The position numbers and the translations under genes were made by a program. The notes beneath the pieces are model-generated. The model made no database searches. It had not been told where the DNA came from and saw nothing but the letters and a program-made list of their open reading frames with translations. A DNA stretch of 64,000 bases, from assembly GCF_905475395.1 (NCBI RefSeq), contig NC_058339.1, positions 12,222,001 through 12,286,000 on the forward strand, given 5' to 3'. The DNA is from Chrysoperla carnea (Eukaryota > Arthropoda > Insecta > Neuroptera > Chrysopidae). Positions 1 through 64,000 of the stretch are shown here, piece after piece (the stretch's first letter is position 1; the number at the start of each line of letters is the position of its first letter).

Positions 1-3000
1 CGAAAAATCGTACTAATTATTCAGAGATTCGACCTCATACATGTATGCAATGTAACGCAGCATTCCGTAAAATGAGTCATTTAAAACAACATTTGCGTAT
101 ACATTCCAATGAGAAACCATTTGCATGCAATATTTGTAACAGGTATACTTTTAATTTTATTTTTCAACGTGTTTCGATATTAAAACGGTTTTTAATGTTT
201 GTAATAAATATTAATTAATTTTATTTTTATAGAAATTTTCGATCTTCTGGTGTTTTAAAAAATCATAAAAGATCCCATGATGGAATACGACCGTATAGCT
301 GTAAAGAATGTAATCAAGTATTTAGTACAAGTGGAAGTTTGCAAAGACATTTATTATCACATAGTACAAGAAGACCATTTTTATGCCCATATTGTCATAA
401 AAGTTTTAAAACCTTTTCAAATTGTCGAAAACATATAACAACTCACAAACTTGATGTAGCTATGAGCGCTGTAAGTTTATAAATGTTATATAATATATCA
501 ATTGTTTAGTTTAAATTCTTTTATAGCTTCAGCAAGATGAAGAATCTAAAGCAACAAATGAAACTGTTTTAAATGAAGGAATAAATTATACGACTGATCA
601 AAATACTCAAGCTATCAGTAATGGTAAGTTACATCTAAATATTTTTTTGGTTTTTAATTTTAGTTTAATTCTTCTCGCCTGAAAGACTCTTGGGAAATTC
701 CTAACTCGACTTTAACTGTTTTGACTTTGTTTGAAAAAGGTTTAGTTAGAAAAAAATTGTAATAAAAATAACTTCTAAAATTTTAATTACAGAAGAGGTA
801 AATGTGACAAGTGCTGAAAATTGTATTAATGTATCTGCAACACAGGCGATAAATGTGATAAATACGTTAATTGCAGATGAAACTGGAAACGTTACTCTAG
901 CAGAACTAAACACATCCAATATACCTGTGGTAAAAATAATATAAAAGTTATCAATTTCATCGTATACTTTCATAATATTAACTTTTTAGGATATTCTACT
1001 AAATGTTCAAGAATCGTTAGACAAAAATTTAATGCCAACATCGGAAAGTTTAGATGATATTATAACTGAAACAAATGTTGTATCAGAAACTTTGCAAAGC
1101 GTTGATGTTGAAAATAACAATCCCATAAATGTTGTATTTACGGTTTCTGAAGAGAATGATAATGTAAGTATCCATATTAGTACAAGAAAATTAAATATCT
1201 ATAAGGATAAAAGTGTTACATCAATGATATTTGCCATGTTTCTCTGGTTGTAGTTTCATGAAATCATGATACAAGAACAAATTTAATTAACAATTTTGTA
1301 ACATAAAATTTAATCAATATTTATGTTTTATGTTTTAGATGTTATTAGAAGTGTCAAAACAAGAAAATACATTAAATAATTTTCAAGAAGTAACATTAGC
1401 CACTGAGGCAGTAACTGCTCCTGATTTTTTTATTAGTAACAAAATCAATAATGCTTTAGAAATTGTACAAGACATTCCAGAAGCACCATCGAATCCTAAT
1501 AGTATTTTAGTACCTGAAATAATAAATTTTGAGGATGTTAATAAAGTGAAGAAAAATCAGTGCACCTATTGTACAAAAACTTTTCGTAAACCATCCGATT
1601 TGACACGTCATATTCGCACACACACGGGAGAAAGACCGTTTTTTTGTAACATTTGTAATAAAAAATTTTCTTTGAATTCTACTCTAAAAAGTCATTTAAA
1701 AATTCATGGTTCAATCACCAAAGATTTTGTTTGTACTGTTTGCAGTAAAACTTTTGTTACAAAAGGAAGTTTAAAAGTTCATATGAGATTACATACTGGT
1801 AATTTATAAATCAAAATTAATATAATTTATTAACTTTTATATTCATAGTATACCCACCGTAATGGTCGGATTTCAATCGTTAACCTATTCGGCGCTCTTC
1901 GGGGGCTTTGGGTCTAATAGAGAACCAAAAATTTAGCGATTTAGATCGTTCGCAATGGTAGTGTGGGGGAGAGCTATAGCTAGTACATAATGCTAAATGT
2001 GTCGGTTCTGTCTCATCAGGAAATTAGTACCAGTTAAACCCTTACTCTACCATTGCGAAAGATTTCACATTGACATTTTTGAAATGTTTGTCGATTCAAA
2101 CCGGTTATATCCTTTCTAGAATCTGTTAAAATTTGAGACAGGCGCTGCATCATTGGTACTCTATTAGAGTCACAACTCCTCGCTTCGAAAATGCGAAATA
2201 GGCTAATGATTTAGAACGCAGTGCTGGCTAACCCCTACGAAATTTTCAGCCTTTCTGAAATGACTCACTAAAACTACGCTTGGTCGAAGTTATTATTTAT
2301 TTTTATAATGTTTTAGGTTTAAGACCGTTTCCATGTGATTACTGTGGACTGCGATTTCGTACATCTGGTCATAAATTGGCACACCATCAGGCACATTTAA
2401 AAGAAATTGAACGACAAAAAAGTGATTCTAACAGTAAAAGTTCAAAAAATTTTCGAACTAAAAATAAAATGCGAAAGTTACATGATGGTATTTTCGTATT
2501 AGAAAATGAATCAAATTTAAATTCTGATAATGTCGACAATAAATTGGTTAATGAAACAGATAAAAATAACGAAAATCAAGACTTCGAGGTGGGAAAACAT
2601 ACTAAATTTCCTTAAACAAGTTTAAGGTTGTTTCTAAAACAAAATAATTGGTCTATATATTTATTTATTTTGTTTTAGACCATTTATTTCGTACAAAAAC
2701 AAATGGAAATGGAAAATTTATCACAGCTTCAAGAAAATCCAATAAATATAGCTATAAGTCCATTAGATGCGGATGTTTTGAAATCATTGAATTCTCAAGA
2801 ATGTATGGATTTCAATGAAATTATTGTTCAATCTGTGGATTCACAAAATTTAGTAACTAATAATGAATGTGAAATAACTCAAAATTTAATTCAAACTCAG
2901 GATCATAATAATTTTCCTAATGGTAAAAGCACCATGATTTATTTATTTTTAAACCAAAGACGTGTCGTTAAGTAATTTTGACTTCGTGATTATTGGGAAA

Positions 3001-3869
3001 ATAATAATAATACTAAACCAGCTCGATTCGTGCGGAATACCGCAGTGCGCTACCCGTGGCTACAATCAGGAGATCATTACCATAGTTGATAGGAATTAAA
3101 TTTTCTACAATTTTGGCCCCCTGGGATCAATCGTCAGGCAGTAACTGCTTCTATTTTATTTAGTAACAAAATCAATAATGCTTTAGAAATTGTGCAAGAT
3201 ATTTCAAAAGCACCATCTTTCGCTCTTAATGTAATACATCATATGTGCTATTGGTTCACCATCCCTATACCAGGATATATTTTATTTTCAAAAAATATGG
3301 AAACTGCCCATTCTAGGTCCATTTGAACTTTTAAGTCATGAATGTTGCATCCCTAAGCTTTGTTTTGTATCGAATCTTAGTATGCGTTATATAAAAAAAA
3401 GTTATTTTTTCAGCCGAACAAGAAGTTCAAGAAAAGAAAATGTTTTTATGCGGATTTTGTTTGAAAATTTTTGAAAAGTCTAGTCAGTTACAACGTCATT
3501 TACGTATTCATACTGGAGAACGTCCTTTTGTTTGTAATTTTTGTAACAAATCATTCAATCAGAAGAATGCATTAGATCGGCATTTAAAAACTCATTTAGA
3601 CCATCGACCATATGAATGTCCTCATTGTGAACATAAGTTCACTCAAAAAGGAAATTTAAAAACTCATATCCAAAGGTAATTTTATAATAAAGACAGGGCC
3701 GGAACTTGAGATGAAGTGGTGATTTATTATTTGAGTTCCGGGGCAGATTTCCTTTATAGTTCCGGCTCTGAATAAAGACTTAATTTGAAATTTGATGAAA
3801 AGTATAATTTTTATTTTTAGGACACATGAATCTGGAAAAGTTACTGTTGATACTTTACTAGCAAGTTGA
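1..3869 (+). CDS. C2H2 zinc-finger protein, 3' part of a multi-exon gene
   Basis: Probable DNA-binding transcription regulator in the nucleus. Proposed exons, all joined in frame by GT-AG introns: <1-142, 233-470, 527-623, 793-929, 990-1163, 1339-1798, 2317-2588, 2679-2922, 3414-3675, 3821-3869 (stop TGA 3867-3869). The visible part encodes 11 C2H2 fingers: four in exons 1-2, then an acidic Asn/Glu-rich linker over four exons, three fingers in 1339-1798, one after 2317, another acidic linker, and three in 3414-3675. The last finger's final histidine lies in the last exon. TGERPF-type linkers join several fingers, and the protein ends about 14 residues after the last finger. The spaced finger clusters and [12 protein letters not shown] last finger recall ZNF236-like proteins, but this is a family guess. 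The 5' end lies outside the window. Confidence 0.88.
1799..2316 (+). other. Zinc-finger gene intron with a GC-richer foldback insert
   Basis: This intron is much longer than the five before it and holds a GC-richer block at about 1850-2275. Two nested inverted repeats are visible. The outer pair (about 1912-1930 and 2154-2172) has the core CTCTATTAG-like stretch on both arms. The inner pair is 13 bp, TTCGCAATGGTAG at about 1948 and its reverse complement at about 2052. I read this as a foldback MITE in the intron. I found no clear target-site duplication. Confidence 0.5.
3136..3218 (+). pseudogene. Ghost copy of the gene's own exon inside an intron
   Basis: About 80 bp in the intron 2923-3413 repeat the stretch 1406-1490 of the exon 1339-1798 with a few substitutions and short indels. 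The shared part includes the region encoding [10 protein letters not shown]. The copy is not in a usable exon: the flanking proposed exons splice over it in frame, and the indels disturb its frame. It is therefore a remnant of a local partial duplication. Confidence 0.75.
3694..3770. mobile_element. 77-bp hAT-type MITE in the last zinc-finger intron
   Basis: The terminal inverted repeats are CAGGGCCGGAACT at the left and AGTTCCGGCTCTG at the right, with one mismatch. The 8-bp sequence AATAAAGA occurs immediately left (3686-3693) and right (3771-3778) of the element, a perfect target-site duplication. An 8-bp duplication and CAGRG-type ends are hallmarks of the hAT superfamily. The element is far too short to code, so it is non-autonomous. 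It lies in the intron between 3675 and 3821. Confidence 0.88.
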
Positions 3870-3950
3870 TTTAAAAAAATTATGATATAAATAGAAAAAT
3901 TAAATAAAAATGTATAAATGATTATATAGAATAATTTATTTTTATACACT

Positions 3951-3956
3951 AATAAA
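3951..3956 (+). promoter_or_regulatory. Polyadenylation signal of the zinc-finger gene
   Basis: AATAAA about 80 bp after the stop codon in a very AT-rich 3' flank; a reasonable 3' end signal, not proven. Confidence 0.45.
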
Positions 3957-4007
3957 ATTTTATATTTTTAATTATTTTGGAAAGAATGTGTTAATCATTT
4001 AATCTAA

Positions 4008-4655
4008 AAAACAAGTGAAAACAAACAATTGACTGAGTTAATTGTTGAAATACCATGCATAGTCAGTGTTGATTTCTTTATCACATTACACATATACAAA
4101 CATGTGACATATACATAACTAATAAAGTATAGTACATATGTAAATGACTTTATAGGTTTCTGCATTACCGACCGACATTTAGTGTATAGTTTGTACACAT
4201 ATTATAAAATTTCCGCCTTATTGGGGCCCTCACGGGTAAACAGTGATGTTTACGAAAAAATGTTTCAAACAAAAGTTGTTTAATTTTTGATAAGGAACAT
4301 TTTTTACATTTAAACTTTTGTTCTATCTCTAACGGTTTATAAGATGGGTCCTACGGACCCAAGACCCAATTGACCTATGATGCTCATTTACGAACTTGAC
4401 CTCACTTTTTACATCCTGAGTACGCTGTAAAAATTTCAGCTCGATATCTTTTTTCGTTTTTGAGTTATCGTGTCCACAGACGGACGGACGGACGGACGGA
4501 CGGTCGGACGGACGGACGGACAACCGGAAATGGACTAATTAGGTGATTCTATGAACACCTATGACAAAATTTTTTTCCTAGCATCATTATTTTTAAGCGT
4601 TACAAACTTGGGACTAAACTTAATATACTATGTATATTTCATATATGCATGGTAT
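4008..4655 (-). repeat. Family A dispersed repeat, long copy 1
   Basis: A near full-length copy of the most abundant repeat here. In this orientation it begins with the ACAAGTGAAAACAAAC end and finishes near a TATACCATG-like end. In between are the conserved blocks (AACTTTTGTTCTATCTC, ACGGACCCAAGACCCAATTG, ATAACTCAAAAACG) and a GGAC tetranucleotide run. No coding capacity is visible. I do not know its superfamily. Confidence 0.8.
4478..4520 (+). repeat. (GGAC)n microsatellite inside family A
   Basis: About ten imperfect tetranucleotide repeats (ACGG/GGAC register). The same position in other family A copies has zero to four repeats, so this copy has expanded. The short open frame on the minus strand here reads only as Arg-Pro-Ser-Val repeats. 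Confidence 0.85.
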
Positions 4656-6027
4656 AATAATGCATTTTGTTAAAATATATCCCTTCAAGGACCCACAGTA
4701 AAAATAGTTAGCTAGATTATAGATCTCACTATTAAATTTTGAATTTTTAGTTGATTTTGTGAAATTTTTGTATTTAAAAACGCTGATTATGATAATTCGA
4801 TATATCGAATTCATAATGTACTTTGATTTAATAAACTAAGATTTCGTTTGAAATTAATAAATAAGCTATTAATTATATTTTAAAAACTATAATCTTTGAC
4901 ACGAATTCATACAAAAGAAACACTATCATCATCCTTATCAATTGGTATTTTAATGGATTATATTTTTAGCTGTATATATTCACAGGTCAACATAAAAACA
5001 ATTTCAAAAATTATATACACATTAAAAGCTTTGTTTGAATATTGGATTGGTTTCCTCCAGCCGTTGTGATCCATACTGAGCGAGAAACAGGGTCTAATCT
5101 ACTTAAGGATAGGTTGCAAAAGGCCAGAGTCTTTCAGATGCGTTGAAAGTTTTTCAACGCATTTATAAGTTTTTTCAACAAATTGCGATTTAATAAAAGT
5201 TGTTTTGTAATTTATAGATTATAACCTGTTATATCCAAAACTGACAAAGCCACACTGACTTCACACTATATAATACATACGAAGCGAACTTTTCACTTCT
5301 ATCGGCAGTCCCTATGACTGCCATTTTTTTTTTCTGAGTTTATCATTGAGCCTGTGTAGTGTACCTATACGCTAAAGTCAACATGAACAACTTGACCCTT
5401 CGGAAAATTTTGATCTAATTTAAAATGCAATTTCTTTACGTTATGTGTATATTGAATCCAAAGTAAATAATAAAGCCTTTTTAGTAGGAGAGCCCAAGAG
5501 GGGATTTGTGTAGTAACTCGAGCTCGTCAGATTAAAATAAGGGGGGTTCCTTGGGTCTTCCTTAGTACTTCCACCAAATATTAGCCCTAAATATGGGGGG
5601 ACCCGCGTAGGGCAGACGGTCAGATTAGTAAAAACAAAATTGCGATAGGTGAATTAACTCGAGAGCACCAGATTAATATATGGTGGGTTAATTACATGCT
5701 AAAAAATGTAAATTTCGATAATATGAAAAAATTTTGATTACGCTCGAGTTACTACGGGTAACAAACTTTGCAAGCCTCCCATTTCTTTGCGTCTCTCCCC
5801 TACTATTTAGAATGTTTCTAAACATAAAAATCTTGTCTTTAGTTATTTTCTCTTTATTTATGATCATCAGCTGCTGTTGATTTCTGTACTTATATGGTAC
5901 AAATAAATAAAGGGTCAAAAGAGAAGAGGGTGAAGTTCAAGCAATAATAAAAGTGAGATAATAACCATAAAATTTAGTTACATTGAAACATTTTCATGTT
6001 TACAATTAATGTTACAAATAAGATTTC
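4656..6027. other. Intergenic region upstream of the carboxypeptidase
   Basis: No gene is recognised. It contains a 25-bp hairpin at 5138-5162 (ATGCGTTGAA / TTCAACGCAT) and a somewhat GC-richer patch at about 5480-5690, in which CTCGAG-type motifs followed by CAGATTAA-like sequence occur twice. The last 100 bp before the carboxypeptidase start are AT-rich; no reliable promoter element was identified. Confidence 0.5.
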
Positions 6028-7446
6028 GTGATGCTGTTTTTTAATTTAATTTTATTTACATTCGTTGTATCGAGTTGGTGTAAATTTCCAAATGTGTATC
6101 CAAAGTTAAAATCATATCAGCATGCTCCTGATCCTGATGATCCAGGTGCACCATTATTTTTAACACCACTAATAAATTCTGGAAAAATATCTGAAGCACA
6201 GAATGCGGCAAAAGTTGATTGGATCGGTTTTAAAAATACAACATCTTACGCTGGATATTTAACTGTTAATGAAAAAACGAATTCAAATTTATTTTTCTGG
6301 TTTTTCCCTGCATTAAACGATTTTGAAAATGCCCCAGTTATACTGTGGTTACAAGGTGGTCCAGGAGCAACATCACTTATTGGATTATTTACTGAAAACG
6401 GTCCATTTGTTATAAAAACTAAGCATGGTGTAAAATTGCGTAAATATTCCTGGCATTTATATCATTCAGTAATATACATAGACAATCCAGTGGGAACTGG
6501 ATACAGTTTTACTGATAAAGATGAAGGATATGCTCAAAATGAGACAGCGGTTGGAGAGGATTTGTATAATGCATTAGTACAATTTTTCAAACTATTTCCA
6601 AATTTACAAAAGAATCCATTCTTTGTCACTGGTGAATCATATGCTGGAAAATATGTGCCGGCTTTTTCATATACAATCCATACAAAAAATCCGAGTGCGG
6701 GTTTAAAAATTAATTTACAAGGACTTGCAATGGGAAACGGATTGAGCGATCCTGGAAATCAACTATTATACGGTGATTATTTGTATCAACTAGGTTTGGT
6801 AGATAGCAACGGAAGAGATTACTTCCATAAAGTTGAAGATCAATGTAGAGCGTTTATAAAGGGCGGCAATTGGATTGAAGCTTTTGAAACATTCGATAAT
6901 CTCTTAAATGGTGATACGATTAATGGTTCATCCTTATTTTCAAATATAACTGGATTTCATTTTTATTTTAATTATTTGCATAGTGAAGACTACGATAGCA
7001 TGGATATGATGAGTTCATATGTTCAAAAAAATTATATTCGAAAAGCAATTCATGTTGGTAATAAAACATTTAATGTTGAAACGTCGAAGGTTGAAGATCA
7101 TTTGAAACAGGATGTAATGCAGTCGGTAGCACCGTGGATTATACAGTTGTTAGCCAATTATCGTGTACTGATTTATAATGGTCAGTTGGATATTATTGTG
7201 GCATATCCATTAACTGTGAATTATTTAAAGAATTTAAATTTTAATGGTGCAAACGAATATAAAACTGCACCACGTAAATTGTGGTATGTTGATTCAGAGT
7301 TAGCTGGATACGTTAAAACTGCTGGTAATCTTACAGAAGTTTTAGTAAGGAATGCTGGACATATGGTGCCTACAGATCAACCCAAATGGGCTTTAGATCT
7401 TATATCTAGATTTGTTGCTAATAAACCATTTGTTACAGAAGAATAA
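6028..7446 (+). CDS. Secreted serine carboxypeptidase (S10 family, vitellogenic/CPVL type)
   Basis: A hydrolase that removes C-terminal residues from peptides, usually at acidic pH in lysosome-like compartments or the gut lumen. The 472-residue single-exon frame is close to normal family length. An N-terminal hydrophobic segment (about 1-17) fits a signal peptide. Family motifs are in order: WLQGGPGATS near 108 (oxyanion region), DNPVGTGYSF near 151, GESYAGKY with nucleophile Ser204, NGQLDIIV with Asp388, and NAGHMVPTDQP with His445. The triad is therefore complete, and the Glu before the serine, typical of acidic carboxypeptidases, is present. Several Asn-X-Ser/Thr sites suggest glycosylation. 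The start is the first of two adjacent Met codons before the hydrophobic segment. Lack of introns is compatible with an ordinary insect gene or with retroposition. It resembles CPVL and mosquito vitellogenic carboxypeptidase; the true substrate is unknown. Confidence 0.95.
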   Translation: MMLFFNLILFTFVVSSWCKFPNVYPKLKSYQHAPDPDDPGAPLFLTPLINSGKISEAQNAAKVDWIGFKNTTSYAGYLTVNEKTNSNLFFWFFPALNDFENAPVILWLQGGPGATSLIGLFTENGPFVIKTKHGVKLRKYSWHLYHSVIYIDNPVGTGYSFTDKDEGYAQNETAVGEDLYNALVQFFKLFPNLQKNPFFVTGESYAGKYVPAFSYTIHTKNPSAGLKINLQGLAMGNGLSDPGNQLLYGDYLYQLGLVDSNGRDYFHKVEDQCRAFIKGGNWIEAFETFDNLLNGDTINGSSLFSNITGFHFYFNYLHSEDYDSMDMMSSYVQKNYIRKAIHVGNKTFNVETSKVEDHLKQDVMQSVAPWIIQLLANYRVLIYNGQLDIIVAYPLTVNYLKNLNFNGANEYKTAPRKLWYVDSELAGYVKTAGNLTEVLVRNAGHMVPTDQPKWALDLISRFVANKPFVTEE

Positions 7447-7485
7447 ATTTTGTTTTGTATAGATTTATAAATTATATTTAATAAA
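7442..7485 (+). promoter_or_regulatory. Polyadenylation signals of the carboxypeptidase gene
   Basis: One AATAAA overlaps the stop codon (7442-7447) and a second lies at 7480-7485. The second is the likelier functional signal because it leaves a short 3' UTR. Confidence 0.5.
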
Positions 7486-7555
7486 ATATTTTTGTCTAAA
7501 TAAAAATGTTGATTTTTGAAACCTTTATATAAAAGTCATAGGGCCACAGGAATTT

Positions 7556-7641
7556 CGAGTAGGTTAGGTTAGGTTAGAGTGGCTGTCCTGGGGTGAGACA
7601 GACCATATCTGTCTTGTAGTACCACGAGTACGTTCTTCCCT
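7556..7641 (-). mobile_element. 3' tail of the LINE fragment with (AACCT)n end
   Basis: On the minus strand the sequence after the RNase H stop codon runs to CAGGACAGCCACTCTAACC and ends in three AACCT units. The same kind of end (GGACAGCCAATATAACCT) terminates the tRNA-derived SINE elsewhere in the window. Some non-LTR clades, such as I, end in short tandem repeats rather than poly(A), which fits this tail. Confidence 0.7.
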
Positions 7642-8277
7642 CTATCTAAGATTGTCCTTTTTCAGAATATCTTCTTTCAGGAGTAACTTGCAGTTCGCAA
7701 ATGGAACTCCCGGGTGTTTATTGATGCTTGTGTCCGGCAGCATCGTGCCATTTCTGGCAACCTTGTCGGCTTCACAATTTCCTGGAATGTCCCTGTGTCC
7801 CAGTACCCATACCAGGTCTACATTCATTCGTTCCGCTAGCTCATTTAAGGACGTACGGCAGTCCTGTGCTACCTTTGACGTTAGACAGACTGAGCTGAAG
7901 GATTTAAGAGCCGCTTGGCTGTCGGTGAAGATTGTAATGTCCCTGCACCTAAGGGTGTTCAGTCTTGGACATTCACAAACCTCGTGAATAGCCATCACTT
8001 CCGCTTGATACACACTACAGTGATCCGGCAGCCGAAATGATAGACGCAGATCAAGATCTTCAGAAAAGATCCCACAACCCACCTTCTTCTCTAATTTAAA
8101 TCCGTCAGTGTAGAAAACAACGCCCTTTGGCTTAACTAGTTTCTCCTCCCAATTCTGTCTGGAAGGAATCTTTACTGAGAACCTGTTCTCAATGTTAGGA
8201 GAAGGTAAAACGTAGTCAACGGATTTTGGAAATGTAGGGGGGTAGTAAGGGTTCAATTTTAATTTATTTTCACACAT
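7642..8277 (-). mobile_element. RNase H domain of a non-LTR retrotransposon (5'-truncated)
   Basis: The 211-residue frame carries a complete RNase H domain: YTDG (Asp58), QAEVMAIHE (Glu93), FTDSQAALKS (Asp119), GHRDIPGN (His161) and EADKVARNG (Asp171), so all acidic catalytic residues are present. The order, and the short C-terminal extension, match the RNase H that follows the reverse transcriptase in I-like and related LINE elements. No reverse transcriptase or endonuclease is present; an in-frame stop lies a few codons upstream of the first Met, so this is a 5'-truncated copy. The frame has no internal stop, which suggests a fairly young insertion. It is GC-richer than its surroundings. 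It lies between the carboxypeptidase and NDUFA6 genes; host use is possible but unsupported. Confidence 0.87.
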
Positions 8278-8311
8278 TAAAACATAAAATATCGGTTAAA
8301 AATTAAATATA

Positions 8312-8385
8312 AGGAGCGCTGAAAAATTGTTTCTCAAAGTGGGTGATAGACAAAATAAGTTTGAGAACCTCTGCGCTAGACAGAC
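8312..8385. repeat. Possible mini-hAT remnant
   Basis: TTTCTCAAAG and, about 30 bp later, TTTGAGAACC form an inverted pair resembling the ends of hAT-derived MITEs (CAGTGGTTCTCAAA class). The outer ends are decayed and no duplication is clear. Confidence 0.3.
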
Positions 8386-8578
8386 TCAGTAACACACTCA
8401 CAGGCATGGAGTCAATGAACATACATACATTTCTATTCACCATAAAAGTGAAGCAGAATCTTTCTTACTCCTATTATCGGGATTATAGTAAAATTAAACC
8501 AGAAAACTATAATTATTACCAACGTTCTAATTTATTTTAACTATAAACACTTAAAATTTGAAAATTATATACAATTAT

Positions 8579-9067
8579 CTATGACCCTTGGAAGAATTTA
8601 CTTAAGAAATCAGTTGGTGGAGGTTCTTGACTTTCTTTAAAGTAAGTCATAATATGACCTTTTTGTTTCCAAATTCTTTCTGTTTCTTGTAATTCCATTT
8701 GACCCTGCATAAATAAATAAAAAAAAATTTAGTAGCATTTAATTCATTCAACACTCAATATTTTATTACCTTAATAACAAGTAAATCAATTACTCGAATA
8801 TCTTCTACATTTTTATTCTTCTCGAAGAGTTCACGAAGTTTTGCTCGACATTCTGGTACCGTTTTTGGGATATCGTAATCAAAAACTAATAATAAAGCAA
8901 ATTTATATAGAGGTTACGTTACATAATTAATGATATTGATATTTACCAACGGAAGGAATTTGACGATACCAGGCTTTGTACAAAGTAATTACACGACTTC
9001 TGGCTCCATTTTTATCTGTGGACAGGATCGGTTTAACCTGTCGAAGAGTTTTCACTGCTTGAGCCAT
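8579..9067 (-). CDS. NDUFA6: NADH dehydrogenase [ubiquinone] 1 alpha subcomplex subunit 6
   Basis: An accessory LYR-motif subunit of mitochondrial respiratory complex I, on the matrix side, which in other species binds the acyl-carrier protein. Three exons on the minus strand, 9067-8947, 8885-8770 and 8704-8579, join in frame across GT-AG introns of 61 and 65 bp, giving 120 residues. Recognisable segments are an N-terminus ending KPILSTDKNGARSRV, then TLYKAWYRQIP (LYR-type motif as LYK), VEDIRVIDLLVIKGQMELQE, and the C-terminal PPTDFLSKFFQGS. All align by eye with the family from end to end, and length is normal. The start is the only Met before the conserved region. As in other members, no obvious cleavable presequence is seen. 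It is transcribed away from the repeat-rich region. Confidence 0.95.
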
Positions 9068-10189
9068 TTTATGGCAAAAAATTAAATGAAAAGTAGTGTA
9101 GAATGTATTATTTGACAGTTATTCTATTGTTACCTACTTTACCGATCTATCATGATTTTTATCTATTAGTTGATATTTTTTACAATAGATGTCAGATTAT
9201 AGTGTTTGTAACAATTATAAAAACCAATATAATAATTAATATTAATTTATTTACGAAATAATGAATTGTTCTTAATTTTTTATTGTTTTATCTTTAAATT
9301 CATCTATTCATTATCGTAGGTTAATAGACTAGACAATCATTTAAAATTATTAATCACCTTTTTACTGCAGTCTCATAACATATATGCATTAAAAGTTGTA
9401 GAAAATACCCTAAGGCACATTTATATAGTTATGGGCCTTGAGCCCAAAAATTTTGTATTATCGCAAAATTAAATTTATAAATCAATATTATACAGCTGAT
9501 TATGATTACTGTTTATTCAAGGTTGGACTGAGAATTTGTTGCCTTAAGGTCAATACATTAAGATGCCTTGAAAAATTTGTTAAAAATTTTAAATTAATAA
9601 ATACACACATAACAATGCAAAAGTGGTACAATCAAATCAAATTAACTTGAGTAATCCATATATTAGCAATTGTAGCAATATAATGTGGACTCTTCGCACC
9701 TTTACCTTCGATCGCTACGTTCCATTTATTTAACTATTACTCCCGGCAAATTAGATGAAATTCCATATGATTTAATGCAATTTTGGAGAATTTTATTTAA
9801 ATATCGATTATTTCGAAAATGCGAAAGATTGGGAATAATCAAAATATACAGATCGGTTGGAAATTTTAAGCTTAACAATTTTTCTAAGTTTTTAATCATA
9901 AGTTAAAAGTTTGACGCCCTTTTTAATAAGGTATTTTGTTAAAAAAAAACATTGACCCTTTAGTTCGGTAAGAACGGCTTGTTACATATGACTTAGCGTA
10001 GGTAAGTACTTAATATTATGTAAGAATTTATTATAAAGATGAAATAATTAAATAGTTTTAATTATCTTAATTAAAATAATAAATAAAGTTATAATTGTTG
10101 ATATAAATTAATAGGTAAGTGATTTTAAAAAGTAGCGCTATGATATTACTGATATTTAATTACATTATATTTAAATAAATACCTAAACC
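9068..10189. other. Region upstream of NDUFA6, no gene seen
   Basis: AT-rich, holding the presumed NDUFA6 promoter (first 100-200 bp). No TATA box or other core element can be assigned. The rest shows no recognised gene or clear repeat copy; short frames at 9438-9650 and 9685-9906 have no recognisable protein content. Confidence 0.45.
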
Positions 10190-11036
10190 TATAGAGTGAT
10201 TTTTTAAATAGTTTCCACCGCTACATTTCGACAATGAAAAGGCAAATTTGATCCGATCTTATTGGCATTTTTTTTGAAACCCACTAATTTTAGGTCATTA
10301 TTTTCCGCTGTGATGCTAGTTTTTCGCTAGCTATCATTTATGTGCTTAATTCCAGAACCAGGATTTCACTATCTGGAAACCTATTGGAACCAGGTTAATT
10401 TTGATCACAAATTTGAAAAGTATAACCCAAATTTAGTAGGATTATATACTTGGTTTATCAAAATTGGATAAAATTTGGATGTGATAGAGCAAAATTAAAT
10501 TTTTTGGATTCTGATGACGTCATAAAGTTAAAAAATTCGATTTTTTTGGTAAAAAAGGCAAATTTTATCCGATCCAATTGGAATTTTTTTTGAAACCCAC
10601 TAAAGTTAGGTCATTTTTTTCCACTGTGATGCCAGTTTTCGCTATCTTTCACTTATGTGCTGAATTCCGGGATCAAGATTCCACTTTCTGGAAACCCATC
10701 AGAGCTAGGTTAATTTAGATCACAAACTTGAAAAGTATGACCCAAATTTAGTAGAATTACATACTTGGTTTATCAAAATTGGATAAAATTTGGATGTGAT
10801 AGAGCAAAATTAAATATTTGGATTCTGATAACGTCATAAAGTTAAAAAATTCGATTTTTTTGGGAACACAGGCAAATTTGATCCGATCCTATTGGAATTT
10901 TTTTTGTAATCCACTAATTTTGGGTCATTCTTTTTCGTTGTGATGTCAATTTTTCGCTAGCAGGAGGCTCCGGTTGCCCTATAATAGTTTCAGCCCTGAA
11001 TACAAGGGTAGAAACTTTTTTTAAATCACTCTGTAT
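10190..11036. mobile_element. Family C MITE-like element 1 with internal satellite
   Basis: The ends are inverted repeats: TATAGAGTGATTTTTTAAA at the left and a TTTAAATCACTCTGTA right end. A TA next to each end suggests a TA target. The inside is made of two full units and part of a third of a 315-bp tandem repeat; unit starts (GGCAAATTT.ATCCGAT) are at 10241, 10557 and 10871. One unit holds the palindrome TGACGTCA within CTGATGACGTCATAAAG; in the next it is changed to AACGTCA. No coding sequence. Confidence 0.7.
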
Positions 11037-11787
11037 ATGCATTATCTACCTATCTATTTAACATAATGAAAAAATTAATAAATCTCAGTAAGTGTATTTA
11101 ATTATTATTATTTTCTAAATTTATAAGGAGAAAATTAACATTTTTTAGTTTCGTGTACAGGCTGAGGCATAAAAATATTATCCTACAGTGGTGAATTTGA
11201 GGCAAAAGGCCATTTAAAAAATAGATTAGCACATTTAAGTAAATCGTTTTGTTTCTGTTTTTTGGTAACAATATCGTTTTGATATCGAAATGCCTTAAGG
11301 GTCTAGCAAGTAAAGTGTACTAGGTACTGGTTATGTTTAAAACTCTTTATGTAGCATTAAATTAAATGACTTAAGTATCAAACTGGAAAGGAAAGTTTGA
11401 TTTGTGTATTTGTGTTTGATATCCAAAAATAACTTTTGAACCCAGAAAGTTGTTCAGATAAAAAAAAAAAGTGAAACATTTAAATCTAAGATCAGGTAAG
11501 TAAATATAATTATATGAAGTTTTGCAGTATATATTATGGATATATGTACAAAAATATATGTAATATATTTAATTGTTGTAGAAACCTTTCACAAATGAAA
11601 TTACGAAATCAATATAGGTAATGCTTTTATTCAAAAAAAATACTGTGTGTTCACTAATCAAATTGTTATTGATTTATAATCAAATGTTGAAATTTCGTAA
11701 AAAATATGATCATCGGAAAATATGCTCGTAAGGTAGTAAAAAGGTTACATTTTAGAGTGAAAAAAGTTTACAATTGTTATAGAAAAC

Positions 11788-12535
11788 TAGCAGATACCCG
11801 CCCACTTTGCTGGACAATTTCTTCTTTTTCAAATAAAGACGATCACGTTATAGCCCTCTTTCGGTGGGGAACTCTTTTGGAAATGAAGTTTTGCCTATGA
11901 TACTCGCTGACATTGTAACTTTCTATAATTCCAGACATTAAATTAACTTGATGTTTATACTTTTTGGATCAAAATTACCCCATCCACCGACTTTCATCAA
12001 ATTTCAAAACAAAATTTTTTTTCCGATTTTCTCGATTTTTTCAAAAGGGTACCCTTAAAAAAATTGCAAAAAATCGAAAAAATTTTTTTTATCTCCAATG
12101 CCGATCAAACTCAGTATACAAGGTAATTTTGACCCAAAAAGTTCAAAAATCGGGTGCATTTGTTGACTGGTCGAATAGTTTTTGAGATACGGACTAAAAT
12201 CGATCCAAATATTGTGATATCTCAAAAACACTGCATCCAATCATTAAATTAACCCGATTTTTATACTTTTTGGATCAAAATTACCCATTCCACCCAGTTT
12301 TATCAAATTCCAAAACAAATTTTTTTTTGCGTTTTTCTCGATTTTTTCAAAGGGGCAAAAAATCGAAAAATTTTTTTTATCTTCAATTTCGATAAAACCC
12401 AGTATATAAGGTAATTTTGACCCAAAAATTACAAAAATCGGGTGCATTTGTTGACTGGTCAAATAGTTTTTGATTTATGGGCTAAAATCGATCCAAATAT
12501 TGCAATATCTCAGAAACTCATGAAACAAAAAAATA
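11788..12535 (-). mobile_element. Family D Helitron-like element with 305-bp tandem units
   Basis: On the minus strand the element ends GCGGGTATCTGCTAG, with CTAG at 11788-11791 followed by T. Just before it is a short GC hairpin region (TCCAGCAAAG / GGGCGGG). The interior holds two copies of a roughly 305-bp unit (about 11930-12235 and 12236-12525). These ends match the Helitron pattern of a 3' hairpin, about ten bases, then CTRR. The classification is an inference. Confidence 0.6.
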
Positions 12536-13164
12536 AAATTAAATAAAAATTTATTTGAAAAAAAGACATTATTTAGTAATAAATTCCGATTCACAGAAAA
12601 AATGGTTACAATTAAAATGTTTTAAAATTAAGTTTCATAAAACTTTGTTTCGAATTTCTTGATTAATTTCTTTAATCGTAATTATTTATTTTCGATTGAA
12701 CTTCGAAAGTACAAAATTATTATTGTATTAAGTTTTATTCATAACGTGATGTGTTTATTATACGTGAGGCATACTGTAAAATAATATGTGGATATTTATG
12801 AAACGTTCTGGAGACCACACCCAGCCTTCAAGCAAGACAACCGGAATTTATAAGACCATATTCTTACATTGTTACGTATATTTTATTAAGTAGTCGGTTG
12901 TATTTTGATTACATTAAATACATCGTAGTTTACCAGTAGCGTAGTTATTGGATACTTGGGTTCGTTAAATTTTATTATTAAATTTAAATTTTTCTGAATT
13001 TCTACAAAGAATTTAATCTATTTGCACCCGTCCATGTAGTTCTATCAACTAGCTTAATCCGTCAGCACTCGCATTTTGAGCATTTTTACTGGAACAAAAT
13101 ACTGGTGTGATTGTCACAACTACATGAGCAGGTAACAAAAAAAATAAAAGGTTTATTCCTGAGC
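12536..13164. other. Gene-free AT-rich stretch
   Basis: No gene, RNA gene or clear repeat copy recognised. Confidence 0.4.
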
Positions 13165-13510
13165 ATAGGTAAGGTTAGGTTAGGTTATATTGGCTGCCCA
13201 GGAAGGCTATACTTCACACTTAGGCTATAGAGCCCATTGTGATACCATATATTTGTTTTACCACCTTTCCACTGATAATTTCATTTATCAGCTCAATTTC
13301 AGAGGCTGAGCTTACCTCCTTCATGCATATACCATGCACTACAACAGCCCATCACAACTATTAATTTAATTAATTTTGTTGCGACGGCAGGAATCGAACC
13401 CGCTACCCTAAGCATACCGCGGACATTTCTTCGAGTCGGATTTAAACTAGCGACATATGGTATACTGTTGGTTTTAGTGTCTTAAGTCCACTGCTCTACC
13501 AATTCCGCTG
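13165..13510 (-). mobile_element. tRNA-derived SINE (family B), longest copy
   Basis: Read on the minus strand, it starts with a tRNA-like head (GGAATTGGTAGAGCAG, an A-box-like segment). A good B box, GGGTTCGATTCC, follows about 95 bp on. The body contains GTTGTGATGGGCTG, ATGCATGAAGGAGGT and ATGGTATCACAATGGGCTC. It ends GGGCAGCCAATATAACCTAA with AACCT repeats. This copy has the clearest Pol III promoter parts and the longest tail. Non-coding and dependent on a LINE for movement. Confidence 0.85.
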
Positions 13511-13551
13511 TCAATGGTTGTTAAAAAGTACAAAAATATCCTATATACTAT

Positions 13552-13893
13552 AAAGATGATCAATTAGTTTATTTCAAATTCACTGTCTATTAGTAACAAC
13601 AATCTTCATCTGGTTGGCTCAATCACATTTGGACTAGGTATGATAGATATGTTTTCGTAAATATGTTATTTTAATTTGTATATTTGCTTTATTTACTCGA
13701 TTATATATTCCAACTAAGTACAATTTGATTTTCCATTAATAAAATGCATGTCTTTAAAATAAAATCAATCTTTTTCATAGAAGTAATGATTTTGTTTATT
13801 TAACTTTAGTGATTTTGTATCAATGAATTCATATTTTAAATTCAATCTCATTCTATTGTAAATACAAATATTTAGCTGTACTTGTTCCAATCA
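13552..13893 (+). repeat. Dispersed repeat, inverted partner at 62780-63145
   Basis: About 340 bp match the reverse complement of 62780-63145 with scattered differences. Landmarks here: GATCAATTAGTTTATTTCAAA, TAGTAACAACAATCTTCAT, ATAAAATGCATGTCTTTAAA, and TGTACTTGTTCCAATC at the end. The repeat abuts a tRNA-like head in both places (the SINE head at about 13480-13510 here). The element type is not known. Confidence 0.75.
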
Positions 13894-13934
13894 TTAGGAA
13901 ATTGTTTGAAATTATTTTTTACTTTATTTCAATA

Positions 13935-14704
13935 CTAGCTGACCCGGTGAACTTCGTATCACCTGCAACTTTTTTTTTTACAACTTTTGGTTCGTGATTA
14001 TGTCAACCTTTAGACTCTAATTTATTTTTGTCAAAAATTAACACTGGTTGTATTATCTACGGTTAAAACGGTATTAGGTTATTAAATGAAACTTGTTGGT
14101 CATTTTAACATGTTTTATGTGTTTTATTAACACAACAAAATATAATCAATACATAACAAAACATAATAAATATGTATATCTATTCAATTTAAAGCTTTTT
14201 GATATACTACGTTTTTAGTTTGGTTTTTCGGAAATATATAAAGACGATGGCTTTCCTACACGTGAACACGCGCCATATAGTTGTTCATGCGAGAAGCATG
14301 GAAATTCTTCTCGAATTCTTGCGATTTGGTATGTTAATAAACATACACAATATAAACAATATGGGAATAAACACAAATAAAACAAAAGTAATGACAAACA
14401 TTCTTCTTGAGTTTCTTCTTGAAATTTTTGGTTATGTTTTACAAACTGAATATAAATAAATAGTATAACTTCGCAGTATACTTGTACGTATCTTTCTATA
14501 TATTGAACAATTTTGGAACACTCTTGGAACCTTGAGGATCAAGCGTAACAATAGCGATTCCGATACAAAATTAATAAATTTTGATTTCTTTAGTTTAATT
14601 TTTGGGTTTTTTTTAATTTAGTTTAGTTTAATTTTGAAAATCGGTCCAGCCGTTTTTGAGTTTTAGCGAGACTAACGCACAGCAATTTATTTTTATATAT
14701 ACAG
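13935..14704 (-). mobile_element. CTAG-ended Helitron-like element (GACCCGG type)
   Basis: The plus-strand left end CTAGCTGACCCGGTGAAC is, on the minus strand, an end in ...CAGCTAG. This end type is widespread in insect genomes. The far side at 14635-14704 carries AATCGGTCCAGCCGTTTTTG and then ATTTATTTTTATATATACAG. The interior is AT-rich and non-coding; a short open frame at 14199-14459 has no recognisable content. Confidence 0.55.
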
Positions 14705-14729
14705 ATCAATAAAATTGAAAAAAAAACCC

Positions 14730-14850
14730 AACTCAACCCACACCCACACCCACACCCACACTCATCCCAACCCAACCCAACCTAACCCAGCCTAACCCAG
14801 CCTAACCCAACCTAACCCAACCTAACCCAACCTAACCCAACCCAACCAAA
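14730..14850 (+). repeat. CCCACA and CCCAACCTAA tandem tracts
   Basis: A (CCCACA)n tract is followed by about eight units of a decamer of the type AACCTAACCC. This resembles the insect telomere repeat (CCTAA)n with every second unit altered. It sits next to the 14704 end of the CTAG element. It is an interstitial or tail-derived tract rather than a chromosome end. Confidence 0.75.
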
Positions 14851-15005
14851 AATTACAAAAATTTTTTTTTATTTAAATTTTTTATGATTTTTTCTATTTT
14901 TACAAATTGCAAAAGTGTAAAAAAATTTTTTGTTTCCAATTTCGATAAAACTAAGTTTATAAGGTAATTTTGACCCGAAAATTACAAAAATCGTGTTTAT
15001 TTGAC
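14851..15005 (-). repeat. Family D satellite fragment
   Basis: Contains the blocks TTTCGATAAAACTAAGTTTA, AAGGTAATTTTGACCCG and AATTACAAAAATCG of the 305-bp family D unit, orphaned from its ends. Confidence 0.6.
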
Positions 15006-15423
15006 CATTAAATGAGCAATTTTCGATATATTTTATGAATCTGACTGTAGAGCCAACATTTTCATTCCGTTCTGTCTCTGAAATTATTCCGCATTGAATC
15101 TAATTATTCCGAAATTGTCCTTTTCATTTCAATTACGATTCATTACTGTTTCGGACACACAGTAATAAGTTGGACATAGACCCAAGATATTTGTTATTCA
15201 TTTTATTACATTAGTTTTTTAACAAACATTTAGAATTTATTGTAAGAGAACACTAAATTATAAAATGAATATTCTAAACAAAGATAGCTCGAAACATATA
15301 TTAAATAGATATATACAGTACAGATAACATTTAATAAATAAAGATCGACATATAAGATTTAAATGTAAGTAGGTTTGAACTATCCTTGTTTAATAAATAA
15401 ATGGTATATGTGCAATTATGAAG

Positions 15424-15576
15424 TCCCACAGGAATGCTGTCGAACGGGATAAAAAGTATCCTATGTTATTCTCGTGGCTCTAAACTACCTCCCTGCCAAT
15501 TTTCAGCTAAATTGGTTCAGCCGTTCTTAAGTTATAAGTAGTGTCACTAACACGACTTTGTTTTATATATATAGAT
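15424..15576 (+). repeat. Fragment of a widespread insect element (GTTCAGCCGTT type)
   Basis: Begins near AAGTCCCACAGGAATG and includes TTGGTTCAGCCGTTCTTAAG, a tail ACACGACTTTGTTTTATATA and TAGATG. This 3' portion is familiar from many insect genomes as part of a non-autonomous element. Its other part is missing here. Confidence 0.55.
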
Positions 15577-15958
15577 GAAACGGCCAACTTCGGTATGAGG
15601 TCGTCATTATTTTAATTATTTTTTCAGTGTACTTGGTGTAAAATGTGCAAAGAAATGATTTAGATACGTCAATGTTCACATATATTTATTTTTGCTTACA
15701 TATAAATTTTATTCAAATATCTTGCTTAAAATATATAAACATATATCCAATCAGAAACTAGAACAATCAAGATTGAAAATTGTTATTTATAAAATTGAGC
15801 GTTAATCGATATTGATTTGTATATTATTAAAATGTTAAATATTGTGTATCTGTATCTGAATCTGAATGTAATAATTATTTGAACCAGTTAGTAATTCAAT
15901 ATTTTTATAGTTCGTATAGGTCTTGAACATGTGAAACAAAAGATTAAGATGATTTTTA

Positions 15959-16305
15959 AAAACAAGTGAAAACAAACAATTGAATGAGTTAGTTGCTGAA
16001 ATACCATGCATAGACAGTGTTGATTACTTTATCACATTACACATATACATGTCACACAAAATGATATTCCCATATAATACATAGTATACAATTAACGCCC
16101 TCAAGAGAAAACAGTGATGTTTACGAAAAAATGTTTCAAACAAAAATTGGTTATTTTTTTATAAGGAATATTTTTTACATTTAAACTTTTGTTCTATCTC
16201 TAACGGTTTACAAGATGGGTACTACGGACCTAAGACCCAATTGATCTATCTTGCTCATTTACGTACTCGACCTCACTGTTTACGTCCTGAGTACGCTGTT
16301 AAGCG
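15959..16305 (-). repeat. Family A partial copy 2
   Basis: Starts at the ACAAGTGAAAACAAAC end and stops abruptly at the ACGTCCTGAGTACGCTG block. Family D unit sequence follows at about 16312-16400, so the second half is missing. Confidence 0.75.
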
Positions 16306-16311
16306 TTAGCG

Positions 16312-16405
16312 TCTTGGAATTTTAGAAGCCCGGTAGATGGGATAATTTTGATCCAAAAAGTATAATAATCAGATTAATTGAATGATTGGATGCAGAGTTT
16401 TTGAG
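16312..16405 (+). repeat. Family D satellite fragment
   Basis: Contains ATAATTTTGATCCAAAAAGT and GATTGGATGCAGAGTTTTTG of the 305-bp family D unit, joined directly to the broken end of a family A copy. Confidence 0.65.
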
Positions 16406-16824
16406 ATATCGCAAGTTTTGTAATTAAGTTTATAACAATTAGACATTTTCAAGATGATTGTATTTCGCTCTCGCTATAATAAGTCAACAGTACTTGTAAT
16501 GTTTACGCTCTATTAATTATAATGCAATAAATATAATGAATATCCAAAAATTGATTATATCTCATCACTTTTTTAAATCTGTAATATTAAATGTAGTTTT
16601 TTGACAATATGTATATTATACAACTAACGGAATATCTTCTTATAGTCTAAGCGCCAAAGACAAAAAAGAAACCAATCGAACACTTCAAGATTATAACGTG
16701 AAAATGGCTGAAAAATATGTTATGCCTGCCAGACTTATAACAATTTGTTAATTGCTATTTATTAGGAATTTTCGAAGCTAAAAAAAAATGTGTATAACTT
16801 GTCTGGCTAACAATTTTTATGTTA

Positions 16825-17026
16825 TGTATATATGAAATATATCAAGGTATACTTAGTTTAGTCCCAAGTTTGTAACGCTTAAAAATATTGATGCTACGAA
16901 CAAAATTTTGGTATGGGTAATCATAAAATCCATTTCCGGTTGTTGTTTCGTCTGTCTGTCTCACGACATAAAATGTGAGACCGAGCTCGGAAATGAGCAA
17001 CATAAGTCAATTGGGTCTTGGGTCCC
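16825..17026 (+). repeat. Family A partial copy 3, truncated by LINE sequence
   Basis: Begins with the TATATATGAAATATATC end and runs through GTCCCAAGTTTGTAACGCTT to CAATTGGGTCTTGGGTCCC, where it ends exactly against LINE-derived sequence. Confidence 0.75.
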
Positions 17027-17345
17027 AGGTGAAGGATGCAGAACATGTATTCTTCGATTGTACACGATTTTTTCACCATTGAAATCATCTAGAAGCAGTT
17101 TTGGGTCAAATTATAATACCAGACAATTTAAGTGAAGGTATACTAACAGGAGAAGTTGAATTGATAGCCACCTGAAACTATGCAGCAACTGTTCTGAAGG
17201 AGCTGCGCAAAGAAGAACGCATCAGGGACACCTAGTAGCGTAGCAGAAGATTAGCTAACGTTTAGCTAACTTAACTGGAGAAAGAAGCCTCCCCGCGAAG
17301 TAATACCTAGTGGTTGTACCACGGGAAGGCAAAGTTAAGAGAAAA
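17027..17345 (+). pseudogene. LINE remnant: C-terminal region and 3' UTR
   Basis: The plus strand encodes DAEHVFFDCTRFF, the conserved segment after the reverse transcriptase in many non-LTR elements. After a one-base shift it continues as EAVLGQIIIPDNLSEGIL and then GEVELIAT, a TGA where Trp is usual, NYAATVLKELRKEERIRD and a stop. The following 100 bp include TTGTACCACGGGAAGG and AGTCGGTATTGACCGTCTGA, which look like R1- or jockey-type 3' UTR. The frameshift and the internal stop show it is dead. Confidence 0.8.
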
Positions 17346-18249
17346 TACGAGGTTTTTAGTCGGTATTGACCGTCTGAGTCCGACATACAACTAGCCTGAC
17401 GATACGTAAACGCATTTTCCTGCCTCTATATAAAAAAAACACATACCACACACGGTAGTCAAACACTATAACTATAATATGGTGTAGCTTTGATCACCCG
17501 TAGCGCGAAATCTACCAGTTAGAAAATTTTGCTGTCCAGAGAGCTTTTGATCAGAATGATTGATGTCTTTGAATAGATCAACTTCCGTGTGGGATCAAGG
17601 TCCTTTCGATTTTTTTTTTGGTTTTTTTATTGACATACAATAATGAAGAATCAGGTTTGCTGGTTACTGTAATTTGTTTTCAGCAAATTAATATTCAACT
17701 TTCGAAGTTGATTCAAAAAAATAAAAAGTAATTTAACATATTTTTAATTTTGAAAACTATTACTTAATGATATTATTTAAGGTAAAACTTACATTGCAAT
17801 TTTTAACATATTTTGTAAAAAAAAAAATGTTTTTTAAGATAATTATGTTATTATAAAAGGTATTATAAACATATGTTATAGACATTTCTTGTATAAAAAC
17901 CGGCAGTTATATTTTTTTTTTTTACAAAAAAAATGAAATAAAAATAATTGAATAAAAATGTAAATTTTTTAAACAACTTTCTAAAAAATTTTATTTTGGT
18001 TTTTAAAAATTCGCTTAGAATTTTATGTCATTCATGAATTATTAAAAATTAATATAATATACGATTTTGTTTGCGAATATTGCGAATTGCTTGCGTACTG
18101 CTTTATATGCGAATTAATCTTGAAAGATTAGACGAAAATTTTCATATTGGGATCTGTATTTTTAATTTTTTCTGCATTAAGGTTTAGGTTATTTTAAAAG
18201 AGTGTATAAATTAATAGTTATAGAAATAGTCTTTATATTTAAAATTGCA
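17346..18249. other. Gene-free AT-rich stretch
   Basis: Possible LINE 3' flank at first, then AT-rich sequence with long A and T runs. Nothing recognised. Confidence 0.4.
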
Positions 18250-18750
18250 ATTGCCCGGCAAAACGGGTGGGTTGAGTTTCTGAGATATCGCAATAATTGG
18301 ATGGATTTTAGTCCGTATCTCAAAAACTATTCGACCAGTCAACAAATGCACCCGATTTTTGAACTTTTGGGGGTCAAAATTACCCTATATACTGAGTTTC
18401 ATCAAAATTGGAGATAAAAAAATTTTTTTCGATTTTTTGAAATTTTTATAAGGGGTACTACCCTTTGAAAAAATCGAGAATATCGGGAAAAAAATGTTTG
18501 TCTTGGAATTTGATGAAACTCAGTGGATGGGTTAATTTTGATCCAAAAAGTATAAAAAGCAGGTTATTTTAATGGTTAGACCTATAGAAAGTTACAATGT
18601 CAGCGAGTAAAACTACATTTTTTTAAAAAGTTAGAAAAATTAAAATCCATAAAATTGTGAACAAAAGGGGGGATAAGTGAAGGCTATAACGTGATAGCCT
18701 TTCTTTTAAAAAGGAGAAATTGTCCAGCAAAGCGGGCTGGTATCTGCTAG
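18250..18750 (+). mobile_element. Family D Helitron-like element 2
   Basis: Ends in the hairpin CCAGC-AAAGCGG-GCTGG, then TATCTG and CTAG at 18747-18750, followed by T. It starts near GCCCGGCAAAACGGGTGGG, itself like a second copy of the terminal block. The interior has one full 305-bp family D unit plus part of another. No coding capacity. Confidence 0.62.
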
Positions 18751-18942
18751 TAAAATAAAAAAGAAAAACTGATACAATTTATTTCTAATTAAAAGAAAGA
18801 AAATTGAAGCAATCATTTCCTTTTCATTCCAATCAATTGTTTTAATTGATATGAATAGGTAATATTTATTAAAAAGTTTTTATCAGAAAAACTGAATTAT
18901 TGACGTAAAATATATTTCCATTTATCTCTATCTCTATTTCTT

Positions 18943-19396
18943 TATATTATAAATGCGAAAGTAAGCATGTTTGTTTGTTTGTTACGCTTTCACGCTAAAA
19001 CTAGTGAATGGTTTTTTAATAAAACTGTACAGCAATATAGCTCATACTTTAGAATAACACATGAGATATAATTTATAAAGATATATTAATTTAAAAAATA
19101 AAAAAAAAAAATTGAAAATTAATTTAATTTGACATTACCATAAATTACAGATTTCTGTAAAAGTAGTCATTTGACATTACCATAAATTACAGATTTCTGT
19201 AAAAATAGTCAATATATGAATAATTACGACCATAGAAAACAATGAATAATTACGGCCATAGAAAGCATTAGAAAACCATACATATATATTATCTGTGTAA
19301 AACCATCTTTACCATTATTTCGAATGTTATAGAAAGGAGATAACCGAGAGCAATCTTTACTTTTAAACCCACCGAAGCGGGTGGGTATCACTCTAG
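18943..19396 (+). mobile_element. TATTATAAATGCGAAAGT-type element ending in CTAG
   Basis: The start (TATTATAAATGCGAAAGTAA, then GTTTGTTTGTTTGTTACGC) is a very common 5' end of a non-autonomous insect element. The 3' end is ACCGAAGCGGGTGGGTATCA, then CTCTAG followed by T. A tandem 43-bp duplication lies inside at 19128-19213. A copy in the opposite orientation lies at 48698-49055. Confidence 0.65.
19128..19213 (+). repeat. Two tandem copies of a 43-bp unit
   Basis: Each copy starts TTTGACATTACCATAAATTA and ends in AGTCA; they differ by one base or so, so the duplication is recent. Confidence 0.9.
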
Positions 19397-22300
19397 TAAA
19401 ATAATAAAAATGATTATATAAATTAAAATAAAAAAAAAAACTTAATAATGCAACAAGTAATTGAATTGCATTTAAAAAACGTTTTAACACACGACAAATA
19501 GTCTATAAAGTATAAAAAAAATGCATGTTGTTGTTATACCCCACTTGTAATACACTGATTGTGAGCACTGACCACGTTGACAGTATTCAGTATTCATAGA
19601 AGTATTCCAACTCCTACAACTTGGTAAAAGTTCTGCACTCACACTTACAAGTTGAGTACTAAAATTCATTTGGACAGACATAGCTGTCAGATACACATGT
19701 GGTACTGTTATAACACAACAAAAACGGTATTTTAAAAAAACTTTATATCGAGACAACACGATACTTAATAAAACAATAATTAAAAGAAAATATATATATT
19801 AATTTAGTGCCTTTATTATTAGTTTTAGTTTATTTTTAAAAATTAATTTGTGAAAAATGTAAAATCAAAAGTTTTCTTAAAAAAAAAGGTTGTGTATTAA
19901 AAAAATAAAAATTGTGTTTTTATAAAATTCGTTTTAACAAAACGGCATTGTTTTGGAATCTTTCGTTGATTTTTCACAGAACTCTTGAGGTAAATTTAAA
20001 AGTATAATTTTTGTTAGTATATTTTTTTATTGATTTAGCCCGTATCATCAAATAACGGTTTAGTTTTTTATTTATTCAATTTATAAAATACTTAAATGAA
20101 CAGTCAAACTGAATTTAAATTATTTTTTGAATATACTGTGACTGCTATTTAAGTTGAAAAATCAATAATAACTTGTTCAATTCTTCAGTTACCTATAATA
20201 TTTATTTATTTATTTATTTTGAAATGATTTTTCTAATAAAAATTTAATAATGGAAGAAAATTTTACAATAGTTTTCAAGTGTTTTAGATTATTTTTCATA
20301 TATAAATAAAATTTTATTGCTTAACACAAACGATTAAATTACATTTAGGGAAAAAATTATTTTTCTCATAGAATCAAAAATATGTTTTGCATGAAATATA
20401 TCAATGAAATTTAGTTTTCTTAGAACATTGTGCAATACAGTAGGATTTTTCCCATAAATAATTATTTACATCAGAAAAAATAGAATTGGGTTTGTTTTAA
20501 AAACTGTGTGCTTTTTATTCTAAGAAGCAATGCTCTATGAATTCTATCTAGGGTCTGATAATCTTCTTAACAGATTTTTAAAGGTCGACAGAAGTGAAAA
20601 CTTAAAACTTTGGAATAACTGTGTTTTTGAATTTTTATATTAACATAGTGCAAGAAATAAAGGTATTTAAAACGAACTTTTTTGATAATGAACCGATTTT
20701 GATGTTTAGGATCTTATTTTGTTCATAATTGCATCTAGAAAAAGGTCTTTAAATTCGTTTGTGACTCTTCTCTGCTCCCTTTTTTCGGAAATTCGACTTT
20801 TAAACCCCAGAGTTACCGAAACGTATTGAAAATAATAAATGAGGATGGAAATACCAATTTGAGGGCTTTTGGGGTTGCTAAATTCGAAGCTGACCATAAA
20901 AAATGTAAAAAATTCAAAATGGCGGCGAAAAAATTCAGCTTTATTCCGTTCCGATAATATAAAACACAGTTTAAATAATTATATTAAGAAAACAATGCCC
21001 TGAGGGTTTTTGAGATTATTATATATTATTCTGGGGATTCACCGAATCCTTCGCTGTTTTGCCTTGCTTGATATCATTCATTAAGGGAGTGAATAAATTA
21101 GTAGCCACAAATTTGGCATGTACTTTCATCCCTTTTTTCCGTTTATTTTATATATTCGCTCCCGTGAGAATTTAAGTATGTATATAAACACTCTTAGATA
21201 TAACTTACCTCTTACGGCTTTGCACCACTTCTAGATTATATATAAGCCAATATAAGTGTCCTTAAATAGAGCAAAACACAAAATAAAAATTCAGGTTATT
21301 TCCGTACTGTTAGGTAGGGTTTGCTACCTAAAACAGGCGGCTATGAAATTTACTAAAACTAATTTAATTATAACCATATAAAATAAAATTACATATTTTT
21401 TAATGTGAATTAAAAGTGTAAAAAATATTTTATTTTTTATTTTTGCAAAAATATAAAAGCTATGACAAATTGAAAACATAAAAATTATTTTATTCTAAAG
21501 AAATTCGATTAGAAATTGTTTCCAAATGATTAGCAATTTAATTTTTAGGTAATAAATAGCTGCTGTATTGTTTTAAAATTTCACGTGAATGATGAAGATA
21601 TACTGTCTCTTATTATATAATTTAAGGAGGGTGACTCGCCAGTAATAGAAAAAAAAAAGAAAGTAGATAAGGATCCGAAATTTTAGTTTTCAGTTTTGAT
21701 CTGTTATTGCACACATAAAATTGCATTCTCTTTTTCTCACCACCTTAAGAGTTAAAAATATTCTTTAGTCCCCCCTACAGTGTCAAAGAAGCTCACATGC
21801 AAATTTTCACGGTCCTAGCCCCAAGATTTCTTTTTGGGGCTGTGCGTTGATTATGCCAGTCGATCAGTTTTGCCAATCGTCGATTATGTCAATCGACGCG
21901 TGTAGATATGTATTATAAAAAACTGGAGTTGATTTTAGTTTCCTGATTAATTATTTATTTTTATATGAACAGAAATTCGATGCCAATTTAAAATACTTAA
22001 AATATGAATAGGAACAAAGTGTTCATGAGAGGAAAGAAAAATTTAGTAGATATTTTACAGAACTGTAACTGTAAGTATTTGTGTATCAAATATGCTCGTT
22101 CTATGATATTTGATTTTGTAAGAAAATCTTTTATACGGTGTTTCCTTTAGAGATTCGTAAAAAGTTTTCCAAGTTCCTATCTTCAATTGGTTTCTCCTCG
22201 ACTTTTTTAGCTAATTAAATCTTTATGAATATAACTTTATAACAATTATATCAGATTTTCGATTTATAAAGAATCATTCGTAACATACTGCTTATGAGAA

Positions 22301-22554
22301 GGATAGTTATAATCATCTTTTGTAAATATTTCAAACCACATAAACTTAAAAAAAACCTTTGTAACACAGACATTTTAGCAATCGTTGATCTTATGGGGTT
22401 TGCATATGCAAAGTTTCATTCCCTTTTTAATCACCCTAGAAGTTAAATTTCCAAAAATCGATTCTTTGTGAGCGTCTACATCTTAAAAAGAGTAACTATG
22501 CTTAATTTCTTCAATCGGATGAATAGTTTAAATTTTTGATTCTAGAATCGTTCT
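19397..22554. other. 3.1-kb stretch with no recognised gene
   Basis: Mostly single-copy AT-rich sequence. 19500-19760 is less AT-rich and unlike the repeats. At 19982-19992, CTCTTGAG is followed by GTAAATTT, which could be a splice donor, but no coding context supports an exon. 20587-20636 matches, in reverse complement, 46550-46600 (block AACTTTGGAATAACTGTG). 20890-20950 contains AAAATGGCGGCG, common in insect repeats. Confidence 0.4.
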
Positions 22555-22595
22555 ATGGCTTCAATTATTCTAGATTCTAGAATAATTGAAGCCAT
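22555..22595. repeat. 41-bp perfect palindrome
   Basis: Arms of 20 bases, ATGGCTTCAATTATTCTAGA, and the exact reverse complement flank a single T. This gives a near loopless hairpin or cruciform. A further TTCTAGAA-type motif lies just upstream at about 22540. Confidence 0.9.
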
Positions 22596-22733
22596 CGTTC
22601 GTTTTATATTTTCAGTGATTTTTTTGTTGTGGTTGCTGCAGTTAAATTTAATTTGCAAGTTTCCGTTTAGTGCCTTTTTATCCGGGAAGATAAAAATAGA
22701 GTATAATTTTTATGACTTACCATAAAATAGTCG

Positions 22734-22965
22734 CCTTATTAGCTCAGTTGGTTAAGGCGTAACCAATTTCGTCCGCGGTAACTAATAGTTGTGATGGGCT
22801 GGTGTAGTGCATGGTTTATGCATGAAGGAGGTGCACCTAGCCTCTGAAATTGAGGAACTTATATATGAAATTATCAGCGGAAAGGTGGTAAAACGCATAT
22901 ATGGTATCACAATGGGCTCTATAGGATAAGTGTGTCCTTTGTGGACAGCCAATATAACCTATCCT
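22734..22965 (+). mobile_element. tRNA-derived SINE (family B), copy 2
   Basis: The head TTAGCTCAGTTGGTTAAGGC is an excellent tRNA A box. The B-box region is deleted; the body (GATGGGCTGGTGTAGTGCAT, CATGAAGGAGGTGCAC, TATCAGCGGAAAGGTGG) follows soon after. The end is GGACAGCCAATATAACCTA. Confidence 0.85.
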
Positions 22966-23485
22966 ACCATAAAATAGAATCAAATATCATAGATCAATAA
23001 TAATCTTTGAAAGCTATAACTGTTTCGTTTTTAAATCCATTTTAACTGCTACTGATTTTGGGAAATCTCCGAAATATCTGAATGGTCGACATTTGTTCTA
23101 TAATCTTCTGAATTAATGAAAAACAATTAAAAATTCAAATCAATTTGAATAAAAATTTCAGATTTTTATCTTTTTGTTAATAATAATCGAACGACCTTAA
23201 TTGCATCATAAAATATTGAAAAAAAAAAAAATATGTAACAATTATTATTACAAATAAATATGTCTGAAACAAAATGTGAAATCATTTTATAAAAATATAT
23301 GTATAATAATATTTAAATAATAATAATAATAATAATAACACATTACTTACTAATATTATTTTGTTTGTGGAATTTGTGCTAATTATGAATTAATTTTAGA
23401 AAGGCCAATCACTTTTTAACTGTACCTATAACATAATAATATTGTATGTATCTACGTTATTTACCTGTATGCATGTATGTATGTA
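22966..23485. other. Gene-free stretch with a TAA/TA simple repeat
   Basis: AT-rich; an (AAT)n run at about 23315-23340 and a (GTAT)n run just before the family C element. No gene seen. Confidence 0.5.
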
Positions 23486-24490
23486 TATACAGGCTGGGCT
23501 ATTTTATTCTATACACCTAAATATCTCGTTTTGAACTTAACCAATCAAGTAATAACTTGAACAAAAATTGTAGATAAATATTGGGAGCCCTTTTCCCAGA
23601 ACTAAGAAAATAAGTGATAGCTAGCCAAAAACTGACATCATAGCTGAAAAGAATGACCCAATATTAGTAGGTTTCAAAAAAAATTCCAATTGGGTCATAC
23701 TTTTCAAATTTATGATTAAAATTAATCTAGCTCTAATAGGTTTCAAGAATGTGGAGGCCTGGCCCCGGAATTAAGCACATAAGTGATTGCTAGCCAAAAA
23801 CTGACATCACAGCTGAAAAGAATGACCCAATATTAGTGGGTTTCAAAAAAAATTCCAATAAGATCGGATAAAATTTGTCTGTGGTATCAAAAAAATCGAA
23901 TTTTTAACTTTATGACGTCATCAGAATCCAAAAAATTTAATTTTTCTCTATCACATCCAAATTTTATCCAATTTTGATAAACCTAGTATGTAATTCTACT
24001 TAATATGGGTCATACTTTTCAAATTTGTTATCAAAATTAACCTAGCTCTATTAGGTTTCAAGATTGTGGAGTCCTGGTTCCGGAATTAAGCACATAAGTG
24101 ATAGCTAACCTAAAACTCACATCACAGCTGAAAAGAATGACCCAAAATTAGTGGGTTTCAAAAAAAATTCCAATAAGATCGGATCAAATTTGCCTTTGTT
24201 ATCAAAAAAATCAAATTTTTTAACTTTATGACGTCATCAGAATCCAAAAAATTTAATTTTTCTCTATCACATCCAAATTTTATCCAATTTTGATAAACAA
24301 AGTATGTAATCCTATTAAATTTGGGCCATACTTTTCTAATTTATGATCAAAATTAACCTAGCTCTATTAGATTTCAAGAATGTGGAGGTTTGATGCCGAA
24401 ATTAAGCACATAAGTGTTAGCTAGCGAAAAACTGACATCACAGCGAGATATTTTGGTGTATACATAGATTAATATGACACATCCTGTATA
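23486..24490. mobile_element. Family C MITE-like element 2 with internal satellite
   Basis: The ends form inverted repeats: TATACAGGCTGGGCTATTTT at the left and a right end that reads TATACAGGATGTGTCATATT on the minus strand, extended by ACACC.AAATATCTCG on both sides, with a TA target. The interior holds about three 315-bp units in the opposite orientation to element 1. The TGACGTCA palindrome is present near 23925 and 24228. No coding sequence. Confidence 0.72.
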
Positions 24491-25040
24491 TAAGTACCTA
24501 TGTATATTAAATTACTTGATACGATACAAATCATGTGTGGATATATATATTATATATCCTTATATTTTTAAGGTGGTTCCATTATTTAATGTTCAATGTT
24601 ATTTATAATGAGAAAGTATTTACATCAAGTCGAATGTTTTTTGGCTTCATGAAATCCCTAATTGATGTATATGAGACTCTGTATCTCGTGAACTACTTGT
24701 GACGCCGAAAACTAATTAACTCGAAATATTTTGCATTACTCTTGAGTGGTTCAAGTTGTCGAGGTTTCACTGTATTTTCACATTCTAAATATGAAGTTTT
24801 GTTGAATTAAACACGTGCAAATTGATCATATGTATAAATATTTGATTTTTATGATTAAAAATATCAATATTTTTTTAATTGATTATTAACTAATGTTTGT
24901 ATAATTGAAAAAGTATATCAATTAAAAAAAAATATATATGTACCTAATAAAAATGATTTATAGAAGTTTTCTTTTAAAATGGAAATCAAAATAATATGGT
25001 TTTTTGTTGTTTTACTTATATACAACTTTTACAAACATAA
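24491..25040. other. Gene-free AT-rich stretch
   Basis: No gene or clear repeat recognised. Confidence 0.4.
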
Positions 25041-25380
25041 TATACCATGTGTGTTTGTACCATCTAGGCATATACATATCTGTAGTATGACAAAATATAT
25101 CTGTTTAGTAATGCGTCTAAGCGAGAGGTATTATATACATGTGTTGTAAGACTACAGATACGATACGACAGATCTTCTGTTGTATGCATGCAGAGAGTGG
25201 GAGTTTTGTTGCATACTTACTAGTTATCTGTAGCTAAAAAACTCCCACTCTCCAAGCGTCTTCCAACTAATGTTCAATACATGTATATAATACCTCTCGC
25301 TTAGATGCATTACTAAACGGATGTATTCTGTCATACTACAGATATGTATATGCCTAGATGGTACAAACACACATGGTATA
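25041..25380. mobile_element. Foldback element with about 100-bp arms
   Basis: The left arm (25041-25143) starts TATACCATGTGTGTTTGTAC; the right arm (25280-25380) is its reverse complement with few differences and ends GGTATA. A second smaller inverted repeat, GAGAGTGGGAGTTTT with its complement, sits in the middle (about 25195-25255). The TA at each end suggests a TA target site. Non-coding. Confidence 0.82.
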
Positions 25381-25694
25381 GTGAGTCCATAATAAAGCGA
25401 ATCTAGAGCCTAAACGCGTGGACCAATTTAGATGATTCTTACGTCAATCAAATTATCCTAATCTTGCGAGTGTCACTAATGATGTTAATGAAAATTCAAT
25501 ATGGCAACAACTAGACGCCATGTTATATGAAAAAGAAAATCAATCAATATCAATTAATGGTTATTACATAGACTAATCGATTCACGTAAGAATGATTAAA
25601 ATCGGCTCATGAGTTTGGTTTCTAGAGCGCCACAAATAAGACCAAAGACATATATAATATATAGGCTAAAAATGAAAGTCGAAGAACTATGTTA

Positions 25695-26140
25695 AATGGG
25701 TTGAAATCGAAATCGGTTCATCCGTTTAGGTGCTACGATGCCACAGATAGACACACGCACATAGCGGTCAAACTTACCAGACCCTTTTTTTTAGTTCGAG
25801 GGTTAAAAAACACATTTTCGGGGACATGCATTCATTGTACTAAAAAGTAGAAAATAATTTTCACTCATACACATCTATCTTTAAAAGTTTGAGGCGCTCT
25901 GATACATTCTTGATATCTTAAATTCAGCACCTCCAGCTTTTACAAATATTCGTGTATGAGTGACTCATACAAAAATATATTTTCTACTTTTTTAGTACAA
26001 TAAATGTATGTCCGCGAAAATGTGTTCCCTCGAATTAAAAAAAAGGGGTCTCATAAGTTTGACCGCAATATGTGTTTGTCTGTCTGCGGCATCGTAGCGC
26101 CTAAACGGATGAACCGATTTTAATTTTTTTGGTCTCGTTT
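25695..26140. mobile_element. Inverted pair of family E ends
   Basis: The left part has GGTTCATCCGTTTAGGTGC, GCGGTCAAACTTA and AGTTCGAGGGTTAAAAAAC; the right part (about 25960-26120) is its reverse complement, with about 110 bp between. The arms also share ACTCATACA near the centre and GTAGAAAATA-like sequence. This is a foldback arrangement of a widespread insect element. Confidence 0.7.
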
Positions 26141-26852
26141 GAAAGGTAATTTAACGGAGAGTGTTCTTAGTTATGTGCGAGTTTAGAGTTCAGTATCTTA
26201 AAAAAACAAAAAAATTGGCGACGATCTTCAAAATGATTTAAGGAAAAAGATTATTTAATGGAGAGTGATTTTGTATATGCTTCAAGTGCGAGATTAGGGT
26301 TCCGTAACTGAAAAATTTGGAGGGGGGGGGGGGTAAAGTTTGTAAATTTCACTTGTTGAAGAAGCCTGTATCAATTTAATTTTAGACATGTTTATTTTAT
26401 ACATGTTCAGTTTTTTTTTATATGGATAAATCGTGGTTTACGAAAAATAATAATTGAAGCCATTAAAAAAAAGTATTCGCATGTGGAGTGTGGTGAACAT
26501 TACTATAATCCACCTCGCGATTTTTACATATACACAACCATTATACAATAACATATTTTTATTGCAATATATATTAAATTTTTTTTCTTTAAACACGATT
26601 TACACACATTCTTCACGATTTTTTATTTTTATTTTATTAACTTTGAAACACCTTTATATTAGTTTTTTGTTACTTTTAAATATTTTATCGTGTTTTTATA
26701 TAATATTTTCATACGAACAGTAACATGTGATGAGCAATACGTATATGAAGCCAGTATAAACATTTTTTGAATTATTTGTAAACAAGTAAAAAATTTGTGC
26801 AAAATCTGTTGAGAAATCGTCGAGAAAAGTCGTTGAGAAATTCACACTTTTT
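26141..26852. other. Family E flank and AT-rich sequence
   Basis: 26140-26310 repeats AAAGGTAATTTAACGGAGAG-type sequence of family E, followed by a run of 12 G at about 26322. The short frame at 26454-26723 is Phe/Leu/Ile-rich AT sequence, not a recognisable membrane protein. Confidence 0.4.
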
Positions 26853-27150
26853 ATTCCATGTATATATGTAATATATATCAAGGTATACTAAGTTTAGTCA
26901 CAAGTTTGTAACGCTTAAAAGTCCATTTTCGGTTGTCTGTCCGTCTGTCCAGAATGTAAAGAATGAGGTCGAGTTCGTAAATGAGCAAAATAGGTCACCT
27001 TTATCTTGGGTAGGATCCATCTTGTAAACCGTTAGAGATAGATTAAAAGTTTGAATGTGAAAAATGTTACTAATAAAAAAATAAACAACTTTTGTTTAAA
27101 ACATTTGTTCGTAAACATCACTGTTTGCTCGTAAGGGTGAAAATTAGGAC
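26853..27150 (+). repeat. Family A partial copy 4
   Basis: Starts CCATGTATATATGTAATATA and runs through the GTCC repeat and GTTAGAGATAG blocks to CACTGTTTGCTCGTAAGG. The CACTTGTTTT-type end is missing. Confidence 0.78.
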
Positions 27151-28644
27151 AAAATTTTGGTGTCCCTTTTCTCCAAAAACTATAAAAGATAGGAACTTGA
27201 AAATTTGATGGTAGCTTCAACTAGTAATCTTGTGAAACATTCTCGAAAAACGAGAAAAAATTCTAGAAAATACTTTCGAAATTAAAAAAAAAAACTGAAT
27301 AAATGGCATGACTGTTTTGGTTTTTAAACTCTTAATAAGGATATTGCAGGTTCCTACATTCAATAAAAATTCTACGGAACGCACATATATACAAGTCCGG
27401 GTCGCGTATAACCGAAAAGTGTCTCTTTAAACCACACTTCTACGATTTTTCAGGTATTTACTATCGGTTTTTCGGAAGGCAAGTTAACATCAATTGATTC
27501 TTTCGAAATACAACAGATTCTAGTTATTGAATAAATCAAACTATGCATGTTCATGTTTATTATTTTACTTTCAAACATAAAATATCAAAAATATTTTTGA
27601 TTTAGACGCGCTTAAATGATTTTAAGTATTTTTATATATATTTATTGCATGTATTCGGATTATAGGTGTAATTAAACTAAAATCAAATGGAATTCATTAT
27701 TGAACTGACCTTTGAATATTAATGAAATCAATTAATTTTAACAACAAAAATTTATTCTTCAATACAAAAATCATTTCTCAGTGAGCGAAAGAGCCTTGTT
27801 ATAACACTTTTTTTAAAAATAGTCTTATAGTAGCTATAGGTACGAATTTATTATTTGTAATTTCCCGTTATACTGTCTTGCGTTATTTTTATAGTGCTAC
27901 ATATTTTAGTGAAATATTTTAAAGAATTATAGCTATCCCATCAAAAACATAAATAAATATATAAAGAAGAATTATTAAGTGAAAGAAAGATTTTGGTATG
28001 AGGATTGAAATGCATCGTCCTCCACAATATTAACGATGTCTTAGTTGTTAAGGTAGTTCCTCCGCGACCGTCCAGTCAAAAAGTTTTGGATTAATACTAT
28101 CATTCAGTGCATTATCTGTGCTATGACTATTATACATATACCATATATTATTTTCAAAAGACTGTAGTTACTCACAATTATATATTCTATACGTATACAC
28201 ACACATACTTTGATATCTATCTTTACCATTAGTTTTTATATGCTTTCCACAAAAATCATCGCTAAAACGAGTTATTTATTTAAGTTTTTTATCGAAACTA
28301 TATGGTAAATAATTTTTATTTTTATTTATATATTTTCTAAATATAGTATTCTACATTATATTAGTTTTTCATAGAGATGGTGGACGTCATTCATTGGTAA
28401 ATAAATATAATATTTGTAAATTTGTGTATTTTTATACACTTCTCCCATGTACACGTACAAATTGCGTCACTTTTAATTGCTAATATCTCATGTATGGCAT
28501 GGTAAATCATCTTCTAATTTTAACAGCAAGTGTATTATGAATTAAATATTTTATATTCTGAGTTTTGAGAAATTCTTGGAATATCACTTTCGTGTAGGTA
28601 CTACCTTAAGGTTCAGGAGAGTAAAATCCGCCATATAACACTCA
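27151..28644. other. Gene-free stretch with a decayed tRNA-like sequence
   Basis: No gene seen. At 27932-27955 ATCCCATCAAAAACATAAAT closely matches the end of the large palindrome at 39808, suggesting a solo end of that family. At about 28030-28090 a GTCTTAGTTGTTAAGG segment looks like a decayed tRNA-derived head. Confidence 0.35.
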
Positions 28645-29090
28645 ATTGCAATTTCCCAGCGAAGCGGGTGGGTAGAGTTTCTGAGATATCGCAATATTTG
28701 GATCGACTTTAGTCCGTATCTCAAAAGCTAATCGACCAGTCATCAAATGCATCCGGTTTTTGTACTTTTTGGGTCAAAATTACTTTTAAATTAAATTTGA
28801 ATTGGAAAAAAAAAATTTTGTTTTGGAATTTGATGAAACTCGGTTGATGGGGTATTTTTGACCCAAAAAGTATAAAAACCAGGTTAATTTAATGATTGGA
28901 CCTATAGAAAGTTACAATATCAGCGATTATCATGGGCAAAACTTCATTTTAAAAAAAGTTAGAGTTCCCCACCGAAAAATTAAAGTCCATAAAATTGTGA
29001 ACAAAAGGGATTATAAGTGAGGGCTATAAAGTGATAGTCTTTGTTTTAAATAGGAGTAATTATCCAGAAAAGCGGACGGGTATCTGCTAG
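28645..29090 (+). mobile_element. Family D Helitron-like element 3
   Basis: Starts near TCCCAGCGAAGCGGGTGGGT and ends TCCAGAAAAGCGGACGGGTA, then TCTG and CTAG at 29087-29090, followed by T. Inside is a shortened 305-bp unit and the GAGGGCTATAAAGTGATAG block shared with elements at 11.8 and 18.7 kb. Non-coding. Confidence 0.62.
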
Positions 29091-30054
29091 TAAAACATAC
29101 AAATATGGAATGTATATTGAGTATATGGTACATTATGTCAATGGTCTAGACTTAATAAAGTAATAAATTTTTGTTTTTAAATGTTTAATTCTATTATTTT
29201 TATATATTTCAAATATATTTAATTTAATTGATAATGAATTATTGATTTAATTCATATAATCGGTAGCAACGGGTTTCAAAATATACAAAGTGGTTCAGAA
29301 ATGAATTCCAAGTATCACACCACCTGATTCATCACCAACAGATGTTGTCGACAATTGGTTGTGCGATGCGTAAATGTCCTTTTAAACTGTCACGGATTAA
29401 CAATTTAAAGGTCATTTGGGCTTTTTTACTAAAAAATGCCCTTTTCAATGTTTGAATTTATTTCTATTCAAAAATTGTTAAAGTTCTATCAAAAATTTTT
29501 TTTTTTTTGTCAAATAGTAGATGTCTTTTACCCGTGTTAAGGAAGTCCTCCTGTGTGACAGCAAATTTTTTAAACATTTTTTGGGAATTGTTTTCGAATA
29601 ATGAAAAGAGAAAACTTTGAGATTAAAATTTCAAAGAAAAATCTTCATTGGGGCGGAAGTTATACCACTCCGAAGATATCCGCTTCGAAAAAAAAAAAAA
29701 AAACGTTAACTTCGTCCACGATTTCGACTGATTGGCTCATCTGAAAAAAGAGACAAAACGCCATTTTAATTTTCTTCAATCTATGCGGAAATATCATATT
29801 TCCCTGAATCATTCTGTATATGGTTGAATACACGCTCTTTGGTGTTTCTATGTGCACAAGTAAATATAATCTTTATCTTTGATAATAACAATTTGATTAA
29901 TAAACAAAATCGATGAACGGTTTTTATTGTAAATTTGATTACAATGTCAATCACCTTTTCCAGTTCTTAAATTAAATTGATTCTGACTCGAAACTGTTTA
30001 ATTTCAAATAACTTCCAGTCGACGATCATTTAATTGAAGGATATTCTTATTGGC
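29091..30054. other. Gene-free stretch
   Basis: A small frame at 29660-29857 (-) has no recognisable content. Nothing else stands out. Confidence 0.4.
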
Positions 30055-30058
30055 TTAA

Positions 30059-30397
30059 GGACGTTCATGCGTCAACGATATTAGTAGAGAAATTAAAAAC
30101 AATATGATAAAGCGATAGTTTAAATGATTTTCTATGATTTAAAACAGGAAAAATATCCTGTTATCGAATTAAGGTTTAACATGAGACTAAATGGAAAATA
30201 TAAATCGATATTTTTCAAAAATTATATCGATAACCATACTTGAAACTTTTACCAGTTAACTATTATTTAAACTTTTAATAGAATTTCAAAAAAAATTTCT
30301 ATTTTATACTAATTTAAAATTCTTAAAAATTTTTTAAAATTTACATACTGTTTCCCTATGAACGCACATAGCAAAACAGGTACACGCATGAACGTCC
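30059..30397. mobile_element. TTAA-target MITE with GGACGTTCATGCGT ends
   Basis: The left end is GGACGTTCATGCGT and the right end ACGCATGAACGTCC, perfect inverted repeats, each bordered by TTAA (30055-30058 and 30398-30401). TTAA duplication is typical of piggyBac-like elements. 339 bp, AT-rich, non-coding. Confidence 0.85.
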
Positions 30398-30401
30398 TTA
30401 A

Positions 30402-31078
30402 AACTTGGATATCCAGTTACTCTATATTGGTTTTACATGTACGATAGCATTCCAAACTAACAACCATTGCTGTGCTAAACGAAGTTGTGGCTTGTTGCCG
30501 GAGGCGAAGCCGATTCTTTACTTTTGCTCCCTATAGATGTGCAATATTTTAGAAAACTCCCGATAAATGACGATTTTACTTATAGTAACAATTTCAGATG
30601 AGATTTTGTTGTTTCATACTTTCTAGTGTCGATTTTGTAGACGTCGGGGGTTTTACTTTTGGAATTTTTCTTAAATTACAAATTGTAAAAGTTATCACTA
30701 ATTATTTTAGCGACTGGAGTATGATCTTGTCAGTTTCTTCCCATGTACCTTTAATTATTCAGATGAAGTATTCTTTTTTGAACTTAGCAGGTCATTCTTT
30801 TAAAATGTTATTTTATAAATAAGTATATTTATTATGTAAGAGTAATTATTTTTATGAATTTATTAATTAATAAAATGTATAACAAATTATATTTTTATTT
30901 TTAATATTATCAAGTGTTTTTGTAATATAATTTCATTACATATGACGTTTAAATTTTTATGATGATACTTTAAATATTAATTTTTTTATAATAATAAAAC
31001 TTACCCACAAACGATCATGAATTAAAATTATTAACGAAACTAACAACTGATAATAAATTATAATTTTACTAGCTGTGA
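30402..31078. other. Gene-free stretch
   Basis: A 74-residue frame at 30598-30822 (+) has no recognisable motif. No other signal. Confidence 0.4.
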
Positions 31079-31545
31079 ACTACCCGCTTTGCTGGGCAAC
31101 ATCCCCACTTGCACCCCTCCCTCCACATTTCCTTGCGTGGGATAACAGTTTTGTAATGTACACGTCATGCTCTTTTATTTGATACCCCAATTAGGTATAT
31201 TTGTAAATATTCGATAATTCCTTCCCACTTTCTCGCTACACCTTTCTACCCTCCGAAGGTTAAAAGTAGATAAAAACAATAGATCTTTGAAGCTGGTTGT
31301 ATATCGTGTCAATATTTGAGCTTAATCGATGCACAACTTTTTTAGTTTTTGAAGCATATCCCTTTCAACCCCTATTTCAACCCCTTACTCTACTATAATA
31401 TGGATGTATTATACATAAAAACCTTCCTCTTGAATCACTCTATCTATTAAAAAAACCGCATCAAAATCCGTTGCGTAGTTTCAAAGATTTAAGCGTACAT
31501 AGGGACATAGGGACAGAAAAAGCGACTTTATTTTATAATATGTAG
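31079..31545 (-). mobile_element. CTAG-ended Helitron-like element (AACTACCCGC type)
   Basis: The plus-strand left end is CTAGCTGTGAACTACCCGCT, then TTGCTGGGCAACA, so the minus strand ends in a GC hairpin region and CTAG. The right side contains CATCAAAATCCGTTGCGTAG, repeated ACATAGGG and GCGACTTTATTTTATAATAT, familiar from insect non-autonomous elements. Confidence 0.6.
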
Positions 31546-31591
31546 TGATGTACCTACCTAACAGTAAAATATGAAAACGAAAAATATCTTA

Positions 31592-31760
31592 TACAGTGTG
31601 GGTCATTTTAATCTATAATAGTTAGCCGGATCAGTAGCTGAGCGAGTTAAGACGGTTTTTATTTGCTTTGACTTCTGGCTGGGAGGTTGCGTATTTTGCG
31701 TCGCTGACGTAACAGAGCTTAGATCTACGTATATTTTCACTGCGGATTATGAAAATAGGG
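31592..31760 (+). repeat. TATACAG end plus tRNA-like head
   Basis: ATACAGTGTGGGTCATTTTA resembles the end of family C element 2. Just downstream GATCAGTAGCTGAGCGAGTT and AAGACGG form an A-box-like segment, with a weak B-box-like GGGAGGTTGCG. Probably a decayed tRNA-derived SINE beside a MITE end. Confidence 0.4.
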
Positions 31761-32156
31761 ATTTAATAAAATCATTTTTCAAAAATATTTCAAAATTACA
31801 AAATTTTTAAATGTTGAATTTGTTACAAGATTGTTTATAACTGTCTCAGTTTTCAAATTAAATTTTCCCATGACGTGTAGTAACATTACATACAAAATTT
31901 AATAGCACAAATGTTTTATTGTGAAATACAAAACTCTACAAAATTTCGTAAATTGCATTGATAACTATAAAAATAGGGCTTCCAAAAACGATACATGTCG
32001 CAAAGTTTATGTGAAATTAAAAATTTCATTGTATTTCTAGTACAAGAGACGGTATAAGGTCGATCTTCACCCATTGATTCACCAGTTGAGACATATTTTT
32101 TATGAAATTGTATTGATTTTTAAACATGCTTATCATATTCTTTTTATCGAAAAATG

Positions 32157-32703
32157 GCTATATGAAATATACATGGTATATTAAGTTTAGTCCCAAGTTT
32201 GTAACGCTTAAAAATAATGATGCTAGGAAAAAAATTTTGTCATAGGTGTTCATAAAATCACCTAATTAGTCCATTTCCGGTTGTCCGTCCGTCTGTGGAC
32301 ACGATAACTCAAAAACGAAAAAAGATATCGAGTTGAAAATTTTACAGCGTACTCAGGACGTAAAAAGTGAGGTCAAGTTCGTAAATGAGCATCATAGGTC
32401 AATTGGGTCTTGGGTCCGTAGGACCCATCTTGTAAACCGCTAGAGGTAGAACAAAAGTTTAAATGTAAAAAATGTTCCTTATCAAAAATTAAACAACTTT
32501 TGTTTGAAACATTTTTTCGTAAACATCACTGTTTACCCGTGAAGGCGCAAATTAGGCATAAATTGTATAGTATGGATTATATGAGAATATCAGTTATGTA
32601 TGTGTGACATTTATGTATGTGTAATGTAATAGAGTAATCAACACTGTCTTTGTGTGGTATTTCAACAATTAACTCAGTCAATTGTTTGTTTTCACTTGTT
32701 TTT
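32157..32703 (+). repeat. Family A long copy 5
   Basis: Nearly complete: starts TATGAAATATACATGGTATA and ends TCAATTGTTTGTTTTCACTT. All the internal blocks are present, with two GTCC repeats. Confidence 0.85.
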
Positions 32704-33346
32704 AATTAAATTTATTTTAATTAATTTTTTCATGAACGATTTTTTCAGGCAAGCCTATACCATTAATTTCGTAAAAAACGTCCCTAGTTACAGTTCCAAA
32801 GCATAAATAATAAAGCTTGTCGTCATATCTTCGACCTTATTCTGCTGTTATGTTCCTACACGATTCACTTAAATTAAATATCAATCAGATTGTCAAACGC
32901 TTGCTCCGAGACACATCGTCAAAATGAAACTGCATATAGGAGCAATGAATGCTGAATATTTCATGAACGGTTGCATTAAGTTCAATTGTAAACGTGTAAA
33001 CGTTAAGCGTTATCTTTTCTCGCAATGAAAGTAAAAACAATAGCAGTTTGTTGTTCAGAGACAATAATAACAAAATAATTAATTATATTTCATTGTACAA
33101 AAAGAAAGGGGTATCAGTTGTTTACTATAAAAGTATAAATACTAAAAATATGATAATACAAAATTATATTTCTAATCAATAAAATGATATTTAGAATGGT
33201 AATAAAAATAAAACTTCTCTTATAATTCTTATCAAATAATAAATAAATATATACAAGATGATAAATAAGTAACGGAATAATAAAAATTATTTTAAAATCT
33301 CAGTTTTCATTTCTACGCATTTCGTGACTTATGTATTAATTTGTCA
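32704..33346. other. Gene-free stretch
   Basis: Nothing recognised; AT-rich. Confidence 0.4.
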
Positions 33347-33635
33347 ACCCTAGTAGCTCATTTGGTTAAAGCGTAATCAATTGCGTTCGAGGTATGTCTA
33401 GAGTAGCGGGTTCCATTCTAGCCGTCACAAAAAAAATTAACTTAATTAATTAGTTGTGATGGGCTGGTGTAGTCCATGGTATATGCATGAAGGAGGTGCA
33501 CTCGACTTCTCAAAATAATGAGGAGCCGATAAATGAAATTATCAACGAAAAGGGTGGAAAAACACATATATGGTATCACAATGGACTCTATATATCTGTC
33601 TACCTTTGAAGACAGTCAATATAGCCATAACCTAT
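33347..33635 (+). mobile_element. tRNA-derived SINE (family B), copy 3
   Basis: A box TAGCTCATTTGGTTAAAGCG and B box GGGTTCCATTCTAGCCG are both recognisable, followed by the body (GATGGGCTGGTGTAGTCCAT, CATGAAGGAGGTGCAC). It ends GACAGTCAATATAGCC and then ATAACCTA. This is the copy with the clearest order of head, body and tail on the plus strand. Confidence 0.85.
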
Positions 33636-33778
33636 GCATTAATTTTAACTTATTAATTTAAGCATTAATATTAACATCGAAATCTTCATTCGTTTTTTGA
33701 TATGGCACTCTCTTTTTGTATGCTCAAAAACGCGTTTAAAAAAAAGTTAGTTAAATTTTGTCGTTTATTTGATATGAC

Positions 33779-33970
33779 TGCAGAAACCCGTCCGCTTTGC
33801 TGGGCAATTTCTCCTTTTTAAAACAAAGACTATCACGTTATAGCCGTCATATATCATTAAATTAACGTGATTTTTATATTTTTTGGATCAAAATTACCCC
33901 ATTGACATTGTTCACTGAGTTGTATCAAAACAAAAATTTTTATCCGATTTTATCGATTTTTTCAAAGGGA
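33779..33970 (-). repeat. Family D element, left part (split by SINE)
   Basis: Begins with AACCCGTCCGCTTTGCTGGG, the terminal block, and reaches the TTATCGATTTTTTCAAAGGG block of the tandem unit, where a SINE fragment follows. The remainder resumes at about 34141. Confidence 0.65.
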
Positions 33971-33971
33971 T

Positions 33972-34077
33972 TCCATTGTGATACCATATATGTGCATTAC
34001 ACCAGCCCATTACAACTATTAATTAAATTAATTTTGTTGCAACGGCGGGAATCGAACCCGCTACCCTAAGCATACCG
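33972..34077 (-). mobile_element. tRNA-derived SINE (family B), fragment
   Basis: Minus-strand fragment running from the B box (GGGTTCGATTCCCGCCG) to ATGGTATCACAATGGAA, with about 60 bp of the body missing. It lies inside a family D element. Confidence 0.8.
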
Positions 34078-34140
34078 TTTTCTATCCACGTATGTAAATA
34101 TAGTCAAAGTGTTTTGTATATATAGTTCCACATTTTCCAC

Positions 34141-34510
34141 GGACTAGAATCGATCCAAATATTGCGATATTTCAGAAACACTGCATCCAAGAATGCAATT
34201 AACTGGATTTTTATACTTTTTGGATCAAAATTACCCCATCAACCGAGTTTCATCAAATTCCAAAACAAAATTATTTTTGCGCATTTTTCGATTTTTCCAA
34301 CCCAACCCAATTGTAAAAAAATTGCAAAAAATCGAAAAATTTTATTTAATCTCCAATTTTGATGAAACTCAGTATATAAGGTAATTTTGACAGAAAAAGT
34401 ACAAAAAGCGGGTGCATTTGTTGACTGGTCGAATAGTTTTTGAGATTATTTTGAGATACGGACTAATTCTCGCTCACATTGTAACTTTCTATAGGTTCAA
34501 TCATTAAAAA
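34141..34510 (-). repeat. Family D element, right part
   Basis: Continues the 305-bp unit: AAATATTGCGATATTTCAGA, TTTTTGGATCAAAATTACCC and GGTGCATTTGTTGACTGGTC. Confidence 0.65.
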
Positions 34511-35405
34511 ATTCATGTTTATTCTATAATACAACTGATTTTAATGGGTCCTGACTATTAAAGTCGCTATGTAAACTACCGGGCTTGTTTTATTATTATT
34601 ATTTAACGCAGTCGGATTTAAAAAACAAAAAAAAAAAACAATTTTTTTCTGTAACATATTGTACTATTTTTAATACATGCAAATAACAAATATATATTAC
34701 ACATATCTTTATGCATTTTAAAATGTATGAAATCTGTTTTGTCAAAATAATCAATTTCTTAACATTATTGTTTCACAAAGTATTTATATATTTGTGGTAT
34801 TATTTATGTAAATGTCGAGGTCATTATTTATCAAAAGCGAAAAAAAAAAGAAAATTGGACAGATAAAAAAATCATACTTAATTTTAATTGAAAGATATTA
34901 TAACAACTGTTGTAATAATAATTAACTTTTTTAAATATTTATTATATGGACGGCTGCATTTCTAAAGATGGAGTTGACTAAAATGTCCATACAAATTGTT
35001 ATCGGTAAGCTGCTTCTTAAATATATATTGTTCGACCGTATATCTCATCTTTACATTCTCCTTCATAAATTAGAAATTCTATTTCACGTGGCTAGGAGAG
35101 TAGTCGATCATCTCCGCAGACTTCAATTTGACAGTTATTCGATGTAAACGTTAAATAAATATTAAATATACAATTTCATTAACTTACTTTTCCAAATCTG
35201 TATTATAAATATAATCGGCTTTTGATTGCTCACCTAAATAAAGACGAACTTCGGCATGCAAAATACGTATGACAATTTTTGGGTATAAATGCAAGGAATT
35301 GTCAAAATTTCAAGGCAATCCATCGACTACTTTGAGAATTTTGTGGCCATCAACATACGAAAGCTGAATTTTTATGTATACTTAATCACTCTTGACTTGA
35401 TGTAA
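34511..35405. other. Gene-free stretch
   Basis: AT-rich; nothing recognised. Confidence 0.4.
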
Positions 35406-36100
35406 TTATTGTTTTAAGTGAAACAAGTGGAATTTACAAAATTAAAAAACCCCCGAATGCAATTTATTCATTGTAAACCGATTTCTGGAAACTTAGCTAT
35501 AAAATATCCTCAATCAATTCGGTTCGACCGTTTGGGGGCTACGATGCCACTGAGAAACACACAGATGCACAGATAAACACTTTAAACTTATAACACTCCT
35601 TCTTAAATCAATATCAAAGTGATGGTCAAGGACATCAGATGAAATGAAAAGGATACTCAGGCAGCTATCATTTTTTTTGGACAAATTTTTGGAAATATTT
35701 TAATTGAAATTGAAATATTTGAGTTGACTTTTTTTTTTGAATTATTGATTTAAATTACCTAATTATTTTATCATTTCCCTTTTCGTAATGAATTGGGCCA
35801 GGTTATTTTTTTGACCATTCATTTCCATAGTAATTATTTATATGTTAAAATTATATGTCATGCCTTATCTAATAAAGATTATATATAGATTATCTTATAT
35901 AAAGATTATCGCCAATTTTTGAATTTTTTCGGGTACGTAACTGTAAGCTTGCACACTATGAGACATATAGCTAAAAAAACTCTCAAAAATTTAAAATCGG
36001 TTCATCCGTTTAGGCGCTACAATGCCACACACAGCCAGACACACACACATAGCGGTTAAACTAATAACACCCCTTTTTTTAGTTCGGGGGTTAAAAATAA
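35406..36100 (+). repeat. Family E element, copy 2
   Basis: A region of about 690 bp with a diverged second copy at 59180-59880. It contains two GGTTC.(A/T)CCGTTT-type motifs (35519 and 35998), TGATGGTCAAGGACATCAGA, and the end ACCCCTTTTTTTAGTTCGGG. Non-coding. Confidence 0.72.
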
Positions 36101-37023
36101 ATGCAAAAATAAATTTTGGAAATTACAATAAACTGGGACAGTACCGTATTTTGTTATCGCTACAAAAATGTATCATAATAATTCAATTTAGTTTACAGAC
36201 AATTAAAAAAGTACCTTCCTGTATACTTAAAAATATACATTTCTATATAAAAAACAAATCGTACACCAATCATATAGCACAACAGTGCGTTAGCGTAGAT
36301 AAGTAAAATGGAAAATTGAAAGGGTAATGTATGATGATGTATGATGATGTATATGTGAAATGTGAATGTTTTTGTTGTGACTATATATACAGGACGTCAA
36401 ATAGCCCTTTTTCACACCCTTATATCTCAGAAACTACTGGAGCTATAATGTTGAAACTTTCAACTTAAGTAGATATTTACCCTGGGACGCCGTAAATCAA
36501 AGCTCACGTTCACGGCTCTCATCGTTTCCGAGCAATAACGCGTCAAAAAACGGCCACGCCCCGAAATTTTGTTACTGACTCATATAAATTCACAGCAAAA
36601 CTGAGAAATGGTAGAAAGATGCGGTTTTCATTAAAATAAATTAGAGAAAAATCATACCCCAGAAAAAATACCAAATATCAAAATTTTTAACGGGAAATGG
36701 GAAATTTCGCTAATTGAAGGTGCATTTTTTCCCCATTTAAAAATACATGGTAAAATATGAACCAATCAGAAGGCTAGTTTTTTTCCTATACAATTTGTAT
36801 GGGAAAACTTAAATACGCTTAAAAATTTGTTATTTATATAATTTTAATTAAATATTGATTAAATTTGAATAAATATTAAATAAATAATCAAAAATTAATT
36901 GTGTATTTCAATATTTCCAACTTAAAATATTATAAAAATTAAATAAAATAATAAGACCCTATGAAATTCAAAGTACCATGTAGAAAACATATTAAAATTA
37001 TTATGTTACATTAATTAGGAAAA
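36101..37023. other. TATACAGGACGTC end and a GC-richer block
   Basis: 36385-36420 (ATATACAGGACGTCAAATAG) looks like the end of a MITE related to the TATACAGG type; the following 250 bp are GC-richer (GGACGCCGTAAATCAAAGC, AACGGCCACGCCCCG). No matching right end was found. Confidence 0.45.
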
Positions 37024-37310
37024 TTTTAATTTGCTTTTATAGCAAAAACTGTAAGAGATAGAACAAAAGTTTAAATGCAAAAAATGTTCCTTGCATAAAA
37101 TTAAACAATTCTGTATGAAAAATTTTGTTGTAAAGGTAATTGTTTTCCCGTGAAAAGCAAATAAAGTAAAAAATTAAATTACAATTTTCCAAAAAACGGT
37201 AAGAGATAGAACAAAAGTTTAAATGTAAAAAATGTTCCTTACATAAAAATAAACAACTTTTGTTTGAAACATTTTTTCGAAAAAACAATCATTTTCCCTC
37301 GAGAAAGTAA
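37024..37310 (-). repeat. Two tandem partial family A segments (copy 6)
   Basis: The block AAGAGATAGAACAAAAGTTT and AAATG.AAAAAATGTTCCTT occurs twice, about 150 bp apart, each followed by AAACAA..TTTGTTTGAAA-like sequence. A tandem duplication inside a decayed copy. Confidence 0.7.
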
Positions 37311-37879
37311 ATAACCACTCCTGTTTTTTTCGTTAATGCAAAATCCAACTATTTTTGTCCTTAAATTTAAAAAAAGTATAAATATAATTTCACAAGAAGT
37401 TTTAAACCATTTTGCTTATTTGTCTTGTAGTGTTTACTACTAACTGTTGCAATGACAACGAATTTTATTTTCTTAAAAACAATGGTATTGTTATGTTCAA
37501 CAATAAATAATCTTGCAACCCAATTTTGAAGCCGACACCCTCAATCGATTACGTTGAAATTTTGTAAGCACGCTGACTTTGAATTTTTATGGTTGACTTG
37601 ATCGAATTTTCTCGTTGCTTCCGCCATATTTTGTTAAATGGGGGGGGAGGGAATCTTATTACTAAATTTTAAAGCAGATATCTTCAACCGATTGAGTTGA
37701 AATTTTGTATACACGTTTAGATTTGATAACAAAACATGGTAAGGTTAGTGGCGTTATTATTTTTCCATCACTTCCACTATAATTGATTTATCTATAAATG
37801 ATTCAGCCATACCGATTCTAAGGGACTTCTAAATTATAGAAAGATGCAATTTTGGACATTCGACAGAGACTTGCTTGAA

Positions 37880-39292
37880 TTGAGGGTCAACCCATGCGCA
37901 GTACTATTACATGTAATCCTCGTGTGCGCACTAGCAATTTTTAAGGCCTACATGTGCGCAGTAACAAAATATAAATTTAGCGTATGCGCAGTTGCAAGAT
38001 TCAGGATAAATGCATTCGCACAACTATAATTATTGTTTAATCTGTGGGCACTTCCCGGATATAATACCCAAATATGCGCACTAACAAAATATAAAGTCCC
38101 TGTATGCGTAGTTGTAATATTCAGGATCAACCCATGCGCAGTACTATTACATCTAATCCACATGTGCGCACTAGCAATATATAAGGCCTACATATGCGCA
38201 GTAGCAAAATATTAACTAAGCTAATGCCAGTTCTAAGATTCAGGTAAAATGCATGCGCAGAACTATCATTTGTGATTAATTTATGCGCATTTTCAATATT
38301 TAAGGACCAAATATGCCCATTTACAAAATATAGGGTTCCCGTTTGCGCAGTTGTAATATTTAGAATCAACCCATGCGCAGTACTATTTCATGTAATCCAC
38401 ATGCGTGTACTAGCCATATTTAAGGCCTACATGTGCGCAGTAACAAAATATAAATTCAGCGTATGCGCAGTTGCAAGATTCAGGATAAATGCATGCGCAC
38501 AACTATAATTATTGATTAATCTGTGCGTACTTCCCGGATATAATACCCAAATATGCGCACTAACAAAATATAAAGTCCCTGTATACGCAGTTGTAATATT
38601 CAGTATCAACCCATGCGCAGTACTATTACATCTAATCCACATGTGCGCACTAGCAATATATAAGGCCTACATATGCGCAGTAGCAAAATATTAACTAAGC
38701 TAATGCGCAGTTCTAAGATTCCGGTAAAATGCATGCGCAGAACTATAATTTGAGATTAATTTATGCGCATTTTCAATATTTAAGGACCAAATATGCCCAT
38801 TAACAAAATATATGGTCCCTGTTTGCGCAGTTGTAATATTTAGAATCAACCCATGCGCAGTAATATTTCATGTAATCCACATGCGTGCACTAGCAATATA
38901 TTAGGCCTACATACGCGCAGTAACAAAATATAAATTCAGCGTATGCGTAGTTGTCAGATTTAGGATAAATGCATGGGCCGAACTATAATTTGTGATTAAT
39001 CTGTACGTACTTCCAATATATAAGACCCAAATATGCACACTTACAAAATTTAAGGTCAATGTGTGCGCAGTTGTTATATTCCAGATTATCCCATGCGCAG
39101 AACAATTATATGGGATCAAAGTGTGCGCAATACCAATATATAAGACCCAAATATGCGCACTTACAAAATATAAGGCCCCTGTATGAGCCGTTGTAATATT
39201 CAGGATCAATCCATGTGCAGAACTATTATATGAAATCAAGCTGTGCGTATTACCCATAAATAAGGCCTAAATATTTGCAGTTACATAATATC
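37880..39292. repeat. Nested satellite: 30-bp, 120-bp and 480-bp periods
   Basis: About 47 head-to-tail units of 30 bp, nearly all holding a TGCGCA-like core. Four unit types follow a fixed order: (1) CATGCGCAG.ACTATTA, (2) TGTGCGCACTAGCAATAT, (3) TATGCGCAGTAACAAAATAT, (4) TATGCGCAGTTGTAATATTC. Four units make 120 bp, and the variant pattern repeats every 480 bp (anchor CCCATGCGCAGTA at 37891, 38370 and 38850). The first two 480-bp blocks are very similar; the third is more diverged and incomplete. Because 30 is a multiple of three, open frames with 10-residue periodicity arise on both strands. Confidence 0.92.
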
Positions 39293-39632
39293 TGTCTGCC
39301 CGTCTGCACATCTGTCTGCCAACACGATAACTCAAAAACGAAAAGAGATATTAAGATGAAATTTTTATAGCGTACTCAGGACGTAAAAAGTGAGGTCAAG
39401 TTCGTAAATGATCATTATACGTCAATTGATTCCTGGGTCTGTGGAACCCATCTTGTAAACCGTTAGAGACATAACAAAAATTTTAATGTAAAAAATATTC
39501 CTTATAAAGAAATAACCAACTTTTGCATAAAACATTTTTTCGAAAACATGACTGTTTACCCATGAGGACGCAAATTAGGCGTAAATTATATAGAATGTAT
39601 TATATAATAATCAATATCAGTTATATGAAAAT
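39293..39632 (+). repeat. Family A partial copy 7
   Basis: Starts in the GTCTGCC region, where the satellite stops, and runs through ATAACTCAAAAACGAAAAGA to GGCGTAAATTATATAG. The first part has been replaced by the satellite. Confidence 0.78.
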
Positions 39633-39807
39633 GAAATTTTCCTTATAATATTTATAAATAACACAATTTTGATGACATCTTGTTCGGCATATTTCTTGAC
39701 GTACGAGGCTCAGTATTCAACAGTTATTCAATGTATGCATAATGGTGAGTTAAAATTGTTACAAACACTTTCAACTTAAATACTATTGCCTGGCAAAAAG
39801 AAGTGAT

Positions 39808-40787
39808 ATCCCACCAAAAACATAAATGTGTAAAAAGGCGTAGATGAATTCCAATAAACTCAATTACGTCAGCCCAAAAAAGTTGTGAAATCCCGTAGAG
39901 AAAAAAATTCTTCGAAAAAAAATTATAAAAATGGCATAAATTTATTGCGTAACTTTTCCGTAAAGAAACATTAAAGTATTACATTAGCAACTTTTCGGTG
40001 ACTTCATACCTACACGCACCTGTATAGGAGAACAAAAGATAATCGTTAACCCCCTACTATCTCCCTCCTCCCCTCTAATGTTATGACGTAATAATTTTTT
40101 CACAACTTTTATGAAACATCAAAATTTAAATTTAAACAATCAAAGTATTCTTTAGATTAAAGTCAAGCACCTACTTAACAAAGGCCTAATTTTTTTTACT
40201 AAAGTAAGAAAATTATTGGTTTAAATTTCTTGTCAAGTTTCTCCTTAGTACGTATTTATTTAATATTTTACTTCGCAAGTTTTTTATTTTTAGATTCGTT
40301 TTTATATTCCGAAAACTTGCGAAGTAAAATATTAAATAAATACGTACTAAGGAGAAACTTGACAAGAAATTTAAACCAATAATTTTCTTACTTTAGTAAA
40401 AAAAATTAGGCCTTTGTTAAGTAGGTGCTTGACTTTAATCTAAAGAATACTTTGATTGTTTAAATTTAAATTTTGATGTTTCATAAAAGTTGTGAAAAAA
40501 TTATTACGTCATAACATTAGAGGGGAGGAGGGAGATAGTAGGGGGTTAACGATTATCTTTTGTTCTCCTATACAGGTGCGTGTAGGTATGAAGTCACCGA
40601 AAAGTTGCTAATGTAATACTTTAATGTTTCTTTACGGAAAAGTTACGCAATAAATTTATGCCATTTTTATAATTTTTTTTCGAAGAATTTTTTTCTCTAC
40701 GGGATTTCACAACTTTTTTGGGCTGACGTAATTGAGTTTATTGGAATTCATCTACGCCTTTTTACACATTTATGTTTTTGGTGGGAT
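39808..40787. mobile_element. Near-perfect 980-bp palindrome, about 475-bp arms
   Basis: The left arm 39808-40283 and right arm 40312-40787 are reverse complements with a 28-bp spacer. The outermost bases are ATCCCACCAAAAACATAAAT and the reverse complement. Matching positions sum to 80595 both at the outer ends (39810 and 40785) and at the inner ends (40275 and 40320), so there is no net length change between the arms. I saw no mismatch in the parts compared. No open frame of note. No clear target duplication. It resembles a foldback element or a very recent inverted duplication. Confidence 0.92.
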
Positions 40788-41243
40788 TATGTAATACAAA
40801 AATTCTTTCAATATTATTATTACTATTATTATTAACAAAAAGCAATTTTTAAAACGCAAAAAAATATAAAAAATTAGAAAGTTATTAATTTATATAATAA
40901 TTTTAAACAATTAAAATTTATTTAACAAAAAAAAAAAAAAAATGTGTTCGAAATTAATTTTTAATAAACCGCATAAATAAAATAAGTCATGTGAAACTAT
41001 AAAAAATGAAATTATAGAGAAATTTTTAATTTGTTTTTTGTTAAAATTAATTCATAGTCAAATAATTAATTCAAATCAAAATTCTTTAATTATTTTGCAG
41101 ACTCAAATCAAATTTCGACTTAAATCAAAGCATTTGCTTGGATAATAGATTTACAACTGGTTATAAAAAATATATTGATAGTTTGTAAGTTAACTTTTTT
41201 CAACCATTTAGAGAAATACTTAATCTTCTGCTTTCTTACAGAT
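40788..41243. other. Gene-free AT-rich stretch
   Basis: Very AT-rich with long A runs. Nothing recognised. Confidence 0.4.
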
Positions 41244-41245
41244 TA

Positions 41246-41720
41246 GGGTATTATCGTTAGTCAAAAATAAATCATGAAATTTGAAAAAAGTTAAAATTTA
41301 TGTAAAAATATACTTAAATATTAAAATTAAAAATCGTAATTTTTAAACTATATATCACGTGACCCAAAACGCGGGTAAGCCCTGCTGTGATGTCATAGCG
41401 GTATGATTCATAGACCATCAGTTAGTTCAGTGTAGACAGCTGGGTATAATATATACATAGATAATAAGTATTTATATTTATTATAATCAGATGTTTATGA
41501 ATATATCTGTCAAACTTATTTGTGTTAATTCGCATAGTGATACCCATACTACGTCATCAAATTGGATGCTCGCGTTTTTGACAGTTTAAAAAAGGTTTAA
41601 AATTTAATTTAAGTTTTTGGCAAGAAAGTGTGTGTATTTTTCCGAAATTAATTTTGTGGTGGCTTTTTATTAGCAAAATCAACATTTTGAAGTACTTTTT
41701 TCAAAAATAGTATAATACCC
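41246..41720. mobile_element. TA-target MITE with GGGTATTAT ends
   Basis: The left end GGGTATTATCGTTAGTCAAA and the right end (reading GGGTATTATACTATTTTTGA on the minus strand) are inverted repeats, each bordered by TA, as for Tc1/mariner-type elements. The interior has TCACGTGACCCAAAACGCGG and AGCCCTGCTGTGATGTCATA, and is GC-richer. 475 bp, non-coding. Confidence 0.68.
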
Positions 41721-42499
41721 TATATTACTTTTGAAGATTTTGCTTGCGTGACCCAATTACTTTAATAATATTTGTTGATTAATAATTCGTCAAAATCGGT
41801 GAAGAAAATTGACCAAAAAAAGTACTTGTTCATTTATTTTAAAACAAAAGTTGGACATTTGAGAAAAACATTAAGCGATAATTGAATAGGTAAATAAAAA
41901 ATTACATGATTCAATTTATTAATATTAATAAGATTTAAATCGATACAACATTTCAAATATTTGAAATCAAATTTTTAATGACAATCAAAGACCATATTAA
42001 AATTGTTCGTAAATACGTAGGTAGTTATTATTTATTTGTATTAATAAAATTACATGTTTTCAATTTCCAATTTATGTATTTAATTGGAAATTGAATAAAA
42101 GGTATATAGATGGTTAATTATTTTCATTCAGATTGATTTGAACGCTTCACATATTTATCGTTAATTTTACAGTTAATTTCAATAATTATCTGTGTAAAAT
42201 TATAAAATATTGTTTTACAATTAGTAATTTCCAGTCATATAACAGTTTCGTATCCTATTGTTCAATTTACCGCTTTCACATAGATGTGCTGTTTTGTTTT
42301 AACTTGACAAATGGAAATAATTTAATAGCCTTCTATTCTCGAATTTATCAAGAGTTATCATCAATGGTTGTTTTGTTAAATATGATATAGAACAACTAAT
42401 AGTTACGATTTTACAAAATATCTTATAAATTTTTTCTTTCCTCTCATGAACACTATGTTCCTATTCATATTAAAAATGTTTAAATTGCTTTGAATGTCT
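41721..42499. other. Gene-free AT-rich stretch
   Basis: Nothing recognised. Confidence 0.4.
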
Positions 42500-42640
42500 G
42501 TCTATCCGATTTTTGTATTTTTTGGGTCAAAATTACCTTGTTTTATCGATACTGAAGATAAAAAATTTATTTTCGTTTTTTAAACAATTTTTTATGGGAT
42601 ACCTCTTTGAAAAAATCTAAAAAATCGAGAAAAACATTTG
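42500..42640 (+). repeat. Family D satellite fragment
   Basis: ATTTTTTGGGTCAAAATTAC and ACCTCTTTGAAAAAATC match part of the 305-bp unit. Confidence 0.6.
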
Positions 42641-42933
42641 TGGATATCACTATGTCAGTATCGGTGTAGACGCCATACTGATGTAACTATTGAGGGAATA
42701 GTAACATAAGCAATAGTGCAATAGTTATGGTACACGAGTCGTTAAAGTATTAGCGTAAGGCCCAAACTGGTTGGTGATACTCAAAATACTTCTGGTGGAT
42801 AGCCCTTTTCAATACTGGGATATTACTTATGGATATACATACATTTTTTACCGTGTAGGTAATAGATTTCTGAATCTGTGCGCTTCTACTTTGTGATAAA
42901 CGTTTATTTGCCATTTATTGCCATCTGTCTATA

Positions 42934-43475
42934 CCATGTATATATGTAATATATATCAAGGTATACTAAGTTTTGTATAAGTCTCAAGTTTTGGTATAGG
43001 TGGTCATAAAATTTTGGTATAGTTGATCATAAAATCACCTAATTAGCCCATTTCCGGTTGTTTATCTGTCCGTCTGTCCGTCTGTCCATCTGACAACACG
43101 ATAACTCAAAATCAAAAGATATCAAGCTGAAATACAGCGTGCTAAGGACGTAAAAAGTTGAGTTCGTAAATGAGCAACATAGGTCAAGGTCTTGGGTCCC
43201 TAGGACTCATCTTGTGAACCGTTAGAGATAGAACAAAAGCTTAAATGTAAAAACTGTTCCTTATAAAAAAATAAACAACTTTTGTTTGAAATATTTTTTC
43301 GTAAACATCGCTGTTTACCCGTGAGGGCGTAAATTGTATAGTATGTATTATATGAGAATATCAGTTATGTATGTGTAACATGTATGTATGTGTAATGTGA
43401 CAGATTAACCAACACTGTCTATACATGGTATTTCAACAATTAACTCAGTGAATTGTTTCTTTTCCCTTGATTTAA
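42934..43475 (+). repeat. Family A long copy 8
   Basis: Starts ACCATGTATATATGTAATAT and ends at TTTCAACAATTAACTCAGTG, AATTG and TTTC. A short internal duplication of the TTTTGGTATAG.TG.TCATAAA block is present at 42990-43035. Confidence 0.85.
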
Positions 43476-43964
43476 ACTAAATTGACATGTAGGAAATAAC
43501 AGTTTTAAAATTTGACATACAAATGTAGAATGCTGTTTCTCCATTTAATTTCTCCAGTTAATTAGTGTAAGTTATAGAACATGAGAAATTGCTTATGTAT
43601 TTGTTGATAATTTTTTGATTATTTTCAAGATTTTAATTTACTGTTAATTTTATAAATTACAAAGTGATTATGATTTATTTATAAAAACGTCGAATACTTA
43701 CATCCGGGATATATTTATCGATATACTCGTACAAGCATAGTATATAGTAACATTTTTTTCTCATTAAAATTTGATTAAAAATGACATTGAAAAATTGTTT
43801 AAAATGTATGAAATTATTTATTATTTTTATTATTTTATAAAAATTACAGTAATATAATACATAATTATTTAGTAATTTTTTTAACGCTTGCTGTCAAAAA
43901 ATTATACCGTTCTTATAGCATAGAAAATATTTATATTATTATTTCTTCTATTCTTCTATTTAAA
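43476..43964. other. Gene-free AT-rich stretch
   Basis: Nothing recognised. Confidence 0.4.
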
Positions 43965-44700
43965 AACTATTCGACCAGTCAACAATTGCACCTGATTTTT
44001 GTACTTTTTGGGTCAAAATTATCTTATACTGAGTTTTATCGAAATTGGAGATAAAAAAATTTTTCGATTTTTTGAAATTTTTTTAAGGGGTACCCCTTTG
44101 AAAAAAATCAAGAAAATCGGGAAAAAAATATTGTTTTGGAATTTGATGAAACTCGGTGGATGGGGTAATTTTGATCCAAAAAGTATAAAAATCGGGTTAA
44201 TTTAATGATTGGATGCAGAGTTTCTGAGATATCGCAATATTTGGATCAATTTTAGTCCGTATCTCAAAAACTATTCGACTAGTCAAGAAATGCACCCGAT
44301 TTTTGTACTTTTTGGGTCAAAATTACCTTATATACTAAGTTTTATCGAAATTGGAGATAAAAAAAATTTTTCGATTTTTTGCAATTTTTTTAAGGGGTAC
44401 CCCTTTGAAAAAATCGAGAAAAACGCCAAAAAAATTTTTGTTTTGGAATTTTATGAAACTCGGTGGAATGGGTAATTTTGATCCAAAAAGTATAAAAATT
44501 CGTTTAATTTAATGATTGGATGCATAGTTTCTGAGATATCGCAATATTTGGATCAATTTTAGTCCGTATCTCAAAAACTATTCGACCAGTCAAGAAATGC
44601 ACCCGATTTTTGTACTTTTGGGGTCAAAATTACCTTATATACTGAGTTTTATCAAAATTGAAGACAAAAAATTTTTTTTCTTTTTTTGCAATTTTTGGTG
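43965..44700 (+). repeat. Family D tandem array (2.4 units, no terminal block)
   Basis: Two full 305-307-bp units and part of a third; GGATGCAGAGTTTCTGAG at 44211 and GGATGCATAGTTTCTGAG at 44518 mark the period. The CTAG-type terminal block is not present on either side. Open frames at 43999-44205 and 44209-44475 simply mirror the repeat. Confidence 0.78.
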
Positions 44701-45225
44701 TCAAAAAATTTACTATTAAACTACAGAAAGTTTTCTACTACTACTTGATATTGCTGCATTTTATTCTATACATTTACAACACGAGCTGGGAATCTCCTAC
44801 TAGTTTGAAAAATTGCAAGTGTTAAAGAAATAGTATCTGTGAATTACATGTGGAATAGGTTAAAACGCGCTTAACCTATGACTTTTATGATAATTTTATT
44901 TAAAAAATTTTCATTCAAGCACTTAGCTTTTGACGTATACTATTTATCTTTATTGTAAAACTGAACGTGACTTTTTCAGGCCACAAATAAAATTATTATA
45001 TCTACATTCTTTGCGTATTGGGCTGCAGCTATACGATTATTTAAAAGCATGATAGACAAATAATTTTTTTTAACGTATAATAGTGTAGACGATCAAAAAT
45101 TGTTTCTCCGAGACCTCAATTTTGGGCAACTAATTTGACGGTAAATAATAGGACTAAAAACTTAAAATTGTTTTTGCGACAAATAATAAAAAAAGAAGTG
45201 CAAAGAAATATCTAATTCCATTAAA

Positions 45226-45793
45226 AACAAGTGAAAACAAACAATTGACTGAATCAATTGTTGAAATACCATGCATAGTCAGTGATGATTTCTTTATCAC
45301 ATAACACATACATACATGTGACATAACACATACATAACTGATATTCAAGTATGGTACATACTATAAAATTTCCGTATAAAATTTCCGCCTAATTGGCGCC
45401 CTCACGGATAAACAGTGATGTTTACGAAAAAATGTTTCAAGCAAAAGTTGTTTATTTTTTGATAAGGAACATTTTTTACATTTAAACTTTTGTTCTATCT
45501 CTAACGGTTTAAAAGATGGATCCTACGGACCCAAGACCTATGATGCTCATTTACGAACTCGACCTTACTTTTTACGTCTTGAATACGCTGTAAAAATTTC
45601 AGCTCGATATCTTTTTTCGTGTTTGAGTAATCGTGTCCACAGACGGACGGACGGACAACCAGAAATGGACTAATTAGGTGATTCTATGAACACCTATAGC
45701 AAAATTTTGTGCGTGGCATCAATATTTTTAAGCGTTACAAGCTTGGGACAAAACTTTAGTATACCTTGCATATTACATATATGCATGGTATAA
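45226..45793 (-). repeat. Family A long copy 9
   Basis: Nearly complete, starting ACAAGTGAAAACAAACAATT and ending ATTACATATATGCATGGTAT. Carries three GGAC repeats. Confidence 0.85.
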
Positions 45794-47284
45794 AAACAGC
45801 ATTTACTTCTGTAAAAATAAAATTATTAATTATGTTAATATAAAAAACATTTATTACATTTTAAAATTAAATCATAAAATTATTGTGGATTGTTGATTTT
45901 TAGGCTTTTTGAAAACAATCAGAATATTTATTATAAATATTTTGAAATATAAAAAATAATATTTATAACAATAATATACTTTATAATTGCATGTCATTAT
46001 ATTTTTCCAAAAATATTTTGTATAAAAGTTTTAATAAAGACATATATTTATTTTAATATTTTAACATATACCTACTTTGATTTGAAAATAATTGAGCATG
46101 ATGAATGATAATCATATAATATTTCATAAATTTCATAACAAAGTTTATAAAATTTACTTAAAAATAATTATTGCTGAATTGATCTAATTTATTGATAATA
46201 TTTTGTAAGTGCTACAAAGCCATTCTATAATAAAAATCTATTACACAAAATAAATAAATGATTAAATTTTATTTATTATCTTTTATCGGGCTTGTCACAC
46301 ACTATACGCTTTAATTTTTGAAGTGAAAATGGATTATGGATTCGTGTCAGGAATACTACCTCATCATCATTATCTTCAGCTAAGATCATCATCTGTAGCT
46401 ATGAATACAACTACAGATATAACATCATAACTTAGGAAACTCAAACTTTTTTTAATCGAAAAACGACACCTTTTTAATAATAATTAAAGCTGTACAATTA
46501 ACTATTAACTAAGTCAATTTGACCTTTGGTAACTTCTAATTACTGTGTAAAAAACACAGTTATTCCAAAGTTTTAAGGTTTCACTTCCGCCAACACTCCC
46601 CATGACTGACTGTTCTTTGCCGTGTCTAACTAGATTCATCAAGTCTCATGAAGAATGTTGATAATTTATTGCCTTGTATTCCCGACAAAATCGTTGGTGA
46701 TATTCCAACAAAAATAACACCTTTCCTTGACAATTGAATGTTTATTTCTTACTCAAAAGGTCTTCTCAGATGGTAAATATTCTTTATCATAATAATCAAT
46801 TTTACGCCTTAAATTTTTTTTAAAACTCGTAGTCACTGATTTTGTGTGTGTAATTTATAGCAAAGATTGGGTTTATATTAAACCCTTACGTTAAATTAAT
46901 TTAAGTAATCGATGTACGATAATATCACTAAACCTAAAAATATTCTGTGACAAGGTTGCCAATAGAGGACATGTAAGGACAACTACCAGTAATTTATTGT
47001 TCGATTTCCACCCGAAAGATCGAATTTTGTAAGTTTACGGAATCTTGCAATATTTTTTTCTTTCGCGAATTTGATTTTTTTACTTTTAGAGGTTTTATTT
47101 TCTACATTTCACAACCATAAATACTATTTGCTCCCCATTCTGCTCCCCTCCGGCCAACTGGTCTTTGTTCTGTCTATGTGTCAAATTCTTACGTTCTATT
47201 TAATTATTTAGTGTTCTTAGCGCCAACCAGGGTAGTATAATATCCGTGGTTCGATTTCTGGTAAGATGTGTAGCTTAACAAAGC
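45794..47284. other. 1.5-kb stretch without a recognised gene
   Basis: Mostly single-copy sequence. A 33-residue open frame at 46329-46430 (+) with ordinary-looking composition is described in the findings. 46550-46600 is the reverse complement of 20587-20636. No other signal. Confidence 0.4.
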
Positions 47285-47600
47285 CTATCGAGGCAATTGG
47301 GTCTTGGTTCCGTAGGATCCATCTTGTAAATCGTTAAAGAAAGAACAAAAGTTTAAAATTTTAAATCTAACAATTCTTTATAAAAAAAATTAACAACTAC
47401 TGTTTACCCGTGAGGGCGCAAATAAGGTTATAACATTATATAGTATGTATTATATGGGAGTATCAGTTATGTATCTTTCCTTATTTACATGACGTAAAAA
47501 AAGAAAAACAAAAATTAAGTAATCAACACTGTCTTTATATGGTATTTATATATATATATAATTAACTCAGTCAATGGTTTGTTTTCACTTGTTTAAAAAT
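47285..47600 (+). repeat. Family A partial copy 10
   Basis: Starts at GGCAATTGGGTCTTGG and reaches GTCAATGGTTTGTTTTCACT. It has a TA simple repeat insertion near 47547. Confidence 0.75.
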
Positions 47601-48697
47601 ATTTTTTAATTTTTATAAAGTATCTCAATAGGTGATCTAAGCATTTTATAAAATAGCAGTAATAATTTAAGTTTAACAACTCAGTTAAGTTATCAACTTT
47701 ACTTTATCAATAATGATAATCTAATCGCGTGTAAATTCTGTTTTTCAATAACTCTTTTATAAATTGCAAAGTAATAAGTTGATCGTATTTTTTTCTATGT
47801 GCATTGACCCTTAATATAAATTTAATTATAAATATTTTATTGTTTTTTACAGTTGCTGTGAAAGTCTGATAGCGAAAGAAATTTTCAATAAAAAAAACAT
47901 CTCTTCACTACTCTACAACAAACATGAAAAAACAAAAATAGTGTTGCAAAAAACGGGATAGTTTTTTGAAGTGTAGTTTTTTTAAGTGTTACCGAGCGGT
48001 TTTAAAATATAATTAAAATGATAGTGCAGTTTTATTATTAAAGTGACATGAAGAATAAGAGAAAAAAAAATGAAATTACTATAACAAACGACGACGCGCG
48101 ATTGGTGAAAGTGTTTTGAATATATATTCCACATTACATACACAAAGAGAAAGAAAAGTTTTTTAAATTGTAACAACAACAATAAAATTAAAACATAAAT
48201 ATCGTGACATTTATTTTAACTTAAAAAAATTTGTTATTTTTTTTACTCAAACTCAGCAAAAAAACTTATTGGTGACCCAAATACAAGTTAAGAATATATT
48301 AAAATAAAATTGATTTTGTTTATAAAAAAAAAAGAATTTAATATAAAAAAAAATTTAATGTGAAAGTGTTTTTTACGTGTGAAAGTTTTTACATTAAATG
48401 CACTTTTTTTTTTGTAATTTTTTAGTGTTTTGCAGTTTTTTGTTTCGTTTTTTTTACTTAATTATATCAACTTGATTATTATCAACAACGTGCCGTATTT
48501 ATTATGAATTATTTATATTGGCGGCTTCTTAATAAGTGATCGTAATAAGAGATAGTTTAATTTAATCGTACAACAAGTATAAACGTATATATTAATTAAA
48601 TTGTACTGTTTTACGAAAGAGGATATAATTTACTTGGAACTTGTAATTTTTATCCAAATTGGTAAGTTGTTTTATTAAGATTGTAATTTATATATAA
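47601..48697 (+). other. Repeat-poor island, possible non-coding first exon
   Basis: This 1.1-kb stretch holds no copy of the families that fill the rest of the region. From about 47850 to 48660 its composition is A- and T-run rich with repeated GTGAAAGTG/AGTGTTTT words, as in long insect 5' UTRs. It ends TTTATCCAAATTG followed by GTAAGTTG at 48661, a strong splice donor. No coding frame is seen. It could be an untranslated first exon of a gene running out of the window; this is only a hint. Confidence 0.25.
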
Positions 48698-49055
48698 CTA
48701 GCTTGATACCCGCCCCGCTTCTCTGAAAAGTAAAAACCATCGCTTTATATCTTCCATCTCTCTTGATCTCGCTTATCCCTCTTCCATAACACTCGGGGAG
48801 GGATTGTTTAACACAGCTTAAATATATGCAGTTTTCAATTTTTTAAAGTGTAAAATAGTCATAATTCATGGAGTATATCAGAAAAGATGTCCCTGAATTG
48901 TTTGACATTTGCTATTATAAATTTTTACAGAAATCTTTAATTTATGGTTCAAAATTATGACCATAGCTGCAAATCCATTCATTAGTTTTTGCGTGAAAGA
49001 GTAACAAACAAATAAACAAACAAACATTCTTACTTTCACATTTATAATATATAGG
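48698..49055 (-). mobile_element. TATTATAAATGCGAAAGT-type element, minus copy
   Basis: The plus strand begins CTAGCTTGATACCCGCCCCG and ends with ACAAACAAACATTCTTACTT and TCACATTTATAATATA; it is therefore the reverse of the element at 18943-19396. Diverged and non-coding. Confidence 0.65.
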
Positions 49056-49960
49056 GATAGGTTTTCTTGCTGATTACTTTTTGTTCGTATGTAATATAGC
49101 TTGTTTTATTTATTTTTATTATCTTAATTATTTTCTAATTAAAATTTTTACTTTAATTTCTTATGTAATTCTAATGTTAATTACCTACCTTAGAGACTTG
49201 TGCTAATCTGATGTTGAGTTGATAATTTATTTATGATAATAGGTTTGTTATTATTTTATAAACAATTAAAATAGTTTTTATTTGATTAAATATTATTTTG
49301 TTGTAGGTAAATTGAACAAACTGAAAAAAGATAGTTACTTATTCAATCACGGTACGGCGTTTCTTCTTTTCTGACATAGGGTCTTATTATTATTATCTTG
49401 AATCCGACAGTTGATGACATTTCCACTTATTCAGGGATTTTATTAACGAAACAGAATTCAGAGTAAATAAAACCAATATAATGTCAATTGAGTAAGCTTC
49501 CACAGATTTTTAATTTTAACTCTGTCCTTACTTTGCATTTATTAGTGGGATAATTTCCAGCATTTTATTTTGATAGAATTTGCCCCTAAAAAATAGTCTC
49601 TGAAGCTGTCTATTTAACTTCTCCAAAAAAATTTATTTGAGATTTTCAATAAAATTTAATAATTTAATGAATAATTTGGTAAAATTTAAAGTGGTTTCTT
49701 TTTACAGTCTTTTCAAAAGTAGCACTCTTATTTGTTCCAACTTGCACGTTTTTACTAAATTTAGATCATCTATTACAATTTACTTAGAAGATGAATTAAT
49801 TCTTTTTATTTACAATAATTTGTTTAAGATAAACAATAATTTAAAAAGAATTATATTAGCACAGCATAAATAGTAATTTAATTAGAATTTAATAATAAAA
49901 AACAATTAATTTTGTAATATCATAAAAGTATAATTATTTTAAACAAACATAATTTACAAA
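49056..49960. other. Gene-free stretch
   Basis: Nothing recognised; the open frame at 49637-49873 is AT-driven. Confidence 0.4.
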
Positions 49961-49964
49961 TTAA

Positions 49965-50597
49965 GGATGTATGAGCATGGTAGTGGGGGCACAAATTTAA
50001 AAATAGATATTTTCAATTTTGATGATAAATTTATACTATTACTTGACGGTATAAGACGAAAAGTAAGAATAAAATTTTTCGATATCTGGCTTAATTTTCA
50101 AAATATCGAAAATTGAAAATTTTGTTTAATTATTTAGCTTTCGATATTTCGAAAACCAAGACACATATCGAAAAATTTTATTCTTATTTTTCGTCTACAT
50201 TCATGAAGTTATAACAAAATTCATCATCAAAGTTGAAAATAAGATAAAAATAATTTCAACCCTTAATCTACCCTGCTCTTACATCACTTATATGGACAGT
50301 GACACTTACTTTTTTTCTTTTCTAATTCATTGCTAATATGTTTACTTTCTATTACAAAGTTTTTTTTAAATTTGTTTTCATTCATTCAAAATTATCAAAA
50401 ACTTCCAAAATATGTCGTTTGTTGAGATTCCTCCATAAGAGCCAATGTATTTTATATCGATTTTTAATGACTTTTTTCTTAAAAATTTGCACGGTTACCT
50501 AAGCTGAAATTTTAACCACATATTCTTTGAGTAAAAGACTACCTACAAACAAATTTTGAGCCTTTAAATCAAACATTGTTGTCATGCTCATACATCC
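49965..50597. mobile_element. TTAA-target MITE with GGATGTATGAGCATG ends
   Basis: The left end GGATGTATGAGCATG and the right end CATGCTCATACATCC are perfect inverted repeats bordered by TTAA (49961-49964, 50598-50601). Inside, about 50055-50205 forms a hairpin with roughly 30-bp arms (AGTAAGAATAAAATTTTTCG / CGAAAAATTTTATTCTTATT). 633 bp, non-coding. Confidence 0.85.
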
Positions 50598-50611
50598 TTA
50601 AAGAGAATTGA

Positions 50612-50692
50612 AAAAAATACACTCGAACCAGGACTTTTTAGATTCATGTCAAGCGCCCTACCAATTAGGCTATTCGAGTTGTATACTCAGAG
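50612..50692 (-). ncRNA. tRNA-like Pol III unit
   Basis: On the minus strand: an A box TAGCCTAATTGGTAGGGCGC, a middle CTTGACATGAATCTAAAAAG, a B box CTGGTTCGAGTGT, and then a run of seven T. The A and B boxes are spaced as in a tRNA, and the T run would end Pol III transcription. The T-stem does not pair properly and the anticodon arm is imperfect, so it is a tRNA-derived pseudogene or a SINE head rather than a working tRNA. It begins 10 bp beyond the TTAA MITE. Confidence 0.5.
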
Positions 50693-51230
50693 TGCAATTT
50701 TTTCAACTCATTGAATATTTATTTTTACTTTGTTTATTCACTTATTTATTATTATTACTTTTTGTTATTGTTTACTTTAATCATGCATACGATATTTATT
50801 TACATCATAGTCTCTCGATTATTATTGATGTTTTTAATATGATACATACAGGTTAAACTAAATTGACAAATATCTTGTCTAGTAATCTTAATTAAAGAGA
50901 CTTGAAAAATATTTACAAAAAAAAATCGTTCACTTATAAGTAAAGTTAAATTGATAAGAACTGTAATAAGTAACTGACTTTAGTAGGTATAACTTTTATT
51001 TAAGATTTATTAAATGAAAGCTGTGAAATCAATAACAGTTTATAAAATAATAATTTTCTTAATTTTGTGTTGTACTCTTGCTTGGTTGAATGAAGCGTGC
51101 AATGTGAAGAAGCAATTAATAATATTTTATTTGAAAAAGTAAGTTGTTGGGTTAGATCATCAGTTTATAATCTTCTATTGAGAAATGCTTAATAAATTAT
51201 ATATTTTAATAATATATTATCTATTCGAAT

Positions 51231-51268
<38 letters not shown>

Positions 51269-52056
51269 GATCGTTATCTTATTTTATCCGCTGGTGTTAT
51301 ATACTTGCACATTCAATTTCTATTTATTAGTTCATTCGCTGTAGTCTTTTTTTTGCATATTTAAAAGTAGTATATACCGGAGATTTAGTTTTTAACTGTT
51401 ATTTTTTAGCTAAAAATTCTTAAATTTTATTTTGGACATAAAAGTCTTTCAAGAAGCCACTAATCATCTTTTCTTTTTTTCTTTTGTTTCTACACCTTTA
51501 TAAAAGTTTTTGCAAAAATTTAACAAACCTCTTCCCCTAAAGTTTACAACGTTATATTACATGAAGCACGATAAATGTTTTTAATTTGAATAAAAATTTT
51601 GATATCTTATAAAGAGATACAAAATATTATAATATATATAAAATATATGTAAAATTTATTATGCTCTAATTTAATGTTTATTACATCATTAAAATAATGA
51701 AGTCTAATCCATTTTACAAACTGGTCGTTGATAAATTGCGCAAATGTTAAACATACTTCTAATGAAATCACTTAGAAGATAATACCTCGCCGCGATTAGT
51801 GTGTTATTATATATTTTCTTTTTCAAGAAACTTATAATAAGTGCAAAATCATTAGATTTAGGATCTAATTAAACTTGGTACTTTAATAGGTCTGATCTGA
51901 TGGTATTTGAATGTTTATACTTCATAAACCTTCAGCCTATAATAAAGCGAAATTTCTTTGATATTTTTTGTCTGCCATTTAGAGGCCAAGGATAAGTTTG
52001 ATCCGGATGAGTCGACAATTAAAATTAAATTGCGTAAAAATAAGGGACAACTTCAC
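50693..52056. other. Gene-free stretch with an AT microsatellite
   Basis: A run of (AT)n lies at about 51232-51264. The rest is AT-rich with nothing recognised. Confidence 0.5.
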
Positions 52057-52268
52057 GCCGTCACAACAAAAATTAATTTAATTAATAGTTGTGATGAGCT
52101 GGTGCAGTGCATGATATATGCATGAAGGAGGTGTACTCAGCCTCTCAATATAATTAAGGAGCTGATAAAGGAAATTATCAGCGGAAAAGGTGGTAAAACA
52201 TAAATATGGTATCAACAATGGGCACTATAGGCTAAGTATGTTCTTCGTGGACAGCCAATATAACCTAC
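52057..52268 (+). mobile_element. tRNA-derived SINE (family B), 5'-truncated
   Basis: Starts within GCCGTCACAACAAAAATTAA just after the B box. The body (GATGAGCTGGTGCAGTGCAT, GAAGGAGGTGTACTCAGCC) and the end GGACAGCCAATATAACCTAC are intact, which fits LINE-style 5' truncation. Confidence 0.85.
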
Positions 52269-53094
52269 ACTAATCTATTTTCGTTTGAAAAACGTTACTG
52301 AAATTTCGTTAGTTTTTTTTTGCGTAATTTCCATACGGTCTTAAATGTAAGAATTATAATATGCAATGTATAATACAATCATCTTGGGTTTTACCTCGTA
52401 TTTTTTTGCAGGCAAGGTAAACTTTTGGAGAGAAAGTTTTATCGGTAAAGTCGAATTAAATATACATATATAACATGAGCGTTGCACAAAAACTTTGATT
52501 GCAAATATCTCCAAAACTTCTGAAAAAGACAAAAAATATTTCTTGACTTAAAAACGTAAAATTCTATGAAAAGGTTATCAAACTCTTTTCTGTCATTATC
52601 GCTTAGGAATGATATATAAAACTCTATTTAGGAAAAAAACAGACATTATTTATAACTTTTAATGAAAAATTTTTTCTTACCACGACAGTAATTTGAGCGA
52701 AATTTTACACAAAATTTTTATGTTGAGATTTCGTTAGAGATGTAAACTTATTCACCAAAATCTTACTTTGTACATACAAAAAAAAAACGACGTGTTGCAC
52801 TCCGGGAGTGCAGGCAGAAGTGAAAACTTGAATATTAACGTTGTGCATTTTTGATATTTTGGAATGGCCAGGGAATAATTTTGCACGAATTGCTTTAATT
52901 ATCAGTATAAAAGTACTATCATTTATGTGGTAGAATACAGTATTTATTTATTGCGCTATCCTACACAAACATGACAATTTCATGAACGAACATTTTTTAC
53001 CCATTACAAAAAAAAGTGTATAACGCCACTAAAGAAGCCTTCACTTAAAAAAAAAAAAAAACAAAACCAAAAAAAATTATATTTTTAATAATAA
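52269..53094. other. Gene-free stretch, left direct repeat of the 5S copy
   Basis: No gene is seen. 52990-53050 is a direct repeat (ACATTTTTTACCCATTACAA, AACGCC.CTAAAGAAG) that occurs again at 53249-53306, on the other side of the 5S-like sequence. A GGGAGTGCAGGCAGAAGTG motif lies at about 52804. Confidence 0.5.
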
Positions 53095-53212
53095 GGCAAC
53101 CGCACACAGTGTTCCCAAGCGGTCACCCATCCAAGTACTGACTGTACCCAATGTTGCTTAACTTCAGTGATCGGGCGAGAGCCGGTGTACTGACTGTGAC
53201 ATAGTCTTACGC
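53095..53212 (-). rRNA. 5S rRNA-like copy (5S-derived repeat or pseudogene)
   Basis: Read on the minus strand, the 118 bp match the structure of animal 5S rRNA. Recognisable parts are TACACCGGCTCTCGCCCGAT, CACTGAAGTTAAGCAAC (box A region), GTACTTGGATGGGTGACCG (box C region) and CTTGGGAACACTGTGTGCGG. The first 15 or so bases differ from the usual 5S start. The internal Pol III control parts look intact. Surrounding sequence repeats on both sides (52990-53050, 53249-53306), so this is either one unit of a small array or a retroposed 5S-type SINE. Confidence 0.8.
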
Positions 53213-53818
53213 TTTTTCGATCAGGACACGTGTCCTGTCGCGAGTTTAACATTTTTTACCCATTACAAAAAAAGTGTACAACGCCGCTAAAGAAGTTTTC
53301 ACTTCAAAAAAAGATAGTTTGATGGAATAATTTGTTATTATAAATGACTGTGGTATAATATAATGTATAATGATACCACACATTAAAGTATAATATACAT
53401 ACTACTACTATAATATACTACATACATAAACATAAACATATTTTGTAATGAATGATATTCTCTCAGTTCATTAATTATTATTAAATAGTTATTTTTATTA
53501 CATGTTTTAAATATGTATAAAAAAATAATAACAATATTTATATAAAGTGTAAGTATGTAAGTAATAATATTCACAACATATATGTGCAATTTTAAATAGA
53601 ATGGGAAAAATATTATTTATAAATATATTTATATTTATGTTAATTTTAATTAGATTTATATTTTATATGGATGATTTTGAATAATTCTTTTTTATTTTTT
53701 AATATTCAATTCATTATTTATTTATTACTTATAAAACATACTCACAGACAAATCACACTACAGACTGAGACACAATAAGTATTGTAATTTATTGGAAATT
53801 TTAAAAGAAAATAGATAC
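53213..53818. other. Right direct repeat and AT-rich flank
   Basis: Contains GGACACGTGTCC, a 12-bp palindrome upstream of the 5S-like sequence, then the second direct repeat (53249-53306) and AT-rich DNA with no gene. Confidence 0.5.
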
Positions 53819-53822
53819 TTAA

Positions 53823-54340
53823 GGATGTATCAGTATCAATGCAGTTTTTGATAAAAGGTTTGATTTTTTTTATATGAAGTCTAAATCAATTCTGAAAATT
53901 TTAGGGGGGGTGGATTGTTGCATGATTATTTAAATAAATAAATGATTTCAAAAGTAGGCATATTTAATATTGGTATTATGGGAAAACGGTAAAGGGATGA
54001 TATGTTTTCATAGATTTAAAGTTAAAACCTTCATAAAAAATATTGAAAACAAAAAAAATCTGTTTGACCCGACTAATCCAGGGTGTATGAGCACGGTAGT
54101 GGGGACACTAATTAAAAAATATATATATTTTGATACAATTTTGGTGGTGAATTAGGTTATAACTTAAGAATAAAATTTGTCGATATCTAGAGTAATTTTC
54201 AAAATGTCTAAAATTTTGTTTAATTATTTAGCTTTCGGTATTTCGAAACCCAAAGCAGATATCGAAAAACTTTATTATAATTTTTAGTCTACATTCATGA
54301 AGTTATAACAAAAGAGTAAACTTATTATACGATACGAAAG
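53823..54340. repeat. Diverged relatives of the TTAA MITE
   Basis: TTAAGGATGTATCAGTATC at 53819 looks like an end of the same kind as at 49961. From 54082, GTGTATGAGCACGGTAGTGG starts a diverged copy of the MITE interior, including TTATTTAGCTTTCG and TCTACATTCATGAAGTTATA. A TTAA end reading GGATGTACAATCATGAGACT lies on the minus strand at 56742-56739, but it is uncertain whether it belongs to the same insertion. Confidence 0.5.
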
Positions 54341-55286
54341 ATTTAGGCTAAATTGTTTGTTTTAATAAAAATTTGTTTGTGGGATAGATGGAGGCTTATT
54401 GACCATACATATTAATATTAATATTATTTGCGTAAAGTACAGAAAGGCCAGAAAATACGCAAAGTATCAAAGTTGTATAGGAACATACTTAAATTAAATT
54501 TTTTAGGAACTAACTGTACATTTTCGTGGAAAACCAACATTTTCTAAAAGCAAGCTAATATTAACAAATTTAATATGCATAAAGTCACTTATTATATATT
54601 ATAAATTTGGTTTGAAAAACGAAAGTTTTAAAAGCTGCGACTTTTGAGACAATATTTGTACTATCAAAATAAAGGTTTTATACAAAAATTCATCTTATTC
54701 CGTTAGATTTCGAGGTTGACCACTTTTTGTTTTGACTAAGATGATCGAGTTAATAAGAAACCATGAAAGTAAAAATTCTAGAATTATTGATTTCGCACAT
54801 CTACAAGGTCAAAATATCCTGTATAGTACCGTATGCATTAATTTAAATAAATTATCTAAAGTTGATGATAGCAAATGACACAGACAATTAGGTAAGTTTA
54901 ATTTAAAAGAAACTTACATTAACCTTGAAAAAATGTTTGATTTTTTTATTTTCCAACTTTTTTTTTTAAATCATTCTGTATGCATGCAAATTCTAACCAA
55001 AATTTTGATTTGATAATAATATAATATGCATATATTTATCAGCCGGAATGTCAAAAAGAAATCTATAAAAAAAACAATACTATCTTTTTAAGATTATAAG
55101 AATCATTTGAGAACTGACCACATTTTTTTTTAAGTATTAACTGGTTTTTGTGTTTATCTTAAAATTTACTATAATCATTTATTTATAAATAAAATAAATA
55201 AAATACTCATAAAAAAAAAACTTAGAACTACTTGTTCATAACAAAACGGGACTTTCCACTAAAAAATTATCTATACTTTAAAAAAA
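54341..55286. other. Gene-free stretch
   Basis: Nothing recognised. Confidence 0.4.
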
Positions 55287-55815
55287 ACAAGTGAAAACAA
55301 ACAATTAACGGAGTTAATTGTTGAAATACCATGAATAGAAAGTGTTGATCACATTACACATACATACATGGATGGCACACATACTGATATCCCCATACAT
55401 ACAATACAATTTACGCATAATTTTCGCCCTCACGGGTAAACAATGATGTTTACGAAAAAATGTTTCAAACAAAAGTTGGTTATTTTTTTATAAGGAATAT
55501 TTTTTACATTTAAACTTTTGTTCTATATCTAACGGTTTACAAGATGGGTCCTACGGAGACCCAATTGACTTATGTTGCTCATTTACGAACTCACTTTTTA
55601 CGTCCTGTAAATTTCAGCTTGATATCTTTTTTCGTTTTTGAGTTACCGTGATGGCACACAGACGACAGACAGACAGACAGACAACCGGAAATAGACTAAT
55701 TAGATGCTTTTATGAACACCTATACCAAAATTTTGTTCATTGTATCAATATTTTTAAGCGTTATAAACTTGGGACTAAACTTAGTATACCTTGGTATATT
55801 TCATATACATAGTAT
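55287..55815 (-). repeat. Family A long copy 11
   Basis: Starts ACAAGTGAAAACAAACAATT and ends TTGGTATATTTCATATACAT; the tetranucleotide block reads GACA repeats here. Confidence 0.85.
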
Positions 55816-57370
55816 AAAAATAAATGTATATTATATTTATGTAATATTAGTTCTTTTTAATTTTTCATCGTTATCATAAAAAGTGGATTTTTCTATTATT
55901 AATTGAAGTAAGAAAATCCCCTATTTAAAAAATATCGGAAGTTTATGGCGGTTTCTATAACCATGTTTAATTATATTGTTTATTTTAAATTGGAATTCCC
56001 GCACTATACTATTATTTATTACCAATAATTATAATTTTCATGACTTTTATCATGCTAATTACAAAATTATTCCCTTGAAATCATTCATTTTTTTATATTA
56101 CATATTTATAATTATGTTAAATATTTTGGAAAATTCACGTAGCGCTCGTTACGTATTACAAATTAAAAATTAATAGTCTATACTACAGAGGGAAGTATGG
56201 TTTCGTGGCAAACACTCTTACGAAACTTCATGAGTGGCTTCATTTCAGTGTAACCTAAAACGTTTTCATTTACGAAAACTTTGGAAATTGGGGAGTTTTC
56301 AATGTGGAAAACGGAAAACATATCAAGAAAACGACCTATTGAAAAAATATTGAGAGCCATTTGCTTTTTTCTTGAATGCAAGATAAATGAATATATATTA
56401 GGAGAGAATAATAGTGGCCTACAAAAATATTGGGCCGTTTGGCGTGACCTCCACTCTCACAAGTCACAGTGAATATTTTAAAAAATAGACATAAGAAAAA
56501 AGCACAAAATGATCTTACAAAATTGAATATGTGCATAATCAATCATTCAAACCAGCAAAAAAATCAAAGCATATCTAGTTAAGAAGTAAGCGCTACATTT
56601 ATAATATACGAAGATAATATAGGAACATAGTTCCAACCGAATGTCCCACGACATCTGTCGTTTTTTCTTCTTTAATCATTTAAACTTTTATATCTTTTTT
56701 TTTTTTTGTCTATTAACAAGTCTCATGATTGTACATCCTTAACTATAGGTTACTATTCGTTTAACTCTTATAAAATGATTATTTCTAATTCTAATATGAA
56801 TTTAATTTTTTCGTAAACATCAAATTAAAATATCTGATTTCGCAAATAAAAATAGTTTTTTATTAATGGTATATTAAATTGAATTTATATCAATTAATTC
56901 ACGTGTACACTCCCCCAATTAATATAAATTTCATAATATATTAAATAATGAAACAAATTATAAATATATTTTAGGCAATTTTAATAGATTAAAATCTCCA
57001 CTAACAAAAATATTTATAATTTTTAATAATCAATTTCAAAACTCTCCAAAAACAACTTAATAAAATTACTGGTTTTTAATAATAAATGTTCAAGGCTATC
57101 TATACATTTTTATATAGAGATACTAGCCAACCTTTGAAAGTCAATATTATATTTACAGTATACGAAATGATTTGATTATTTTATCCTTTTCAGAAGTTGA
57201 TTGTTATTTTAATTTTTTTTTTAATGTGCGTACAATTGATAAGAATATTCTGATAATCATTAATTAATTTTTTAGTAATTAATTTCTAAAATGCAAGTTC
57301 TTTGTTTTATTTTTTTAAACTTGCTTTTATAAAAATTGTTTAAACTAGCGTAAAATTTTCTTGCTCTTTC
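55816..57370. other. Gene-free stretch
   Basis: 56178-56480 is less AT-rich, with overlapping open frames on both strands (63-68 residues). Their content is not recognisable. The rest is AT-rich. Confidence 0.35.
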
Positions 57371-57479
57371 TGGAGCCCTTCTTAAATATATACTTAATAA
57401 GATCACGTCAAAAGAGTTGAAAAAAATTTAATACTTTGTTGAAACTCTTAACGTGATCTTAATGATAAGAAGGGCTCCA
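57371..57479. repeat. Small foldback MITE with TGGAGCCCTTCTTA ends
   Basis: TGGAGCCCTTCTTA at the left and TAAGAAGGGCTCCA at the right, with an inner inverted pair AAGATCACGT / ACGTGATCTT; 109 bp in all. The flanks show no sure target duplication. Confidence 0.75.
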
Positions 57480-57837
57480 CGAAGCCAAAAAATTTTTCAT
57501 AAATTATTTTAACATTTTTTTTAGTTTATAATGAAAACGATTTCACCCCTTTGAACTTGTTGAAACTAACAATTTTTAATTTCAAAATTTTTTTCGAAAA
57601 ATGCGACTTAAAAATATGTTATTAATCCTTTAATCGAAAGAAAATACTTTGAAGTACACTGGCGAATATCGTCTATTTCCTTTGAAAAATTTGGCTAAAG
57701 CATTTTTCTGTAGCTATCGTGTTTTCTATCGATTAAATGCAATAATGACATATTTTTAAGTCGCTTTTCCTCTTAAAGTTAACGATTTTCGAAAAAATGT
57801 TAGTTTTTTAACAGGATCAACTTTCTAATTTAAAAGT

Positions 57838-57952
57838 ACTAGGTCCAATCTGATGTCAGAATATGGTTTCCCCATCAAACTCTGCAACTTTTTTTTGAAG
57901 TTATTTTTTGGTCGGTTTACTACAAAACGATCTATTAGCCGTAATTTTCACC
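57838..57952 (+). repeat. Dispersed repeat shared with 62070-62180
   Basis: CAATCTGATGTCAGAA, ATCAAACTCTGCAACTTT and CTATTAGCC.TAAT blocks are shared in order with 62070-62180. The family is not known. Confidence 0.7.
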
Positions 57953-57956
57953 TTTT

Positions 57957-58517
57957 TATACCATGTATATATGAAATATACATAGTATATTAAGTTTAGT
58001 CCCAAGTTTGTAACGCTTAAAAATATAGATGCTAGGAAAAACATTTTGTCAAAGGTATTCATAAAATCACCTAATTAGTCCATTTTAGGTTGTCCGTCCG
58101 TCCGTCCGTCTGTGGACACGATAACTCAAGAACGAAAAAAGATTTCAAGCTGAAATTACAGCGTACTCAGGACGTAAAGAGTGAGGTCAAGTTCGAAAAT
58201 GAGCATCATAGGTCAATTGGGTCTTAGGTCCGTAGGACCCATCTTGTATGCCGTTAGAGATAGAACAAAAGTTTAAATGTAAAAAATGTTCCTTATCAAA
58301 AATAAAACAACTTTTGTTTGAAACATTTTTTCGTAAACATCACTGTTTACCCGTGAGGGCGCCAATTAGGCGGAAATTTTATAATATGTACTATACTTGA
58401 TTATCAGTTATGTGTGTGTCACATGTTTGTATGTGTAATGTGATAAAGAAATCAATACTGACTATGCATGGTATTTCAACAATTAACTCAGTCAATTGTT
58501 TGTTTTCAATTGTTTTC
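57957..58517 (+). repeat. Family A long copy 12
   Basis: Nearly complete and close to the consensus: starts ACCATGTATATATGAAATAT and ends CAATTAACTCAGTCAATTG and TTTGTTTTC. Confidence 0.87.
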
Positions 58518-59179
58518 ATTATCTTTGTTCCAAGACTCAAATATTATCGTCATGATACCTACGATATGATATAAAGTTTAACAAACTTTCTTACCAACCT
58601 TAGGAGGTAAAAAAAATTACAGTTATATTACGTACCACCTTGAAAATTAGGAGAAAAAATACATTGACAGTTACTTTCTCAATACAAAACCTTTCTTAAG
58701 AAATTTTTCATTTGCATAACATAATTTTAATTAGCTACGTGATAAAAGATTAAAACTTAAAATTAAAATAAAAAGATGATTATAAAATGTATTACCATAT
58801 AAGAATATATAAAATGCATATTACTTTCTTCCTGGTGTAAAAATAAACATAAAATGTTAAGGTTAAAAAAAAATACTAATTAATTAAAATCAGTTGTAAT
58901 ATGAAAGTAAAAAAAAAAAATAAATAAATAAATAAAAATAAAAATAATTGTCTAAATGTCAGTTAACAACATTATTTTTTTAAATACATTTTTGCTTAAT
59001 AAAATAATATAATAATGCAATTTGCAAGGTTATTTCATGCTTTTTTATTTTGATTAAAAATATTGTGTGTGGTTTTTGTATTTAATCATGAATGATTTTT
59101 TTTTATTTATCTACTAATTCAAGCATATTACGTCAAAAACCCGTAAATTCCGGAAATATATACCCGAGCTTTTTTTGTA
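58518..59179. other. Gene-free AT-rich stretch
   Basis: Includes an (AAAT)n run at about 58915-58950. Nothing else. Confidence 0.45.
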
Positions 59180-59880
59180 CTTAACTATTAAACAAGTGGA
59201 ATTTAATAAATTTAAAAAACCTCCGACAAATGCGATTTATTCCTTGTAAACCGATTTTTGGAAACTTAGCTATAAAATGTTCTCAATCAAGGCGGTTCGA
59301 TCGTTTAGGGGCTACGGTGCCACTGAGAAACACACAGCACAGATAAACACTTAAAACTTATAAGACTCCTTCTGAAATCAATATCTAAGTGATGGTCCAG
59401 GACATCAGATGAGATGAAAAGGATACTTAGAGAGATATCATTTTTTGAGACAAATTTTTGGAAATATTTTAGTTGAAATTGAAATATTTGAGTTGACTTT
59501 GTTGTTTTGAATTATTGTTTTGAATAACCTAATTATTTTACCATTTTACTTTTCGAAATGAATTGAAACGGGTTTATTTGACCATTCATTTCTATAGTAA
59601 TTATTTATATGTTAAAATTATACGTCATGCCTTTTCCGCACTGAATCGATTTTGAAGACCATCGCTAATTTTTTAGTTTTCTCGTGAACGGAACTCTAAG
59701 TACTGGAACCATAGCTAAGAACACTTTCCGTTAAATTATCTTTCAAATGAAACCAAAAAAATTAAAATCGGTTCATCTGTTTAGGCGTTAAAATGCCACA
59801 GACAGACAAACACACAGACACACACACACATAGTGATCAAACTTATAACACCTCTTTTTTTAATTCGGGGGTTTAAAAAA
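59180..59880 (+). repeat. Family E element, copy 3
   Basis: Diverged copy of 35406-36100: CAAGTGGAATTTA, GGCGGTTCGATCGTTTAGGG, GGACATCAGATGAGATGAAA, ATCGGTTCATCTGTTTAGGC, and the end TTTTTTTAATTCGGGGG. Confidence 0.72.
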
Positions 59881-60994
59881 AGTAGGTTATTATGATTTCA
59901 ACTTAGAGTTTAATTATTTTCTATTACTGACGTTAAAATCATATATTCGCACCGTGGGTGAGTTTTTTTGGAGGCGTTTCCATGGTAACGATACACTATT
60001 TTAATTATAGAATTGTATGGATGCATATATAATTGTATGGATTGCATTTATGACTACATTCAAAATTTAATATTATTGTCTCACAAATTTAAATAAATAA
60101 TTATGATAATTTACATTTGAAAAATAATATTTGTGCAATTTCATTTCTTATTTTCATCATTTTGAATGCATTAAGTTTAATTAATTAGTGTTTTTCAATA
60201 ATTTTAATTTGACATTTTCTATAATATTAACATGTAAATTGGAAATTGGTCATAACAGCCTCTTTTAATGCAAAATTTTTTCACTAGAAGCGCTGGCATC
60301 GATTTTATTGTCCCTACTATGACTACGCACACAACGAATATTTAAAGTTTAATAACCATTTCCTGTAAGGATTGTATTTTTGCTTCATAAGGAGTGTCGA
60401 AAAAATCAAAAAACACATTCGACATTTAAAATATTTTTTTATGTAATCGAATGCAATGACATTTAAGAAAAATATATTTTAAAATTTTGATATCAATCTA
60501 AGTGTTATTTTTGTGTTACCACCTGCAACTCAGATATGATTTCGTCTACAAGAAAGTATATAGGTATCATTTATTGTAGATCGATCTTTCTATAAATAAA
60601 ATGCATTATTGCTTGAATTGTTGATCCGTAACTTTATCATGAGTATTCATAATTTTTTAAAATAATTCAAAATATATAACACTTCAATCATAATTCACCT
60701 TGGTTTTGACTGAGGAGATAAATTTGATCGGTCTGTATCGTGTCGAAAACGACTTTTGACACAAAAGGTTTGGTGTCTGAACATTGTAGATTATTATTTA
60801 AGTATTACAAAATAATATTCAATTGTGTATTGCAATGCAATTTTTTGCATGATTGCTTGCTAAGATAAAAATTTTTGACAGCAAGTAAAAGTAGAAATGG
60901 AATCACGAGTTATGTTTGAAAAAAAAAACTTTTAACTCCGCCTTTAATATTTTGCAATATAGAAATTATATTTTGTTTTTAAAGAAAATATAAC
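59881..60994. other. Gene-free stretch
   Basis: Nothing recognised. Confidence 0.4.
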
Positions 60995-61235
60995 TTGAAA
61001 CAGGCAAACTTGATACGATCGAAGATTTTTTTTCAAACCCACTAATTTTGGATCAATCTTTTCGCTAGCTATCACTTATGTGCTTAATTCCGCGACCAGG
61101 ACTCCACATTTTTGAAACCTATTAGACCTAGGTTAATTTTGATCAGAATAAAATTTGGATGTGATAGAGCAAAATTAAATTTTTTAGATTCTGATAACGT
61201 CATAAAGTTAAAAAATTCGATTTTTTGGGTTATAG
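60995..61235 (+). repeat. Family C satellite fragment
   Basis: One shortened 315-bp unit: CAAACTTGATACGATCGAAG, CCCACTAATTTTGGATCA, AAAATTTGGATGTGATAGAG, CTGATAACGTCATAAAG. No terminal inverted repeats are attached. Confidence 0.75.
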
Positions 61236-61845
61236 AAAGTCTCAAATAAAAAGAAAGAAGAATCCGGGTTCGAAGAATTTTTATGTGGGTAATTCTATAG
61301 TCAGTCTCATTTAAGTTTGAAAAAACTCAAACAGGTATATATATTTTCAAATCTAATACATATTTATGAAAATTAATAACCAACAAGTTGGTTTACTTAA
61401 AAAGTATATATGGAGTAATAAGTTTTCACAAAATACAATGTTTTATTTAAAAATTTTGTTATTGCGATATTATTATTATTAATAGTTAAGACATACCTTA
61501 TGTAAAGTTACTTAAGTATAAATAAATATTAAGATACATTCATAAATACCATTTAGGTATATATAGGAATTCTTGAAATGTTTCAGGTAAAATCGTGAAA
61601 GTGATGATTTTAAAATTATATATGCATATGGAATAATAACTTATTTATAATATATATAGTCTTTTCAAAAATATGTTATTTAAAAATTTTTATAGTACCA
61701 TACATAGATCATGTCCACATATTCAATTTATATGCCATGTCTCGAGCGAAGCGAGTTCTGATGCAAGAGACCAAAATCATAATGAAAGCCTATTTAGTGT
61801 CTGAGGGATAGTTGTCAAGGAGGTCTTTTATACAACGTGGTTCAT
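61236..61845. other. Gene-free AT-rich stretch
   Basis: Nothing recognised. Confidence 0.4.
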
Positions 61846-62045
61846 TTTTAACCCCGAAAAAAGGGGTGTTATAAGTTTGACCGCTATGTGTGTGTATGTG
61901 ACTGTCTGTTTGTGGCATCGTAGCGCCTAAACGGATGAATTGTTTTTGATTTTTGTCGTTTAGTTTGAAAGGTAATTTAATGGACAGCTCTTAGATATGT
62001 TTCAAGTGCGAGTTTAGGGTTCCGAAACCCAAAATTTGTCAGGAG
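61846..62045 (-). repeat. Family E element, copy 4 (partial)
   Basis: The plus strand starts TTTTAACCCCGAAAAAAGGG, then TTTGACCGCTATGTGTG and GTAGCGCCTAAACGGATGAA, the reverse of the motif at 25705. Confidence 0.72.
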
Positions 62046-62069
62046 TTTTTTAAATTTTGTAAATCGGGA

Positions 62070-62279
62070 AACTAAATTCAATCTGATGTCAGAACATGAT
62101 GACGCAAATCAAACTCTGCAACTTTAGTTTAAGTTATTTTTTGATTTGTTAACTAAAAGACGAGCTATTAGCCATAATAGATTAAAATAATCCATCCTTT
62201 ATGGCCAACAGAGTAAGAGTGAATATTGTGTTGAAAAATAAAATGAAATTGTCCGACAAAGCGGACGGGTAATGCCTAG
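62070..62279 (+). mobile_element. CTAG-ended Helitron-like 3' end
   Basis: Contains the repeat shared with 57838-57952, then ends with a perfect hairpin GTCCG-ACAAAG-CGGAC, ten bases, and CTAG at 62276-62279 followed by T. The best example in the window of the hairpin-plus-CTAG end. The 5' boundary is unknown. Confidence 0.6.
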
Positions 62280-62779
62280 TGTAAGTAATATGATTATGTT
62301 TAATAAATCTTTGCAAGAAGTTATATAAACAGCATATTTTTGATATGCAGAATGAACGAAATTTACATTACATTTAAAAAACGTGTAGCATTTATTTTAT
62401 ACCTATAAATATTGATAGATTTTTTAATATACAAGAAGAGATGGTACACATAAACAAGAAATAAAAATTGTCTAATAAATCATTGAATACGATAAAATCA
62501 GAACAAGTTCAGTTTCATCATTAAAACAAGTCTCATAAGAACTATACAATTCGTTTGATAAATCATTTCGCATCTTACATCCATCAGTATGAAAGAGTAT
62601 ATTATATACATTAGGCAATATGTATAAGAAAGATACTATTATATGCTTGCTTGTATTATTGCTTATATGTTGATAAAAGCATACTGAACTAAAGCGAACT
62701 AAAGTATAGAGACCACATGTGTTAATCAGTCAATGCCAGTGATACATCTGCCCCTGAGCAAAGATCTATAGCGTTTGGA
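62280..62779. other. Gene-free AT-rich stretch
   Basis: Nothing recognised. Confidence 0.4.
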
Positions 62780-63145
62780 ACAAGTACAGCTTAATATTTG
62801 TATTTACAATAGAATCGGATTGAATTTAAAATATGAATTCATTGATACAAAATCACTCAAGTAAAATAAACAAAATCATTACTTCTATGAAAGAGATTGA
62901 TTTTACTTTAAAGTCATGCATTTTATTGATGGAAAATAAAATTGTACTTAGTTTGAATATATAATCGTGTAAATAAAGCAAATCGATGAATTAAAAGAAA
63001 ATTTTTTGCGTTTGCTTTAAATAGAGGATTTGTTTATGATGATCGCATATCTAGTGTCTAGTTCATATGTGATTGGGCCAACTACATGAAGATTGTTGTT
63101 ACTAACTTACAGAAAGTTTGAAATAAACTTATTGATCATTTTTAT
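62780..63145 (-). repeat. Dispersed repeat, inverted partner of 13552-13893
   Basis: Reverse complement of 13552-13893 with scattered differences; the blocks GGAACAAGTACAGCTTAATA, TAAAGTCATGCATTTTATTG and ATGAAGATTGTTGTTACTAA mark the match. Confidence 0.75.
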
Positions 63146-63164
63146 AATATATACCATTTTTTTG

Positions 63165-63262
63165 GTATCAATGTAGCAAGCACCGATAGCGCATTTGATT
63201 GAGCTGTAGACTTCTTAAATCAATTGAAATCCATATGTCTTTGGTTCAAATCTGAGTCGAGG
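63165..63262 (+). repeat. tRNA-like head beside the 62.8-kb repeat
   Basis: GATAGCGCATTTGATTGAGC is A-box-like and TTTGGTTCAAATCTGAG is B-box-like, about 70 bp apart. The head also contains GTAGACTTCTTAAATC, close to the GTGGACTTAAGAC of the SINE head at 13.5 kb. It is a decayed tRNA-derived SINE head. Confidence 0.5.
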
Positions 63263-63892
63263 GTTCTGTTTTTTTTTAAAATAAATTCGACGGGAAGGCT
63301 CCATAGTGTTTGTATATATTTGTGCCTTTATATGAGTATTGTTTGAATTTGTATAATATAAAATTGCTCAACATTGTATACCTATGAGTAAGGACATAGC
63401 TTAATAATCATAATTTGATAGTTTGTACTATTATGTTAAAAAGAAAAATATAAAATTGATTTGTTTCAGATATTTTATATTATACTTTTAATAATAAATA
63501 AAATCAAGGTCGTTTATACAAACTGAATAAAAATATGCAAGAACTAACTTATTTATAAACACTATAATATCTACTATAATACAATACAAATTTTACACAA
63601 TCGCATATTGTGCTCTTGTTCATTTGTCCATAAGTCTGTATCTGTTGCTATTGTCTGTGTGGGTAGGGATATGTAGCCAATTCAAGTATAGATTGTGTTT
63701 AATTCGATTATCCACATCGTCTTAAGTAAATCTGTATCGTGTCCATGATTCATAAAACCTGGTCAATTTATCGATATAATATATTTTCTATTATATAGGG
63801 CAGGAAAATAAAGCGAGAGATCGATGCGAAAAACCTGGCCTATCGAATTACCGGATGAAGTGTTTTTTGAAATGATATTACTTACTATAACT
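63263..63892. other. Gene-free stretch
   Basis: Nothing recognised. Confidence 0.4.
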
Positions 63893-64000
63893 ATTTAAAA
63901 CAAACAGTTGACTGAGTTAACTGTTGAAATACCATGTACAGACAGTGTTGATTACACTGTCACATTACACATACATACATGTCACACATACATATAACAT
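63893..64000 (-). repeat. Family A copy 13, running out of the window
   Basis: Starts at ACAAACAGTTGACTGAGTTA, then CTGTTGAAATACCATG and TCACATTACACATACATACA; the rest lies beyond position 64000. Confidence 0.8.

Follow-up and report, generated by a model that had tools for sequence, protein, structure and literature searches.

The closest described systems to the locus reported here are the foldback elements of Drosophila, FB together with Tetris and Galileo, and the MITEs with long TIRs. Non-coding copies of Tetris and Galileo are mostly very long inverted repeats, and tandem repeats of the TIR-220 type lie inside the arms of such elements. The published descriptions that we drew on give target-site duplications of 7 to 10 bp for Tetris and Galileo (PMC4079207, PMC4168063) and an identity of 97.5% between the TIRs of one Galileo copy (PMC4168063). 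In Drosophila virilis, Tetris, a foldback element, and DAIBAM, a MITE, are described as sharing no more of the TIR than its outer part (PMC4079207). A further point of comparison is ISL2EU, of the PHIS superfamily, in which an autonomous partner encodes a DDE/THAP transposase and a YqaJ protein. ISL2EU is reported to duplicate AT within A/AT/T, and its termini usually begin with GG (PMC4482050).

The window, by which we mean the whole 64-kb stretch of DNA that was analysed, contains a palindrome with long arms. Its parts, and a related terminus found elsewhere in the window, are as follows:

39808..40283, plus strand: left arm, 476 bp, 29.4% GC
40284..40311, no strand: spacer (loop), 28 bp
40312..40787, minus strand: right arm, the exact reverse complement of the left arm
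39808..39827, plus strand: left-end terminal 20 bp, the terminus in common with 27935
40768..40787, minus strand: right-end terminal 20 bp, the left-end terminus inverted
39808..39809, no strand: AT, candidate for the left copy of a 2-bp target-site duplication, provided that the CCC at 39810 is the start of the element; if not, AT belongs to the terminus
40786..40787, no strand: AT, candidate for the right copy of that 2-bp duplication, with the same proviso
27935..27954, plus strand: a related terminus that stands alone and agrees with the arm end at 19 of 20 bases

The original prediction had described a near-perfect palindrome whose arms, of about 475 bp, stay in register without net indel and, in the parts compared, without mismatch, around a spacer of 28 bp. 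A base-by-base alignment of the arms bears this out: each is 476 bp long, and the two are 100% complementary, with 0 differences in 476 positions and no indel, on either side of a 28-bp spacer at 40284–40311. The inverted repeat makes up 952 of the 980 bp (97%), a share of the kind expected of foldback-type elements in the broad structural sense. When centres across the window were scanned with 700 bp on either side, the longest exact arm run was the 476 bp of the palindrome and the runner-up was 52 bp; a run of 476 bp is far above the chance level for the sequence of this window. The symmetry is lost abruptly at both outer ends, where the flanking DNA is unrelated: 57 of the first 200 positions past the ends are complementary, compared with about 59 expected from base counts. 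Within the arm, only short two-copy matches of 11 to 19 nt were found as internal repeats. The motif AACTTTT occurs four times in the arm, a number of copies reached in one of 261 other segments, and we give this no weight, as the motif was picked post hoc.

The palindrome resembles Tetris and Galileo in consisting mostly of a very long inverted repeat, and it resembles Tetris in a second respect, as its outer end is in common with the end at 27935 much as that of Tetris is with DAIBAM in the account cited (PMC4079207). It differs from the Drosophila foldback elements in its spacer of only 28 bp, in arms that are fully identical and free of TIR-220-type repeats, and in showing no duplication of the length reported for them. 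We do not assign it to the families Tetris or Galileo proper, given arms without internal tandem repeats and the missing 7- to 10-bp duplication. With the long-TIR MITEs it has in common a length below 1 kb, an AT-rich composition, two inverted ends and no domain found in the palindrome frames tested; it departs from them in that the arms fill nearly the whole element. We consider it probable that the palindrome is a copy of a non-autonomous, foldback-type DNA transposon of insects (a long-TIR MITE) of about 976 to 980 bp. The established part of this reading consists of the identical arms, the short spacer, the abrupt ends and a terminus that is common to a second locus. Counting against it are the lack of a target-site duplication of at least 3 bp at any of 19 offsets, and the lack of a second full copy and of an empty site in the window.

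The second locus had been anticipated by the original prediction, which placed an outlying copy of the outer end at 27932 and suggested from it that the outer ends belong to a dispersed family. The end is real and lies at 27935 instead, and the repetition of the ends is supported by this one further copy in 64 kb. Counting a single T upstream of the terminus, 20 of 21 bases match the arm end over 27934–27954; apart from that preceding T, the match starts at the first base of the arm, and the similarity covers the terminal 20 bp and then ends. Matches with at most one mismatch in 20 bases are expected 3.3 × 10−5 times in the window, a figure derived from base composition only, for a length chosen after the match had been seen. 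With up to three mismatches allowed over 19 bases, three matches were found compared with 0.12 expected from 100 shuffles, two of the three being the palindrome's own ends. No convincing second copy of the remaining arm was found in the 64-kb window, where hits besides the one at 27935 were at most 44 bp long with E of at least 0.025, and no second full copy of the palindrome was found there either. As it is the terminus that recurs at 27935, with no convincing match to the remaining arm, the outer ends resemble a shared transposon terminus, one that would also be borne by another element with a different interior. Assigning the ends to a dispersed family would rest on one 20-bp match.

By inspection, no inverted partner of the end at 27935 stands out in the window; the best candidates on the minus strand have 4 to 5 mismatches in 20 bases, which is close to what the runners-up on the plus strand show. 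Since it has no recognisable inverted partner, the end at 27935 would be a relic or a truncated copy. The palindrome's terminus is absent from five other close inverted repeats of the window, which were aligned and judged by eye. A MITE-like inverted repeat at 25041–25380, with arms of about 100 bp and few mismatches, has ends unlike those of the palindrome. In prokaryote genomes, the 19-base end matched once in each of 11 stretches, which we take as chance. Three patterns gave 0 matches among viral contigs, and there was no match among phage records, in collections that may omit the source genome or near ones.

Direct duplications were sought at 19 boundary offsets, from −6 to +12 bases, and no target-site duplication of at least 3 bp was present at any of them. 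The sole candidate is AT, which is a possible target-site duplication; 2-bp duplications also arise by chance at three further offsets. An AT duplication would be a point of likeness to ISL2EU, but the palindrome's target reads T/AT/T and its start CCC, in place of A/AT/T and the usual GG. As the target and start of ISL2EU do not fit, we have left the superfamily unassigned. No paralogous empty site was found in the window: the joined flanks match their own two halves and give one 39-bp hit at 82%. For the right flank, 40788–42000, the window offers no further match at E 1 × 10−3, and the dispersed repeat to the left of the palindrome stops before the arm. We also considered, and rejected, that a 476-bp unit had inserted twice independently, once in each orientation; by eye, there is no duplication of at least 2 bp in the flanks of either arm.

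A flanking duplication of 2 bp only, and a second copy not seen in the window, are also consistent with an origin in place, whereby 476 bp, belonging to an old repeat or to ordinary DNA, were copied during repair by template switching or snap-back and the product was never mobile as a palindrome. Such an origin has a precedent in yeast, for which template switching is reported to make and homogenise short inverted repeats (PMC8604942). It leaves to be explained why the segment stops at a terminus that is common to 27935, as could happen if the end of an old element had been the template, and we regard it as unlikely.

The outer ends bear equally on whether the palindrome is a foldback chimera that came from a read or from the assembly, an option that the original prediction had raised and under which perfect arms would be expected. 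PMC12870357 reports foldbacks in about 0.55 to 0.6% of ONT genomic reads; in the artefact reads it describes, the later portion aligns over the earlier one in reverse orientation, and the two reads illustrated there are termed nearly perfectly palindromic. The same source reports virtually no foldbacks in PacBio HiFi reads, for three PacBio samples only, and the window's own copy of the carboxypeptidase described below lies on a contig of 94,407,144 bases, which suggests a probably long-read, scaffolded assembly. An artefactual foldback read would also be expected to retrace the flank. Here both sides stop at the same 20-base, TIR-like terminus with unrelated DNA beyond, which weakens the case for an artefact and leads us to judge it improbable.

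Helitrons have a 5′ TC and a 3′ hairpin with CTRR, and they insert between A and T. Both ends of the palindrome can be read as TC after A, and the lone end at 27935 can likewise be read as A/TCCC; an inverted pair of Helitron-type 5′ ends, with an A/TC junction and without duplication, might thus be considered, and Helitron-like CTAG/T ends occur at other places in the window. However, the right end of the palindrome, GGGA, mirrors the left end and is not CTRR, which does not fit a Helitron. To our knowledge, there is no such kind as a palindromic Helitron, and we find this origin extremely unlikely. Elsewhere in the window, CTAG and then T follows GGGT and a few bases at six places (19383, 29078 and 62267 on the plus strand; 48698, 13935 and 11787 on the minus strand), which we take to be Helitron-like 3′ ends. 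In two further matches to the CTAG pattern, at 33408 and 43194, the next base is C or G.

No open frame of at least 100 aa overlaps the palindrome. The two open frames overlapping it that were compared with Pfam, which cover the element in part, gave no match at E 0.1, which favours a non-autonomous transposon as far as these frames extend. Between 34 and 47 kb there are 46 open frames of at least 55 aa; seven of them, including these two, were put to Pfam, with 0 matches at E 0.1. At the threshold of gathering scores, Rfam gave one match in the window, which is 5S-like and lies away from the palindrome.

The predicted transcript of the palindrome folds into one long stem at −795.3 kcal/mol, compared with −181.2 on average over 20 shuffles, a result that follows from the symmetry of the palindrome alone and so is no separate evidence. 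If transcribed, the palindrome would resemble the hairpin-RNA (hpRNA) loci of insects in its long dsRNA stem, and it differs from them in being known from DNA sequence alone. A mosquito study names long inverted-repeat transcripts as a source of endo-siRNAs (PMC4423592), and the palindrome, if transcribed, could possibly be such a source, as the original prediction had proposed. That it is a locus maintained for the production of endo-siRNAs is a different matter, which we hold to be very unlikely: a transposon-like terminus accounts for the ends without any function, and the statement in PMC12076837 that MITEs exist solely in DNA form speaks against routine transcription.

The surroundings contain protein-domain frames as well as plentiful other repeats. 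A serine carboxypeptidase frame (Pfam S10) occupies 6022–7446; among the best 120 of its 5200 matches, those given with an organism name are from insects, and beetles are common among the highest-ranking ones. Just past it, on the minus strand at 7642–8295, lies a frame with an RNase H domain that probably derives from a retrotransposon, and a C2H2 zinc-finger frame is found at 1339–1809. The 5S rRNA-like match, at 53095–53212 on the minus strand, has the full length of the model, and its 47.8 bits exceed the gathering score, which is 38; our guess is that it is perhaps a pseudogene or the head of a 5S-derived SINE.

Beside the palindrome lies a dispersed repeat (39294–39624) with ten other matches in the window, in both orientations and 69 to 85% identical: 4197–4501, 16072–16297, 26950–27156, 32288–32597, 37194–37283, 43065–43368, 45334–45647, 47294–47455, 55395–55681 and 58091–58395. 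The copy at 4197–4501 is overlapped by a GACG microsatellite at 4479–4521. Directly before the repeat (about 39294) there is a minisatellite at 37887–39291, rich in TGCGCA, with about 11 copies of 120-bp units and higher periods of 240 and 480 bp. Three tandem arrays with units of 307 to 316 bp in 2.3 to 2.4 copies, at 10237–10961, 23690–24444 and 43962–44696, are akin to other repeats that are dispersed in the window.

If the palindrome is a non-autonomous foldback-type transposon, its structure could have arisen in one step: if a parent element with this terminus had one of its ends copied by snap-back or template switching, the resulting inverted dimer would have both arms and, at its outer ends, both termini. 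A transposase made elsewhere would then bind the two termini as a pair and move the element as a unit. The identity of the arms may stem from a recent birth or an equally recent last homogenisation, or it may be renewed by template switching or gene conversion. Read-through by a transcript would yield a long hairpin RNA, cuttable by Dicer, as a putative by-product. A more elaborate scheme, in which the palindrome renews itself by copying arm from arm at rounds of replication or transposition, keeps its identity indefinitely and tunes the silencing of elements with the same end through read-through dsRNA, has in our view very little probability.

With insect-like mutation rates of 2.8 × 10−9 to 6 × 10−9 per site and generation, 0 differences in 476 positions set a 95% upper age limit of about 1.12 to 0.52 million generations. 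The description of the palindrome as very young in the original prediction is therefore not required, since the identity bounds the age loosely, at up to about 0.5 to 1.1 million generations. Nor does the identity of the arms give a date by itself, because template switching between arms, as reported for yeast, can erase differences (PMC8604942), and homogenisation and youth cannot be told apart from one copy.

Most likely, then, the kind of this locus is ordinary, a foldback or MITE insertion, and it is the perfection of its arms that is unusual. According to PMC7999016, breakage and rearrangement are the higher risk for palindromes whose arms are long and similar and whose spacers are short. 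That a palindrome of this break-prone kind is intact here therefore hints at recent mobility or at ongoing homogenisation of the arms. If more copies exist, comparing the divergence from arm to arm with that from copy to copy would separate recent mobility from homogenisation.
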